Source of the DNA: Aerococcus viridans
GTDB lineage: Bacteria; Bacillota; Bacilli; Lactobacillales; Aerococcaceae
Direction: 5' to 3'
Assembly: GCF_002083135.2 (NCBI RefSeq)
Contig: NZ_NBTM02000001.1
Span: forward strand, 1,736,001-1,800,000
DNA length: 64,000 bases
In this document: one piece after another, positions 1-64,000 of the stretch
How positions within the stretch are numbered: the stretch's first letter is position 1
How the letters are laid out: the number at the start of each line of letters is the position of its first letter
Made by a program: the position numbers and the translations under genes
Notes under the pieces: model-generated
What the model was told of the DNA's origin: nothing
The model's input: only the letters and a program-made list of their open reading frames with translations
Databases searched by the model: none

Positions 1-1917
1 GGTAGAAGCTTGTTCGATGAAATGTATTACTTTAATATTGGCCATCATTATGAGGCTTTTAAATTCCTAGGAGCTAAGAAACAAGTTATTAATGACCAAG
101 AAGGCTACCAGTTTACTGTATGGGCACCGAATGCCAAGTGTGTTTACTTGGAAGGTGATTTTTCCGATTGGGCAGAAGTGCAAATGGATAAGGTTGCGGA
201 TACTGGTGCATGGACTGTTTTTATGCAAGATGCAAAAGAATGGGACATTTATAAATTTGTTATTGAAGATCAAGATGGCATTAAACGAGAAAAGCAAGAT
301 CCCTTTGCCTTTGCTGGTGAAGTTCCACCAAAGAACGCCTCTGTGATACAAGATATTCCAACTTACGAGTGGCACGATCAAGAATGGATCAAACAAAGAC
401 AGCAATCAAATATGTTTGCTAGCCCAATAAATATTTATGAAGTGCACATGTCATCTTGGAATAGACATGAAGATGGTTCGGCCTATACTTTTGCTGACCT
501 AGAAGCAGAATTGATTCCTTACGTTAAAAAAATGGGCTATACCCATATTGAATTTATGCCTTTAATGGAACACCCATTAGAAGCCTCTTGGGGTTATCAA
601 ATTTCGGGTTACTTCTCTATTGCCGGTCGTTTTGGTCATGATTTTGGGCCATTAATGTCCTTCGTAGATGCCTGCCATCAGGTAGGTATCGGGGTCATCG
701 TTGACTGGGTACCAGGTCACTTTGTGGTGAACGATGATGCTTTGGCCAATTATGATGGCACAGCAACTTTTGAATATCAAGATCCTAATCGTGCTGAAAA
801 TGTTAGATGGGGGACTAAAAACTTCGATTTAGGGCGTAAGCAAGTCCAGTCATTCTTGATCTCCAGTGCCGTATTTTGGCTCGAAACTTTCCATTTTGAT
901 GGTATACGGGTTGATGCAGTTTCAAATATGTTGTATTTGGATTATGACATTGGACCTTGGATGCCGAATAAATACGGCCATAACGTTAATCTAGAAGGGC
1001 TTGAATTTTTACGGAAACTCAATACAGAAATTCTTCTCAGAGACCCATCTTACTTAATGATTGCTGAAGAATCTACCGCTTGGAGCGGAGTAACGAAACC
1101 GACTAGCCTAGGTGGTCTAGGATTTAATTTTAAATGGAATATGGGTTGGATGAATGACACCTTGAAATTCTTCGGGATTGATGCCTTCAGTAGAAGCTAT
1201 AATTACAAGTTAATCAATTTCACTTTCATGTACATGCATGATGAGAATTTTGTTTTACCTTTCTCACACGATGAAGTTGTACACGGTAAGCGTTCATTAC
1301 TAGGCAAGATGCCGAATCATAACCGCTATGAGATGTTTGCGAACTTGCGTGTCCTTGAAGGTTACCGGCTACTATATCCTGGTAAAAAATTATCCTTCAT
1401 GGGTAATGAAATCGGGCAATTCTTAGAATGGCGTTTCTATGAAGGGTTGGAATGGTCATCTCTAGAACGAGAGTACAATACTGAATTCCAATCTTACGTT
1501 GCTGAATTGAACCAGCTTTATAAAGAGACGCCTGCACTTCACGAGCAAGATAACCAAAAAGCTGGTATTACAATTATTGAAGCTGATGATGATCAAGAAA
1601 CCACCTTATCATTTATCCGTCATGGTAAAGCAGCGGATGCCTTGTTAGTATGTGCCTTCAATTTCACGCCTGCTGAACGTAGTCACTACCGAATAGGTGT
1701 ACCGTATGCAGGTACTTATCAAGTGGTCTTAAATAGTGAGATGAAGACATTTGGTGGTAATTGGGTGAGTCAAACCACAAACTTTGAAACAGTGGCGGTT
1801 CCACATAAAGGCCAACCATATTCACTAGAAATCAATCTGCCATCTCTAGCAGCAATAGCCTTTGAACCAGTAAATATTAAACTAACGCCTGAAACAACAA
1901 GAAATAAAAACCATTAA
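1..1917 (+). CDS. glgB: 1,4-alpha-glucan branching enzyme (5' end at window edge)
   Basis: Glycogen branching enzyme of family GH13; it moves alpha-1,4 chains to alpha-1,6 branch points during glycogen synthesis. Numbered from the TTG at 10, an N-terminal CBM48-type module covers about residues 15-105 (YQFTVWAPNA, GDFSDW), followed by the GH13 barrel. Visible catalytic elements are DGIRVDAVSNM (nucleophile Asp302), MIAEEST (acid Glu353/354) and PFSHDEVVHGK (Asp421), then a C-terminal beta domain. About 635 aa is normal for the family. The TTG at 10 has no Shine-Dalgarno site, and the frame stays open to base 1, so the true start probably lies just upstream of the window. It is the first visible gene of glgBCDA. 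Confidence 0.95.
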   Translation, partial: GRSLFDEMYYFNIGHHYEAFKFLGAKKQVINDQEGYQFTVWAPNAKCVYLEGDFSDWAEVQMDKVADTGAWTVFMQDAKEWDIYKFVIEDQDGIKREKQDPFAFAGEVPPKNASVIQDIPTYEWHDQEWIKQRQQSNMFASPINIYEVHMSSWNRHEDGSAYTFADLEAELIPYVKKMGYTHIEFMPLMEHPLEASWGYQISGYFSIAGRFGHDFGPLMSFVDACHQVGIGVIVDWVPGHFVVNDDALANYDGTATFEYQDPNRAENVRWGTKNFDLGRKQVQSFLISSAVFWLETFHFDGIRVDAVSNMLYLDYDIGPWMPNKYGHNVNLEGLEFLRKLNTEILLRDPSYLMIAEESTAWSGVTKPTSLGGLGFNFKWNMGWMNDTLKFFGIDAFSRSYNYKLINFTFMYMHDENFVLPFSHDEVVHGKRSLLGKMPNHNRYEMFANLRVLEGYRLLYPGKKLSFMGNEIGQFLEWRFYEGLEWSSLEREYNTEFQSYVAELNQLYKETPALHEQDNQKAGITIIEADDDQETTLSFIRHGKAADALLVCAFNFTPAERSHYRIGVPYAGTYQVVLNSEMKTFGGNWVSQTTNFETVAVPHKGQPYSLEINLPSLAAIAFEPVNIKLTPETTRNKNH

Positions 1918-2000
1918 AGGGTTGGTCTGTTACTACATTTTCGTTGAAATGTCATGATCCCATCATATTTAGGTGGGTGCCTTATGTAAAAAGGGGGAAG

Positions 2001-2013
2001 GGAGTTTAACTCC
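2001..2013 (+). promoter_or_regulatory. Hairpin between the glgC Shine-Dalgarno site and start codon
   Basis: GGAGT-TTA-ACTCC is a perfect inverted repeat. It lies between the purine-rich AGGGGGAAG (1992-2000) and the glgC ATG at 2020. Without folding, the Shine-Dalgarno spacing is unusually long (about 18-19 nt); folding would bring them closer. A role is inferred only. Confidence 0.4.
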
Positions 2014-2019
2014 GCTACT

Positions 2020-3147
2020 ATGTTAAATAATGAAATGATCGCTATGATTCTTGCCGGTGGTAAAGGTACTCGCTTAGGAAAGTTAACAAAAAGTATTGCT
2101 AAACCAGCTGTTCCTTTTGGTGGTAAATATCGAATTATTGATTTTACCTTGAGTAACTGTATGAATTCAGGGATTACAACTGTGGGTGTCGTGACACAAT
2201 ATGAGCCGATGATTTTGAATGACCACATTGGGAATGGTGATTCTTGGGACTTAGATACACGCGATGGTGGTGCCTTCGTATTACAACCTTATTCTTCTAG
2301 TGATGGAGAAAAATGGTTTAATGGTACGGCGAATGCCATTTATCAAAATGTGTCTTTTATTGATAGTAAAAATCCAGAATATGTATTAATTCTTTCAGGA
2401 GACCATATTTATAAAATGGACTATGCACCGATGTTAGCAGCGCATAAGGCAAATGACGCCGATTGTACTGTTGCCGTTAAACCAGTACCTATGAATGAGG
2501 CGTCTCGCTTTGGTATCATGAACACAGATGACGAAGGAAAAATCGTTGAGTTTGAAGAAAAACCGGAAAATCCAAAGAGTAACTTAGCTTCAATGGGGAT
2601 TTACATTTTTACATGGGACAAATTACGTGAATACCTAACGCAAGACCCAGAAGGCATGGAAGACTTTGGTCAAAATGTTATTCCTGCTTATTTAAACAAT
2701 GATGAAAAATTGTTTGCTTATTCATTCGATGGTTACTGGAAAGATGTAGGTACAATCGACTCATTATGGGAAGCAAATATGGAAGTGCTTGATCAAGAAC
2801 ATCCATTACAAATCCGAGACAAAGGTTGGCCAATTTTCTCAAGAAATACGGTGACCACACCACAATTCTTATCGACGGAATCTGTAGTTGAAAATGCCAT
2901 GATTTGTGATGGTTGTATTATCCGTGGCAGTATTAAAAACTCAATCCTTTCTCCAAATGTATTAGTTGGGAAAGATTCGACTATTGCCAACTCAATCATT
3001 ATGAAGGGATCAAGTATTGGTGAAAGTGTCAAAATTGAATATGCGATTTTAGGTGAGGATGCCGTTGTTTCTGATGGGTCAGAAATCATTGGTACCCCTG
3101 ATAGTATCACTGTCATTGGTTATGAAGAAGTAGTTGGAGGTAATTAA
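2020..3147 (+). CDS. glgC: Glucose-1-phosphate adenylyltransferase, catalytic subunit
   Basis: Makes ADP-glucose from glucose-1-phosphate and ATP, the committed step of bacterial glycogen synthesis. The nucleotidyltransferase domain shows [10 protein letters not shown] (about residues 11-20), [40 protein letters not shown] and FEEKP. A left-handed beta-helix C-terminus with hexapeptide repeats follows (residues about 285-370). Length 375 aa fits Firmicute GlgC. It lies 102 bp after glgB and 1 bp before glgD, whose product is its usual partner. The start at 2020 gives the canonical N-terminus a few residues before the P-loop-like motif; its Shine-Dalgarno spacing is odd (see hairpin at 2001). 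Confidence 0.95.
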
Positions 3148-3148
3148 T

Positions 3149-4348
3149 ATGGTTAAAAATAGAGTTACAGCTATCTTAAATTTGAATGAATCGATAACTG
3201 ATTTAATGCCTTTAACAGACAATAGACCAATTGCCAACCTACCATTCACTTGTCGTTACCGTATCTTAGATTTCTATTTATCAAGTTTATCGCACGCAGG
3301 TGTACGTTCTGTCGCTTTATTTATGGCTGAAACTGGTCGTTCTGTATATGACCATATCCGCTCAGGTAAAGCCTGGAACTTTGATAATTACACAGGTGGG
3401 ATTTTTACCTTCTCACAAATGAACCATAAACGTGCTTTATATGAAGCAGCGAGTCGTAAAGGCCCATTCTATGATGACCATCACTTATTTATCGAACGGT
3501 CAAATGCAGAGTATGTATTTGTTTCAGGTGCCAAAATAGTAGCTAATGTCCATCTAGATGAAGTCATTGAAAAATTTGATGGTTGTGATGCTGATATCAT
3601 TCGTGTTTACGCTGAAGTTCCGCGCGAACTGATTGAATACCATCCAAATGAATACATCATACATTTAGATGACGACCAAAATGTTGAGCGCCTCTCTAAA
3701 GAAGGGATTACACCAATTTCTCAAGCAACTATTAATTACGATATGAACATGGCACTGGTTCGAACAGACAAGTTGCTTGAAATGATTGACCGTGCTGAAG
3801 AAAATAACTACTACAAAGAGTTAGATGACGTTGTCATTGAATACATGGATGACTATAAAACAGTTGGTTACCTTTATGAAGGATACGTTGGTAACGTAGA
3901 TTCTGTAAAATCTTACTATGATGTAAGCATGCAAATGCTAAATGGTGAATACTTTACCCAGTTATTCCAAGGCGATCAACCGATCATTACAAAAGCACAT
4001 AATGGTTCGCCAACTTATTATGGTAGCCATGCAGATGTGATTAATGCACAAATCGGTACAGGTTGCCAAATTTATGGTGAAGTGGAACATTCTCATATCT
4101 TCCGTAACGTGGAAGTGGCGCCAAATGCTAAGGTAGAAGATTCTATCATTTTCCAAAGTGCGAAGATTGGTAAGGGTGCAAGCGTAAAATATGCAATTTT
4201 AGACAAAAAAGTTGAGGTAGCGCCAGGTGCAGTAATCACTGGAACACCGGAGGAACCTGTTGTGATTCCAAAAGGGACCTATGTCGCTGCATCAGATGAA
4301 ACATTCCAACATCAAGCCTATAAGTTTAAAAAGGTCAAAGGATTTTAA
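3149..4348 (+). CDS. glgD: Glucose-1-phosphate adenylyltransferase-like subunit GlgD
   Basis: GlgC paralogue found in Firmicutes; in Bacillus-type systems it forms a mixed complex with GlgC and modulates it. The nucleotidyltransferase fold is kept (NRPIANLPFTCRYRILDFYL), but the N-terminal glycine-rich GGxGTRL loop is replaced by LNLNESITDLMPLT, so it is probably not catalytically competent alone. A hexapeptide-repeat C-terminus is present. The ATG at 3149 is chosen over an in-frame TTG at 3134 because GGAGG (3136-3140) sits 8 nt upstream of the ATG. One base separates it from the glgC stop. Confidence 0.93.
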   Translation: MVKNRVTAILNLNESITDLMPLTDNRPIANLPFTCRYRILDFYLSSLSHAGVRSVALFMAETGRSVYDHIRSGKAWNFDNYTGGIFTFSQMNHKRALYEAASRKGPFYDDHHLFIERSNAEYVFVSGAKIVANVHLDEVIEKFDGCDADIIRVYAEVPRELIEYHPNEYIIHLDDDQNVERLSKEGITPISQATINYDMNMALVRTDKLLEMIDRAEENNYYKELDDVVIEYMDDYKTVGYLYEGYVGNVDSVKSYYDVSMQMLNGEYFTQLFQGDQPIITKAHNGSPTYYGSHADVINAQIGTGCQIYGEVEHSHIFRNVEVAPNAKVEDSIIFQSAKIGKGASVKYAILDKKVEVAPGAVITGTPEEPVVIPKGTYVAASDETFQHQAYKFKKVKGF

Positions 4349-4382
4349 ATGGTAGATAAAGAGATGAGAGAAAGGTGACCAT

Positions 4383-5819
4383 ATGAAAGTTTTATTTGTT
4401 GCCGCTGAGGGTGCGCCGTTCTTCAAAACGGGTGGGCTTGGTGATGTTGCCTATGCCTTGCCAAAGGAATTGCGCAAACAAGGTGTTGACATCAGAGTAG
4501 TGTTGCCGTATTACACGCAAATGCCTGAAAGATTCAAGGAGCAACTGATTGAAATTACCCATTTTAGAGTTGAATTAGGTTATAAATCAGCCTATGTTGG
4601 GGTAAAGACGCTAACACTTGATAGCGTTCAGTATTACTTTATTGATAATTTAGCGTATTTTGACCGGGATCAATTGTACGGCCAAAATGACGACGGTGAA
4701 CGGTTTGGATTTTTTGATATCGCAGTGATTGAAATGATGGAAAAAGTGGATTTTATACCAGATATCATTCATGTAAATGACTGGCAAACAGCGATGATTC
4801 CTGCCTTATTAGTGGATCGATACCATTGGGTAGATAGCTATCAAAATATCCGCAAAGTATTAACTATCCATAACATTCGTTTCCAAGGTTGGCAAAATGA
4901 ATCTGTCTTAAAAGAGATTTTTAACACCACCTATGCCTTATACCATGAAAACGGGGTTAAAAAGGAAGGTCAAGTGAACTATCTTAAGGGCGGTATTAAT
5001 TTCTCTGACAAGGTAACAACAGTTAGTCCGAATTACGCCCGCGAAATTCAGACACCTGAATTTGGTGAAAAACTAGATGGTGAATTACGTTATAACGCTT
5101 GGAAGTTATCAGGCATTATTAATGGGATAGATTATGAACAAAACAATCCAGAAACGGATCCTTATTTAGTTGAAAATTATGATGCATCAACAGTTCAAAC
5201 GGGTAAAGTAGCCAATAAACAGGCCTTACAGGAACGAGTTGGCCTAAGTGTAGACCCGGATGTTGCTTTACTTGGTGTAGTTACGAGGTTAACTGATCAA
5301 AAGGGTATGCAGTTGTTACAAGAAAAAGCTGAGTATCTACTCACAAATTTCAATATTCAAATTGTTGTGTTGGGTACCGGTGATGAGGCGTTTGAAAACT
5401 CATTCCGTTATTTTGAATGGAAGTATCCCGGGGAATTCTGCGCATATATAGATTTTGATGTCGAATTAGCTCAACAAATTTATGCAGGTTCTGATATGTT
5501 CTTGATGCCTAGTGCATTTGAACCGTGTGGTTTATCTCAAATGATTGCCATGCGTTACGGTACTTTACCAATTGTCCACGAAACTGGTGGCTTATCAGAT
5601 ACCGTTCAACCATACAATCAATATACTGGTGAAGGTAACGGCTTCTCATTTAACATCTTTAGTGGGGATGTTTTCGCTCATATTATCCAATATGCCTTGG
5701 ATATTTACGAAAACCAACCGGATGTATGGTTACAATTGATTCACCAAGCCATGGCGACAAACTTTAGCTGGACTGAACCGGCTAAGGAGTATATCCGTTT
5801 ATATGAAGACTTGTTATAA
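4383..5819 (+). CDS. glgA: Glycogen synthase (ADP-glucose)
   Basis: GT5 glycogen synthase that elongates alpha-1,4-glucan from ADP-glucose. The N-terminal Rossmann domain carries FKTGGLGDVAYALPK (ADP-glucose-binding Lys15). The C-terminal domain carries VVTRLTDQKG and MPSAFEPCGLSQ followed by HETGGLSDTV, the usual donor-site region. Length 478 aa is typical. It has AGAAAGGTG as Shine-Dalgarno site and follows glgD by 34 bp, so it is the last gene of the operon before the terminator at 5895. No glycogen phosphorylase gene follows it here. Confidence 0.96.
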   Translation: MKVLFVAAEGAPFFKTGGLGDVAYALPKELRKQGVDIRVVLPYYTQMPERFKEQLIEITHFRVELGYKSAYVGVKTLTLDSVQYYFIDNLAYFDRDQLYGQNDDGERFGFFDIAVIEMMEKVDFIPDIIHVNDWQTAMIPALLVDRYHWVDSYQNIRKVLTIHNIRFQGWQNESVLKEIFNTTYALYHENGVKKEGQVNYLKGGINFSDKVTTVSPNYAREIQTPEFGEKLDGELRYNAWKLSGIINGIDYEQNNPETDPYLVENYDASTVQTGKVANKQALQERVGLSVDPDVALLGVVTRLTDQKGMQLLQEKAEYLLTNFNIQIVVLGTGDEAFENSFRYFEWKYPGEFCAYIDFDVELAQQIYAGSDMFLMPSAFEPCGLSQMIAMRYGTLPIVHETGGLSDTVQPYNQYTGEGNGFSFNIFSGDVFAHIIQYALDIYENQPDVWLQLIHQAMATNFSWTEPAKEYIRLYEDLL

Positions 5820-5894
5820 TTTTGGAAAATGATTTAAGCTTGCTAGCCAATTATTTTGGTAAATTGAATATCTTCTTTACATAAGACGATTACT

Positions 5895-5926
5895 GAGGTT
5901 GAGACACATAGGTTTCAACCTCTTTT
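5895..5926 (+). terminator. Rho-independent terminator after glgA
   Basis: GAGGTTGAGAC (5895-5905) pairs with GTTTCAACCTC (5912-5922), with one G-T pair, a 6-nt loop and a TTTT tail. It closes the glg operon. Confidence 0.85.
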
Positions 5927-6002
5927 CCTATTGTATAGGGCCTCATTTTTATGATAAGATAGCTCATAATACATTAAAATTGGATTGGAATGAAATGAAA
6001 AG

Positions 6003-7358
6003 ATGAAAGTAGTAAAATTTGGAGGTTCATCAGTTGCATCAGCTGAGCAACTAGTGAAAGTGAAAGATATTGTAATTGGTGACGCTGACCGTAAAGTGGT
6101 GATTGTTTCTGCACCTGGTAAACGGGATAAGAATGATATCAAGGTGACCGATTTGTTAATCGACTTGGCTGCTGAAGTTTTACACGATAGTGAAAATGCA
6201 TCAGCAACATTCAATAAAATCGTAGACCGCTTTAGAGATACAGCTGAAGGGTTAAAAATGGATCTAGCCATTATTGATGACATTTCCAACCAATTAAATG
6301 AATTAATTAGTTCGGATATCACAGACCAGCCAGCTTATTTTGTGGATGCGATTAAAGCCTTTGGTGAAGATGCGAACGCGCAATTAATTGCCGCTTATTT
6401 CTCTGGATTAGGTTATGAGGCCTCTTACTTAAATCCTCAAGATGCAGGCTTGTTCTTATCAGATAACCCTGGTCAAGCGCGGGTTTTACCAGAGTCATAC
6501 CAAAATTTATACAAATTACGTGAACGTGCTGGTATAATCGTCATCCCTGGTTTCTTTGGTTACACGAAAGATGGAAAATTAGTGACATTTTCTCGCGGGG
6601 GTTCTGATATTACTGGTGCGATTGTCGCAAACGGTGTCAAAGCTTCAATGTATGAAAACTTTACCGATGTTTCCTCTATTTATGCCGCAAATCCTGGAGT
6701 AGTCCATAAGCCTGTCGCGATTGGGCAGCTGACATATTCAGAAATGCGTGAATTATCTTATGCTGGATTCTCCGTATTCCATGATGAAGCTTTGCAACCA
6801 GCATTCATCGCTGATATTCCAGTAGCAGTTAAAAACACTAACGAACCACAAGCACCGGGTACTTTGATTACCAGAACACGTCCAAAAAATAACCTCGCAA
6901 TTTCAGGGATTGCATCAACAAGCGGATTTGCCTCTGTTTACATTAAAAAATATATGATGAATAGAGAGGTTGGCTTCGTTCGTCGCGTATTATCTGTCCT
7001 TGAAAAATATGACGTTTCATTCGAACATATCGTATCTGGTATCGATGATATCGATGTTATTTTTAAAGAAGATGCCTTATCGAAAAAAGAATTCGAAGAA
7101 ATGGTTGCTGAAATCAAAGCTGAAACAGCAGCAGATTCTATTGAAAAACGCGACAACCTAAGCTTAGTAATGCTAGTAGGGGAAGGTATGATTGAAAATA
7201 TCGGGAATACTGCCCGTGCAACCAAGGCCTTGTCAGAAGCTGGGATCAACTTGGAGATGATCAACCAAGGTTCATCTGAGATTTCTATTATGTTTGGGAT
7301 TATTGAAGAAAGAGAAGATGACGCTGTTCGCGCCATCTACAATGAATTTTTCAACTAA
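6003..7358 (+). CDS. Aspartate kinase
   Basis: Phosphorylates aspartate, the first step towards lysine/diaminopimelate, threonine and methionine. The N-terminus VVKFGGSSVA (residues 3-12) is the amino-acid-kinase signature, and FSRGGSDITGAIVA (about 199-212) is the second conserved motif. The last 140 or so residues form tandem ACT domains (for example VMLVGEGMIENIGNTA), which normally carry feedback inhibition. At 451 aa it resembles the monofunctional threonine/lysine-type aspartokinases of Firmicutes (YclM/ThrD style). The gene stands alone between two terminators. Only a weak Shine-Dalgarno site (GGAATG) precedes the ATG. No lysine riboswitch fits the roughly 75 bp leader. Confidence 0.93.
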   Translation: MKVVKFGGSSVASAEQLVKVKDIVIGDADRKVVIVSAPGKRDKNDIKVTDLLIDLAAEVLHDSENASATFNKIVDRFRDTAEGLKMDLAIIDDISNQLNELISSDITDQPAYFVDAIKAFGEDANAQLIAAYFSGLGYEASYLNPQDAGLFLSDNPGQARVLPESYQNLYKLRERAGIIVIPGFFGYTKDGKLVTFSRGGSDITGAIVANGVKASMYENFTDVSSIYAANPGVVHKPVAIGQLTYSEMRELSYAGFSVFHDEALQPAFIADIPVAVKNTNEPQAPGTLITRTRPKNNLAISGIASTSGFASVYIKKYMMNREVGFVRRVLSVLEKYDVSFEHIVSGIDDIDVIFKEDALSKKEFEEMVAEIKAETAADSIEKRDNLSLVMLVGEGMIENIGNTARATKALSEAGINLEMINQGSSEISIMFGIIEEREDDAVRAIYNEFFN

Positions 7359-7373
7359 ATTCAATATGTATGA

Positions 7374-7400
7374 AAAAGGAGTGGCCAGGCCACTCCTTTT
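7374..7400. terminator. Bidirectional terminator, aspartokinase / uppP
   Basis: AAAAGGAGTGGCC (7374-7386) and GGCCACTCCTTTT (7388-7400) are perfect complements around a single A, with A and T tracts on both sides. It serves the convergent genes. Confidence 0.88.
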
Positions 7401-7422
7401 CATTTAGATAAAAATCCGAATA

Positions 7423-8253
7423 TTATGAATTAAATAGTAAGAAGTACAAGATAACCACGATACCAAGGAAAATACGGTACCAACCGAATACCTTGAAGTC
7501 GTTAGTTTTAATGTATTTCAAGAATAGTTTAATAGTTAAGATTGAAATGACAAATGCTACAACCATACCAACTAGTAACAGCCAGATTTCTGTACCTGTG
7601 AATACGAAACCGTTTAATAAAGCTTTAACTAATTTTAGTGCTGAAGCACCGAACATAATTGGAATACTCATAAAGAATGAGAAGTTGGCTGCTAATGGTC
7701 TAGACGTCCCAACGATTGTTGCTCCCAAGATGGTTGAACCTGAACGAGATGTACCAGGAACTAGTGACAATACTTGGAACAAACCAATTTTGAAGGCGTC
7801 CATATATGTCATTTCTGCCATAGAGTTAATTTTTGCTTGTCTGTTTTTGTTGCGGTTTTCAATCCAGATGAACCAAATACCGTAGACAATTAACATAACT
7901 GCAACAACAAACCAATTCATTAAGTTTGCTTCCATCCATGAGTCTAATAGTAGGCCGGCAATAGCAGCTGGAAGACATCCAACGGCTACTTTAAACCAAG
8001 TCATCCAAGTTTCCTCTTTTTCTGTTTTGGATTTGCTTGGTGCGAATGGATTTAATTGGTTGAAGTTAATCCATACAACGGCTAAAATTGCGCCTAGCTG
8101 GATAACAACCAAGAAGATATCCCAAAATTCTCGACGTACATTTAATGTGATGAATTCTTCAAGAAGAATCATGTGTCCAGTTGATGAGATTGGTAACCAT
8201 TCGGTAATCCCTTCAACGATACCAAATAAAATGACCTTTAATGTATCTAACAT
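7423..8253 (-). CDS. uppP: Undecaprenyl-diphosphatase (BacA/UppP family)
   Basis: Integral membrane phosphatase that recycles undecaprenyl diphosphate to the lipid carrier for cell-wall synthesis; overproduction gives bacitracin tolerance in relatives. Both signature motifs are present: [14 protein letters not shown] (residues 14-27) and PGTSRSGST (166-174), separated by hydrophobic helices in a 276-aa protein of normal length. The ATG at 8253 has GAAGGGA upstream on the minus strand. It is monocistronic, with its own promoter at 8297-8325 and the shared terminator at 7374. Confidence 0.96.
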
Positions 8254-8296
8254 TTATCAATTTCCCTTCATTCAAAATAAAATAATTTCTCATTTC

Positions 8297-8325
8297 AGTA
8301 TAAATGAAAACATTAAAGAAAACAA
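8297..8325 (-). promoter_or_regulatory. uppP promoter
   Basis: On the minus strand TTGTTT (8320-8325) and TATACT (8297-8302) are separated by 17 bp and lie about 45 bp upstream of the uppP start. Confidence 0.6.
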
Positions 8326-8367
8326 AAAATCATCATAACTTTAAAAAGTCTTTATATTTGAAATCTG

Positions 8368-8418
8368 TGAAATCGCTTCAGGCATAGGTTGTCATTATTT
8401 TTACGAATATGATATGAT
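8368..8418 (+). promoter_or_regulatory. Promoter of the IIA-Glc gene with a degenerate cre-like site
   Basis: TTGTCA (8389-8394) and TATGAT (8413-8418) are 18 bp apart. Just upstream, TGAAATCGCTTCA (8368-8380) resembles a CcpA cre box but lacks one central base, so the cre call is weak while the promoter is good. Confidence 0.6.
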
Positions 8419-8458
8419 TAAAGCAATCAATAAAATGAATATTTAAGGAGCGAGTGAT

Positions 8459-8983
8459 ATGTTTGATTTTTTAAAAAAAAATAAGAAGAAGGAAACTTCA
8501 AAGCAACCGAGTAGTTCTAAAGTAGCGGAAACTTTATTTGCTCCTGCAACGGGCAAATTTAAATCTATCGATCAAGTAGATGATCCTGTATTTTCACAAA
8601 AAATGATGGGTGACGGTTATGCTGTAGAACCTGAAACAGGTGACGTTTATGCACCAGTTGTAGGTACTGTAATGAGTATTTTTCCAACTAAACATGCTAT
8701 CTATATCAAAACAGATGATGATGTAGAAGTTTTAGTTCATATGGGTATTGATACTGTTGAATTAGATGGTGCACCATTTAATGTCACGGTAGCTGAGGGA
8801 GACCAAGTTAGTGCTGGTACGCAAATCGCCTCAGTAGATTTAGACCAATTAGCATCTGCAGGTAAAGGAAAATCAATTGTTGTCGTATTCACGAATTTAG
8901 AAGACTTTTCTAGTTTACAATTAACTGCATCCGGTCAAGTTACACATAGTGTAGAAGTAGGTACAGTAACAGCAAACAGCTAA
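8459..8983 (+). CDS. Stand-alone PTS IIA-Glc family phosphocarrier
   Basis: Single IIA domain of the glucose PTS family (PTS_EIIA_1). It accepts phosphate from HPr and passes it to a IIB domain located elsewhere. Motifs are FPTKHAI (His79) and VHMGIDTVELDG (His94, the phosphorylated residue by homology), in the usual order and spacing. The first 22 or so residues are lysine-rich (FLKKNKKKETSK), an extension before the IIA fold. In many Firmicutes IIA-Glc is fused to IICB; here no EIIB or EIIC is adjacent, so it is a free-standing Crr-like protein. AAGGAG lies 8 nt before the ATG. The gene has its own promoter and terminator. Confidence 0.92.
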   Translation: MFDFLKKNKKKETSKQPSSSKVAETLFAPATGKFKSIDQVDDPVFSQKMMGDGYAVEPETGDVYAPVVGTVMSIFPTKHAIYIKTDDDVEVLVHMGIDTVELDGAPFNVTVAEGDQVSAGTQIASVDLDQLASAGKGKSIVVVFTNLEDFSSLQLTASGQVTHSVEVGTVTANS

Positions 8984-9011
8984 TTTAAATACGAATATAT
9001 ATTCAAATCAT

Positions 9012-9040
9012 GGTCGGGGCATATATGTCTCGGCTTTTTT
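9012..9040 (+). terminator. Terminator after the IIA-Glc gene
   Basis: GGTCGGGGCAT and ATGTCTCGGCT form a GU-containing stem, followed by TTTTTT (9035-9040). Confidence 0.75.
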
Positions 9041-9111
9041 GTTGTCTAAAAAATGGCGTAAGTATTGTAATAGTAATGTTTTCACAAGTGTCTACCTGGT
9101 TATCAAAGTAT

Positions 9112-9284
9112 AATGTTCGTTTTTCAAACGATTACAACGATATGATAAAATTACAAAGTGAGAGAGATAAACAAAAATACGAACTATTTTTATAAAATGA
9201 CTTTACTTTTTCTGATTTATAACGTAATATAATTCTTGTAAGAAACGAACATTAAAAACTTTCAAAAATATAACATTCGTTTAT
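9112..9284 (+). promoter_or_regulatory. Three PurBox-like sites and -10 element upstream of the nucleoside importer
   Basis: Copies of the motif AAACGAACATT occur at 9112-9124 (inverted), 9241-9253 (direct) and 9272-9284 (inverted, with CGAATGTT). The last two form a divergent pair with about 18 bp between cores, like the paired PurBoxes of Bacillus-type PurR. TATAAT at 9228-9233 is the best -10 and lies just before the pair; a second TATAAT is at 9109. The 9041-9296 spacer carries no supported gene. PurR control is inferred. Confidence 0.6.
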
Positions 9285-9296
9285 TGGAGGAGAAAC

Positions 9297-10358
9297 ATGT
9301 CTACAAAATTCAAAAATATCGTTTTATTAGCTGGTTCTGTTTTTGCTTTAGCAGCATGTCAAGGTCAAAATGCTGGAACTGATACATCAAGTGAATCAGA
9401 TTCTCAAGCAACATCTGAAGCTACTGGTGATTACGCTATCGGTATGATAACTGATGAAGGTGGGGTTGATGACCGTTCATTTAACCAATCTGCTTGGGAA
9501 GGTATGCAAGCTTGGTCAGAAGAAACTGGCAATAAAGTACAATATTACGAATCAACAGATTCATCTGATTTCGTACCAAACTTCAATACTGCGATTGCAG
9601 ATGGTTATGACATTATCTTCGGTATGGGCTTCATGTTAGAAGATACTTTTAATGAAGTAGCACCTGCTAATCCAGACCAACAATTTGCCTTTATTGATGG
9701 ACAAGTAGACCAACCAAACGTTGTATCAATGACTTTTAAAGACCAAGAATCTGCCTTCCTAGCAGGTATCGCAGCAGCAACGACGTCTGAAACTGGAAAA
9801 GTCGGCTTTGTAGGTGGAATGAAAACACCGGGTATTGACCGTTTTGAAACTGGTTTTAGAGCTGGGGTAGCTCATGTAGACGAATCAATTGAAGTGGATG
9901 CACAATATGTTGAATCATTCGGTGATGCGGCTACAGGTCAACAAATTGCCAATGCAATGTATACAAGTGGCGCAGATGTTATCTATACTGCTGCTGGCGG
10001 TTCAGGTAATGGTGTTTTCACTGAAGCACGTAACCGTTTAGAAGCTGATAGCGAAGCAAACATCTGGGTAATTGGTGTTGACCGTGACCAAACTGAAGAA
10101 GGTGAATGGTCAGGTGGTAACTTTACCTTAACTTCTACAATCAAAGACACTGGTTCTGCTATCGTTGCCATTACTGAGCAAACAATGGATACTGAATTCC
10201 CAGGTGGCGAGATGGTAGAATACGGTTTAGCAGATCAAACGGTTGATATCACAAGAGGTAACCTTGATGATGAAACTTGGGCAACAATTGAAGAAGCGAA
10301 ACAAGCAATCATTGATGGTGAAATTGACGTTCCAGAATTCTCTTATTCAGCAGAGTAA
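9297..10358 (+). CDS. BMP-family nucleoside-binding lipoprotein
   Basis: Extracellular substrate-binding lipoprotein of the Bmp/PnrA/BmpA family, which feeds purine and other nucleosides to an ABC importer. A signal peptide with lipobox LAAC (Cys21) is followed by a Ser/Thr-rich linker, then the periplasmic-binding-like fold. Family hallmarks are the early GGVDDRSFNQSAWEG segment (about residues 56-70), VGFVGGMKTPGIDRFETGFRAG and VIGVDRDQTEEGEW. GGAGG lies 6 nt from the ATG, and codon use is strongly biased, suggesting high expression. It heads a four-gene transporter operon, with a terminator-like hairpin before the ATPase gene. Confidence 0.95.
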   Translation: MSTKFKNIVLLAGSVFALAACQGQNAGTDTSSESDSQATSEATGDYAIGMITDEGGVDDRSFNQSAWEGMQAWSEETGNKVQYYESTDSSDFVPNFNTAIADGYDIIFGMGFMLEDTFNEVAPANPDQQFAFIDGQVDQPNVVSMTFKDQESAFLAGIAAATTSETGKVGFVGGMKTPGIDRFETGFRAGVAHVDESIEVDAQYVESFGDAATGQQIANAMYTSGADVIYTAAGGSGNGVFTEARNRLEADSEANIWVIGVDRDQTEEGEWSGGNFTLTSTIKDTGSAIVAITEQTMDTEFPGGEMVEYGLADQTVDITRGNLDDETWATIEEAKQAIIDGEIDVPEFSYSAE

Positions 10359-10379
10359 GTGAGTATAGAAAAGTAAATT

Positions 10380-10407
10380 GCGTCAGTCAAATTGGCTGAC
10401 GTTTTTA
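10380..10407 (+). terminator. Intra-operon terminator/attenuator after the lipoprotein gene
   Basis: CGTCAGTC (10381-10388) pairs with GGCTGACG (10394-10401), followed by TTTTT. It probably allows partial read-through so that the binding protein exceeds the ATPase and permeases. Confidence 0.75.
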
Positions 10408-10447
10408 ATTTGGATAGGCGTCTAAGTTAGAAAAGAGGAAGATAGAC

Positions 10448-12043
10448 ATGCAAAATGAAAATGTCATTGAAATGCGTGATATTACAAAAATATTTGGTAC
10501 ATACAAAGCCAACGATAATATCAATTTCAATTTAAAAAAAGGTGAAGTTCATGCCTTACTAGGGGAAAACGGGGCCGGAAAATCGACCTTGATGAATATT
10601 TTGTCCGGTTTACTAGCACCAACATCTGGTGAGATTTTGGTGAACGGTCAAGCGGCAGTCATCAGTTCACCTGACCATGCCAATAAATTAGGTATAGGTA
10701 TGGTTCACCAACATTTTATGTTGATTGATAAATTTACAGTAGCCGAAAATATCGTGCTTGGTAAAGAGTCTACAAAATTTGGATACCTTGACGAGAAGGC
10801 AGCTTATACAAAAATCAAAGAGTTATCTAGCCAATACCATTTGGCCGTAGATCCAGATGCTTACGTACAGGATATTTCTGTTGGTCAACAACAAAGAGTT
10901 GAAATCATTAAGGCGCTGTACCGTGGGGCTGATATTTTAATTTTTGATGAACCGACTGCTGTATTGACCCCTCAAGAAATTGAAGAATTGATGCACATTA
11001 TGAAAGCTATGACGCTTGAAGGCAAATCCATTATTTTGATTACCCATAAATTGGATGAAATCACCTCAGTTGCTGATCGTTGTACAGTAATTCGTCGCGG
11101 TCAAAGTATTGATACGGTTGATGTCGCAAACACCAACAAGCAAGAGTTGGCGGACATGATGGTTGGACGTCATGTGAATTTTAAAGTTGAGAAAAAGCCA
11201 GCTGAGACAGGCGAAGTTATTTTGCAGGTCAATGATTTAGTGGTCAATGAATCTAGGGGCTTACAGGCAGTGAAATCTGTAGATTTTGAGGTGCGAGCAG
11301 GTGAAGTTTTAGGCATTGCTGGAATCGATGGTAACGGACAAACTGAATTAATCCAAGCGATTTCAGGTTTAAGAAAAGTGGTTTCAGGAAAAGTGACTTT
11401 AGCTGGTAAAGATGTGACCAACAAGCGTCCGCGTAAGATTACGGAAGCTGGATTAGGACATATTCCGGAAGACCGGCAAAAACATGGTTTATTCCTTGAA
11501 TTATCGATTGCAGAGAATATGACCATGCAGTCTTATTACCAAAAACCTTTCTCAAAAAATGGGCTCTTAAACCACAATTTCATCAATGACCATGCCAAAA
11601 TTTTAATCGATGAATTTGACGTGAGAACTGAAAGTGAAGCAACGCTAGCAGGTGCCTTATCAGGTGGTAATCAACAGAAGGTAATTATCGCGCGTGAAAT
11701 ACACCGAAATCCAGACTTATTAATCGCAGCTCAACCGACTCGTGGTTTGGACGTAGGGGCGATTGAGTTTGTGCACGACCGGTTAGTACAACATAGAGAC
11801 GCAGGGAAGAGTGTATTGTTAATGAGTTTTGAACTAGACGAAATTATGGGTGTTGCTGACCGGATTGCAGTGATGCATGACGGAAAAATAAATGCCATCG
11901 TTGATGCTGGCGATACGAATGAAACGGAATTGGGTCTATTGATGGCGGGTGTAAGCTTAGAAGAAGCACGCGTTCAAAGCGCCCTACATCCAGTCGGTCA
12001 AGATACAATAGCGGAAGGGGTTGAACCAGTTGAAAGCATTTAA
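10448..12043 (+). CDS. Nucleoside ABC importer, double ATPase subunit
   Basis: Energises import of the nucleoside captured by the upstream lipoprotein. Two ABC domains are fused. The first has GENGAGKSTLMNIL (about residues 38-51) and the signature SVGQQQRVEII. The second has LSGGNQQKVIIAREI and the Walker B region LLIAAQPTRGLDVGA, in which the usual Asp-Glu pair is replaced by Ala-Gln; this degeneracy is typical of the NupA/NupO and sugar-type double ATPases. Length 531 aa. GAGGAAG lies before the ATG. Its last 14 nt overlap the first permease gene. Confidence 0.94.
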   Translation: MQNENVIEMRDITKIFGTYKANDNINFNLKKGEVHALLGENGAGKSTLMNILSGLLAPTSGEILVNGQAAVISSPDHANKLGIGMVHQHFMLIDKFTVAENIVLGKESTKFGYLDEKAAYTKIKELSSQYHLAVDPDAYVQDISVGQQQRVEIIKALYRGADILIFDEPTAVLTPQEIEELMHIMKAMTLEGKSIILITHKLDEITSVADRCTVIRRGQSIDTVDVANTNKQELADMMVGRHVNFKVEKKPAETGEVILQVNDLVVNESRGLQAVKSVDFEVRAGEVLGIAGIDGNGQTELIQAISGLRKVVSGKVTLAGKDVTNKRPRKITEAGLGHIPEDRQKHGLFLELSIAENMTMQSYYQKPFSKNGLLNHNFINDHAKILIDEFDVRTESEATLAGALSGGNQQKVIIAREIHRNPDLLIAAQPTRGLDVGAIEFVHDRLVQHRDAGKSVLLMSFELDEIMGVADRIAVMHDGKINAIVDAGDTNETELGLLMAGVSLEEARVQSALHPVGQDTIAEGVEPVESI

Positions 12044-13109
12044 GACAAATACGCTTTTTGAAAAATTGGCTATTCCAGTGATTTCTATTTTAAGCGGCTT
12101 TATTCTAGGCGCCTTAATCATGTTATTCTTCGGCTACAATCCAATTGCTGCATACGATGCGATGATCATGACTGTTCTATCTAGTCCATACTTCATTGGT
12201 GAAGTTTTAAGACAAGCAACAGTGTTAACGTTAACTGGTTTAGCTTTTAATGTGGCTTACCAATCAGGCTTCTTTAATATTGGTTTATCAGGTCAATTAT
12301 TAGCCGGCTGGTTATCATCAGTAGCTTTCGCCTTGGCCTTTCCAGATTTACCACAAATGATTATGGTACCTGCAATCCTAGTTATTGGGACCTTATCTGG
12401 TGCCTTATACGCCTCAATTGCTGGTGTTTTGCGTGCCTACTTAGGGACAAATGAAGTTGTTGTGACGATTATGTTGAACTATATCATCTTGTATACGACC
12501 AATTACCTTATTCGTGAGGTGCTAGGGTCAGGGAATATGACTGATAAAGTAGGCGAGAATGCTTCCTTAGCTTTAGGTTTTATTTCAACATTAACAGGTG
12601 GTTCTCGTTTAAATATGGGTATTTTCATTGCTATCATCATGGTTATTCTATACGGATTTGTGATGAAACATACAACTATGGGCTTTGAATTAAAGGCTGT
12701 TGGGCTAAATAAAGATGCAGCGGCATATGCAGGTATTCACGTGGAGAAAAATATCGTGTTAGCCATCTTCTTGTCTGGTGGTTTGGCTGGTTTAGCGGGC
12801 GTCATCCATGGTATCGGGACTTTTGGTAACTTGTATACACTAACATCTCTACCATCTGAAGGTTTTAACGGCATTGCCGTTGGCTTGCTTGGAATGGGGA
12901 CCCCGGTCGGGACTTTACTAGCTTCTATCTTATTCGGCATCTTGAATATTGGGGCTTCATTTATGCCAAACCGTGCCGGTGTACCGGATGAATTGGCGAG
13001 TGTTATTACAGCTGCTATCATCTTCTTTATCGGTTCATCTTACATCATTTCATATGCAATAGATAAATTCGGTAAGGGTAAAAAATCGACAGTTAAGGGG
13101 GACCAATAA
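12030..13109 (+). CDS. Nucleoside ABC importer permease 1
   Basis: Inner-membrane permease of the BPD_transp_2 family, with about 8-10 hydrophobic helices in 359 aa. GxxNIGLSGQLLAG and TNEVVVTIMLNYI are typical of BmpA-type transporters. Start choice: AGGGG at 12016-12020 directly abuts an in-frame TTG at 12021 but is 9 nt from the TTG at 12030, so 12030 is preferred. It overlaps the ATPase gene by 14 nt, suggesting translational coupling, and its stop overlaps the start of permease 2. Confidence 0.9.
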   Translation: MKAFKTNTLFEKLAIPVISILSGFILGALIMLFFGYNPIAAYDAMIMTVLSSPYFIGEVLRQATVLTLTGLAFNVAYQSGFFNIGLSGQLLAGWLSSVAFALAFPDLPQMIMVPAILVIGTLSGALYASIAGVLRAYLGTNEVVVTIMLNYIILYTTNYLIREVLGSGNMTDKVGENASLALGFISTLTGGSRLNMGIFIAIIMVILYGFVMKHTTMGFELKAVGLNKDAAAYAGIHVEKNIVLAIFLSGGLAGLAGVIHGIGTFGNLYTLTSLPSEGFNGIAVGLLGMGTPVGTLLASILFGILNIGASFMPNRAGVPDELASVITAAIIFFIGSSYIISYAIDKFGKGKKSTVKGDQ

Positions 13110-14065
13110 TGAACTTTTCTACTATTTTACAATTAATTGTGTCTTCAACATTAATGTACGCAGCACCCCTTATGTTTACCGCAATCGGTGGTGCCTTCTC
13201 CGAACGGTCAGGTGTGGTGAACATTGGTTTGGAAGGGATTATGGTAATGGGCGCCTTTGCTTCAGCCGTTTTCAATATCGCCATGTCAGACACTTTCGGG
13301 GCCATGACACCTTGGGTTGGTCTTTTAGTGGGTGGACTAGTCGGCTTGATCTATTCAGGAATCCATGCCGTCTCATCTATAAACTTCCGCGCCAATCAAA
13401 CCATTTCCGGTACAGTATTGAACTTAGCGGCTCCTGGATTATCTGTTTTCTTAGTGAGAGCAATTTATGGAGCAGCGCAAACAGGTCCATTAGCGAAACC
13501 TTTTGTGACCTATAATATTTTAGGTTTGAATAACATCCCAGTTATTGGACCAATTTTCTTCCAAAATACTTCCGGTCCAGCTTATCTAGGAATCCTATTC
13601 GCTGTAATCGCTTGGTTTGTCTTATTCAAAACCCGTTTTGGTTTACGCCTACGTTCAGTCGGCGAGCACCCAGAAGCAGCTGAAACACTTGGTATTAACG
13701 TAAACGCAATGAAATACGCTGGCGTTTTGATTTCTGGACTCCTTGGCGGTATCGGTGGGGCAGTTCAAGCACAGGCCGTACAGAATGAATTTTCTGTAAT
13801 TACCGTGGCAGGCCAAGGATTCATGGCCATGGCGGCAATGGTTTTTGGTAAATGGCATCCAGTCGGTGCACTACTTGCTGCAATATTCTTTGGATTCGCG
13901 CAAAGCTTATCGGTAACAGCAAACTATATCCCGATTATTCAAGATGTACCATCAGTTTACTTAGATATTGCGCCTTACATTTTGACGATCATCGTATTAG
14001 TTGTATTCATTGGTAAAGCCCAAGCGCCAAAATCCTTAGGGAGAACCTTTGTTCAATCGAAATAG
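13109..14065 (+). CDS. Nucleoside ABC importer permease 2
   Basis: Second membrane subunit (318 aa) of the same importer, also BPD_transp_2. GGAFSERSGVVNIGLEGIMVMG near residues 27-48 is the family fingerprint, and the protein is hydrophobic throughout with a short basic tail. Start and stop codons overlap as TAATG with permease 1, and AAGGGGG precedes the ATG. It ends the operon; the structured element at 14111 follows within 46 bp. Confidence 0.93.
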   Translation: MNFSTILQLIVSSTLMYAAPLMFTAIGGAFSERSGVVNIGLEGIMVMGAFASAVFNIAMSDTFGAMTPWVGLLVGGLVGLIYSGIHAVSSINFRANQTISGTVLNLAAPGLSVFLVRAIYGAAQTGPLAKPFVTYNILGLNNIPVIGPIFFQNTSGPAYLGILFAVIAWFVLFKTRFGLRLRSVGEHPEAAETLGINVNAMKYAGVLISGLLGGIGGAVQAQAVQNEFSVITVAGQGFMAMAAMVFGKWHPVGALLAAIFFGFAQSLSVTANYIPIIQDVPSVYLDIAPYILTIIVLVVFIGKAQAPKSLGRTFVQSK

Positions 14066-14110
14066 TAAAAATTATCAAGCATCCATTCAAATTTCAGAAT
14101 AAACAAAGAA

Positions 14111-14267
14111 GGGGCTGTGACATAATTGTCACGCCCCTAATTGCTGTCTAACAGTAGCCGTTATATCGACTCTCTTCTGACACTTCCCAAAATACGTTAA
14201 TTACTGGGCAGTAATTGGCTTATTTTGGCCCAGCACGTCGAGTCTTAACGACTTTTGTCACACCACT
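14111..14267. repeat. Highly structured palindromic intergenic element (MITE-like), also a likely bidirectional terminator
   Basis: The element contains GGGGC-t-GTGACA-TAAT-TGTCAC-GCCCC (14111-14137), a small CTGT/ACAG hairpin (about 14144-14154), and a long cruciform with outer arms CCAAAATA/TATTTTGG (14187-14194, 14221-14228) and inner arms AATTACTG/CAGTAATT. Its ends are imperfect inverted repeats (GGCTGTGACATAA against GGTGTGACAA). It fills the gap between two convergent genes. Multi-copy status cannot be judged from one window. Confidence 0.55.
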
Positions 14268-14891
14268 TTATTCCGGTCGTTCTAATACATAAGGTTTTGT
14301 GATATCTGTATACAAGTTGCCGGCTAATCTGGCAACAGGGTCTAAGGCTTCGTATAATACGTAGCCTTTTTCCTCGTCATATACCGATTCATCTAAATGA
14401 TAGTCGGTAATTTCAAGGATGAACATATCAGTGATGATACGGTCCTCGCGGTCACGGATTGGGATATACTGGTATACTTTTACTTCAAGACGAATTAAAG
14501 CATCGGCCACACCTGGTGGGCTCACAGTCTTAGAATTAACCGTTTGAATGTCTGCTAGGGTCAATTCACTGACGTCTGCTGAAACTTTGGCAGCGGTAGC
14601 GTTCATTTTATCAATGAACGACTTGCTGACAATATTCACTACACCTTCAGGATGGTCTAATAAATTGCGGGCGGTATCTTTAATTGAAAAATCTTCTTTT
14701 CGAAGAATAGCCATTGAAATCAAGGGCAACTTTTGCCCGGCACCACTAGTAAAAGAAAAGGGTGCCAAATTGATGACACCCTTTTCCGTGTTTTCACTAG
14801 TAATCCAACCAATTGGTCGGGGTACAATGGCACCAGATAGCAATTTATATTGTAGCTTTTCGTCCATGTGGCTGGCTGCTAAATGATACAT
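14268..14891 (-). CDS. Flavin reductase-like FMN-binding protein
   Basis: 207-aa protein of the flavin-reductase-like (DIM6/NTAB) split-barrel family. YKLLSGAIVPRPIGWITS (residues 15-32) is the characteristic N-terminal segment, followed by NLAPFSFTSG and a KDTARNLLDHPEGVVNIVS-like stretch. Such proteins bind FMN and usually reduce flavin with NAD(P)H; the physiological partner is unknown. AAGGAG lies 11 nt before the ATG. It follows the lactonase gene by 16 bp, so the two are probably cotranscribed. The stop codon abuts the structured element. Confidence 0.88.
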   Translation of the reverse strand: MYHLAASHMDEKLQYKLLSGAIVPRPIGWITSENTEKGVINLAPFSFTSGAGQKLPLISMAILRKEDFSIKDTARNLLDHPEGVVNIVSKSFIDKMNATAAKVSADVSELTLADIQTVNSKTVSPPGVADALIRLEVKVYQYIPIRDREDRIITDMFILEITDYHLDESVYDEEKGYVLYEALDPVARLAGNLYTDITKPYVLERPE

Positions 14892-14907
14892 GAATGGTTA
14901 AACTCCT

Positions 14908-15930
14908 TTAAACTGGTGTGACACAAACGATTTCGTTAATGCTTGTATTATCAACGTAGGTTAATAAACCACTTTCTTGGTCACGTGTAAATAATGAAAT
15001 TTGTGGTTGGAATTGGTGACCAACAATGACAAATGATTCATCTGCATTGAAGTTGAAGTCACGCGGAAAATTACCTTCAGTTGAAATGTTTTGAATTTCA
15101 GTTAAACTTTGACCATCTGCTGAAACTTCAAAAACAGTAATTGAGTTGTGACCACGGTTTGAAACGTATAAGAACTTGTTGTCACTTGATAAACGAATCG
15201 CTGCTGATGAGTTGAATTCAGTCCAATCGCTTGGAATCGTGTCATAACGGTTACCAGCAACTAAGGAACCATCTTCTTGAATGTTTAATACTTCAACTGT
15301 GTAGTCCAATTCCCCTAAAAGGTAAACGATTGGTTCTGAATGGTGGAAGGCAAGGTGACGTGGTCCAGTACCTGGAGCTGCTTTGTATACACTCACTTCA
15401 GCTAATTTGTTATCATCAGTAAGTGTATAAGTGTGAACTTCATCAGTTCCTAAATCACAAGAAAGAATGTATTTGTGGTCATTTGTTGGATGGATAAAGT
15501 GGGCATGGGCAAAGTCTTGATTTTCATGCGGGCCAACTGGTGAAGTATGTTGGATGACATCCGTTACAGTTAACGTACCATCTTCGTTGACTTTAATCAC
15601 TGCTAATTCACCTTTTTTGTAGTTAGCGTTATAAAGAACATTTGCTTTTTCATCATATGTTAAGTAACAACCATTTTCGTTAAATACTTTCACACGGTCT
15701 TTAAAGGCAAATTGACCATCATTATTTTCGTAGTGGGCAACACCAGGCTCATCACCGTCACTTAAAGTAAATAGGTGTTTGCCGTCTTTAGATAAAGTAA
15801 TGTAAGTAGGGTTGTTTTCTTCAATAATCAATTCACTTGCTTCAAAAGCTTTCTTATCAGCATTTAGCTTTAAGGTATGAATACCCTTATTGTCTTCACG
15901 TGTATAACCAGATACATAAATCGTTTCCAT
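14908..15930 (-). CDS. Lactonase, 7-bladed beta-propeller family (6-phosphogluconolactonase type)
   Basis: 340-aa beta-propeller of the YkgB/Pgl lactonase family, which in characterised members hydrolyses 6-phosphogluconolactone in the oxidative pentose phosphate pathway. Repeating blade motifs such as PTYITLSKDGKHLFTL, GTGPRHLAFH, LSSDNKFLYVSNRGHNSI and FPRDFNFNADESFVIVGHQ are visible. No signal peptide is present, so it is cytoplasmic. GAAGGGA precedes the ATG. The substrate is inferred from family only. It is the first gene of a two-gene minus-strand unit with the flavin-reductase-like gene. Confidence 0.9.
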   Translation of the reverse strand: METIYVSGYTREDNKGIHTLKLNADKKAFEASELIIEENNPTYITLSKDGKHLFTLSDGDEPGVAHYENNDGQFAFKDRVKVFNENGCYLTYDEKANVLYNANYKKGELAVIKVNEDGTLTVTDVIQHTSPVGPHENQDFAHAHFIHPTNDHKYILSCDLGTDEVHTYTLTDDNKLAEVSVYKAAPGTGPRHLAFHHSEPIVYLLGELDYTVEVLNIQEDGSLVAGNRYDTIPSDWTEFNSSAAIRLSSDNKFLYVSNRGHNSITVFEVSADGQSLTEIQNISTEGNFPRDFNFNADESFVIVGHQFQPQISLFTRDQESGLLTYVDNTSINEIVCVTPV

Positions 15931-16081
15931 AATAAAAATCCCTTCTTTCTTAAGATAATCTCATTATACAAGAAAACGCTCTTATTAACATCAAAAATGG
16001 ATATACTTTGATTGTTTAGGCACATATATATAGGAAGAAATATTTGCTATAATAGACTTATGCATTATAGGAGGGGACGTC
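15931..16081. promoter_or_regulatory. Divergent promoter region (lactonase / AI-2E family gene)
   Basis: On the plus strand TGCTATAAT (16045-16053) is an extended -10. On the minus strand TATAAT (15963-15968) is a -10 with only poor -35 matches. No operator symmetry is obvious. Confidence 0.5.
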
Positions 16082-17317
16082 ATGAACGATAAAATCAATC
16101 CAGAAGAAACACCAACAACGAAAAATCCATCGTCATCGAAAGACCATACAGCTTTTTCAAAATCCTGGTTTTTCAAATACATTTTAAATAATCGATATAC
16201 TGGCGCCTTGATAATCGGTATTTTAATTGTCATTTTTGTGAGCTTATTTACCCGAGTATCATACCTTTTAGACCCCGCCGTGTCCTTTATCCAATATGTT
16301 TCACTACCTATTGTTGTAGCAGCCATTTTCTACTATTTGACAGTGCCTTTAGTGAATCAAATCGAAAAAGGGGGACTCAACCGAACTTGGGGGTCAGCAA
16401 TCGTTTTACTACTGATTGCGGTGGTCGTTACAGGCCTTGTCGCCTTGATCCCAACAGTAGTGGATGAGGGGCGTAATTTGATCAATAACTGGGATACTAT
16501 TTGGACAGACTATCAAAGTCGCTTACAAACCTTGATTCGTGGTGATTGGTACGACCAAGTGAACATGGTGGTTCAATCATCCATGAATAATGTATTAGAC
16601 CTGTCATCATTTAATTGGGAGAGTATTGCCAATTCAGCAATCACAAGTGTCTCGTCTATCGTAGGGACAGTGACTAGGGTAACAGTAGCTATTTTTACCG
16701 CGCCGATTATCTTATTCTACATGTTACGCGACGGCCACAAATTGCCGACATATTTCGCACAATTTCTGCCTATTAAAATTCGAAAGTCGACTTTACACCT
16801 ATTAAGCGATATGAACTTACAAATTAGCCAATATATCCGTGGGCAAATTATTGTCGCGATTGGGGTGGCCATTATGTTTGTAGTTGGTTACTCAATTGTT
16901 GGACTACCATATGGGGTAATTATTGGGGTTGCTGCAGGTTTCCTAAATATCATCCCTTATATAGGGTCATTCATAGCCATGGTGCCAGCCATTATTGTCG
17001 CGATTGTAATGGGGCCAATGATGATTGTAAAGGTCTTAATCGTATTCGCTATTGAGCAGACGATTGAAAGTCGTGTGATTTCACCACAAGTTTTGGGGTC
17101 TAATATGGCTATTCACCCGGTCACCATCATGCTTTTATTGATCTCAGCAGGATCAATTTTCGGGGTTGCGGGGGTTGTATTCGTCATTCCAATTTACGCT
17201 GTCATCAAAGTCATGTTTAGCCACTTCTTTTCTTGGTATAAAAGGGTTTCCGGCTTATATTTAGAAGAAGAAGGCATCTTAGAAGACACCATTTCAGAGG
17301 ATACACCCGGCAAGTAA
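16082..17317 (+). CDS. AI-2E family transporter-like membrane protein
   Basis: 411-aa polytopic protein of the AI-2E/YdiK/YhhT family, with about 7-8 membrane segments. A charged N-terminal tail (about 30 residues) precedes the first helix (about 42-60), a soluble loop lies between helices 3 and 4 (about 125-205), and the family-typical C-terminal helices include GVAAGFLNIIPYIGSFIAMVPA and LGSNMAIHPVTIMLLL. Family members export AI-2 or exchange ions; which applies here is unknown. GGAGGGG precedes the ATG. A terminator follows at 17339. Confidence 0.9.
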   Translation: MNDKINPEETPTTKNPSSSKDHTAFSKSWFFKYILNNRYTGALIIGILIVIFVSLFTRVSYLLDPAVSFIQYVSLPIVVAAIFYYLTVPLVNQIEKGGLNRTWGSAIVLLLIAVVVTGLVALIPTVVDEGRNLINNWDTIWTDYQSRLQTLIRGDWYDQVNMVVQSSMNNVLDLSSFNWESIANSAITSVSSIVGTVTRVTVAIFTAPIILFYMLRDGHKLPTYFAQFLPIKIRKSTLHLLSDMNLQISQYIRGQIIVAIGVAIMFVVGYSIVGLPYGVIIGVAAGFLNIIPYIGSFIAMVPAIIVAIVMGPMMIVKVLIVFAIEQTIESRVISPQVLGSNMAIHPVTIMLLLISAGSIFGVAGVVFVIPIYAVIKVMFSHFFSWYKRVSGLYLEEEGILEDTISEDTPGK

Positions 17318-17338
17318 TTTTTATTTGTGTACTGAGAT

Positions 17339-17361
17339 AAAAGGGCGTATAATGCCCTTTT
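17339..17361 (+). terminator. Terminator after the AI-2E family gene
   Basis: AAAAGGGC and GCCCTTTT flank a 7-nt loop. Confidence 0.7.
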
Positions 17362-17411
17362 GAAGCAATATTCGCATTGTTTGCATTATAAAACATAAAA
17401 GGAGGAATTAG

Positions 17412-19127
17412 ATGTGGCGTTTAATTAAACGAATTCCCTTTTGGGCTATGTTCGGGGCAATTGTCTTTGCCTTAACACAGGCCATTGGGGAATTATTATT
17501 GCCAACGCAGACCGCTCGCATTATCGACGAGGGTGTTGCGGCAGGAGACATGCAGGCTATCTATAGGATTGGTGGCCAGATGATCTTGATTACCATCTTA
17601 GTCATCATTTCTGCAGGGATTTCAGTATATATTTCTGCTCGTACCAGCCAAAACTTGGGTAGAAAATTGCGTAATGAAATTTATACAAAAGTTTTGCAGT
17701 TTTCAAAAGAAAATATGGGGACCTATGGTGAGGCCTCATTGATTACGCGTTCTTCAAACGATATTCAACAGGTTGAAGTTACTGTTATGATGATTATGCG
17801 TATGGTCTTGCTTTCGCCAGCCATGCTACTAGCAGCTGTCGTGATGGCCGTATTAGCTAGTCCAGAATTGAGTTTAGTTTATGCAGTCTCAGGTCCAGTA
17901 TTAGCCTTGTTAATTTTTATTATTTTACGCATTGTGTCACCATATTTTAAATCCATGCAAAATAAGGTTGATGATTTGAACCTTATTTTCCGAGAAGGAT
18001 TGACAGGTGTACGTGTTGTAAGAGCCTTTAACAAATCAGATTTTGAAGTAGCAAGATTTGCTGAAGCCAATAAAGATTATGCGGATACAGCGATTAAAGC
18101 GATGTTCCGGATGTCTTTTTTAATGCCTATCATGACAACAATTTTATCACTAACAAACATCACTTTATCATGGCGCGGTGCCCATTTAGTGGCCGCTCAA
18201 AATCTAAGTGTTGGGATCATCCTTTCATTCGTGAACTATTCATTCATTATCATGTTCTCATTCATGATGTTAGGGATGATTTTCGTGATCTTACCGCGTG
18301 CCCAAGTGTCCGCTCAACGGATCAACGAAATTTTGGATACTGAAATCGCTATCCATTCACCTGAAAACCCAGTATCTATTGATCGTCAAGCACCAGGTGA
18401 AGTGACATTCGAAAATGTTGCCTTTAGATTTGGTAATGCAGAGCATAATGTAGTGGATGGTATCAACTTCCAAGTGAAACCAGGACAAACCCTAGCCATT
18501 ATTGGGGGTACTGGTTCTGGAAAAACGACGATCGCCAACTTGCTCTTACGTTTTTCAGACGTAACCAAGGGTGCTGTTAAAGTCAACGATACAGATGTGC
18601 GCGACCTGTCATTGAATAATTTGCGTGATTTGGTTGGCTATGTACCGCAAAAAGCTAACTTATTCTCAGGTACTATCCGTGAAAACTTGAAGTATGGTAA
18701 CGGTGACGCTAGCGATGAAGAACTTTGGTATGCCTTACGCATTGCCCAATCTGAATCGTTCGTTCGCGAATTGCCGGATGGTTTAGATGCCCACGTGGCT
18801 CAAGGTGGGAATAACTTCTCGGGTGGACAAAAGCAAAGACTTTGTATTGCCCGTGCCATCGTTAAACAAGCAAACATTTATCTTTTCGATGACTCATTCT
18901 CAGCCTTAGATTACACGACAGACCGTAATTTACGAGGCGCTTTAAAAGAAGTGACTGAAAATGCGGCAACAATTATTATTGCGCAACGCGTTTCAACTAT
19001 TCGTGATGCAGATACGATTGTGGTCCTTGATAAGGGTGAAATATCAGGTATTGGTAGCCATGATGAATTGATGGCAAATGACATCTACCGAGAAATTGTC
19101 GAATCACAAATTAAGGGGGCGAACTAA
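17412..19127 (+). CDS. Heterodimeric ABC exporter subunit with degenerate catalytic site
   Basis: 571-aa ABC half-transporter: six membrane helices then one ATPase domain. Walker A is GGTGSGKTT (about 365-373) and the signature is canonical (NFSGGQKQR). The catalytic glutamate after Walker B is Asp (IYLFDDSFSALD) and the H-loop His is Gln (IIIAQRVST). With the partner's altered signature this builds one degenerate nucleotide site, as in LmrC/BmrC/TM287-type heterodimers. It is probably a multidrug or lipid-like exporter; the substrate is not deducible. GGAGG lies before the ATG. The stop overlaps the partner's start by 1 nt. Confidence 0.93.
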   Translation: MWRLIKRIPFWAMFGAIVFALTQAIGELLLPTQTARIIDEGVAAGDMQAIYRIGGQMILITILVIISAGISVYISARTSQNLGRKLRNEIYTKVLQFSKENMGTYGEASLITRSSNDIQQVEVTVMMIMRMVLLSPAMLLAAVVMAVLASPELSLVYAVSGPVLALLIFIILRIVSPYFKSMQNKVDDLNLIFREGLTGVRVVRAFNKSDFEVARFAEANKDYADTAIKAMFRMSFLMPIMTTILSLTNITLSWRGAHLVAAQNLSVGIILSFVNYSFIIMFSFMMLGMIFVILPRAQVSAQRINEILDTEIAIHSPENPVSIDRQAPGEVTFENVAFRFGNAEHNVVDGINFQVKPGQTLAIIGGTGSGKTTIANLLLRFSDVTKGAVKVNDTDVRDLSLNNLRDLVGYVPQKANLFSGTIRENLKYGNGDASDEELWYALRIAQSESFVRELPDGLDAHVAQGGNNFSGGQKQRLCIARAIVKQANIYLFDDSFSALDYTTDRNLRGALKEVTENAATIIIAQRVSTIRDADTIVVLDKGEISGIGSHDELMANDIYREIVESQIKGAN

Positions 19128-20968
19128 TGGCGAATAAAAGAAAAAAACTAGAAGGCCGTCGTCATAAACCAAAAAACTTTTGGTCAACCCTAGGTCGCTT
19201 CATCAAATATATGGCTAGTCGGAAATGGACATTCTTATTGATTATTGTCCTGATTATCCTAGCAACCACATTCCAAATTGTTTCACCACGTATTTTAGGT
19301 CAAGCAACTACTCTGATTACCGATGGGGTAAGTAATGGCTTGCAAAACGTGGATGGACAGCAAATGTACGTCATTGATTATGCTAGGTTAGTAAAAATCT
19401 TAACCAAAGTAGTTACATTTTATTTAATTAGTGCCTTATTTAACTTCTTACAAGGGGCTTTACTAAGTCGTACTGCCCAACGTGTAATTGAAGACTTAAG
19501 AAACGACATGCGCGCGAAATTAAACCGTCTGCCGATCTCATTCTTAGATTCAACGCCAAATGGTGAAATCATGTCACGTGCCATTAATGATGTTGAAGCG
19601 ATTGCTATGTCACTACAACAAACCTTGCAACAGGTCTTGATGTCTAGTACGCAATTTGTCCTAACTATCGTGATGATGACCTTAATTAGTCCAAAAATGA
19701 CTTTAATTGCAGCAGGAACTATTCTGCTATCTACAATTGTTATGCTATCTATTACACCGGTATCGCAAAGACTATTCGCCACCCAACAAAGGGTGCAAGG
19801 GAATATGAATGCCTATATCGAAGAAAACTATTCTGGTCAGATTGAAAATAATGCCTTCAACCAAAATGAAGGTAAAATTGCTCAGTTTGAAGAGAAATCC
19901 GCAGCATACTATGCGGTTTCTTGGAAGGCGCAGTTCATTTCTGGTATCTTGATGCCGTTAATGAACTTGGCGAAGAACCTTGGTTACGTAGCAGTAGCTA
20001 TCGTCGGTGGTTTCTCAGTGGCTAACGGTACTATGGTAATTGGTGACGTCCAAGCCATGCTACAATACGCGGGGATCCTATCAGAGCCTCTAAAACAAAC
20101 CGCCAACATGATTAACCAACTACAACGTATGGTCGCGTCTATCGAACGTATTTTTGAATTCCTTGACGTTGAAGAAATGGAAGAAGTGACTTCCGGTCAG
20201 CCAGCCATTGAAACGGATCATAAGATGCTTTTCGACCACGTGCAATTTGGTTATGAACCTGGCGAAGAGAACCTATTAATGACTGACTTCAACCTAACCG
20301 TTGAACCAGGTCAAATGGTGGCGATTGTAGGACCTACAGGGGCCGGTAAATCAACCATTATCAACTTAATCGAACGGTTCTATAATATTTCTGGTGGGTC
20401 GATCAAATACGAAGGTGTAGACACTAGAGATATTGACCAAGAAGAGTTACGGTCACGAATGGGTATGGTATTACAAGATACTTGGCTATTTAATGGATCT
20501 ATTGCAGACAACATCGCTTATGGGTCAAACAATCCAAATGTGACGCGTGAAGATGTGGTTCGTGCCGCAAAAGCTGCCCATGTAGACGACTTTGTACGGA
20601 CCTTGCCAGATGGATATGACACCATTATCAATCAAGATGGATCTAATATTTCCCAAGGTCAACGTCAATTAGTGACGATTGCTCGGGCCTTTATGTCTGA
20701 TCCAGAGATTTTAATCTTAGATGAAGCGACATCATCCATTGATACCCGTACAGAAAAACTCATTCAAAAAGCCATGAATCAATTGCTTGAAGGACGGACT
20801 TCATTTGTTGTTGCCCATCGTCTATCAACCATTCAAGATGCAGATAACATTATTGTATTGAACCATGGTGACGTAATCGAAACAGGTAACCATGAAGAAT
20901 TATTAGCTCAAGAAGGCTTCTATTACAATCTTTATAATTCACAATTTGTGAAAGGTGAATTTGAATAA
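19127..20968 (+). CDS. Heterodimeric ABC exporter subunit with canonical catalytic Glu
   Basis: 613-aa partner half-transporter. A basic N-terminal tail (MANKRKKLEGRRHKPK) precedes six helices. The ATPase domain has GPTGAGKST (about 402-410), catalytic Glu in LILDEATSSID (about 533) and H-loop AHRLST, but its signature is ISQGQRQ instead of LSGGQ. These are the complementary features of the upstream subunit, so the two proteins almost certainly form one heterodimer (LmrD/BmrD/YfiC type). The TAATG overlap indicates translational coupling. It ends at the bidirectional terminator at 20986. Confidence 0.94.
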   Translation: MANKRKKLEGRRHKPKNFWSTLGRFIKYMASRKWTFLLIIVLIILATTFQIVSPRILGQATTLITDGVSNGLQNVDGQQMYVIDYARLVKILTKVVTFYLISALFNFLQGALLSRTAQRVIEDLRNDMRAKLNRLPISFLDSTPNGEIMSRAINDVEAIAMSLQQTLQQVLMSSTQFVLTIVMMTLISPKMTLIAAGTILLSTIVMLSITPVSQRLFATQQRVQGNMNAYIEENYSGQIENNAFNQNEGKIAQFEEKSAAYYAVSWKAQFISGILMPLMNLAKNLGYVAVAIVGGFSVANGTMVIGDVQAMLQYAGILSEPLKQTANMINQLQRMVASIERIFEFLDVEEMEEVTSGQPAIETDHKMLFDHVQFGYEPGEENLLMTDFNLTVEPGQMVAIVGPTGAGKSTIINLIERFYNISGGSIKYEGVDTRDIDQEELRSRMGMVLQDTWLFNGSIADNIAYGSNNPNVTREDVVRAAKAAHVDDFVRTLPDGYDTIINQDGSNISQGQRQLVTIARAFMSDPEILILDEATSSIDTRTEKLIQKAMNQLLEGRTSFVVAHRLSTIQDADNIIVLNHGDVIETGNHEELLAQEGFYYNLYNSQFVKGEFE

Positions 20969-20985
20969 GCACATATATGCAGCAA

Positions 20986-21023
20986 AAAAAGCGAGTCGTT
21001 TTAATCTAAACGGCTCGCTTTTT
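20986..21023. terminator. Bidirectional terminator, ABC exporter / SRAP gene
   Basis: A 16-bp stem (AAAAAGCGAGTCGTTT against AAACGGCTCGCTTTTT, one G-T) with a 6-nt loop lies between convergent genes. Confidence 0.9.
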
Positions 21024-21043
21024 GAGTGCATCTCATTCAAATG

Positions 21044-21631
21044 TCATGATACTTTTACTGGTACTAATTGTTGGTGTGTAGGCTTTTGATAATGATAGGC
21101 AAAGTCATCATCTAAAATCCACTTGGCAATATCTCCTTGTGGAATCAAAAGAGGCATCCGGTCGTGGATGAGACTGACAACTTCATCAGGTTCCGTAGTG
21201 ATGATAATCGATTCAGCTTGTTTTTGCCCGGTCTTTTTGTCAGGATAAATCCGGTAAAAGCCACCGACGTAAATGACCTGACCAGGATCGGAAAAAGTGT
21301 AAGCTTCCTTATTATCAGTAAATTCAAAGAAGGCTGACATAGGGAAGACAATCCGTTGACCTTCAAATGGTCCTTTAAAGGTCTTCTTGTTGCGGACTGT
21401 TTCAACCCGGGCGTTAATCATCAATTGACTGGGTTTGAAACCTGTAAAGCCCCAACGCGTAATACCAGGGACGATTTCACCATCTGGATTAGCGCCAAGT
21501 GTCACCACTTGATTTGAAGGGTAGACCGTCCCATCCCTTAAGTCAGTCACATCAACACCGTGACTGGCAATTTCTTCGTAATAATCGAAGAGAATTTGCT
21601 CATTTTTATCATATAAATAGCGACCACACAT
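21044..21631 (-). CDS. SOS response-associated peptidase family protein (SRAP/YedK/HMCES)
   Basis: 195-aa SRAP protein. Family members form a covalent thiazolidine crosslink with abasic sites in single-stranded DNA through Cys2 and thereby shield them. All diagnostic residues are visible: Cys2 (MCGRY), Asn73 and Glu77 in NARVET, Glu103 in SAFFEF and His156 in HDRMP. AAGGAG lies 7 nt before the ATG. It sits 40 bp after gatD in the same orientation with no convincing terminator between, so it is likely the third gene of a murT-gatD-SRAP unit, an unexpected association of wall synthesis and DNA damage tolerance. Confidence 0.93.
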   Translation of the reverse strand: MCGRYLYDKNEQILFDYYEEIASHGVDVTDLRDGTVYPSNQVVTLGANPDGEIVPGITRWGFTGFKPSQLMINARVETVRNKKTFKGPFEGQRIVFPMSAFFEFTDNKEAYTFSDPGQVIYVGGFYRIYPDKKTGQKQAESIIITTEPDEVVSLIHDRMPLLIPQGDIAKWILDDDFAYHYQKPTHQQLVPVKVS

Positions 21632-21671
21632 AGCATAGCTCCTTTACTTTTAAGCAAAAGGGACTTCAAAA

Positions 21672-22355
21672 TTAAGCTGACTGGTTTTCTCTTGCTAATC
21701 TGGCTTTCATATTTTTAATGGCTAATCCAATGATTTCATTGGTTAATTGTTCGTTACGTACTAATAAAGGACCGTGGAAGTAAGAGCCAAAAGTATTTTT
21801 ATACATAACACCTTCAGTTTGGTCTTCACCGTTGTTACCAAAACCAGTAACCACTTTACCTAAGGGTTGAGTATTTTCCCCTAAAAAGGTCCGGCCGTTA
21901 TGGTTTTCATAGCCGTAGTAAGTCTGGCCAAAACGGTCATTTTCAATGACGATGTCACCAATAAAGCGGTTATTGTCTTGATTTAATGTGTAGTGGTCTA
22001 AGGCACCAATACCTTCTAACCGATCGCCAGCCGCATTGATGTAGTACTTTCCAAGTAATTGAAATCCACCGCAGATACCAATTGTTACACCGTCGTTTTC
22101 AATAAACTGGGTTAAAGCTTCTTTTTTTGACTGGATGTCACGGGCTACAATTTTTTGTTCATAGTCCTGGCCACCACCGAAGAAGACAAGGTCAAATTGG
22201 CTAGGGTCAAATTCATCACCGATAGAAACTAATTGGGTTTCGACATTGACGTTTTGTGCTTTCGCTGCATGTTGTAACATCAACAAGTTACCGTTATCAC
22301 CATATGTATTCATTAGGTTCCCATATAAATGGGCAATTTTTAAAGTTTGTTCCAT
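21672..22355 (-). CDS. gatD: Lipid II isoglutaminyl synthase, glutaminase subunit GatD
   Basis: Class-I-type glutamine amidotransferase (CobB/CobQ-like) that supplies ammonia to MurT for amidating D-Glu of lipid II. The nucleophile is Cys95 in [11 protein letters not shown] and the partner His194 in [10 protein letters not shown]; positions agree with characterised GatD (Cys94, His189). It is 227 aa and overlaps the murT stop by 1 nt (TAATG), showing coupling. In cocci this modification is needed for efficient peptidoglycan crosslinking. Confidence 0.95.
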
Positions 22356-23707
22356 TAACTCATGCGCTCCTTCACGTAACCTAATTCAGCTAGTTCTTTT
22401 CTAATCGCAAGCATTGCTGTATAAGTCGCTAGGATATAGACTTTTTCAGTCGGTGCATTTTTCACTGTTTCAATGATGGCTTTAGGATCTTCTAACTGGA
22501 TTAATTGGTCTTCTTTAAAGCCAGCGACTGCCATACGTTTAGATAAGTCAGCCACACGAATACCTGCCACATAAGAAGCTACAACATTGTCCATTTCGGC
22601 TAATTTTTCAAAGTTTCCATCCCAAATCCAGGATACATCTTGGCCGTCAGCTGGACGGTCATTTAAAACTGAAATCAGGGTATATGGTGCTTTTTCTAAA
22701 AGACATAATTCGATGATTTGGTTTAGACCTACAGGGTTTTTGATAAGGTTAATCCGTAAGTCGTGCTCTTCCACGTTAATGGCTTCTTGACGCCCGAAAA
22801 TACGTTTAGCTCCTTGCAATCCTTCAGCGATATCTGCTTGGCTGACACCAAAATAACGTCCTAGTGAGTAAGCTGATAAGGCGTTGTAGACATTATATAA
22901 ACCAGCAACTGGAATACTGTATTGGTAGCCATCAATTGTAAAGCTAGCTGATTCCGGTGTTAATTCATTGATTTCTTCTACTTGGTAAGTCAATGTTGGA
23001 CGACTAACGCCACAGTTTGGACAGAAGTAGTCACCTAAGTTGCTGTAAGTAATGCTATGGTAGTGTAAAACGTGTTCACAGTTTGGGCAAATAACGCCAT
23101 CCGTATTGTTGTCAGCTAGGAAGTCTTTTGATTGGTCTTCAGTGTTGAAACCAAAGAAAACTTGCTTGTTGTCTACTTTACGTGATGAGAAAATTGGGGC
23201 ATCCCCGTTTTGCATTAGAATAGCGTCTTTCGCTTTTGCTGCACCTTGTAGGATAAAGTCATAAGTGGTGTAGATTTCACCATAGCGGTCCATTTGGTCA
23301 CGGAAGATATTGGTGGTTAAAATCACTTCTGGTTTAATGTGTTCAGTGATATGACGTAAAGAAGCTTCGTCCACTTCAAGAACAGCGACTTTATCCTTGG
23401 ACTTTGTACCAGAGTCTTCAATGAAGGATGAGGTAATACCTTGCAGCATGTTTGACCCTGAATTGTTAGTCATGACATGGTCAAATTTTTGTTTCAAAAT
23501 ATTGACAGTTAGGGCAGTGGTCACTGTTTTACCGTTGGTACCTGTAATAATGACTACACGGTAATTCTCACCTAAGGCTTTTAGGATCTCAGGATCAATT
23601 TTCTGTGCAATTTTACCGGGTAGAGAAGTACCACCGCTTGTAAATCTCTTTAATAACTGTTGGCTCGTACGGCCAGCTACTGTTGCTAGTTGACTCTTAA
23701 ATTTCAT
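22355..23707 (-). CDS. murT: Lipid II isoglutaminyl synthase, ligase subunit MurT
   Basis: Mur-ligase-like subunit that activates the D-Glu carboxylate of lipid II with ATP for amidation by Gat[13 protein letters not shown] is the P-loop, and a Cys4 ribbon ([12 protein letters not shown] and YFCPNCG) inserted in the central domain is characteristic of MurT. A DUF1727-type C-terminus contains [10 protein letters not shown]. The ATG at 23707 is chosen over one 21 nt upstream because AGAGGAG lies 8 nt before it, giving 450 aa. First gene of the murT-gatD unit, divergent from tdk. A short CGCCA/TGGCG hairpin (23737-23749) lies in the leader. Confidence 0.95.
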
Positions 23708-23862
23708 TTTTGGCACTCCTCTAATCATTTGCTATCCGCCACTTTGGCGAACTCTTAATAAGCTAATTTTACCATAGGTGGGCAAGATTCTAAAAAAATT
23801 CCTGTCATTTAAAATTTCTTTAAACTTTTACTGGGAATTTGACTTGCAAGCAGGAAATAAAA

Positions 23863-23891
23863 TTGACTAGTGACGGGAATAAAAGTAAAAT
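23863..23891 (+). promoter_or_regulatory. tdk promoter
   Basis: TTGACT (23863-23868) and TAAAAT (23886-23891) are separated by 17 bp, about 45 bp before the tdk start. Confidence 0.65.
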
Positions 23892-23935
23892 GAATAGCTG
23901 AGTAAATCGATATTAAAAAGTATGGGAGTGTTTAG

Positions 23936-24556
23936 ATGGCTCAGTTATTTTTCCGTTACGGTGCGATGAATAGTGGTAAGTCTTTTGAAATCATTAAGGT
24001 AGCACATAACTATGAAGAACAAAACAAACATGTCTTGGTTTATACCAGCGCTGTTGATAACCGTGCAGGTGTCGGGAATGTGTCTAGTCGTGTGGGTGAA
24101 GAAAGATTAGCGCGCGCGATTGCGACGGAAACAGATGTGTATGAGGATTTAACCACTTATATGCGTGAGAACGACCAAAAAATCTATTGTGTTCTGATTG
24201 ATGAAGCCCAGTTTTTATCAAAAGACCATATCTACCAATTGGCACGTATTGTTGACGAATTAGATATCCCAGTTATGGCTTTTGGCTTGAAAAATGACTT
24301 CTTAAATAACTTATTTGAAGGCTCTAAATACCTATTGCTTTTAGCTGACAAGATTGAAGAAGTGAAAACCATCTGTTGGTTCTGTGCCAAGAAAGCCATT
24401 ATGAATATGCGTGTTGCTGACGGCAAACCTGTATACGAGGGTGAGCAAGTGCAAATTGGCGGAAATGAAGCCTATTACCCAGTTTGCCGTAAACATTATC
24501 ACCATCCACCGTTGAAAGATGGTAAAATCTATATTGAGCGCAACGCTGGTGAATAA
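23936..24556 (+). CDS. tdk: Thymidine kinase
   Basis: Salvage kinase converting thymidine to dTMP (type II TK, 206 aa). P-loop GAMNSGKS (residues 9-16), catalytic Glu90 in VLIDEAQFL, and a zinc site formed by CWFCAKKA plus VCRKHYHH near the C-terminus. Usual length. It heads the conserved tdk-prfA-prmC-sua5-glyA-upp run. GGAGTG precedes the ATG. A weak hairpin separates it from prfA. Confidence 0.96.
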
Positions 24557-24564
24557 CAAGTAGG

Positions 24565-24597
24565 TAGGTGTAAGTCAATTAACATTTGTCACACCTA
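24565..24597 (+). terminator. Possible weak terminator between tdk and prfA
   Basis: TAGGTGT and ACACCTA form a 7-bp stem with a large loop and no real T tract; likely leaky if functional. Confidence 0.35.
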
Positions 24598-24655
24598 GTT
24601 TAATATCGAAATAAACTGTAAGTTTTACATAAAGAAATAGAAAAGAGTTGAAAGC

Positions 24656-25729
24656 ATGTTTACAGACCAATTAGATTCATTTATTGCCCGCTATGCGGAA
24701 GTAACTGAGTTAATGAGTGACCCGGACGTGATTAATGACAATCAACGGTTCCGTGCTATCTCTAAAGAAGAAGCCGATTTAAGACCGAAAGTAGAAACAT
24801 TTAGTCACTATAAAGATGTGATTCAAGCTATTGAAGATACTGAGGAATTATTAGCAGAGTCATCAGACGATGAAATGACTGAATTAGCAAAAGAAGAATT
24901 GAAAGAATTAAAAGCAGAACGTGACAATCTTGAAGAAGAGATTAAACGTTTAATGATTCCTTCAGATCCAAACGATGATAAAAACATCATCATGGAAATC
25001 CGTGGTGCAGCGGGTGGGGATGAAGCCCAATTGTTCGCTGGTGACTTGTATGAAATGTACAGCCGTTATGCAACTAGCCAAGGTTGGCGCGTTGAAGTTG
25101 TTGAATCATCTAGTAATGATATCGGTGGTTTCAAAGAAATCACTCTACAAATTCAAGGGGACAATGTATATTCTAAATTGAAATTTGAATCTGGCGCTCA
25201 CCGTGTCCAACGTGTACCAGATACAGAGTCTCAAGGTCGTGTTCATACTTCTACTGCTACAGTGGGTGTCATGCCTGAACTTGAAGATATCGACTTCGAT
25301 TTAGATGATGGTGATATCCGTATTGATATTTACCGTGCCTCTGGGGCCGGTGGTCAGCACGTTAACAAGACCTCTTCTGCCGTTCGTTTAACCCACGAAC
25401 CAACAGGTATTCAAGTGGCTATGCAAGACCAACGTTCACAACAACAAAATAAAGATAAAGCAATGATGATCTTACGTTCGCGCGTATACGAAAAAATTGC
25501 TTCAGAGCAACAGAATGAATATGACTCACAACGTAAGAACTTAGTAGGTACCGGGGACCGTTCAGAACGTATCCGTACATACAACTATCCTCAAAATCGT
25601 GTGACTGATCACCGAATTGGTTTAACTATTCAAAAATTAGACCGTATCATGACAGGCGAATTGGATGAAATCGTTGACGCTTTATTATTAGCTGATCAAG
25701 CCAATAAGTTAGAGGAGTTAAATGATTAA
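24656..25729 (+). CDS. prfA: Peptide chain release factor 1
   Basis: Recognises UAA and UAG stop codons and triggers peptide release. The GGQ motif (residues 232-234, in [11 protein letters not shown]) and the anticodon-like PxT tripeptide (PDT, 188-190, in [13 protein letters not shown]) are both in place. 357 aa is normal. The 3' end overlaps prmC by 8 nt, fitting because PrmC methylates the GGQ glutamine. AAGAG with a loose spacer precedes the ATG. Confidence 0.97.
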
Positions 25730-26600
25730 TCAAACGTATTTAGAGGTCCAGGTTTGGGCCTCTTCTTTTTTAGAAGAAAATAACCAAGAGGCTGAAATTG
25801 CTTATCATCTCTTGCTTGATCTAGCCGATTTTTCAGTGTCAGATTGGGCCCTTAAACGTAAGGACATCATGCCTCTTAACCTGAAAGAAGCCTATCAAGC
25901 GGCTATTGAGAAGGTGGCTAAAGAAAACTATCCTTGGCAGTATATTGTCGGGAAAGCTTGGTTTTACGGTGAAACTTTCAAGGTTTCACCAGCTACCTTA
26001 ATTCCTAGACAAGAAACAGAAGATTTGGTGTCTTATGTGGCCGATTTAATCAAAAAAGAACATATCGCGCAAGATGCACGGGTTCTTGATATTGGTACCG
26101 GTACGGGAATTATTGCTATTACTTTGAAACAGCGGTTTCCTAATCTACAAGTCACAGCGACAGATATTTCACCAGATGCTTTAGATATTGCCCGTGAAAA
26201 TGCCGCGGATAAAGAAGCCGTTATTGATTTTCAACTTGGTGATTTATTTGAACCAGTTCTTGGCCAAGAATTTGATTTAATCATTTCAAACCCACCTTAT
26301 ATCAGTTCAGATGAAACGGATGTGATGTCCAAATCAACGGTCTTATATGAACCAGATTTAGCCCTTTTTGCAGAGGAAAATGGCTATCAAATTTATTGGC
26401 GCTTATTCGACCAAATCCATGATTATTTGGCTAAGCCGGGTTACTTTATTGGGGAATTTGGTTACCAACAAGGGCAATCCTTGCTTACTGGCGCTAAAGA
26501 CCGCCTGCGAATGACGGACGCCGAGGTAAACATTATCCAAGATTATGCGGGCAATGACCGAATTCTAGTCATCCAAAATCCATATAATACAACAATCTAA
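25722..26600 (+). CDS. prmC: Release factor glutamine methyltransferase
   Basis: SAM-dependent N5-glutamine methyltransferase acting on RF1 and RF2. It has an N-terminal helical domain, then [13 protein letters not shown] (SAM loop, about 121-133) and the catalytic NPPY (190-193). 292 aa. GAGGAG inside the 3' end of prfA serves as Shine-Dalgarno site, and the genes overlap by 8 nt. Confidence 0.95.
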
Positions 26601-26636
26601 CAAATCCATAGAAATAAGAAAGGAGTTCAACCAATA

Positions 26637-27662
26637 ATGACAAAAATCATTCAAGCAAGTGAAATTGAAGAAGGCGCAGCCTTACTGCAGGATGGCCAAT
26701 TAGTGGCTTTTCCAACTGAAACAGTCTTTGGTCTAGGGGCTATCGCCAACAATGCGGATGCTGTTAAATCAGTCTATGCAGTAAAAGGCCGTCCAAGCGA
26801 TAATCCTTTGATTGTTCATATCGCTGATCCAGAAGATATTTTTGACTATATGATTGACGATGACCCGGATAGACATGACTTAATTGAAAAATTAACAGCA
26901 CAATTTTGGCCAGGTCCTTTGACCCTGGTAGTACCTGTTAAACCAGATACCTTCCCAGGTGTCGTAACTGGTGGCATGGATACAGTAGGGATTCGCTTAC
27001 CGGACCATGGAACGACGCGTGCTTTAATTCGCGCAACTGGCTTTCCAATCGTTGGCCCATCAGCTAACATTTCGGGTAAACCGAGTCCAACCCAAGTTGC
27101 TCATGTGATGCATGACTTTGATGGGGTCATTGGTGGCGTTGTGAATGCTGAACCAACTCGTATTGGGGTTGAATCTACTGTCTTAGATCTGACAGATTCA
27201 AGAGGCTTAATCATTTTGCGACCTGGATACATCACCAAATCCATGCTAGCTGAAGTGGTGACAGACATGCCAATATATATGGGCGGAACAATTGCTAATA
27301 ACGCGGAAGAAGCGCCGAAAGCACCAGGTATGAAATATATTCACTATAGTCCTAACCAACCTGTGATGGCCGTTTCGTCTGACAAAATGGCGAATGTGCT
27401 AGCTGATTTATCTAGTCAATCGATCAAAGTGGCACTAGCAACTAGTGAAAATAATTTTGAAAAGTACAAAACGTCAGTTGCCTCGATTTTATCTCTGGGA
27501 CCGACAATAGAAACTGCTACACAACAACTTTTCGCAGCTTTAAGAACGTTTGATGACCAAGAAAATATTCAACAAATTGTCGTAGAATTGTATCCTGATA
27601 CAGAAAAAAATGGGGCATATCGCAATCGTTTGATCAAAGCGAGTTCAACCGTGGTAGAATAG
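26637..27662 (+). CDS. L-threonylcarbamoyladenylate synthase, Sua5 type
   Basis: Makes threonylcarbamoyl-AMP for the tRNA t6A37 modification. The N-terminal YrdC/TsaC domain shows PTETVFGLGAIA, KGRPSDNPLIVHI and VGPSANISGKPSPT. An additional C-terminal Sua5 domain after about residue 215 makes it the long (YwlC) form at 341 aa. AAGGAG lies about 11 nt before the ATG. It is in the same run as prmC and glyA, as in other Lactobacillales. Confidence 0.94.
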   Translation: MTKIIQASEIEEGAALLQDGQLVAFPTETVFGLGAIANNADAVKSVYAVKGRPSDNPLIVHIADPEDIFDYMIDDDPDRHDLIEKLTAQFWPGPLTLVVPVKPDTFPGVVTGGMDTVGIRLPDHGTTRALIRATGFPIVGPSANISGKPSPTQVAHVMHDFDGVIGGVVNAEPTRIGVESTVLDLTDSRGLIILRPGYITKSMLAEVVTDMPIYMGGTIANNAEEAPKAPGMKYIHYSPNQPVMAVSSDKMANVLADLSSQSIKVALATSENNFEKYKTSVASILSLGPTIETATQQLFAALRTFDDQENIQQIVVELYPDTEKNGAYRNRLIKASSTVVE

Positions 27663-27733
27663 ACCTAGATAAATAAATTGGATAAGGTAGACCCCAAGGA
27701 ATATTATCAAAAAATAAAGCTGGAGGCAGATGC

Positions 27734-28954
27734 ATGAGTAACGACATTATTTTTGATTTATTAGATGAGGAAATGGACCGCCAACAACACGGAATTGAGT
27801 TGATCGCAAGCGAGAACTGGGTATCGGAGGATGTACGCCGTGCGCAAGGATCAATTGCAACCAATAAATACGCTGAAGGGTATCCGGGTAAACGTTACTA
27901 CGGAGGCTGTGAAGTCGTGGATAAGATTGAAACATTGGCGATCGACCGCGCTAAGGAATTATTTGGTGCAGCATACGCAAATGTACAACCACATTCAGGC
28001 TCACAAGCCAACATGGCCGTATATGATGCTTTCTTAGAGCCAGGTGATTTGGTTTTAGGGATGAACTTAACTGATGGTGGGCATTTGACTCATGGGTCAA
28101 AAGTAAATTTCTCTGGTAAGAAATATAACTTTATTGCTTACAATGTCACAAACGATGAAGAATATATTGATTATGCTGAAATCGACCGTTTAGCCAAAGA
28201 ACACCAACCTAAATTAATCGTTGCCGGTGCTTCAGCTTATGCGCGCACGATTGATTTTGAAAAAATTGCTGAAACTGCTAAAGCAGTTGGTGCATACTTT
28301 ATGGTTGATATGGCTCACATTGCTGGTTTAGTTGCAGCGGGTCTACATCCAAATCCAATCCCTTATGCAGACGTTGTTACTTCTACAACGCATAAAACTT
28401 TACGTGGCCCTCGCGGTGGTTTAATCCTAACTGCTAACGCAGATTACGGTAAGAAATTAAACTCTGCTATTTTCCCTGGCATTCAAGGTGGACCTTTAGA
28501 GCACGTGATTGCTGCCAAAGCTGTTGCCTTCGGCGAAGCCTTACAAGACGACTTTAAAGACTACCAAGCACAAATCATCAAAAATGCCAAAGCCTTTGAA
28601 AAAGTCTTCAATGAAGAAGGCATTCCAATGGTATCTGGTGGAACAGATAACCACTTGTTATTACTAAAAGTCATCGGTTTTGACGTGACAGGTGCTGAAA
28701 TTGAAACTGCCTTAGATGAAGTTGGGATTACTGTAAATAAAAATACTATTCCAAACGAAACTTTAAGCCCGTTTAAGACAAGTGGTATCCGTATTGGTAC
28801 GCCAGCCATCACCACTCGTGGCTTTAAAGAAGCGGAGTCTGAACAAGTGGCTCGATTGATTGCTAAAATCATTAAAAACCCTCAAGATGAGGCTGTTCGT
28901 GCTGATGTTCGTGCATCTGTTAAAGCCTTAACTGAAGCAATTCCATTAAAATAA
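27734..28954 (+). CDS. glyA: Serine hydroxymethyltransferase
   Basis: PLP enzyme interconverting serine and glycine with transfer of a one-carbon unit to tetrahydrofolate. The PLP lysine is Lys221 in [13 protein letters not shown]. Other landmarks are [11 protein letters not shown] and [14 protein letters not shown]. 406 aa is normal. GGAGG precedes the ATG. It feeds the folate pool used by thyA and dfrA further along the window. A large hairpin follows at 28963. Confidence 0.97.
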
Positions 28955-28962
28955 TCTCATTT

Positions 28963-29010
28963 ATAGGACTTGAAGGCCTAGCTTACTTGCGCTAGACTTT
29001 CAAGTCCTAT
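28963..29010 (+). terminator. Large hairpin between glyA and upp (terminator-like, lacks T tail)
   Basis: Outer arms ATAGGACTTGAA (28963-28974) and TTCAAGTCCTAT (28999-29010) are perfect 12-bp complements. An inner CTAGC/GCTAG stem (28978-28982, 28991-28995) lies in the loop. No T tract follows; instead the hairpin overlaps the upp promoter. Confidence 0.6.
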
Positions 29011-29015
29011 ATAAT
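28987..29015 (+). promoter_or_regulatory. upp promoter embedded in the hairpin
   Basis: TTGCGC (28987-28992) and TATAAT (29010-29015) have exact 17-bp spacing. The spacer contains the 3' arm of the glyA-upp hairpin. Confidence 0.6.
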
Positions 29016-29074
29016 ATCTAGAGTTTGAGCAAAATTAATTGGCTGCATAAAATTTAAAAGTGAGGTAAATATTC

Positions 29075-29710
29075 ATGAGTAAATTAGTTGTAATTGATCA
29101 CCCTTTAGTACAACACAAGATGGCTATGTTACGTGATAAAGATTTAGGGACTAAAGGTTTCCGTGAATTGGTAAATGAAATTACAATGTTTCTTGGTTAC
29201 GAGGTAACGCGTGATTTATCAATGGAAGAAATTGAAATTGAAACACCTTTAGTTAAAACAACCCAAAAAGTTATTGCTGGTAAAAAATTAGCTATTGCCC
29301 CAATTTTACGTGCTGGTTTAGGAATGGTTGATGGCATGCTATTATTGATGCCTGCAGCAAAAGTAGGTCACATTGGTATGTTCCGTGACGAAGAAACTTT
29401 ACAACCACAAGAATACTTCTTCAAAATGCCTCAAGACATTGAAGAGCGTGAAGTAATCGTAGTAGACCCAATGTTAGCGACTGGTGGATCTGCCATCATG
29501 GCCATTGATTCTCTAGTGAAACGCAATTTTAAAGCAGAAAGCATTAAATTTGTATGTTTAGTTGCAGCGCCAGAAGGTGTTAAAGCTTTACAAGATGCTT
29601 ACCCAGAAGTTGATATTTTTTCGGCTGCATTAGATGAGAAGTTAAACGAAGATGGCTACATCTTACCAGGTCTTGGTGACGCTGGTGACCGTCTATTTGG
29701 TACCTTATAA
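29075..29710 (+). CDS. upp: Uracil phosphoribosyltransferase
   Basis: Pyrimidine salvage enzyme making UMP from uracil and PRPP. The PRPP loop is [14 protein letters not shown] (about 128-141), and the C-terminal [10 protein letters not shown] is the uracil-binding signature. 211 aa. GAGG lies about 9 nt before the ATG. Confidence 0.97.
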
Positions 29711-29806
29711 TTGTCATCAATTACATGTATATGCTACTCTTGATATACAAAACGAAGCATAGACATTTGAAACAAATAAATTAATATTAGATAGGTGATA
29801 ATAAAA

Positions 29807-31111
29807 ATGACGGAAAACATGATTGTTAAGGGTGGCCGTAAGTTAAATGGGCATGTAAGGGTTGATGGTGCAAAAAATGCTGTTTTACCTTTATTAGCAG
29901 CCACTTTATTAGCAGACCAAGGGAAAAGTCGCATTACCAATGCATCATTACTATCAGATGTATATGTAATGAACGATGTATTGCGTAACTTGAATGCGCA
30001 AGTTGATTTCGATGAAGAAAACAATGAAATTATCGTGGACGCTTCTAGTGATCTAACAACTGAAGCGCCATTTGAACTTGTTAGCAAAATGCGTGCTTCA
30101 ATCGTTGTAATGGGGCCGTTATTGTCTCGTTATGGTCATGCTAAATTTGCTATGCCAGGTGGTTGCGCTATTGGTTCGCGTCCAATCGACTTACATGTCA
30201 AAGGATTTGAAGCTTTAGGTGCCAAAGTAACGACTACAGCAGGTTATGTTGAAGCAAGCGCTGATAAATTAGTGGGCGCCAACATTTATTTAGACTTCCC
30301 AAGTGTTGGGGCAACACAAAATATTATGATGGCTGCTGCATTAGCTGAAGGGACAACAATCATTGAGAACGTTGCCCGCGAACCTGAAATTGTCGACTTA
30401 GCCAACTTTATCAATAAAATGGGTGGTCGCGTTCAAGGTGCCGGTACAGATACCATTAAAATCCGCGGGGTTGAAAGCCTTGAAGGAACTGAACATTCTG
30501 TCATCCCTGACCGTATTGAAGCAGGGACATTTATGGTAGCTGCAGCCATTACTGAAGGTGACGTTTACATTGAAGACGCGATTTCAGAACACAACCAACC
30601 GCTAATTTCTAAATTAAGAGAATTAGGGGCGACAATTACTGAAGATGTGTCTGGTGTCCGTGTGCAAGGTTCTACCGTTTTGCATCAAACAAAAGCCAGA
30701 ACCTTACCATATCCTGGTTTTCCGACTGATATTCAATCACCATTTACAGTTGCCCAAGTTTTAGCAGAAGGTACTTCAGAAATGGAAGAAACTGTTTTTG
30801 AAAACCGCTTTATGCACTTAGAAGAATTGCGTAGAATGAACGCTAACTTTAATATTAACGGCAATACAGCCGTTATGAATGGTCCTGCTAAACTACAAGG
30901 GGCAGCAGTAGCCGCTTCAGATTTACGTTCAGCAGCAGCCTTAATTTTAGCTGGTTTGAAGGCTGAAGGGATGACCAAAGTATCTGAATTGATATATTTA
31001 GACCGTGGTTACCATTCATTCGACAAGAAATTACAAGCCCTAGGTGCAAATGTACTTCGTGTGGATGTGGACGGGAAATCAGACGCAGAACTTGCTAGTT
31101 TACTAGATTAG
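29807..31111 (+). CDS. murA: UDP-N-acetylglucosamine 1-carboxyvinyltransferase
   Basis: First committed enzyme of peptidoglycan precursor synthesis and the fosfomycin target. The reactive cysteine is Cys120 in [13 protein letters not shown], so the enzyme should be fosfomycin-sensitive; [15 protein letters not shown] near the N-terminus and GFPTDIQSP are also conserved. Firmicutes often have two MurA paralogues; which one this is cannot be decided. The ATG at 29807 (434 aa) is preferred over the upstream in-frame GTG at 29795, because AGGTG (29793-29797) then serves as Shine-Dalgarno site 9 nt away. Confidence 0.95.
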
Positions 31112-31126
31112 AATGGTCGTGACTTT

Positions 31127-31318
31127 ATGAAATATTATCATCAATATATCAACCACCCATGGAAGAAGATTTTATTTTGGGGATTACTGTTAGTGATTGT
31201 GGGCTTCCTACTATTCATTATCGGTGGTTTGATTGGATACAGCATATCGTCTGACCAATCAGCCTTCAATTTCTTAAACCCAGCTAGCTGGAACCATGTC
31301 CTCTCATTTATTCGTTAA
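31127..31318 (+). CDS. Small EpuA-family membrane protein
   Basis: 63-aa protein with a short basic N-terminus and one strong membrane helix (about residues 14-37: ILFWGLLLVIVGFLLFIIGG). It matches the EpuA family, often labelled DNA-directed RNA polymerase subunit beta in databases although no catalytic function is evident. Its place 15 bp after murA matches the conserved murA-epuA pair of streptococci and relatives. The Shine-Dalgarno site is weak, suggesting translation coupled to murA. A terminator follows. Confidence 0.8.
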   Translation: MKYYHQYINHPWKKILFWGLLLVIVGFLLFIIGGLIGYSISSDQSAFNFLNPASWNHVLSFIR

Positions 31319-31339
31319 ATTCAATATGACCAATTATGG

Positions 31340-31373
31340 CCAAGGACTAGACCATTTTAGTTCTTGGCTTTTT
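31340..31373 (+). terminator. Terminator after murA-epuA
   Basis: CCAAGGACTA and TAGTTCTTGG form a 10-bp stem (one G-T), followed by CTTTTTT. Confidence 0.85.
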
Positions 31374-31547
31374 TATGATTTAAAAATGACAAGTGGATGG
31401 TCAAGCGACCAACAAAATTCCATAAGTTTAGTCGCCAAATGATGATTGTCGAGATCGGTTTTCAAGATTTATTATTTTTGGACTAGGATTTTTCAGGTTC
31501 AAATAATGATTAACCACAATTCGAATCAGTTTTTTAGTGACTCATAT

Positions 31548-31556
31548 GTTACAATA
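31548..31556 (+). promoter_or_regulatory. Extended -10 element for truB
   Basis: TGTTACAAT matches an extended -10, about 22 bp before the truB start; no good -35 is seen. The rest of the 31375-31547 spacer holds only a small TGGTC/GACCA hairpin and no gene. Confidence 0.5.
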
Positions 31557-31577
31557 TGCTAGATATGAGGTGAGTTT

Positions 31578-32489
31578 ATGGATGGCATTTTGCCTTTATG
31601 GAAAGAACGTGGCATGACGAGTCACGACTGTGTATTTAAAGTAAGAAAGATTTTAAAAATGAAGAAAGTTGGCCATACAGGGACTTTAGACCCTAATGTA
31701 GATGGGGTTTTACCGATTTGTTTAGGTAAGGGGACCAAATTGGTTGAATTGTTGATGGACAAAACCAAAGTTTATACTGGCGAAATTACACTAGGATTTG
31801 CAACGACAACTGAAGATTTAGACGGTGAAGTGATTGCTGAGAAATCCTTAGCCAATCCTTTTAAAGATGACCAGATTCAAGCATTGATGCATGAATTAAC
31901 AGGTCATATCATCCAAATACCGCCCATGTATTCGGCGATTAAAGTCAAAGGGAAACGCCTGTATGAGTATGCCCGTGAAGGCCTTGAGGTTGAGCGACCT
32001 GAACACCCGGTATTTGTCCACGACTTCAAGTTAGTGGGTCCATCTCGTTTTGAGGACGGCAAGCAAGTTTTTGCTTTTGAGGTGGTTTGTGGCAAAGGGA
32101 CCTATGTCCGCACTTTAGCTAGCGACTTAGGGCGAAAACTAGGGGTACCAGCGACGATGACTAGCCTAACTCGGGACGGATCAACCCCTTTTTCAAGGGA
32201 AGATTGTCTGACACTATCACAATTAGCAGAGGCAGTTGAAGCTGAGGATTATACTTGGTTGGTGCCAGTTGAATCGGCCTTAACAGCCTATCCAGTTTGG
32301 CAGGTTCCGGCTGAGGACAGCCACTTAGTGAAATTGGTGGAAAATGGGTCAGTCCTGGAATTAGCGACGTTACCTGCTGATTTAAGAGACCAATTACCGG
32401 TGACGGCTTATATCGACGACAAGTTAAAGGCGCTTTATGATGTCCATCCAAGTAAAGATGGTAAAATAAAACCAAGTAAAATGTTTTAA
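31578..32489 (+). CDS. truB: tRNA pseudouridine(55) synthase
   Basis: Makes pseudouridine 55 in the T-loop of tRNAs. VGHTGTLDPNVDGVLPICLGKGTK spans the catalytic motif with Asp in TLDP at about residue 40, and MYSAIKVKGKRLYEYAREG is the second conserved stretch. 303 aa. GAGGTG precedes the ATG. It forms a pair with ribF, 17 bp downstream. Confidence 0.95.
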   Translation: MDGILPLWKERGMTSHDCVFKVRKILKMKKVGHTGTLDPNVDGVLPICLGKGTKLVELLMDKTKVYTGEITLGFATTTEDLDGEVIAEKSLANPFKDDQIQALMHELTGHIIQIPPMYSAIKVKGKRLYEYAREGLEVERPEHPVFVHDFKLVGPSRFEDGKQVFAFEVVCGKGTYVRTLASDLGRKLGVPATMTSLTRDGSTPFSREDCLTLSQLAEAVEAEDYTWLVPVESALTAYPVWQVPAEDSHLVKLVENGSVLELATLPADLRDQLPVTAYIDDKLKALYDVHPSKDGKIKPSKMF

Positions 32490-32506
32490 AGATTGGACGA
32501 TACTGA

Positions 32507-33454
32507 ATGAAAACGATAAATTTACACCATCCCTTTGAACAATCAACGATCTATGCGGGCGATGTTGTCCTAGCCTTAGGCTTTTTTGATGGGGTCCACA
32601 GAGGTCACCAGGCGGTTATTCAAGCAGCCCGTGATGAGGCTGACCGTCTACAATTGCCACTGGCTGTAATGACTTTCAATATGGCACCAAGGATCATGTA
32701 CCAACAAATCCGTCCTGAAGGGGTGACTTATTTAACTACTTTAGCCGAGAAAGAACGATTAATGACACAACTTGGGGTAGATTACCTTTATGTCGCGCAA
32801 TTAACGTCATCATTCTCAGCCTTGAAACCGCAAGAGTTTGTCGATCAATATATGGTAGGTTTGCATGCGAAAACTGTTGTTGCTGGCTTTGATTATACCT
32901 ACGGGAAGAAGGATATTGCCAACATGCAGACCTTAGCGACCCATGCGGCTGGTCGTTTTAACATTATTGAAGTCAATAAGTTATCTGAAGATACCAGCAA
33001 GGTGGGGTCAACTGAAATTCGCCATGATTTGAATACCGGTCAAATTGACAAAGCTAACAAACAATTGGGTTATATTTACTCAATCGATGGCATCGTTGTT
33101 CACGGAGAGAAACGCGGACGTGAATTAGGGTATCCAACGGCTAATTTAATGGTGCCAGCAGAATCATTAATCCCAGTTGAGGGGGTCTACGTGGTTGAAA
33201 TGTTGTTGAATGGGCAAGTCTACCCTGGTGTTGCTTCAATTGGGACTAATATTACCTTCGGGGAAAACCGCAAGCGAACCGTAGAAATCCATCTTTTAGA
33301 TTTTAAAGGGGAAATCTACGGTGAATACGTAACGGTTTATTGGCATAAATACTTGAGACCTGAACTTAAATTCGATGGCATTGAAGGGTTGATTAAACAA
33401 ATGGACCAAGATGCGGTTGATGCTGAAAGTTATTTAGATAGTTTGCAAAAATAA
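32507..33454 (+). CDS. ribF: Bifunctional riboflavin kinase / FAD synthetase
   Basis: Converts riboflavin to FMN and FMN to FAD. The N-terminal adenylyltransferase domain shows LGFFDGVHRGHQAVI (about 26-40). The C-terminal riboflavin kinase domain shows KRGRELGYPTANL and SIGTNITFGENRKRTVEIHLLD. 315 aa is typical. The truB-ribF pair ahead of hrcA is conserved in Enterococcus-like genomes. Confidence 0.96.
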   Translation: MKTINLHHPFEQSTIYAGDVVLALGFFDGVHRGHQAVIQAARDEADRLQLPLAVMTFNMAPRIMYQQIRPEGVTYLTTLAEKERLMTQLGVDYLYVAQLTSSFSALKPQEFVDQYMVGLHAKTVVAGFDYTYGKKDIANMQTLATHAAGRFNIIEVNKLSEDTSKVGSTEIRHDLNTGQIDKANKQLGYIYSIDGIVVHGEKRGRELGYPTANLMVPAESLIPVEGVYVVEMLLNGQVYPGVASIGTNITFGENRKRTVEIHLLDFKGEIYGEYVTVYWHKYLRPELKFDGIEGLIKQMDQDAVDAESYLDSLQK

Positions 33455-33493
33455 GGTTATTGTAAAAAATGCGAAATATACGCTTTGAAATGA

Positions 33494-33523
33494 ACGTTGA
33501 GGAAAGATCTTCGGCGTTTTTTT
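33494..33523 (+). terminator. Terminator after ribF
   Basis: ACGTTGAGGA (33494-33503) and TCTTCGGCGT (33508-33517) pair with several G-T pairs; a T6 tail follows. Confidence 0.75.
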
Positions 33524-33660
33524 GACAAAAAGTATGCAAATATAATCAATGAAAAGGGAAACGTTGATATAAGAGGCTTTTAGTTGATCTTTTTTATAGA
33601 TTTGATTAGACAAATTCTAGAATGGAATAGGAAAATAAAAGATATTGGAGGAATAGCAAA

Positions 33661-34848
33661 ATGGCATATTTAGATATTGCTAAAGAAATTTTTGATGAGG
33701 CAGTAAAGGTTCGTCGCCAATTACACAAAAACCCTGAAGTTGGTTTTGAATTACCAGAAACGACAAAACTTGTTAAATCAAAACTTGATGAGTTTGGAAT
33801 TGCATACGAAAACGTAGGTGATACATACGGTATTACAGGTACATTGGGTGATTCTGCTAAGGGTAAAACTTTATTGTTACGTGCAGACATGGATGCATTA
33901 GCGATTACTGAAAAATCTCAATCATCATGTACATCTAAAAATGAAAATGGACACTTATGTGGTCATGACATGCACACCACTATTTTACTAATGGTCCTAA
34001 AAATGTTGAAAGAAAACGAAGACCAATTAGAAGGTCAAATCAAGTTCTTATTCCAACCAGCAGAAGAAACTTTAAATGGTGGACGTGTAATGGTTGAAGA
34101 AGGTATTTTAGAAAACCCAACACCAGACGCTGGTATGGCTTTACATATGTGGCCAAACGGTGACAAAGTGGACGTTGAAATCCACCAAAAAGAAGCTTTA
34201 GCATCTGCTTTAAACTTCCGTATCACTATTAAAGGTGTAGGTGCTCATGGTGCAATGCCAAACAACGGTATCGACCCAGTCTTTGTGGCTAGCCAAATCA
34301 TTAATGGTGCAAACGGCATCTTAGCTCGTGAATTACCGTCTAACAAAGGTGCTTCTTTATCTATGGGTTACATCAATGCGCCAGGCGGTGCCATCAACGT
34401 GATCCCAGATACAGTAGTCTTAGAAGGGACATCTCGTTCATTATTCCCAGAATCAGCAGAACACGTTTCAAAACGTTTACCAGAAATTGTTGAACATATT
34501 GGTAAAGCATTCCGTGCTGAAACTGAATATGAAGTAATGGCTGACTGTCCGTCATTAACCAACTCTAAAGAAATGTCTGAACAAGTGATGGCCTCTGCTA
34601 AAGAAGCTTTAGGTGATAAATATGACGTGATGACCGTTCCACCATACTTAGCTTCAGAAGACTATGCACACATTGCTAGCAAATTGCCAGAATCAACATA
34701 CTTCTTCATTGGTTGTCCATTACCAGATGACAATGGTGAAGTATACCCTGTTCACCACCCATTAGTACAATTCAACGAAGAAGCATTAATTGTTGGATCT
34801 GCTACCTTAGCAACATCAGCAACTAATTGGTTACGTGACAACAAATAA
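33661..34848 (+). CDS. M20 family amidohydrolase (N-acyl-amino-acid/hippurate hydrolase type)
   Basis: Cytoplasmic metal-dependent amidohydrolase of the M20D family (395 aa). RRQLHKNPEVGFELPETT is the family N-terminus. Metal-site residues appear in LCGHDMHTT (Cys100, His102, His105) and PAEETLNGG (Glu135, Glu136), and a dimerisation domain (GVGAHGAMPNNGIDPV) follows. It removes acyl groups from amino acids or dipeptides; the exact substrate is unknown. Codon use is strongly biased, suggesting high expression. GGAGG precedes the ATG. It is monocistronic between two terminators. An upstream TATAAT (33541-33546) is a plausible -10. Confidence 0.9.
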   Translation: MAYLDIAKEIFDEAVKVRRQLHKNPEVGFELPETTKLVKSKLDEFGIAYENVGDTYGITGTLGDSAKGKTLLLRADMDALAITEKSQSSCTSKNENGHLCGHDMHTTILLMVLKMLKENEDQLEGQIKFLFQPAEETLNGGRVMVEEGILENPTPDAGMALHMWPNGDKVDVEIHQKEALASALNFRITIKGVGAHGAMPNNGIDPVFVASQIINGANGILARELPSNKGASLSMGYINAPGGAINVIPDTVVLEGTSRSLFPESAEHVSKRLPEIVEHIGKAFRAETEYEVMADCPSLTNSKEMSEQVMASAKEALGDKYDVMTVPPYLASEDYAHIASKLPESTYFFIGCPLPDDNGEVYPVHHPLVQFNEEALIVGSATLATSATNWLRDNK

Positions 34849-34873
34849 GCAAATCGATAAAATATACAAGTCG

Positions 34874-34915
34874 AAAGGGCAACGGACTATTACAAATGGT
34901 TTGGTGTCCTTTTTC
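34874..34915 (+). terminator. Terminator after the M20 amidohydrolase gene
   Basis: AAAGGGCAACGGAC pairs imperfectly with GGTTTGGTGTCCTTT, followed by TT, ahead of the heat-shock operon. Confidence 0.75.
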
Positions 34916-34985
34916 TATAAAATAATGTGTAAATTAGCCAATCTTACTAGCATCAAAAGCTTGAATTTCTAAAGGACGGTTTAAA

Positions 34986-35025
34986 TGTCAAAAAAAGTCA
35001 AAAAAAAGTTTGACTATTATTGACA
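34986..35025 (+). promoter_or_regulatory. Two CtsR-type operators upstream of hrcA
   Basis: 34986-35002 reads TGTCAAA-AAA-AGTCAAA, one mismatch from the CtsR tandem heptad (RGTCAAA-NAN-RGTCAAA). 35009-35025 is the same motif on the other strand (AGTCAAA and TGTCAAT heptads, 3-nt spacer) and covers the -35 hexamer. CtsR binding is inferred from the consensus. Confidence 0.7.
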
Positions 35026-35048
35026 AAAGAAATGATAAGTGCTATATT
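35020..35048 (+). promoter_or_regulatory. Heat-shock operon promoter
   Basis: TTGACA (35020-35025), 17-bp spacer, TATATT (35043-35048). The CIRCE element begins 10 bp downstream. Confidence 0.85.
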
Positions 35049-35057
35049 ATAAACATG

Positions 35058-35084
35058 TTAGCAGTCAGAGTTGTTAAGTGCTAA
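35058..35084 (+). promoter_or_regulatory. CIRCE operator (HrcA binding site)
   Basis: Half-sites TTAGCAGTC and AAGTGCTAA are separated by exactly 9 bp; the consensus is TTAGCACTC-N9-GAGTGCTAA. There are two mismatches. It covers the start of the transcript of the operon that encodes HrcA itself, so autoregulation is expected. Confidence 0.92.
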
Positions 35085-35096
35085 TGAGGTGATAAG

Positions 35097-36149
35097 ATGT
35101 TAACAAAACGACAAAGTTTAATTTTACAGGCGGTAATTGACCATTATTCAAAATACCAATTACCAGTCGGTTCGAAAACTTTATCTCAACATCAAGAAAT
35201 AAACGCAAGTTCAGCTACAATACGTAATGAATTAGCCAGACTTGAAGATTTATCATTGATTTCCAAAACCCATTCATCATCTGGACGAGTGCCAGCTGAG
35301 GCGGGTTATCGTTACTATATTAATCACATCATGCCATATTATGGTGGATTGATTGATTTAGAGCTTGAGGAAGAGGAAGATGCTTTACTTAGAGAGATAT
35401 TCCACGATCCTTATAACGATTTGAGTCAAGTGATTCGAAAAACGGCTGCGACTTTAGCCTCGCTTTCAGAAAGCGTCGTTATTTCGATGGGGCCAGATAT
35501 TGCAAGGCAACGATTGGCCAATTTTCAAGTATTGTCTTTAACCGATGACCAAGCAATGGTCATATTGGTGACTGATAAAGGTGTCATTCGCAATCAAATT
35601 GTGACATTCAACGAGGTGGTTACACCGGAATTGATTGAGGGTATTGCAGTGATTATGAATCAAGAACTTGTGGGCCTTGAGCTTGCAACGGTGATTGAAA
35701 GGCTGCAAACACACTATTTAAAAGATATTGAGAGAATGAACCGGTCTTATGAAGATAGTAATCATTTGATTCACCGGTTTATGAATCAATTCAATAGTGA
35801 TGGCATGAGGGTAAATGGTCAAAATTATTTGTTTTCTTCATTAGCTGATTCAGCTAATGGGACTAGCATTGCACAATTAAGTCGATTACTAGAAGACCAA
35901 TCAGTGATTACTTCACTGATTAATACCACAGACCAGGGTATCCAAGTGAGAGTGGGTAAAGAACTTAAAGATCCAACATTGGAAAATATGAGTTTAATGT
36001 CTACCAGCATGGGTACTGTACAATCGGGTAAGTTATTTACTCTTGCGGTGCTTGGTCCGGAAAGTATGTCTTACATTCGTATGGCGCAGCTTTTCCAAAG
36101 TATCTCAAAAGAAATGGCTAGATACCTGGACAATTATTATAAATCTTAG
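35097..36149 (+). CDS. hrcA: Heat-inducible transcription repressor HrcA
   Basis: Repressor of class I heat-shock genes that binds CIRCE. The N-terminal winged helix (residues 1-75) contains LPVGSKTLSQ, SSATIRNELARLEDLSLI and HSSSGRVPAEAGYRYYI; the GAF-like core follows. 350 aa is typical. GAGGTG precedes the ATG. First gene of hrcA-grpE-dnaK-dnaJ. Confidence 0.97.
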   Translation: MLTKRQSLILQAVIDHYSKYQLPVGSKTLSQHQEINASSATIRNELARLEDLSLISKTHSSSGRVPAEAGYRYYINHIMPYYGGLIDLELEEEEDALLREIFHDPYNDLSQVIRKTAATLASLSESVVISMGPDIARQRLANFQVLSLTDDQAMVILVTDKGVIRNQIVTFNEVVTPELIEGIAVIMNQELVGLELATVIERLQTHYLKDIERMNRSYEDSNHLIHRFMNQFNSDGMRVNGQNYLFSSLADSANGTSIAQLSRLLEDQSVITSLINTTDQGIQVRVGKELKDPTLENMSLMSTSMGTVQSGKLFTLAVLGPESMSYIRMAQLFQSISKEMARYLDNYYKS

Positions 36150-36161
36150 GAGGTCTATCAA

Positions 36162-36713
36162 TTGACAAAAATGGACGACAATCAACAAGATTTAAATGTT
36201 GATGAAGAAATCAATGAAACCGAGGTTCAAGACGAGCAAGTTGAAACAGTAACTGAAGAAGATAGCGAATTAGCCTCTCTTCAAGCTGAATTAGCGGCTA
36301 AAGATGACCAAATTATGCGTCTATCTGCTGAAATTCAAAACATGCACCGTCGTAACCAAACTGAACGTGAGTCAGCTTCAAAGTATCGGTCACAGAATTT
36401 AGCTAAGGGTATTTTACCAGCTATTGATAACTTGGAACGTGCTTTAGAATTAGCTAAAGATGATGAGTCATCTCAGCAATTAGTGAAGGGTATCGAAATG
36501 GTACACGCAAGCCTATTACAAGCTCTAGCAGAGGAAGGCGTTGAAGTGATTGACCCTAAAGGTGAACTCTTCGATCCAAACTTCCACCAATCTGTAAGTG
36601 CAGTACCGGCTGAAGATGGCCAGCAAGCTGAAGAAGTGGTGGAAGTTTTCCAAAAAGGGTATGTATTAAAAGATCGTGTACTAAGACCTGCGATGGTTTC
36701 TATTGCACAATAA
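36162..36713 (+). CDS. grpE: Nucleotide exchange factor GrpE
   Basis: Co-chaperone releasing ADP from DnaK. It has an acidic N-terminal tail, a long coiled coil (about 45-110) and a C-terminal beta domain with GELFDPNFHQSV and GYVLKDRVLRPAMV. 183 aa. The TTG at 36162 is chosen because AGGAGG (36148-36153) is 8 nt from it but 17 nt from the next ATG. It follows hrcA by 12 bp. Confidence 0.95.
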   Translation: MTKMDDNQQDLNVDEEINETEVQDEQVETVTEEDSELASLQAELAAKDDQIMRLSAEIQNMHRRNQTERESASKYRSQNLAKGILPAIDNLERALELAKDDESSQQLVKGIEMVHASLLQALAEEGVEVIDPKGELFDPNFHQSVSAVPAEDGQQAEEVVEVFQKGYVLKDRVLRPAMVSIAQ

Positions 36714-36767
36714 TTCATTTAACATAGATTTTAACCACAGATAAATTCATTTAAATTGATAGATTAA

Positions 36768-38618
<1,851 letters not shown>

Positions 38619-38630
38619 TCCATAAGTTTC

Positions 38631-38659
38631 AAACCCTGTCTTCTATGAGGGCGGGGTTT
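38631..38659 (+). terminator. Stem-loop between dnaK and dnaJ (partial terminator or RNA stabiliser)
   Basis: A 13-bp stem, AAACCCTGTCTTC against GAGGGCGGGGTTT (three G-T pairs), has a 3-nt loop. Only a short T run follows, so read-through is likely. Confidence 0.6.
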
Positions 38660-38708
38660 CTTATGTTATGATGGACTGCATAACGCATGATTCAAGGGGG
38701 AGTACAGT

Positions 38709-39887
38709 GTGGCTGAAAAAAGAGACTACTATGAAGTCCTTGGCGTGTCAAAGACCGCAAGTAAGGATGAAATAAAGAAAGCCTATCGAAAATTATCAAA
38801 AAAATATCATCCAGATATCAACAAAGAAGCGGATGCGGAAGACAAATTTAAAGAAATTTCTGACGCATACGAAGTCTTAAGTGATGAGCAAAAACGTGCA
38901 GCCTATGACCAATACGGTCACGCAGCTACTGACGGTGGCTTCGGTGGAGGCGGCGGATTTGGTGGCGGTAGTTACCAATCATACGGTGGCTCTGGCTTTG
39001 AAGACATCTTTGAGCAATTCTTTGGTGGCGGAGGCGGCGGCTTCAGCGGTTTCGGTGGTGGCTTTGGTGGCGGCGGCCGTACGGCTAACCCTAACGCACC
39101 GCAACAAGGTGATGACTTACAATACAATATGGACCTAGAATTTGAAGAAGCTATTTTCGGAACTGAAGAAACTATTTCTTACCGTCGTGAAGTAGACTGT
39201 ACAGTATGTGAAGGATCTGGTGCTGAACCAGGTACAGCAGTCCATACCTGTCCAACATGTTCTGGATCTGGTGTTGAAAAAGTTTACCAACAAACACCAT
39301 TAGGTCGTGTTGTTTCTCAATCTGTATGTCATGAATGTTCAGGTAAAGGGAAAGTATTCGACCAAGCTTGCCACCACTGCCACGGTGCTGGACGTGAAAC
39401 TGAAACACATAAAGTGAAAGTAAACGTACCAGCCGGTGTTGAAGATGGTCAAAGCATGCGTCTAAGCGGGCAAGGAAATGCAGGTAAAAATAATGGACCA
39501 GCAGGAAGCTTATATGTCGTTTTCCGTGTAAAACCTTCTGAAATCTTCGAGCGTGAAGGGGCAGAAATCCGCTATGTCTTACCAATTAATTTCGCCCAAG
39601 CGGCTTTAGGTGATGATATTGAGGTACCAACTGTTCACGGTAAAGTATCGATGAAAGTGCCAGCTGGTACGCAAACAGGTACGAAATTCCGTCTACGCGG
39701 TAAGGGTGCACCTAAATTAAATGGTAATTCAAACGGTGACCAAACAGTAACTGTTAAGGTGGTTACGCCTAAGAACCTGAATGAAGAACAAAAAGCTTCA
39801 TTGAGGGCCTTCGCTAAAGCTTCAAATGACGAAGTGAGTGAAGAAGATAGAGGGTTCCTCGATAAATTGAAAGACGCATTTTCTTAA
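38709..39887 (+). CDS. dnaJ: Chaperone DnaJ (Hsp40)
   Basis: Co-chaperone stimulating DnaK. The J domain has the HPD motif (KKYHPDINK, about residue 34). A long Gly/Phe region (about 77-125) follows, then four CxxCxGxG zinc motifs ([32 protein letters not shown]) and the C-terminal substrate domains. 392 aa. GTG start, with AAGGGGGAG upstream. Confidence 0.97.
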
Positions 39888-39893
39888 TAAATG

Positions 39894-39936
39894 AAAAATA
39901 GTAGCACTAGTCGATCTGACTGGTGCTACTATTTTT
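39894..39936 (+). terminator. Terminator after dnaJ
   Basis: A 19-bp stem (39894-39912 with 39918-39936, one G-T) includes the A and T tracts. It ends the heat-shock operon. Confidence 0.92.
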
Positions 39937-39970
39937 GTGTTATTCGGCTAACAGTGCTTTATTTTGGGGC

Positions 39971-40480
39971 TTAGAACCAGAATAAGATCCCTACATTGCC
40001 TAGTTCATAGCAGATGTCGCCGCTAATCGTGATTGTTTTCTTGACTACTTTCAATTGAACGTCGGAAATTTCATCAACATAATTTAAGAAAGTATAGAAA
40101 TGTTTCAGGGCTGTTTCATATAAAAATAGAAAGCTGCCTTAGAACTTGCGATATGTTTTGTAACAATGAAATTACTCAACTGTCCTCGAAAGAATATCAA
40201 AATCATCTGTCGCATCAACGGGTGTGGTTAAGACATACTATCGCAAATATGTCTATATGAAAGTATTTACTCTATCTTGGTGTTTGCGGACACTTTTTGG
40301 CTCCAATCCCTTGACTTTTTCTAGAAATTCGCTAAAGGCATCAAGAACCATTGCATTAGTGACTTCCAATTCCATGGATTTGAATTCAGTCACTATATTA
40401 ATTGATACGGAATCTTTATTGAGGCTAGGGTGCCATACTTTTGAACTGTTTTTAATTTGAAAAATAGGTGACACATTCAA
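39971..40480 (-). pseudogene. Decayed gene, helical protein with integrase core-binding-like N-terminus
   Basis: On the minus strand a 75-codon frame contains the segment FSEFLEKVKGLEPKSVRKH and then stops. Homology-like sequence continues in other frames (TYLR-stop-YVLTTPVDATDDFDILSR; TKHIASSKAAFYFYMKQ; ALKHFYTFLNYVDEISDVQL), ending near 39971. The pattern (a GLxPKTxxKH helix, then a helical core and short acidic tail) resembles a family of small proteins of unknown function and, loosely, phage-integrase SAM-like domains. At least two internal stops and frame changes mark it as a pseudogene. This accounts for most of the 39937-40536 interval, which has no intact gene. Confidence 0.6.
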
Positions 40481-40536
40481 TCTAGCATTTGCCTATTACT
40501 ACAGATGGACTTGTTGATCTTAAAGCGGGCAAAATG

Positions 40537-40565
40537 TTGTGGTAGTGGGGTAATTTTGCTATAAT
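40537..40565 (+). promoter_or_regulatory. lepA promoter
   Basis: TTGTGG (40537-40542), 17-bp spacer, extended -10 TGC-TATAAT (TATAAT 40560-40565), about 33 bp before the start. Confidence 0.7.
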
Positions 40566-40597
40566 GATAATTGCTGAACATAAAAGGGGGATGGAAA

Positions 40598-42421
40598 ATG
40601 AATATCCAAGAAATGAAAGACAGACAAGAAAAAATCAGAAATTTTTCCATCATCGCGCACATTGATCATGGTAAATCTACTTTAGCGGACCGCATCCTAC
40701 AAAATACAGGGACGGTTTCTGATCGCGAGATGCATGACCAAATGTTAGATTCTATGGATCTTGAACAAGAACGTGGTATCACGATTAAGTTGAATGCCAT
40801 CGAGTTAGAATATAAAGCGAACGATGGGGAAACTTATATTTTTCATTTAATTGATACACCAGGACACGTAGACTTTTCATACGAAGTTTCACGTTCTTTG
40901 GCAGCCTGTGAAGGGGCCGTATTAGTTGTGGATGCAGCACAAGGGATTGAAGCCCAAACACTTGCTAACGTATACCTAGCTGTTGAAAATGACTTAGAAA
41001 TTGTACCAGTCATCAATAAGATTGACTTACCGGCAGCTGATCCAGAAAAAGTGAAACAAGAAATTGAAGACGTGATTGGTTTAGACGCTTCTGATGCTGT
41101 ATTAGCTTCAGCTAAAGCTAACATCGGTATCGATGAGTTATTAGAACAAATCGTTGAGAAAGTACCTGCACCAACTGGTGAAATTGAAGCACCTGTACAA
41201 GCTTTGATTTTTGACTCTGTATACGATGCTTACCGTGGGGTTGTTTTAAGTGTCCGTGTGGAAAATGGTGTTATCCGTAATGGTGACCGAATTCAAATCA
41301 TGTCAAATGGGAAAACATTTGATGTAACTGAAGTTGGGATCATGTCACCAAAACCAATTCCGCGTGACTACTTGATGGCCGGGGACGTTGGTTATATCAC
41401 AGCATCTATTAAGACTATCCAAGATACACGGGTTGGGGATACGATCACTTTAGCGACCAATCCTGCAACCGAACCATTAGCTGAATACAAACAAATGAAC
41501 CCGATGGTCTACTGTGGTTTATATCCAGTGGATTCTTCAGACTATGTTGACTTGCGTGAAGCCTTGGAAAAATTACAATTAAATGATGCATCCCTAGAAT
41601 TCGAAGCGGAATCTTCTCAAGCCTTAGGTTTTGGTTACCGTTGTGGTTTCTTAGGTATGTTACATATGGACGTTATCCAAGAACGTATTGAACGTGAATT
41701 CAATATCGACTTGATTGCGACAACACCATCGGTAATTTACCATGTTTATAAAACAGACGGCACAATGGTTGAGGTGGCTAACCCATCTGAAATGCCAGAT
41801 CCGACTTATGTTGAATATATTGAAGAACCTATTGTAAAAGCAAATATCATGGTTCCACAAGAATATGTTGGTGCCGTAATGGAATTAGCCCAACGTAAAC
41901 GTGGAAACTTTATCACTATGGACTACTTGGATGATATTCGAGTAGATGTTAAATACGAATTACCATTATCTGAAATTGTATTTGACTTCTTTGACCAATT
42001 GAAATCAAACACTAAAGGTTACGCTTCCTTAGATTATGAATTAGGCGGCTACCAAAAATCTAACTTAGTGAAATTAGATGTGTTATTAAATGGTGAAGTT
42101 GTCGATGCCTTGTCAATTATTGTACATAGAGACTTCGCTGAAAGCCGCGGTCGTACTTTAGTTAGCAAGTTGAAAGACGTTATCCCAAGACAACAATTTG
42201 AGGTACCAATTCAAGCAGCGATTGGCCATAAAATTATTGCCCGTACAAATATTAAAGCCTTACGTAAAGACGTTACGGCTAAGTTGTACGGTGGTGACGT
42301 TACCCGTCGTCAAAAACTATTGAAGAAACAAAAAGAAGGTAAGAAACGTATGAAGGCCATCGGTTCAGTCGAAGTACCGCAAGAAGCCTTCTTAGCCATC
42401 TTAGATATGGGCGAAGAATAA
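40598..42421 (+). CDS. lepA: Elongation factor 4 (LepA)
   Basis: Ribosome-associated translational GTPase (EF4). G motifs are AHIDHGKST (residues 20-28), DTPGHVDF and NKIDLP. EF-G-like domains and the LepA-specific C-terminal domain (KVYGG-type region and [13 protein letters not shown]) follow. 607 aa. The ATG at 40598 is supported by AAGGGGG a few bases upstream; an earlier in-frame ATG at 40571 has no Shine-Dalgarno site. It follows the dnaJ region, as in other Lactobacillales. Confidence 0.97.
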
Positions 42422-42458
42422 AATTTAAAAAGGTATATTTAATGATACCAATTACTTT

Positions 42459-42495
42459 GGGGCTAATGATTACAAATATCATTAGTCTCTTTTTT
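42459..42495 (+). terminator. Terminator after lepA
   Basis: GGGGCTAATGAT and ATCATTAGTCTC pair (12 bp with two G-T), followed by TTTTTT. The 42496-42680 stretch beyond holds no gene, only a direct repeat TTATTGAAAG at 42522 and 42592. Confidence 0.85.
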
Positions 42496-42683
42496 ATCCT
42501 TTTTGATTTTTCTATTATCATTTATTGAAAGCGTCCTGGATAGCTAATACGGTTCTTTTATTTATTCGTCATTTTATTTTTAAACAACTAGTTATTGAAA
42601 GTGCGTTGGTTAACCATCATGCTTTTCTATTCTTCAACATGATTTTTATTTTTCAAATCACTTTAACAACCTCTAGCTAGGCC

Positions 42684-42714
42684 TTGCCTTAGAGTGCACT
42701 CTAAGGTGTATAGT
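42684..42714 (+). promoter_or_regulatory. MerR-family operator-promoter
   Basis: TTGCCT (-35, 42684-42689) and TATAGT (-10, 42709-42714) are separated by 19 bp, the over-long spacing typical of MerR-controlled promoters. The spacer is covered by a perfect 20-bp palindrome, CCTTAGAGTGCACTCTAAGG (42687-42706). No merR gene is in the window. The promoter faces a broken SDR gene and the intact alcohol dehydrogenase. Confidence 0.85.
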
Positions 42715-42790
42715 TGTCCTAGACATGATGAAAGCATCAAAGTTCCTCATCTTGTGACGCAATGACCACGGTTTTCCTAGGAGGTTTTAA

Positions 42791-43609
42791 ATGAAAGATG
42801 TACTATTGTTAGTAGGTGCTGGTCAGTTAGGGATGACCATTGCCCGTCGTGTCGGCTTTAACCATAAGATTCTAATTGGTGACAAAAACTTTGACAATGC
42901 CATCGCAATTGCGGATACTTTGGAGGGGGCTAGATTTGATATTGTAGCCACATAAATTGATATTGCTGATAAGGATTCTATAGCCACTTTTTATTGAAAA
43001 AGGACAATCCTACGGTGAAATTGACCTGCTGATTAATGCAGTGGGGGGTCCCCAAGTCAAGCATCCATTGAATCCATGAATCCATCCTCAAGGTAGATTT
43101 GTATTGGACGGCTGTTTTGCTAGAAGAAGTGGGCAAAGTCATCAAATCTGGTGGTGGTGTCACTATTTCTAGTCAGTCAAGCTGCCGGATGCCAGCCTTA
43201 ACCCCCGAAGAGGACCGGTTACTGGCGACAGCACCTGTAGACCAGTTGTTGGCTTTAGACTTGCTACAAACTGACAATTTAAAAGACTCGCTCCACGCCT
43301 ACCAATTGGCTAAACGAGGAAATGAAACGGGTCATGGCTGAAGCCGTTAAATGGGGCAAAAAGGGTGCGCGAATCAATGCGATTTCACCTGGTATTATTG
43401 TCACACCCTTGGCACTTGACTAATTTAATGACCCACGCGGCGATTTCTATAAAGATATGTTCGCGAAAAGTCCAATGGGGCGTCCAGGAACGGCGGATGA
43501 AGTGGCTAACCTAGCATCAATCTTAATGAGCAGTGATGGCGCCTTTATTACCGGATCAGATTTCTTGATTGACGGCGAGGCAACAGCAACTTTTTATTAT
43601 GGTGAATAA
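42791..43609 (+). pseudogene. SDR family oxidoreductase, frameshifted
   Basis: A short-chain dehydrogenase can be followed across all of this interval but only by changing frame and ignoring stops. The intact start is MKDVLLLVGAGQLGMTIARR (Rossmann motif), stopping after VAT at about 42955. It continues with GEIDLLINAVGG, VLLEEVGKVIKSGGGVTISSQS, a YQLAKRG catalytic Tyr/Lys segment, ARINAISPGIIVTPLALD-stop, and PMGRPGTADEVANLASILMSSDGAFITG to the end. TAGGAGG precedes the ATG, and a MerR-type promoter lies upstream. Several lesions show long-standing inactivation. The intact ancestor would be about 270 aa. Confidence 0.9.
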
Positions 43610-43674
43610 ACTAATGAATTATCTAAGGAAATATTTTGATAAAGAACTTTTCAAAACAGAAAGGACGTATAAAT

Positions 43675-44709
43675 ATGAAAGCAGCAATTTTTAATGAACC
43701 AGGAAATATGACCGTCACTATCATGGACCGACCGCAAATTCAAGCACCACACGATGCCATTATCCGCGTTGTTCGTGCATGTGTTTGTGGGTCTGACTTA
43801 TGGTGGTTCCGCGGTATTAATGATATGGCTTCAGGCTCGCAAACAGGCCACGAAGCGATTGGAATTGTCGAAGAAGTTGGGACAGCAGTTAAAAATGTCC
43901 AAGTAGGTGACTTTGTTATCGTACCATTTACAAATGGCTGTGGACACTGCGCTGCATGTAAGGCAGGTCTTGATGGCGATTGCACGACTTTCACAGGCGG
44001 CGCCTTAGGTTTTCAAGCTGAATACCTACGTTATGTATCAGGAGACTGGGGGCTTGTGAAAATTCCTGGCCAACCTAGTGACTATTCTGCAGATATGTTG
44101 AAGTCATTTACCACCTTGGCAGACGTTATGGCTACCGGTTATCATGCCGCTGTCACTGCTGAAGTGAAAGCTGGCGATACAGTAGTCGTTGTGGGTGACG
44201 GGGCAGTTGGTTTGTGTGGTGTTATCGGGGCCAAATTATTAGGCGCTGAACGCATTATTATCATGAGTCGTCACAAAGATCGCCAAGATTTAGCCCTTGA
44301 ATTTGGGGCAACTGACATTGTTTCTGAGCGTGGAGACGAAGGGATCAACCGAATCATGGAATTGACTGGCGAAGGTGCTGACGCTGTTTTAGAGTGTGTC
44401 GGTTCACAATTAGCCGTTGAAACTGCCGTCCAATTGGCGCGTCCAGGTGCCGTCGTTGGCCGGGTTGGTGTGCCACATATCGATGAATTAGATACCAATA
44501 AATTATTCTGGAAAAACATCGGCCTTCGTGGAGGCCGTGCAGCTGTGACAACCCATGACCGTGCAGTCTTATTAGATGCAGTTCTTGATGGGCGCATCAA
44601 TCCAGGTAAGGTATTCAACATGTCCTTTGATTTAGATGACGTGCAAGAAGCTTATGCAGCAATGGACGAACGCCGTGCCATTAAATCTTTACTCGTTATT
44701 TCTGACTAA
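43675..44709 (+). CDS. Zinc-dependent alcohol dehydrogenase (MDR superfamily)
   Basis: 344-aa medium-chain dehydrogenase. Catalytic zinc ligands are Cys38 (ACVCGSD), His59 and Glu60 (GHEAIGIVEEVG). Structural zinc cysteines are at 89, 92, 95 and 103 (CGHCAACKAGLDGDC). The Rossmann motif is VVVGDGAVGLCGV (about residue 180). Substrate is unknown; such genes are often MerR-regulated aldehyde or quinone detoxifiers. The ATG at 43675 is chosen because AAAGGA lies 9 nt upstream; an earlier ATG at 43636 lacks one. It is intact directly after the broken SDR gene and probably relied on the same MerR promoter. Confidence 0.92.
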   Translation: MKAAIFNEPGNMTVTIMDRPQIQAPHDAIIRVVRACVCGSDLWWFRGINDMASGSQTGHEAIGIVEEVGTAVKNVQVGDFVIVPFTNGCGHCAACKAGLDGDCTTFTGGALGFQAEYLRYVSGDWGLVKIPGQPSDYSADMLKSFTTLADVMATGYHAAVTAEVKAGDTVVVVGDGAVGLCGVIGAKLLGAERIIIMSRHKDRQDLALEFGATDIVSERGDEGINRIMELTGEGADAVLECVGSQLAVETAVQLARPGAVVGRVGVPHIDELDTNKLFWKNIGLRGGRAAVTTHDRAVLLDAVLDGRINPGKVFNMSFDLDDVQEAYAAMDERRAIKSLLVISD

Positions 44710-44762
44710 CTAAATTACCATTTCCCCCTAAATGATTCACCTGTATACGGTCTGAATAGTCT

Positions 44763-44792
44763 TTGACAAGGATTAGATTTATATGATATATG
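44763..44792 (+). promoter_or_regulatory. Promoter of the small broken gene at 44819
   Basis: TTGACA (44763-44768), 18-bp spacer, TATATG (44787-44792), then TAGGAG before a TTG codon at 44818-44820. Confidence 0.55.
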
Positions 44793-44817
44793 TGATAAAA
44801 ACTTAGGAGTTTTATTT

Positions 44818-45006
44818 TGGAAAAAGAACAACGTATTTAACTCTTGCAAGATATGATATTGAAACCCAACAAATGGTAGCATCCGAGTCCTTGGTACAGT
44901 TGGTGAAGAAAAATTACCCCATCAATTAAACGAATATGTATGTGTTGAAGACTATTTAGGAAAAATCGTTTTATTCAAAGATGCTATCAAAGCCTATTTA
45001 AAATAA
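44818..45006 (+). pseudogene. Small decayed gene of unknown function
   Basis: A TTG start with TAGGAG upstream reads only MEKEQRI before a stop. A second frame reads TTYLTLARYDIETQQMV, and a third reads RVLGTVGEEKLPHQLNEY and ends IVLFKDAIKAYLK just before the terminator. Together they look like one roughly 60-residue protein with two frame changes. I do not recognise the family. Promoter, Shine-Dalgarno site and terminator are intact. Confidence 0.5.
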
Positions 45007-45019
45007 TAAATGTTGTTAG

Positions 45020-45045
45020 CCGGAAGTGAATAGCTTCCGGTTTTT
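45020..45045 (+). terminator. Terminator after the small broken gene
   Basis: CCGGAAG and CTTCCGG with a 7-nt loop, followed by TTTTT. Confidence 0.85.
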
Positions 45046-45148
45046 ACATGCACGGCTCATCTTCTTAGAAATCAACGGATCGAAACCGTCTTTCTTTTTG
45101 CCAAATTAAGGGTATAATGAAATAAAATAGTGAACAAAGGGTGAGTGT

Positions 45149-45670
45149 ATGATTTTATCAGGGAAGAAAATTGCTGAGGAGCAAGGGACTGGCATTAAAA
45201 TAACGCCATTTAATGAAAGTCAGGTTAATCCCAATTCTTATAACTTGAGACTCTCAAATGAATTGGCTTATTACGAAGATGATGTGTTGGATATGAAGAA
45301 AAAACCAACCTTGAAATCGATTCAAATTCCTGAAGAGGGTTATTTATTAGAACCAGGCAAATTGTATTTAGGCCGGACAGTAGAATATACTGAAACGGAT
45401 AAATATGTACCCATGCTTGAAGGCCGTTCTTCAATCGGTCGATTAGGTTTATATATCCATGTAACGGCTGGTTTCGGGGATGTTGGTTTCTCCGGTTACT
45501 GGACCTTAGAAATGCATTGTTTACAGCCAATCCGCATTTATCCAAATGTTGAAATTTGTCAGATCTACTATCATACAATTAACGGTGAATATGATTTATA
45601 CTCTTCTGGAAAATATGCTAACAACGAAGGGATTCAAGAATCCCGTTTATACCAAGATTTTATCAAATAA
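45149..45670 (+). CDS. dcd: dCTP deaminase
   Basis: Deaminates dCTP to dUTP on the way to dTMP. 173 aa of the trimeric dUTPase/dCTP deaminase fold, with VNPNSYNLRLSN, LEGRSSIGRLGL and HVTAGFGDVGFSGYWTLEMH, which holds the catalytic Glu region. Whether it also has dUTPase activity cannot be told. GGGTGAG precedes the ATG; TATAAT at 45113-45118 is the likely -10. A terminator follows at 45703. Confidence 0.92.
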   Translation: MILSGKKIAEEQGTGIKITPFNESQVNPNSYNLRLSNELAYYEDDVLDMKKKPTLKSIQIPEEGYLLEPGKLYLGRTVEYTETDKYVPMLEGRSSIGRLGLYIHVTAGFGDVGFSGYWTLEMHCLQPIRIYPNVEICQIYYHTINGEYDLYSSGKYANNEGIQESRLYQDFIK

Positions 45671-45702
45671 AGCGCCAGTCCAATTATGAATATTTTGTGA
45701 AG

Positions 45703-45727
45703 AAAAGCCATGAATATGGCTTTTTTT
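45703..45727 (+). terminator. Terminator after dcd
   Basis: AAAAGCCAT and ATGGCTTTT with a 4-nt loop and T7 tail. Confidence 0.88.
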
Positions 45728-45744
45728 GTGAAAGCAAGTATACT

Positions 45745-45776
45745 TTGACCAAACCTGACTTTGTATGCGTTATAAT
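45745..45776 (+). promoter_or_regulatory. Possible ftsH promoter
   Basis: TTGACC (45745-45750) and TATAAT (45771-45776). The 20-bp spacing is longer than usual, so the -35 assignment is uncertain. Confidence 0.45.
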
Positions 45777-45865
45777 ATATTTGTAGTTAAGGAGTGTAGA
45801 ATCTGACAAGGATGTCAGGTCTAAATAACTTATATATTTTTGACAAAATGAGTAGGAGTGAATAT

Positions 45866-47752
45866 ATGAGCAAAAATAGAAAACAGAATAAAAATCGGAA
45901 GAAAGGGTTTAATTTTGGAAACTCACCTAATGGTGGTGGTTATTTCAACTTTATGAATGCCTTTTGGTGGATAATATTGGTAATCCTTGGTTTGAATTTA
46001 TTATTCCCAGCCATTACTGGGATGCAGGTAGAAGAAGTTCCTTATTCTTCATTTGTGAGCCAAGTAGATGCTGGCCAGGTAGAAAGTGTTGAAATTAATC
46101 AATATGATTTAACTTGGACCGCTGAAACGGACGGCGAAACGCAAGTATATACCACTGGTAAGGTGGATGATCCTGATTTAGTTAACCGTTTGGAATCGAA
46201 CAATGTGACTTACCAAACGGAAATCTATCAACCAACGTCACCATTTATCTCATTCTTACTGACCTTTATTTTACCGTTTGCTGTGATTTATTGGTTAATG
46301 CGTAAACTAATGCAGAAGATGACAGGTAGTTCTGATTCTAAGATTGACCTTTCAGGTGGTGGCTTTGGTGGCATGAACTTTGGCAAATCAGATGCCAAAA
46401 TTTATGTGAAATCAGATAATTCACGAAACTTTAAAGATGTGGCTGGCCAAGATGAAGCCAAAGAGTCTTTGGTTGAAGTGGTAGATTACTTGAAGGAACC
46501 GAAGAAATACCAAGAAATTGGTGCCCAAGCACCGCGTGGTGTCTTACTAGTAGGTCCTCCTGGGACAGGTAAAACTTTGATGGCCAAAGCCGTTGCTGGT
46601 GAAGCTGGTGTCCCATTCTTCTCTATCGCAGGTTCTGAATTTGTTGAGATGTTTGTTGGACGAGGGGCAGCTAAAGTGCGTGACCTCTTTAAACAAGCCA
46701 ACGATAAAGCGCCATGTATCGTATTCATTGATGAGATTGATACTATTGGTAAATCTCGTGACAATTCTTATTCAACCAATGACGAACGTGAGCAGACTTT
46801 AAACCAGTTGCTTACTGAAATGGATGGGTTCGAAGGCGACAAGGGTGTTATCATCCTAGCTGCAACTAACCGCCCTGAATCATTAGATAAAGCCTTGTTA
46901 CGTCCTGGCCGTTTTGACCGTCAAGTGTCTATGGAATTGCCTGACTTAAAAGGCCGTGAAGAAATTCTTCGTGTCCACGCTAAAGAATATAAGATGGGTC
47001 AAAATATCGATTACCGTTACATTGCCCGTGCGACTGCTGGGGCATCCGGAGCAGACCTTGCCAATATCATTAACGAAGCGGGGCTGCGTGCCGTTCGTAA
47101 CAAGCACAAGGAAATTAGTCAAATAGACTTGGATGAATCGGTAGATGTTGTCTTAGCTGGTCAAATCAAGAAGAACGATATCTTATCGCCAGAAGAACGT
47201 CGCGTCGTTTCTTACCACGAAATTGGTCACGCCCTTGTTGCGGCCCGACAATCTGGTTCAGCGCCAGTTGAGAAGATTACAATTATACCGCGTACGTCAG
47301 GTGCCCTTGGGTATACCATGCAGGTTGAAACTGGTGAGAAATCACTTTACACCAAACAAGAGTTGTACAATCAATTGATGACCCTTGCAGGTGGACGTGC
47401 TGCTGAAGAAGTGGTCTTTGGTGAAATCACTACCGGGGCTTCAAATGATATTGAAAAAATGACGAAAATTGCCCGTTCTATGGTCACTCAATACGGGATG
47501 TCGGATACTTTCGGCATGATGCAATTGGAAAGTCGTACTAATCGATACTTGTCTGACAATACACAGAGTCAGGTATCCGGTGGTACCGCTGAAAAAGCAG
47601 ATCAAGAAGTTATTGAATTGATTAAACGTGCCCATCAAGAAGCCGGCGAAATCTTGATGAATAACCGCGAAAAATTGGATGAGCTGTCTGAATACTTAAT
47701 TCAGGAAGAAACCATTACCGGTCAACAATTCATGCAAATTTTAAATAAATAA
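45866..47752 (+). CDS. ftsH: ATP-dependent zinc metalloprotease FtsH
   Basis: Membrane-anchored AAA+ protease for quality control of membrane and regulatory proteins. A basic N-terminus, TM1 (about 33-50), extracytoplasmic domain, TM2 (about 127-146), Walker A GPPGTGKT (230-237), Walker B FIDEID, the second region of homology, and the zinc motif HEIGH (451-455). 628 aa. The ATG at 45866 is chosen over one 54 nt upstream because TAGGAGTG precedes it at proper distance. The tilS-hpt genes that often precede ftsH in Firmicutes are absent here. Confidence 0.97.
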
Positions 47753-47763
47753 CAAGTAATATA

Positions 47764-47798
47764 AAAAAACGTTCGTGAGATTTTCACGAACGTTTTTT
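47764..47798. terminator. Terminator after ftsH (symmetrical)
   Basis: A perfect 15-bp stem, AAAAAACGTTCGTGA against TCACGAACGTTTTTT. It can serve both the ftsH and the minus-strand side. Confidence 0.92.
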
Positions 47799-47822
47799 AA
47801 GGTTTATTTTGAAAGATTTCAA

Positions 47823-48343
47823 CTACATTATAGTAGGTAGCCAATTAATCAAGACATTTCCCAAACCTGTAGCACCTGCAAAATAGATGAATGTAGGCAG
47901 TGGTTTAGAGAAGGACAGAACAGATTTTTGGTAAACTCGCCCAGGAATAAAAGCTTGGACGAATAGGTTGCCGTGATGCCTAGAAATCAAAAAGCAGAGG
48001 AAGGACCCGATGAAAATAAAGGTCACGGATGCGACAAAGCCAACAACTGGTCCGTAGGCTAGAAACATGGCTAAACAGGGTAAGTTACCCGGAATAACAA
48101 GATAATGTTATTTAGGATGACTAGGATAGACAATAAAAGGAAGCCGGCCCAGCCCATATTGAGGGCGAGGTTTTTAAGTGGTTCGGCAGAATGAAACCAG
48201 TCTAGCCGGTAGCTAGCGAATAAAACAAGGGCTAGCAAGGCAATGACCACATAAGTAGTCTTTTGGATGGTTTCTTTAAATTTGTCCGCTTGTATTAGGG
48301 ACTGGTTTTTTTCAGTATCAGTGGGTATATCTTTATTTTGCAT
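47823..48343 (-). pseudogene. TVP38/TMEM64 (DedA-like) membrane protein, frameshifted
   Basis: Two adjacent minus-strand frames make one protein. 48343-48071 encodes a charged N-terminus and two helices, up to LVILNNIILLF. The sequence then continues in another frame as VIPGNLPCLAMFLAYGPVVGF and FIGSFLCFLISRHHGNLF to 47823. The VIPG and FGPxxGF-like motifs are typical of TVP38/TMEM64 proteins. The frame change is near 48098, and the C-terminus is shorter than the usual 200 or so residues. GGGGGT precedes the start. It lies 15 bp after the 119-aa membrane protein gene. Confidence 0.75.
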
Positions 48344-48358
48344 TCTAAGACCCCCATA

Positions 48359-48718
48359 CTATAGGTATTTCATCAGTAATAGGGCTAGAATGATACCAGC
48401 AATTGATGTGAAAATTCTTTGTGTATGGTAGTCTTTTGCATGATTGTCTGGCGCTTCGATGGGTTCGATGACGCCATCAACTTCGATAAAGCCGCCAGCT
48501 TGTGCATGCTTGTCCTTTTTCCGCCATTGCCATAAGTTATAGATACTGCTGACTAGTAAGATGATTGACAGAATCAATAATAATGTCGGGAAGAGTTGGA
48601 TAAATAATTTCGTGAAGAATATGAATAGGAAAATGAGTAGGGCTAAGACCAGAATCAGACCGAGACAGCCTAAACCTGAGGACCCGTTGTATACATAGAC
48701 ACGACGTTTGTTATTCAT
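48359..48718 (-). CDS. Membrane protein of unknown function
   Basis: 119-aa protein, not assigned to a family. A basic N-terminus (MNNKRRVYVYNG) is followed by two closely spaced hydrophobic helices (about 16-38 and 42-62), a charged loop (WRKKDKHAQ) and a soluble segment, then a third helix at the C-terminus (about 101-118). GGAGGTG lies 7 nt before the ATG. The likely minus-strand -10 is TATAAT at 48752-48757. It is followed by the broken TVP38-like gene, probably once an operon. Confidence 0.65.
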   Translation of the reverse strand: MNNKRRVYVYNGSSGLGCLGLILVLALLIFLFIFFTKLFIQLFPTLLLILSIILLVSSIYNLWQWRKKDKHAQAGGFIEVDGVIEPIEAPDNHAKDYHTQRIFTSIAGIILALLLMKYL

Positions 48719-48890
48719 AAGTGGTCACCTCCAATGGGAACTTGTTGATTTATTATACCGAATTATTGGAAGTTTAGAAAATGATAGTCATTATTTGTCA
48801 GCCTTAAAGATAAGAATTGCTAAAGCGTTCTGAATAGACCTTGTTCTATGGTAAAATAAAACAGAATGAACGGAGAGGACTAGGTTATAT

Positions 48891-50804
48891 ATGAAAGATT
48901 ATAAAGCGTTAAATTGGTCGAAAACATATGGCATGAAACAACTATTGAATGATGTTTCCTTTTTAATTAGAGAAGGGCAACACGTTGGTTTGGTCGGGGC
49001 CAATGGTTCAGGTAAGACCACCTTATTAAATATTATTGCGGGGAAATCTAGCCTAGATCAAGGGCAGATCGAACATCCAAAAGATTTTACAGTGGGTATT
49101 GTCACTCAAGACCCAGAGCTAGATGAAAGCCAAACGATTTTTGAGGCCGTGTATCACTCTGAAAGTCCCATCGTCCAATTAGTTGGTCGGTATGAAGAAA
49201 TTACCTTAGACTTGCAATTAGATCCAGAAAATAGCCGATTACAAAAGAAATTTCAGCAGATTGAGCAAGAAATGAATGCGCAAAACGCTTGGACTTTGGA
49301 TACGACAATCCAAACGATTTTATCTAAATTAGGTATTCATGACCTAACCCAAGAAGTGAAAGTCTTGTCTGGGGGCCAGCGGAAACGTGTCGGTTTGGCT
49401 AAAGTTTTGATTGAAGAACCGGATTTGTTACTGATGGACGAACCTACCAACCACTTGGATTTTGAAATGGTGGAATGGTTAGAAAATTACATTGCTAACT
49501 ACAAGAAATCAGTCTTAGTTGTAACCCATGACCGGTACTTCTTAGACCAAATTACAACACATATCTTTGCCTTGGACCGGGGCGACTTGAAGCAATATGA
49601 GGGTAATTACCAAATTTATTTGGAAAAATTGCAGTCTGAGCATGAAATTGAAGCAGCAACTATGGCGAAACAAAAGAAACTGTATAAGAGTGAGTTGGCT
49701 TGGATGCGTAAAGGGGCAAAAGCTAGAACCACTAAACAACAAGCCCGTATTCACCGTTTTGAAAACTTGAAAGAGAAAGTCAGTCAAACAACAGATGATA
49801 GCGAATTAACAGTGGACTTGGATACACAACGATTGGGTAATAAAGTCCTTGAATTCGATAACTTAACGGTAGGTTACCCAAATAAACCCTTAATCACCAA
49901 TATCAATCTATTATTACAGAATAAAGAGCGAATCGGGATAATCGGGGATAATGGGGCTGGTAAAACGACCTTCCTAAATACCATTGCTGGCATACAAGCG
50001 CCACTTTCAGGTGAAGTAAAAACGGGTGAAACGGTCCGCATCGCCTACTTCCAACAAATCCCTACTGATCTACCAGAAGACAAACGGGTGATCAACTACG
50101 TGCAAGAAATTGCTTCTGAGTACGTTTATGATGATGGGACCCAAGCATCTGCAGCACAAATGCTAGAGCAATTCTTGTTTCCCCGAGAATCCCATGGCAT
50201 GTTAATTGGCACTCTATCAGGTGGGGAAAGAAAACGACTGTACCTATTGAAGATATTGATGACAAGACCCAATGTCTTACTTTTAGACGAGCCGACAAAC
50301 GATTTAGATATTGATACCTTATCGGTATTAGAAGACTACCTAGAGACCTTCCAGGGGACTGTGATTACCGTTTCCCATGATCGGTATTTCCTAGACAAGG
50401 TGGTTGAGAAACTTATCATTGTAGATAGTTTGGACAATACAGTACAATTATTCTACGGCAACTACCATGACTATAGAGACGCCATGAAAGAAGCAAAAAA
50501 TCAATCCAGTCAATCGCAAAAAGTGGCCAGTCAAAGTAAACAAAACAACCAAGCTACTGAGCTAGTGACAGAAGAAGCGCCAAAAGCGAAGCGGATGTCT
50601 TGGCAAGAAAAGAAGGATTGGGCCGTTATTGAGAGTGAAATTGAGCAATTGGAAATGGATATCGAAGCCATTGACCAGGCAATGAACGAAAATGGAAATG
50701 ATTACGGCAAACTATCTGAATTGCAATTAGAGAAAGATAGCAAAGAAAACAGTTTGCTCGAAAAAATGACTTACTGGGAATACCTGTCTACATTAGAAAA
50801 TTAG
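48891..50804 (+). CDS. ABC-F family ATPase (Uup/YfmR-like)
   Basis: Soluble double-ABC protein of the ribosome-acting ABC-F group (637 aa). NBD1: VGANGSGKTTLLN, LSGGQRKRVGLAK, MDEPTNHLD. A linker between the NBDs (about 240-305) is rich in Lys/Arg. NBD2: IGDNGAGKTTFLN, LSGGERKRLYLLK, LDEPTNDLD. A C-terminal coiled coil (about 560-635) resembles Uup/YfmR, thought to relieve ribosome stalls, rather than the drug-resistance Msr/Vga types. GAGAGGA precedes the ATG. Confidence 0.92.
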   Translation: MKDYKALNWSKTYGMKQLLNDVSFLIREGQHVGLVGANGSGKTTLLNIIAGKSSLDQGQIEHPKDFTVGIVTQDPELDESQTIFEAVYHSESPIVQLVGRYEEITLDLQLDPENSRLQKKFQQIEQEMNAQNAWTLDTTIQTILSKLGIHDLTQEVKVLSGGQRKRVGLAKVLIEEPDLLLMDEPTNHLDFEMVEWLENYIANYKKSVLVVTHDRYFLDQITTHIFALDRGDLKQYEGNYQIYLEKLQSEHEIEAATMAKQKKLYKSELAWMRKGAKARTTKQQARIHRFENLKEKVSQTTDDSELTVDLDTQRLGNKVLEFDNLTVGYPNKPLITNINLLLQNKERIGIIGDNGAGKTTFLNTIAGIQAPLSGEVKTGETVRIAYFQQIPTDLPEDKRVINYVQEIASEYVYDDGTQASAAQMLEQFLFPRESHGMLIGTLSGGERKRLYLLKILMTRPNVLLLDEPTNDLDIDTLSVLEDYLETFQGTVITVSHDRYFLDKVVEKLIIVDSLDNTVQLFYGNYHDYRDAMKEAKNQSSQSQKVASQSKQNNQATELVTEEAPKAKRMSWQEKKDWAVIESEIEQLEMDIEAIDQAMNENGNDYGKLSELQLEKDSKENSLLEKMTYWEYLSTLEN

Positions 50805-50872
50805 TATCAGAAATTTTATGATGACATAAAAGAACACGAAGTTGATGCAAATTAAATTAGGGGGCAATGATT

Positions 50873-51820
50873 TTGGCAAAGCAATACTTAGATTTTCTAC
50901 AACACATTTTAGATAATGGGCAAGATAAGAGCGACCGTACGGGGGTAGGTACCAGATCAGTTTTCGGTTACCAAATGCGTTTTGATTTAAGGGAAGGATT
51001 TCCTTTATTAACGACTAAAAAAGTACCTTTTGGTTTAATCAAGAGTGAATTGTTATGGTTCCTAAAAGGGGATACCAATATCCGCTATTTACTAGAAAAT
51101 AACAACCACATCTGGGATGAATGGGCTTTTAAACGCTGGGTTGAATCAGATGCTTATCAAGGACCAGATATGACGGACTTTGGTTTACGAGCTGACGCTG
51201 ACCCAGAATTTAAAAAGGTCTACCAAGAAGTGAAACAAGAATTTTGCCAACGCGTCCTAGAAGATGATGATTTCGCTAAAGAATTTGGTGAATTAGGTAA
51301 TGTTTACGGTAAACAATGGCGTCATTGGGAAACGCGTGAGGGTGATTCCATTGACCAAATCGCTAATATTATCGACCAATTGAAACATAACCCAGATTCA
51401 CGTCGGATTATGCTTTCAGCCTGGAATCCAGAAGATGTGCCTGATATGGCTTTACCACCTTGTCATACAATGAGTCAATTCTACGTTCAAGATGGTAAGT
51501 TATCTTGCCAACTCTACCAACGTTCTGGCGATGCCTTCCTAGGTGTACCATTCAATATCGCCTCTTATGCTTTATTAACACATTTATTGGCACGTGAGGC
51601 AGGATTAGAGGTTGGTGACTATGTTCATACCTTTGGCGATGCGCATATTTACAACAACCATTTTGACCAAGTATATGAACAATTAAGTCGTCAACCACTT
51701 GACCTACCAACTTTAGAAATTGGTGGCGAAGGTAAATCCATCTTTGATCTAGAAAAAGATGATATTAAAGTTAAAGGTTATAAAGCTCATGATGCAATTA
51801 AGGCACCAGTAGCGGTATAA
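50873..51820 (+). CDS. thyA: Thymidylate synthase
   Basis: Makes dTMP from dUMP with methylene-tetrahydrofolate. The nucleophile is in [12 protein letters not shown]. The protein has the extra roughly 50-residue insert (about 90-140) of Lactobacillus-type enzymes and totals 315 aa. TTG at 50873 is preferred over ATG at 50867: AGGGGG (50859-50864) is 8 nt from the TTG but only 2 nt from the ATG. It is paired with dfrA, which regenerates its cofactor. Confidence 0.95.
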
Positions 51821-51875
51821 TAATAGATAACGATCAAGACCTATTTCTGTCACAAGTTGATAAGGAGGAATTACT

Positions 51876-52379
51876 ATGTTAATTGCAATCTGGGCACAAG
51901 ATATCAACCATTTAATCGGAAAAGGTGGCAAACTACCTTGGCACTTACCAAACGACTTGAAGTTCTTTAAAGAACAAACAATTGGTAAGACTGTTGTGAT
52001 GGGGCGTAAGACATACGCAGGTTTGAATTATAAGCCGTTACCAAACCGTCATAATATTATTATTACCCGCCAGAAATCACCTTTTGAATCAGACTATGAC
52101 CAAACGGATGTTGAATTAACCGATTCTATCGATAACATCTTGGCGCTAGCTGAAAAAGAAGATGTGATTATTATGGGTGGCCAGTCTATTTACCGCCTAT
52201 TTTGGCCTTATATTTCTGAATTACGCGTGACAACAATTAACCATGAATTTGATGGGGATGTCCATTTTGACCCGAACCTAGATGACTTTGAAGCTTACGA
52301 GGTTATCGAAGGGGTGGTGGATGAGAAGAATGCCTACCCACACAAATCCGTATTCTACCGAAAAGAAGACGAGGACTAG
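51876..52379 (+). CDS. dfrA: Dihydrofolate reductase
   Basis: Reduces dihydrofolate produced by ThyA; the trimethoprim target. LPWHLPNDLKFFK carries Trp22 and the catalytic Asp27, and VVMGRKTYAGL and IIMGGQSIYRLF form the NADPH site. 167 aa of chromosomal type. AAGGAGG precedes the ATG. Confidence 0.96.
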   Translation: MLIAIWAQDINHLIGKGGKLPWHLPNDLKFFKEQTIGKTVVMGRKTYAGLNYKPLPNRHNIIITRQKSPFESDYDQTDVELTDSIDNILALAEKEDVIIMGGQSIYRLFWPYISELRVTTINHEFDGDVHFDPNLDDFEAYEVIEGVVDEKNAYPHKSVFYRKEDED

Positions 52380-52396
52380 AAGAAGGAGTAGGTTAT

Positions 52397-53050
52397 TTGG
52401 CTAAACAAAATAACACTAAGACGAAGAAACCATTAAATCCTTGGAAGTGGGCTTTTTGGTTATTACTATTGGCAATTTTGATACCTGTAGTTGCTTTTTA
52501 CCTGTATATACAAACAGCTGATCAAGAAACTGCCAGCGTGGGTGAACCAGCAACGACAGAAGAAGTGAGTGATGAAACGATCACAGCAGAAGCCAACCTG
52601 TCGACTGTTTCCTTTAACCGACTAGTATCAGCAGTGATTGGTGGGGATGATGTGCCTTATCAGTTAACGGTGGATGACGAAGTGTCATTTGCTGGTACGA
52701 TAGACGCTTGGGGGACTGAAGGGGCTTATACTATGCAAGGGCAGCCGTCAGTCATGGAAGATGGGAATATTGCTATTGACGTGACCAATATTGAATTAGC
52801 GGGCTTACAATTGCCAACCTCAACAGTATTGGCCATTTTCCAATTGACCTTACCTACAGATTTACCGCTACAAGTATTATCCGGTGAAGAGCAAATTATT
52901 ATCCGATTGGACCAAGTGTCTGAAGACATGGATTTCGCTATCCGGGCCAGCGATATTGATTTAGCTAACGATGAAATCAACATCTTACTGGATGTGCCAT
53001 TGACTTATATCGAGGAACAAATCGGGACAGAGGCGGAAAGTAACCAGTAA
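52397..53050 (+). CDS. YpmS family (DUF2140) membrane-anchored protein
   Basis: 217-aa protein with a basic N-terminus, one membrane anchor (about 15-37: WAFWLLLLAILIPVVAFYLYI) and an extracytoplasmic beta-rich domain (DNIxIDVTNIELAGLQLPTS-like), matching the YpmS/DUF2140 family. Function unknown. TTG start with AAGGAG 8 nt upstream. It sits between dfrA and yozE, as in many Lactobacillales. Confidence 0.85.
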   Translation: MAKQNNTKTKKPLNPWKWAFWLLLLAILIPVVAFYLYIQTADQETASVGEPATTEEVSDETITAEANLSTVSFNRLVSAVIGGDDVPYQLTVDDEVSFAGTIDAWGTEGAYTMQGQPSVMEDGNIAIDVTNIELAGLQLPTSTVLAIFQLTLPTDLPLQVLSGEEQIIIRLDQVSEDMDFAIRASDIDLANDEINILLDVPLTYIEEQIGTEAESNQ

Positions 53051-53074
53051 TATAGTCAACAATTAGAAAGAGTG

Positions 53075-53308
53075 ATGATTACGCAGTCCTTTTATCATTA
53101 TGTACAAATATTTAGAAATGCCGATTTACTAGAGAGTGACCAGCAGGCGCAGTTTGCTGAGCTGGTCTTTTTAGATGGCGATTTTCCGAAATCAGCTAGC
53201 GATTTTGAAACAATTAGCAATTATATTGAATTAAACCAACGCTATTCTGACTACGTATCGACATTTGATGAAGCCTGGCAATCCTACGCCGATAAATACC
53301 AAGTGTAG
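53075..53308 (+). CDS. YozE family SAM-like protein
   Basis: 77-aa helical protein of the YozE_SAM_like family (QSFYHYVQIFRN, then FPKSASDFETISNYIEL). Function unknown, possibly nucleic-acid-related by fold. AGAAAGAG precedes; an in-frame GTG 3 nt upstream is an alternative start. It follows ypmS by 24 bp. Confidence 0.8.
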   Translation: MITQSFYHYVQIFRNADLLESDQQAQFAELVFLDGDFPKSASDFETISNYIELNQRYSDYVSTFDEAWQSYADKYQV

Positions 53309-53317
53309 GAGGAAATA

Positions 53318-53380
53318 TTGGGTAAATATTTGAAACCAACATGTCTATCAGAAAGTAGTGAATCATATGTCAGAAAATGA
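53318..53380 (+). CDS. Possible leader peptide overlapping the ctpA start
   Basis: A 20-codon frame starting with TTG, with AGGAGG 5 nt upstream, runs LGKYLKPTCLSESSESYVRK and stops at 53380, 14 nt inside ctpA. ctpA has a much weaker Shine-Dalgarno site, so translational coupling is conceivable. It may also be a chance frame. Confidence 0.3.
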   Translation: MGKYLKPTCLSESSESYVRK

Positions 53381-54962
53381 AGATTTAAAAAACAAAGAAA
53401 ATAATAAAAATAGTAATGAAGAATTAGATAAAAAAGCAGTTACTGAGGAAGAAATCCATTCAAATGGTCAAAACCAAACTGATGCAAGTGGTTTAGACGG
53501 ACATGATCTGGGTAATGACCAAAAACCTAAAAAACGTGGTGTTTCTTGGCTAGTATATATCCTGACCATCCTTATCGTTGGTGGGGGAACTTTTGTTGGG
53601 ACATCTTACGTCTTAACTGGCCGTTTACCTGGTCAAAGTGTTATTACAGGGTCTTCAAGTACGGCGCTAACCACCAGTGAAATCCAGAAAATTCAAGCTG
53701 GCTTCTCTACCATTGTGGGAGACTACGTGGAAGATGTGGACCGAGATGCGGTGGTTGACGGGGCTATATCTGGGATGACAGAAGTCCTAGAAGACCCATA
53801 TTCTCAGTATTTAACCGACCAATCTGCCCAACAATTAGATGAAACCATCGAAGGCTCATTTGAAGGTATCGGGGCTGAAATCATGGAAAAAGACGACTAC
53901 ATTCAAATTGTCAGCCCAATTAAAGGGTCTCCTGCTGAAGAAGCCGGCTTAATGGCCAATGATATCATCACAGCCGTTGACGGAGAGTCTATTCAAGGCT
54001 ATACCGCAACCGAAGCAGTCGCTTTAATCCGCGGTGAAGCGGGCAGTGATGTCGTTTTAACGATTCAACGTGGTGAAGATAGTTTTGACGTGACCGTCAC
54101 TAGAGATACCGTTCCAATTCAAACCGTTTATTATGAAATGTTAGAAGGGCAAGATAACACTGGTTATGTTCAAATTACTAGTTTTTCGACCCCAACATAC
54201 GACGAATTGGTTGCAGCTATTGAAGATTTAAGATCACAAGGGGCGGAGAAATTTGTCCTAGACGTTCGCAGTAACCCAGGTGGTTTATTAACTTCTGCCC
54301 TACAAATCGCCAATATGTTCCTAAATGATGGGGATACCATTATGCAAGTCCAAGAAAAAGATGCGGATCCTTATGTATATGAAGCATCAGACGCTGATTA
54401 CGGCGACTTCCAAGTTGATGAAGATGTGGTCTTATTAGTAGACGAAGGGTCTGCTTCAGCTTCAGAAATCCTAGCTGCAGCTCTACAAGAATCTGCAGGT
54501 GTACCAGTAGTTGGTAGCCAAACATTTGGTAAGGGGACCGTGCAAAATGTCTTCTCCCTTGAATCTGATTCAGAACTGAAAATTACTATTGCCAAATGGT
54601 TAACACCAAATGGTACTTGGATCAATGAAACAGGGGTAACGCCGGATGTTGAAGCTAGCTTACCGGATTATGCATCTCTAACCTTAATTGATACGAGCCA
54701 AACTTACCAAGAGGGCGATGTTTCAGAAGCGATTCAAAATATTGAAGCGATTCTAGTGGCTTTAGGCTACCAAGATAGCCAAGTGGATGCTGTTTTTGCA
54801 GAGGATACAACTAGTGCTGTGCTAGCTTTCCAAGCGGACCAAGAACTCGCTGAAACAGGTGTGATTGATACGGAAACAGCAAGTGCCATGATTTCGGCTA
54901 TCCAAGCATTAATTGCTAGTAATGACACCCAACTAGACAAAGCAGTAGAAGTTCTGGAATAA
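53367..54962 (+). CDS. Carboxyl-terminal processing protease, S41 family, with peptidoglycan-binding domain
   Basis: Membrane-anchored serine protease of the CtpA type. A polar cytoplasmic tail (about 1-57) rich in Asn/Glu/Lys, TM (about 60-83), PDZ domain (about 165-240), S41 core with SNPGG (303-307), catalytic Ser364 in EGSASASEI and Lys389 in TFGKGTVQ, and a C-terminal PG_binding_1 repeat (VLVALGYQDSQVDAVFAEDT, about 450-500). 531 aa. The ATG at 53367 is chosen; an in-frame GTG at 53358 is possible. Confidence 0.93.
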   Translation: MSENEDLKNKENNKNSNEELDKKAVTEEEIHSNGQNQTDASGLDGHDLGNDQKPKKRGVSWLVYILTILIVGGGTFVGTSYVLTGRLPGQSVITGSSSTALTTSEIQKIQAGFSTIVGDYVEDVDRDAVVDGAISGMTEVLEDPYSQYLTDQSAQQLDETIEGSFEGIGAEIMEKDDYIQIVSPIKGSPAEEAGLMANDIITAVDGESIQGYTATEAVALIRGEAGSDVVLTIQRGEDSFDVTVTRDTVPIQTVYYEMLEGQDNTGYVQITSFSTPTYDELVAAIEDLRSQGAEKFVLDVRSNPGGLLTSALQIANMFLNDGDTIMQVQEKDADPYVYEASDADYGDFQVDEDVVLLVDEGSASASEILAAALQESAGVPVVGSQTFGKGTVQNVFSLESDSELKITIAKWLTPNGTWINETGVTPDVEASLPDYASLTLIDTSQTYQEGDVSEAIQNIEAILVALGYQDSQVDAVFAEDTTSAVLAFQADQELAETGVIDTETASAMISAIQALIASNDTQLDKAVEVLE

Positions 54963-55056
54963 TAAGGACAAAAGCGCTAAAATAGTAGGGTGCTATAGGT
55001 ACAAATGACTATGCTAAAAGAATGGGTAATAGAACCCAGTGAAAAGGATTGACCTT

Positions 55057-55617
55057 ATGAAAAAGTTTTTTGATGAAGTATTTTCAGTTGTGATTTCTGT
55101 TGTGATCGCGCTTGTTATCTTCTGGGTGGTTAGAACTTATTTCTTCTATCCCTTTAGAGTAGACGGCGATTCGATGGCTAACACAATGATAGATGGGGAC
55201 CGGTTTGTCCTAAGTTTAACGGATGAAATTGACCAATCAGATATTGTCGTTTTCCCAGCACCAGATGGGTCTGGCGACGAGTATGTGAAACGGATTATTG
55301 GGGTTCCAGGTGACACGATTGAATACAAAGATGATGTTTTATATATCAATGACGAAGCGATTGATGAACCTTATTTAGATTCTATTAAAGAAGACTACTT
55401 TGAACGATTCCCAGATGATTCTACTTTCACTAATGACTTCACGCTTGAAGAAATTACGGGTGAAACAACTGTCCCAGAAGGTATGTACTTCGTATTAGGA
55501 GACAACCGTGAAGTGTCTCATGACTCACGATACTTCGGCTTTATTGATGCTGATAGCGTGGAAGGAACAACCCACTTTAGATATTGGCCATTTTCCGACT
55601 TCGGTAGTGTACAATAA
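55057..55617 (+). CDS. lepB: Type I signal peptidase
   Basis: Membrane protease removing signal peptides from secreted proteins. One N-terminal anchor (about 9-30), catalytic Ser39 in VDGDSMANT and Lys78 in YVKRIIGVPGD, and the C-terminal box LGDNREVSHDSRYFG. 186 aa. The ATG at 55057 has AAAAGGA upstream; an in-frame GTG at 55039 is less likely. It follows ctpA by 94 bp. A terminator follows. Confidence 0.95.
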   Translation: MKKFFDEVFSVVISVVIALVIFWVVRTYFFYPFRVDGDSMANTMIDGDRFVLSLTDEIDQSDIVVFPAPDGSGDEYVKRIIGVPGDTIEYKDDVLYINDEAIDEPYLDSIKEDYFERFPDDSTFTNDFTLEEITGETTVPEGMYFVLGDNREVSHDSRYFGFIDADSVEGTTHFRYWPFSDFGSVQ

Positions 55618-55673
55618 AGTAAATATATAGTAAAAATAGATTTGAAATGTAAAAACAGTAACAAATATGCATT

Positions 55674-55703
55674 AAAAAGTTGGCGCACTCAGCCAACTTT
55701 TTT
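55674..55703 (+). terminator. Terminator after lepB
   Basis: AAAAAGTTGGC and GCCAACTTTTT with a 7-nt loop and T tail, just before the rbgA Shine-Dalgarno site. Confidence 0.9.
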
Positions 55704-55722
55704 AAATGAAAGGAGCTTAACC

Positions 55723-56598
55723 ATGGCACATATTCAATGGTATCCTGGCCATATGGCTAAGGCGAAAAAAGAGGTTCAAAGTCAACTTAGCGCAGTGGAT
55801 ATCGTCCTTGAAATTAGGGACGCCCGTATTCCAATAGCCAGTATGAACCCCATGTTAGATGAAATCATAAAAAATAAACGCCACATGATTGTTTTAAATA
55901 AACAAGATTTGGCCGACCCCCAACAAACCAAAGAGTGGGTCAAAGCTCTGAGCGGTGAAAACAAATTGGCCATTGCTTTGGATTCTAAAAAATTAGGCGA
56001 CATGAAAATTTTCCGCCAAGCCCTAAAAGATTTCACCCAAGACATCCAAGACAAATGGCGCAACAAAGGTATTCTACACAAGTCAATCCGAGTAATGGTT
56101 ATCGGGATTCCAAACGTTGGTAAATCAACCTTTATCAACCAGTTTACCAAGCAAAAGAAAGCCCAAGTAGGGAATAAACCAGGGGTTACTAAAGGTCAAC
56201 AATGGATTAAAATCGATGAAGATTTTGAACTATTGGACACACCAGGTATTTTATGGCCGAAATTTGAAGACCAGGAAGTAGCTGACAAATTGGCCCTAAC
56301 TGGTGGGATTAAAGACACCCATTTCTACAAGGATGATGTGGCCTTATTCGCCCTAGAATTCTTCCTACATCATTACCCGGATGCCATCAGCAACCACTAC
56401 CCAATCAAGGCTGAAGACGTCCATCCGCCTTATCCTGACCTACTCATGGCCTTAACTAAGCGTATGGGCATGTTAGAAGACTACGACCGGGCTTCAGACA
56501 AGATTATCCGTGACTATCGAGACGGTAAGTTGGGCCGCATGACCCTAGACCGGATTGAAGAATACCAAATTTCAGAAAATATTGAGGTAAGTGATTAA
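55723..56598 (+). CDS. rbgA: Ribosome biogenesis GTPase RbgA (YlqF)
   Basis: Circularly permuted GTPase needed for late 50S assembly. The N-terminus MAHIQWYPGHMAKAKKE is diagnostic. The G4 motif NKQD (59-62) comes before G1 GIPNVGKS (128-135) and G3 DTPG (about 173), confirming the permutation. 291 aa. The ATG at 55723 has AAGGAG upstream. The stop codon adjoins the rnhB ATG. Confidence 0.96.
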   Translation: MAHIQWYPGHMAKAKKEVQSQLSAVDIVLEIRDARIPIASMNPMLDEIIKNKRHMIVLNKQDLADPQQTKEWVKALSGENKLAIALDSKKLGDMKIFRQALKDFTQDIQDKWRNKGILHKSIRVMVIGIPNVGKSTFINQFTKQKKAQVGNKPGVTKGQQWIKIDEDFELLDTPGILWPKFEDQEVADKLALTGGIKDTHFYKDDVALFALEFFLHHYPDAISNHYPIKAEDVHPPYPDLLMALTKRMGMLEDYDRASDKIIRDYRDGKLGRMTLDRIEEYQISENIEVSD

Positions 56599-57408
56599 AT
56601 GACCGATGACAAAAAGACAGCCTTTGACCTCGCTGACTTGAGCAATTTAAAAATCGGCCAAATTCAAGCCTACTTGGCCTCAAGTGAGATTGATCCAGTC
56701 TACGTACAGGCCTTACGAGAAGATAGCCGCAAAGGGGTGCAGACTGCCTTATTACGCTACGACAAGGCCTTACTTAAGCAGCAAGCAATCTCAGACCAAG
56801 TTGAACAGCTAAAAATGAAGGAGAATGAATTGCGTCAACAAGGCTACCAATTGATTGCTGGGGTAGATGAAGTTGGACGTGGTCCTTTAGCTGGCCCGGT
56901 TGTGACAAGTGCCGTTATTTTGCCTAGTGACATGCCTCCTGTCTACTTTAATGACTCTAAACAGTTATCCCATACAAAACGCCAAGCATTGGTGGCAGAT
57001 ATTGAAAAATATGCTATTGCAAAAACAATCGGGATCCAAACAGCTGAAGAAATTGACCAAACCAACATTTTAATTGCCACAAAGCAAGCCATGATATCTG
57101 CTTTAGATCAATTGCATCCGGCACCTGATTATGTCTTGGTCGATGCTGTACATTTGAATGACTACAAGAAGGCGCCGCAAGAGGCCATTATCAAGGGCGA
57201 CGCGACAGTTTATGCCATTGCAGCAGCCTCCATTTATGCTAAGGAATACCGGGATAAATTGATGGCAGAATACGCAGGCTTATATCCAGGTTACGGCTTT
57301 GAAGCCAATGCTGGGTACGGGACTAAACAACACCTAGATGGCCTAGAGAAATACGGTCCAAGTCCAATTCACCGCAAGACTTTTGCACCAGTGAAAAATT
57401 ATGTATAA
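56599..57408 (+). CDS. rnhB: Ribonuclease HII
   Basis: Removes ribonucleotides from DNA-RNA hybrids. An N-terminal extension of about 85 residues (Gram-positive type) is followed by AGVDEVGRGPLAGPVV with catalytic Asp90 and Glu91, and VLVDAVHL carrying a further acidic residue. 269 aa. ATG directly after the rbgA stop (TAAATG). Confidence 0.95.
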   Translation: MTDDKKTAFDLADLSNLKIGQIQAYLASSEIDPVYVQALREDSRKGVQTALLRYDKALLKQQAISDQVEQLKMKENELRQQGYQLIAGVDEVGRGPLAGPVVTSAVILPSDMPPVYFNDSKQLSHTKRQALVADIEKYAIAKTIGIQTAEEIDQTNILIATKQAMISALDQLHPAPDYVLVDAVHLNDYKKAPQEAIIKGDATVYAIAAASIYAKEYRDKLMAEYAGLYPGYGFEANAGYGTKQHLDGLEKYGPSPIHRKTFAPVKNYV

Positions 57409-57436
57409 AAATCAATCAATCTAAATGGTCAATTTC

Positions 57437-57473
57437 AACCACCTCCTACGTATATACATGTAAAGGGGTGGTT
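57437..57473 (+). promoter_or_regulatory. Hairpin sequestering the dprA Shine-Dalgarno site
   Basis: AACCACCTC (57437-57445) pairs over 9 bp with GGGGTGGTT (57465-57473), which includes the dprA Shine-Dalgarno AAAGGGG. The left arm extends as CCACCTCCT, resembling the 3' end of 16S rRNA. It could repress dprA translation and also weakly terminate rnhB transcripts. Inferred from sequence only. Confidence 0.5.
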
Positions 57474-57475
57474 TT

Positions 57476-58396
57476 GTGTTATTTGAAATTGAAAATCCGT
57501 ATATGGATATGATGCTCAAAAATGAGGAAGATGTTTTAGCTATGACAGAATCTATGCTGGTTTATGCCTTTGAATCTGGTCTATTTACCTACCGGGAATT
57601 GGCCGATATCATTCAAGCCCAAGTGACTAGTGTTGAAGACTTAGACAGGCATATTCATGGAATCCAAGATACGCAAAAAATAAAGGCCTGGGGGCGATTT
57701 AAGCAAAAGTATTCACTTGCTTATTTTAGAAAATTGTACGAAAGCTACCATATTCATCCGGTGACCATCCTTAGTACGCAAACATATCCAAAGGCCTTAC
57801 TGCAAACATACCAACCTAATTTAGTTTTATTTTGTCAGGGCGATTTAGCTATTTTTCAAAAACCTGCTATGGCTGTTGTAGGATCAAGAAAAATGTCTGT
57901 CTACGGTAAAGCAGCTATTGACCAACTGATCCCTAAATTAAGTGAAGCCTTGGTTATTGTCTCTGGCTTAGCCAAAGGGGTGGATGCCTATACCCACCAA
58001 GCAGCCATGCCTGGGGGCGAAACCATTGCGGTTATTGGGACGGGCTTACTGACCACCTACCCGAGTGAACACCACAAATTGCAGGCAAAAATTGCCCATG
58101 ACCATTTACTCGTTTCACCGCTACCCAACCACGCTAAAATTCAACGCTGGCATTTCCCTTACCGGAATCTAGCTATTGCCGGACTCAGTCAAGCGACGAT
58201 GGTTATTGAGGCGGCAGAAAAATCTGGTTCTTTAATAACGGCTAATTATGCCTTACAAGAAAATAGACTGGTTTTTGCAGTGCCAGGGCCTATTTCGAAC
58301 CCTTTATCCGCAGGGACCAACCAATTAATTTACTACGGTGCCACACCGGCATTACAGGCTTCAGAAATATTGCGCGACTTATTTTTCAATGTATAG
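57476..58396 (+). CDS. dprA: DNA-processing protein DprA (Smf)
   Basis: Loads RecA on incoming single-stranded DNA during natural transformation. An N-terminal helical region, then the Rossmann-like core: MAVVGSRKMSVYG, IVSGLAKGVDAYTHQAA, GGETIAVIGTGL and EAAEKSGSLITANYALQ. 306 aa. GTG start after AAAGGGG, with the site inside a hairpin. The presence of dprA alone does not prove competence. Confidence 0.94.
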   Translation: MLFEIENPYMDMMLKNEEDVLAMTESMLVYAFESGLFTYRELADIIQAQVTSVEDLDRHIHGIQDTQKIKAWGRFKQKYSLAYFRKLYESYHIHPVTILSTQTYPKALLQTYQPNLVLFCQGDLAIFQKPAMAVVGSRKMSVYGKAAIDQLIPKLSEALVIVSGLAKGVDAYTHQAAMPGGETIAVIGTGLLTTYPSEHHKLQAKIAHDHLLVSPLPNHAKIQRWHFPYRNLAIAGLSQATMVIEAAEKSGSLITANYALQENRLVFAVPGPISNPLSAGTNQLIYYGATPALQASEILRDLFFNV

Positions 58397-58520
58397 AAAA
58401 ACTTAATTTTTGCCTTTGAATTTGTCAACAAACAACTTTCTTCTATATAAATTGTGCATTTATTGCTTGCTTATTTTATCTTTAGGTTATATATTCATTT
58501 GTAGCTATTAATTTTCATAT

Positions 58521-58550
58521 TTGACAAAAGCTATTCTTCTAGCATAATAT
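58521..58550 (+). promoter_or_regulatory. topA promoter
   Basis: Consensus TTGACA (58521-58526), 18-bp spacer, TAATAT (58545-58550), about 40 bp before the start codon. Confidence 0.7.
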
Positions 58551-58591
58551 GTAAAGCGATTTAGAAATGGATATCAGAAAGGAGCTTGTCG

Positions 58592-60670
58592 TTGGCATAT
58601 AAATATTTAGTAATCGTAGAATCTCCGACGAAAGCCAAAACTATAGATAAGTACTTAGGCAGAAATTATAGAGTTGTAGCCAGCAAAGGTCATTTACGTG
58701 ATTTACCAAAATCGCGTATGGGAATTGATATTGAAAATGACTATGAACCGGACTACATCAACATCCGTGGTAAAGGGCCTTTAATCAAAGAGTTACGTAA
58801 AGATGCAAAGAAAGCTGAAAAAGTCTTTCTTGCGAGTGACCCGGACCGAGAAGGGGAAGCAATTGCTTTCCATTTAGCCCACATTTTAGGCTTAAACCCT
58901 GAAGACCCAATCCGTGTCACCTATAATGAGGTAACCAAAGAAGCTGTTAAAGAGGCGATCGCGAACCCACGTCCAATAAATATGGACCTAGTAGACGCTC
59001 AACAAGCACGTCGTGTGTTAGACCGCTTAGTAGGTTACAATTTATCCCCAATGTTATGGAAGAAAGTGAAGAAAGGTTTATCTGCTGGTCGGGTACAATC
59101 CGTTGCTTTACATATGATTATCAACCGGGAAAATGAAATCCGTGCTTTCAAACCTGAAGAGTACTGGACAGTTGAAGGGTCATTTATTAAAGACCGTAAG
59201 ACCTTTAAAGCTAACGCTTCAAAATTCAAGGGTAAAAAACTTGATTTGAAAAACGAAGCGGACGTTAAAGCGTTTATGGCGGAAATTAAAACCCAAGACT
59301 TCACTGTTGAAAACGTGACGGAAAAGGAACGTAAGCGTAACCCACAAAAACCTTTTACCACATCATCAATGCAACAAGAAGCGGCGAAAAAATTAAACTT
59401 CCGAACCCGTAAAACTATGATGGTGGCCCAACAACTGTATGAAGGGATCAAACTAGCTAGCGGAGCGCCAGTAGGTTTAATTACCTATATGCGTACCGAT
59501 TCAACCCGTATCTCTGATTCAGCTAAGGCCGGTGCAAAATCATATATTACCAGTACTTATGGTAAGGAATACTTAGGTTACCAACCAGCAAGTAAGCAAG
59601 CCCAAGGATCACAAGATGCCCATGAAGCGATTCGTCCTTCATCAGCTGACCGGACGCCGGATGCTGTTAAAGATTACTTGTCTCGTGATCAATTCCGCTT
59701 GTATTCATTAATTTGGTCTCGTTTTATGGCCAGTCAAATGGCACCAGCCATCTATGACACTGTATCTGCTGATTTGGTACAAAACGAAGCGACTTTTAGA
59801 GCAAATGGTTCTAAAATTAAGTTTGAAGGTTACCAAAAAGTTTATACAGAAGCCAACAACAAAGACAATATCTTACCAGAATTAGTTAACGGTGAAACAG
59901 TGAAGTCAAAAGACCTAGAACCAAGTCAACACTTCACCCAACCACCAGCTCGCTATACTGAGGCTTCTTTAATCAAGAAACTAGAAGAAGATGGCGTTGG
60001 CCGTCCGTCAACATACTCACCAACCATTGAAACACTGATCAAGCGCTACTACGTAAAATTAGAAGCCAAACGATTTGAACCAACTGAACTAGGTGAAATT
60101 GTTGATAAGATGATCACTGAATTCTTCCCAGAAATCGTGGATACGTCTTTTACAGCTGATCTTGAAAAAGAATTAGATGAAATTGAAACGGACCAAAAAG
60201 AATGGGTTGAAGTCATCGATGCCTTCTTTAAACCATTCCAAAAAGAGCTGGAAAAAGCGGAAGTGGAAATGGAAAAAATTGAAATTAAAGATGAACCAGC
60301 TGGCTTTAAATGTCCAGTTGATGGCGGTGAAATGGTCATTAAAATGGGTCGTTTCGGTAAATTCTATGCCTGCGCCAACTTCCCTGATTGCCGCCACACC
60401 GAAGCTATTGTGAAAGAAATTGGTGTAACTTGTCCGAAATGTCATGAAGGTCAAGTAGTTGAACGTAAATCGAAGAAAAATCGTATCTTCTACGGTTGCT
60501 CTAGGTACCCAGACTGTGACTTTACTGACTGGAACAAACCAATCGCTCGTGCATGTCCAAAATGTGACCATTACTTGGTTGAGAAGAAAATCCGTGGTGG
60601 TAAACAAATCGTTTGTCCAAACGGTGACTACGAAGAAGACGTGCAAAAAGGTGAAGCAGTAGAAGGTTAA
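58592..60670 (+). CDS. topA: DNA topoisomerase I
   Basis: Type IA topoisomerase relaxing negative supercoils. Toprim domain ([27 protein letters not shown]), active-site Tyr299 in [10 protein letters not shown], and three C-terminal zinc-finger-like units (CPVDGG...CANFPDC; CPKCHEG...CSRYPDC; CPKCDHY...CPNGD), the last lacking its fourth Cys. 692 aa. TTG at 58592 is chosen because AAAGGAG is 7 nt away; an in-frame TTG at 58586 is only 1 nt from it. Confidence 0.97.
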
Positions 60671-60694
60671 GCCTTTTAAAAATGATGTCAAAAT

Positions 60695-60724
60695 TTGAAA
60701 ACATCCTTTTCGTTGTGGTATATT
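60695..60724 (+). promoter_or_regulatory. xerC promoter
   Basis: TTGAAA (60695-60700), 18-bp spacer, TATATT (60719-60724) in the topA-xerC gap. Confidence 0.5.
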
Positions 60725-60754
60725 TTAGCCACTAATAGAGAGGGTGTTTTTTTA

Positions 60755-61690
60755 ATGCCAATAGATGACTTTAAAGGCTTATTCAGCGACTACTTAACCC
60801 ATGAAAGACAATATTCACTGGAAACCATCAAGGCCTACCTAGCCGATCTAGACAGCTTTCAAGCCTTTATGAAGGATGCGGGTATAGACCAATTAGACCA
60901 AGTGGCTTACAGGGATATCCGGATTTATCTAGGTAATCTGCAGCGAGACGGTCTGTCAAGGAAATCTATTTCCCGCCACCTATCCAGTTTGCGTTCTGCC
61001 TACAATTTGCTGCTTGACCGTGAATTAGTCAGTGAAAATCCCTTTAATTATGTGAAAACTGCTAAAACAGGCCTTAAATTGCCTGATTTTTTCTATGAAT
61101 CAGAAATTCAGTCATTATTTGATTCGGTCCAAGGAAACGATCCGATTGCCCTTAGAAACCGCGCCTTATTAGAATTCTTGTACGGGACCGGCGCCCGGGT
61201 TTCTGAAGTAAGAGACTTAGCCATCAATCAAGTCGACCTAACAGCAGATATGGTCCTCTTACGCGGGAAAGGCAACAAAGACCGTTATGTACCAATTGGG
61301 TCATTTTGCCACGATGCCTTAGTAGATTACCTGGAAAATGGCAGAAGCCAACTCTTGGCTAAGGGCCATTTTGATGATACAGAACACGCGTTCGTATTCG
61401 TTAATTACAAGGGCGAACAGTTGACTAGCCAAGGGATTGCTTACATTTTAGACCAAATTGTCAAAAAGTCAGCCACCACTTTGTCCATCCATCCCCATAA
61501 ATTACGGCATTCATTTGCCACTCATTTACTCAACAATGGGGCGGATATAAGAACTGTTCAAGAGCTACTAGGCCATGCTTCCTTATCCACGACACAAATC
61601 TACACCCATTTATCTAAGGAAAAATTGCGGGATAATTACCTACAGTTTCATCCTCATGCCAAACAGAAAAAAGAGCGTCCCAAAGATTAG
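60755..61690 (+). CDS. xerC: Tyrosine recombinase XerC
   Basis: Chromosome-dimer resolution recombinase (CodV type). N-terminal SAM-like domain (1-100) and a catalytic domain with the full set Arg148 (GTGARVSEV), Lys172, His248, Arg251 (HPHKLRHSFATH), His274 (LLGHASLSTTQIYTH) and Tyr283. 311 aa. The ATG at 60755 follows GAGAGGG; no mobile-element context, so it is a host Xer protein. In Bacillus the order is topA-trmFO-codV-clpQ-clpY-codY; here trmFO, clpQY and codY are not adjacent. Confidence 0.95.
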   Translation: MPIDDFKGLFSDYLTHERQYSLETIKAYLADLDSFQAFMKDAGIDQLDQVAYRDIRIYLGNLQRDGLSRKSISRHLSSLRSAYNLLLDRELVSENPFNYVKTAKTGLKLPDFFYESEIQSLFDSVQGNDPIALRNRALLEFLYGTGARVSEVRDLAINQVDLTADMVLLRGKGNKDRYVPIGSFCHDALVDYLENGRSQLLAKGHFDDTEHAFVFVNYKGEQLTSQGIAYILDQIVKKSATTLSIHPHKLRHSFATHLLNNGADIRTVQELLGHASLSTTQIYTHLSKEKLRDNYLQFHPHAKQKKERPKD

Positions 61691-61722
61691 CTTGTTGAAG
61701 TGCTAATCTGGGATCGCTCTTT
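61670..61722. terminator. Bidirectional terminator starting inside xerC
   Basis: An interrupted stem of about 20 bp links AAAGAGCG...GATTAGC, which includes the last xerC codons and stop, with GCTAATC...CGCTCTTT. On the minus strand it is followed by TTTTTT, so it should terminate plsY well. Confidence 0.8.
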
Positions 61723-61743
61723 ATTTTATTGATTTTGAGTAAT

Positions 61744-62346
61744 CTATTTTTTCTTGGCTTTGTTTAAACCAAAGGGCACTTTTGACTCTGTCCCTTGACG
61801 AATCCGTTTAATGTTATCTTTATGACGGACAACAACCAGGATTAAGACTAAAACAGTCGCAATTGTTAAGCCCAAGTCTTGGTAGAATAAGCTTAAAATC
61901 GTTGCAAAAATCACCGCAAAGATAGAGGAGAAGCTTACCATACTTGTGATGAATAAGGATACAAAGAATGATGCGATTGAAATCAAGGCAAATACGGGAT
62001 GATAGGCTAAAACTACACCAAATGAGGTTGCTACTGCTTTACCACCATTAAATTTCAGGAATAGTGGGAATGAGTGACCAACGATGGCCATACCACCAAA
62101 TAGTAAAGGGTGTAAGCCAAGATTCAACCAGATGGCTAGTAAGACGGGTATTGCCCCTTTTACCATATCACAGATGAAAACAAGGACGCCTCCAGTGGTC
62201 CCAAAAGCTCGGAAGGCATTTGTCGTACCGATATTTCCTGAGCCAAATTGGCGAATATCTTTTTTATAGATGAGTTTGCCGATAACTAAACCAAAGGGAA
62301 TAGACCCCAATAGGTAAGCGACGACTAGTAATAGAATCGTTAACAT
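61744..62346 (-). CDS. plsY: Glycerol-3-phosphate acyltransferase PlsY
   Basis: Membrane acyltransferase that transfers acyl from acyl-phosphate to glycerol-3-phosphate, the first step of phospholipid synthesis. The three PlsY motifs are present: GSIPFG (about 14-19) with SGNIGTTNAFR, KFNGGKAVATSFGV, and a C-terminal VVRHKDNIKRIRQGTE. About five helices, 200 aa. AAGGAA precedes the ATG. Divergent from parE; TATAAT on the minus strand at 62384-62389 is the likely -10. Confidence 0.95.
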   Translation of the reverse strand: MLTILLLVVAYLLGSIPFGLVIGKLIYKKDIRQFGSGNIGTTNAFRAFGTTGGVLVFICDMVKGAIPVLLAIWLNLGLHPLLFGGMAIVGHSFPLFLKFNGGKAVATSFGVVLAYHPVFALISIASFFVSLFITSMVSFSSIFAVIFATILSLFYQDLGLTIATVLVLILVVVRHKDNIKRIRQGTESKVPFGLNKAKKK

Positions 62347-62510
62347 GATTTAATTCCTTTCAATAAATCTATGGGCTTCTTACATTATATCATTAATTGG
62401 AAAGAATACAGTTATATGAGACAAATTTAAATATAGCAAACCTAATTAGCTAGTTATGAAAATCAAAAATTTTCCCAAGAATATTTTCTTTCTTTCGAAT
62501 ATTTTTAGGC

Positions 62511-62516
62511 TATAAT
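62511..62516 (+). promoter_or_regulatory. -10 element for parE
   Basis: TATAAT at 62511-62516, about 105 bp before the parE start. No strong -35 is present, so a long leader is implied. Confidence 0.4.
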
Positions 62517-62619
62517 GGATGAGTTGCTCGCAAATAAATGGGCCTATTGATATTGATTCTATTTGGCAAATCAGCGGTTTTAATATATGATGAAAAAGAT
62601 TGAAAGTGGGGTAAACGAT

Positions 62620-64000
62620 TTGGCCAAACCAACAAACCAAAATAATAAATCAACTTATGATGAAAGTTCGATCCAGGTATTAGAAGGCCTGGAAGCAGTT
62701 AGAAAACGTCCTGGTATGTATATCGGGTCAACAGATGCACGTGGTTTACACCATTTAGTGTATGAGATTGTCGATAACTCAATTGATGAGGCCTTGAGTG
62801 GGTATGCTGACCATATTACAGTAACCCTTGCTAAAGACGGTTCAGCAATTGTTACCGATAATGGACGTGGGATGCCGATTGGTAAACATACTAGCGGTAA
62901 GCCGACTGTTGAGGTCATCTTAACGGTCCTTCATGCGGGTGGTAAATTCGGTGGTTCAGGTTATAAAACTTCAGGGGGTCTACACGGTGTAGGTTCATCT
63001 GTAGTAAATGCCTTGTCCAGCAAATTTATTGCCACAGTTCACCGGGACGGCAAGGAATACCACCAGGAATTTACCAATGGTGGTAAACCAGGCAAACCCA
63101 AAACAAAAGCCTTTAAAAGCAAAAACACCGGCACTAAAATCCAATTTTATCCGGATGCTGAAATTTTTGGCAATATTAAATTTGACCCGTCAACTATTCG
63201 GGAACACTTACGTGAATCAGCCTTTTTATTAAAAGACTTACGTATCGACTTTATTGATGAAATTAACGAGACTGAGGAAACCTTCCATTATGCAGAAGGG
63301 ATCAAGGCTTTTGTCGATTACTTAAATGAAGACAAAGACGTTTTACATGATGTCGTCTTTTTCCAAGGGGTTGAAAACGGGATTGAAATTGAATTGGCCT
63401 TCCAATATAACGATGGTTATTCGGAAACAGTCTTATCATTCGTCAATAACGTAAGAACTGCAGACGGCGGGACCCATGAATCGGGGATGCGAACAGGTTT
63501 AACCAAATCTTTCAATGAGTACGCCCGTAAGGTGGACTTGTTGAAGACTAAAGAAAAGAACCTTGAAGGGTCTGACGTACGAGAAGGGTATACAGCTGTC
63601 TTATCGTTACGGGTTCCTGAAGAAATCTTGCAGTTTGAAGGGCAAACCAAGTCTAAATTAGGGACACCACAAGCGCGTTCAGCTTCTGATAAAATCGTAT
63701 CTGAAAACTTAGCGGTTTACCTAATTGAAAACGGGGAAACAGCACAAATGCTGGTCCGTAAAGCTTTAAAAGCACGTGAAGCGAGAGATGCTGCCCGTAA
63801 AGCACGTGAAGCGTCTCGTGGCGCTAAGGGGAAACGTAAGGAAGTCCTATTATCTGGTAAATTAACGCCGGCACAGGGCCGTAATGCCAAGAAGAATGAA
63901 CTTTTCCTAGTGGAGGGAGATTCTGCCGGTGGTTCTGCTAAACAAGGGCGTGACCGTAAATTCCAGGCTATCTTGCCATTGCGTGGTAAGGTATTAAACA
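62620..64000 (+). CDS. parE: DNA topoisomerase IV subunit B (3' end beyond window)
   Basis: ATPase subunit of topoisomerase IV, which decatenates daughter chromosomes. 460 codons are open to the window end. GHKL ATPase motifs are YEIVDNSIDEA, VTDNGRGMPIG and GGLHGVGSSVVNAL. The Toprim domain begins with LVEGDSAGGSAKQGRD and reaches LPLRGKVLN. The segment LLSGKLTPAQ after a basic stretch argues for ParE rather than GyrB. TTG start with GTGGGG 8 nt upstream; an ATG at 62587 is out of this frame. parC is expected downstream but is not seen. Confidence 0.93.
   Translation, partial: MAKPTNQNNKSTYDESSIQVLEGLEAVRKRPGMYIGSTDARGLHHLVYEIVDNSIDEALSGYADHITVTLAKDGSAIVTDNGRGMPIGKHTSGKPTVEVILTVLHAGGKFGGSGYKTSGGLHGVGSSVVNALSSKFIATVHRDGKEYHQEFTNGGKPGKPKTKAFKSKNTGTKIQFYPDAEIFGNIKFDPSTIREHLRESAFLLKDLRIDFIDEINETEETFHYAEGIKAFVDYLNEDKDVLHDVVFFQGVENGIEIELAFQYNDGYSETVLSFVNNVRTADGGTHESGMRTGLTKSFNEYARKVDLLKTKEKNLEGSDVREGYTAVLSLRVPEEILQFEGQTKSKLGTPQARSASDKIVSENLAVYLIENGETAQMLVRKALKAREARDAARKAREASRGAKGKRKEVLLSGKLTPAQGRNAKKNELFLVEGDSAGGSAKQGRDRKFQAILPLRGKVLN

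Follow-up and report, generated by a model that had tools for sequence, protein, structure and literature searches.

Facing CtsR-type sites and a CIRCE at the hrcA-grpE-dnaK-dnaJ promoter of Aerococcus as candidate operators for dual repression

The promoter of the hrcA-grpE-dnaK-dnaJ operon of Aerococcus carries sequences that resemble the operators of two repressors, CtsR and HrcA, raising the question of whether both act on this major chaperone operon, and of what a second CtsR-type site facing the first might contribute. The window, by which we mean the whole 64-kb stretch of DNA that was analysed, lies at bases 1736001-1800000 of an Aerococcus genome of 2.0 Mb in one contig, whose HrcA is closest to that of Aerococcus sp. 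UBA6277 (95% identical, the best among four relatives in one collection). The operon begins with hrcA (35097..36149, plus strand; TIGR00331 above cut-off), followed on the same strand by grpE (36162..36713), dnaK (36792..38618) and dnaJ (38709..39887), the start codons of grpE and dnaJ being uncertain.

Two tandem heptads of the form RGTCAAA-N3-RGTCAAA lie ahead of hrcA in opposite orientations, as the earlier note had described them, and the second overlaps the promoter. The upstream one, on the plus strand at 34986..35002 (TGTCAAA-AAA-AGTCAAA), has a single mismatch to RGTCAAANANRGTCAAA, and its downstream heptad (34996-35002) stands 6 bp from the other, which is on the minus strand at 35009..35025 (TGTCAAT-AAT-AGTCAAA, two mismatches; TTTGACTATTATTGACA on the plus strand). 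This minus-strand box covers the -35 hexamer TTGACA (35020..35025) with its last bases, confirming the overlap reported in the same note; the -10 hexamer TATATT (35043..35048) follows at 17 nt and is of the extended type, giving a promoter with 11 of 12 consensus positions and 17-nt spacing. A promoter scan alone is not above chance in this respect, with two found and 1.4 in shuffles. Immediately beyond is a CIRCE (35058..35084, plus strand), TTAGCAGTC-N9-AAGTGCTAA, such that an element of the type TTAGCACTC-N9-GAGTGCTAA is present at a dnaK operon that includes hrcA. It has a 9-nt spacer and matches 16 of the 18 arm positions (0.01 occurrences are expected by chance at up to three mismatches); two departures in the arms make its former description as near-perfect too strong. 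A structured RNA leader was considered and rejected, as positions 34000-36000 match no Rfam family at E values of up to 1.

Counting mismatches alone provides a weak case for the CtsR-type boxes, as the window contains 14 matches at up to three mismatches versus 11.5 expected, and 23 of 100 shuffles gave at least 14. We also scored the window with a matrix derived from 40 distinct boxes (59 sites) that precede ctsR, clpP, clpB and groES in 15 Aerococcus genomes, from which the hrcA sites were excluded, and for which three promoters had been set aside in advance (those of two extra clpB paralogues of G011, and that of G006 clpP, where the stretch lay inside the gene). With this matrix, which is not independent of the consensus because the training box of each promoter was its best heptad-consensus match with at most three mismatches, the plus-strand and minus-strand boxes score 20.8 and 19.0 and rank first and second among all positions on both strands of the window. 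In ten simulated sequences of 64 kb there was one site in all at either score.

The gene for the presumed second repressor, for which the earlier note had advised a search, is present. ctsR is found in this genome (PF05848, E 1.4e-36, at G000:C1:988661) and in all 15 Aerococcus genomes by a PF05848 search of which only the positives are used, as it missed its control, Bacillus subtilis, which carries ctsR. NCBIfam assigned the protein no family, and Pfam did. An open frame that we read by eye as clpC is directly 3′ of ctsR, and the product contains the glycine-rich motif RGGGGY, which we take to be the loop that serves as the heat sensor of CtsR. The recommended search for heptads upstream of the clp genes and groESL was likewise productive, with CtsR-type boxes at ctsR, clpP, clpB and groESL in this genome. 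Across the genus, a tandem heptad within two mismatches is present upstream of ctsR and of groES in 15 of 15 genomes, of the main clpB copy in 14 of 15, and of clpP in 13 of 15 (the unusable G006 clpP being counted as a miss). As read from the sequences, the position of the box varies: at ctsR it follows the -10, at clpP and usually at clpB it covers the -35, and at groESL it precedes a -35 of the TTGCAA type; in the clpP and clpB promoters of this genome the upstream heptad forms the -35, and its clpB has an inverted facing pair like that of hrcA, at 17 bp. A CIRCE is also seen by eye at groESL in all 15 printed Aerococcus sequences, and in this genome (L009, G000:C1:1025610) it accompanies a plus-strand CtsR-type box, a pairing that recurs genus-wide. 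Both types of operator, the arrangement that marks dual regulation, are therefore found at dnaK and at groESL.

The third-ranked CtsR-type box of the window (45744-45760, minus strand, score 16.6) ends 106 bp 5′ of a second ftsH (45866-47752). This paralogue is matched over most of its length in six of the 15 genus genomes, five of which have a box scoring 17.4-22.0 about 120 bp 5′ of it, while the sixth, G002, has a weaker one (12.7) on the opposite strand. For the other ftsH, the start of which is estimated, upstream scores reach at most 7.0, except for 13.8 in G009. An ftsH under CtsR has been described in L. plantarum, in the part of PMC3472708 consulted.

We consider it probable that CtsR and HrcA both repress hrcA-grpE-dnaK-dnaJ in Aerococcus, with the upstream facing site taking part. 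In such a system CtsR bound to the minus-strand tandem heptad would cover the -35 and block RNA polymerase, and HrcA would occupy the CIRCE that follows the -10. Heat would inactivate both repressors, freeing the chaperone operon at the same time as the clp genes. Facing the minus-strand box at 6 bp, the plus-strand site most likely accommodates a second CtsR molecule, which would tighten occupancy. What the sequences show is the sites themselves, their likeness to the other CtsR-type boxes of the genus, their conservation and a ctsR gene; the upstream site's role, like binding, repression and heat release, is inferred.

Comparison of the genus genomes shows which parts of this arrangement are kept. 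Scored without the 3-nt spacer, and in the sequence upstream of the best CIRCE, the minus-strand box reaches 16.3 in A. agrisoli and 12.7-19.4 in 15 of 15 Aerococcus genomes, which belong to a single genus and so are not independent observations. The plus-strand site is conserved only in part: GTCAAA occurs exactly 6 bp upstream of the minus-strand box in nine of 16 promoters (the 15 Aerococcus genomes and A. agrisoli), with either A or G as the first base of the heptad, six different spacer sequences, and representatives in both main clades formed by the seven Aerococcus genomes of the tree. Shuffling the letters 2000 times, a procedure that ignores the relatedness of the species, never gave more than two GTCAAA copies at any one distance. 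Among the remaining promoters, G009 has the motif at 4 bp, A. agrisoli at 5 and 16 bp, and G005 at 15 bp only, without the 6-bp copy; G003 and G004 have GATCAAA at 6 bp, and G011 and G013 have no GTCAAA near the minus-strand box at hrcA. A full plus-strand tandem (score 12 or more) is present in five of the 15 genomes: G000, G006, G012 and G014, with heptads at 6 and 16 bp, and G010. From these counts the arrangement at the core of the genus is, as judged by the sequences, a tandem with one heptad facing it, which some lineages have refined into the full inverted double. The conservation that the earlier note had made a touchstone thus holds for the minus-strand tandem throughout, and for its partner in part.

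The incomplete conservation bears on another explanation, that the minus-strand box is the sole CtsR operator and the plus-strand sequence an A-rich UP element, in which GTCAAA has no repressor role. The upstream stretch is indeed very A-rich, and besides the small number of genomes with a full upstream tandem (at least 12 in score) there are species without a single heptad. However, an UP element requires A/T and not GTC, and it would not account for GTCAAA standing at exactly 6 bp in nine of 16 promoters, in two clades and with differing spacers; moreover, the plus-strand site outscores the minus-strand box in the window, and a like pairing is found at this genome's clpB. We regard this explanation as unlikely, if by no means negligible.

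The CIRCE of the hrcA promoter is itself variable, with 14-17 of 18 matches in Aerococcus, and position 7 of its left arm is G instead of C (TTAGCAG) in A. agrisoli as well as in all 15 Aerococcus genomes. At groESL the same position, read by eye, is a G in seven and the consensus C in eight Aerococcus genomes. As the groESL CIRCE of S. thermophilus has a similar arm, TTAGCAGTT, in the portion of PMC3192767 seen, the Aerococcus arm is not unique. A more far-reaching proposal can be framed around this departure, namely that the HrcA regulon lies wholly inside the CtsR regulon, as it does in staphylococci, and that the hrcA box placed one heptad upstream of its usual register, the head-to-head pair at 6 bp and the CIRCE weakened in its left arm would together make CtsR the main repressor of dnaK; we find this version doubtful.

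Elsewhere in the family, 31 of 61 genomes have at least two CIRCE-like sites ahead of hrcA (for example, at L083, L084, L086, L098 and L111). These usually lie on either side of the promoter, and the upstream one is often a perfect 18/18; genomes of families f2-f5 also have two. The hrcA upstream region L105 (G047) retains an apparent half-site of an upstream CIRCE (GAGTGCTAA) next to a box of the CtsR type that covers the -35, and by its sequence this may be an intermediate state. The presence of two CIRCEs in these genomes, with CtsR boxes in the corresponding place in Aerococcus, suggested an operator swap in which CtsR boxes replaced the upstream CIRCE, which we have rejected, as its direction cannot be told. 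A tree of HrcA and DnaK places Aerococcus loosely (support 20), outside a 15-genus clade (support 100) to which most of the two-CIRCE genomes belong.

Boxes of the CtsR type at hrcA are less common elsewhere in the family. With the upstream stretch scanned whole, including between two CIRCEs, 11 of the 61 other family genomes have a box scoring 12 or more, a threshold chosen after the scores were known (the next lower family values being 11.3, 11.0 and 9.6), and 50 are below 12. Genus g13 accounts for seven of the 11, with a box in each of its seven genomes, and g3, g6, g9 and g14 contribute one genome apiece. Among 66 chosen genomes of other Bacilli, each reported by its two best sites only, 12 have an hrcA box: eight of eight in family f14 (taken to be Staphylococcaceae), which served as the positive control, together with G234, G319, G096 and G086. 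These comparisons make it highly improbable that the heptads are vestigial or coincidental and HrcA alone controls the operon, for although the -35 consensus TTGACA supplies part of one heptad, and in the part of PMC3842655 consulted an L. plantarum ctsR mutant shows no change in hrcA despite a predicted site, the other heptad, TTTGAC, lies outside the promoter and is kept in all 15 genomes and A. agrisoli, and of the 61 other family genomes, many of which have TTGACA, 50 score below 12.

The inverted double arrangement, which had been singled out as unusual, is present here but is not peculiar to this promoter. In addition to the clpB pair of the same genome, two genomes from other genera of the family have an inverted pair at hrcA, G019 (16.5 plus, 13.9 minus) and G041 (14.8 plus, 17.4 minus), with a gap of 16-17 bp and not 6; these are the only hrcA pairs seen beyond Aerococcus, the 66 other Bacilli being represented by their two best sites each. 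The pattern GTCAAA-N0-25-TTTGAC-N6-TGAC occurs in 71 of 398 Bacilli genomes, a part of which is chance, as a reversed control pattern matches in eight of 398 and an off-register one (four free bases between TTTGAC and TGAC) in 42 of 398. Of 50 inverted-pattern loci, 20 of them hand-chosen, 35 match clpP, a Clp ATPase, ctsR or dnaJ, suggesting that facing CtsR-type sites are a recurrent form, and 15 match none of the ten query proteins. At clpP, Clp ATPase, clpB and ctsR genes of Bacilli, tandem heptads face another heptad within 3-21 bp, as in Aerococcus; the difference is in the genes, which are clp, ctsR or dnaJ-type in these Bacilli, and hrcA in Aerococcus. In genus g70 of another family (L245-L248 and L268) a CtsR-type inverted pair is ahead of a dnaJ-like gene, which is followed by a ClpB/ClpC-like N-terminal match. 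We found no literature on facing or multiple CtsR sites by title or abstract.

Helical phasing of the inverted pairs across Bacilli was considered and rejected, and a spacing rule is not established. For 23 hits hand-picked beside clp, ctsR or dnaJ the p value is about 0.0002, but this set is biased, several staphylococcus-like gaps having been omitted; 39 entries with a strong tail, made distinct within genus by hand, give 0.20 at 10 bp and 0.28 at 10.5, and leaving out genera g38 and g56 gives 0.03-0.05.

Dual repression with participation of the facing site, the reading that we prefer, would likely extend two-repressor control of a major chaperone operon to Aerococcus, and the related promoters, in which the main box is faced by zero, one or two heptads, provide a natural series for gauging what a facing CtsR site does; beyond these two points the regulation is ordinary. 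A full-text literature search for Aerococcus and CtsR returned no match naming either in its title or abstract.

Among known systems, that of L. plantarum WCFS1 is alike in that a CtsR site and CIRCE are predicted at one Lactobacillales promoter, that of hrcA (PMC3842655, as far as seen); it differs from Aerococcus in having two CIRCEs, and in the lack of a ctsR effect on hrcA described in the same part of that paper. In O. oeni, CtsR alone is reported to control dnaK and groEL. The earlier note had named some streptococci among the bacteria with dual control, and for the dnaK promoter this fails: none of six genomes of family f3 (taken to be streptococci) has a CtsR-type box at the hrcA/dnaK promoter, and for S. 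thermophilus dnaK the consulted part of PMC3192767 mentions a CIRCE and no CtsR box. Its other example, the staphylococci, is well founded, as dual CtsR/HrcA control of dnaK and groESL is described there (PMC6305308 and PMC11298487, citing Chastanet et al. 2003, both seen in part), S. epidermidis having tandem CtsR and CIRCE operators at both loci (PMC11298487), and the f14 genomes agree with this in their hrcA boxes. The likeness to Aerococcus is that at the hrcA-dnaK operon a CtsR box covers the -35 region and a CIRCE comes after it, and that groESL has both kinds of site. The differences are that in f14 (n = 8), and also in g13, the upstream heptad forms the -35 (TTGACWTACTTTGACC in f14), as read from the sequences, whereas at Aerococcus hrcA it is the downstream heptad, which places the box 10 bp further upstream than in a promoter of the staphylococcal type; that many Aerococcus species carry an additional inverted site; and that the Aerococcus CIRCE departs from the consensus to the extent given above. 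The best-supported reading of these sequences is that two-repressor control follows a known scheme, to which Aerococcus would add a box in a shifted position and, in many species, a second site that faces it.
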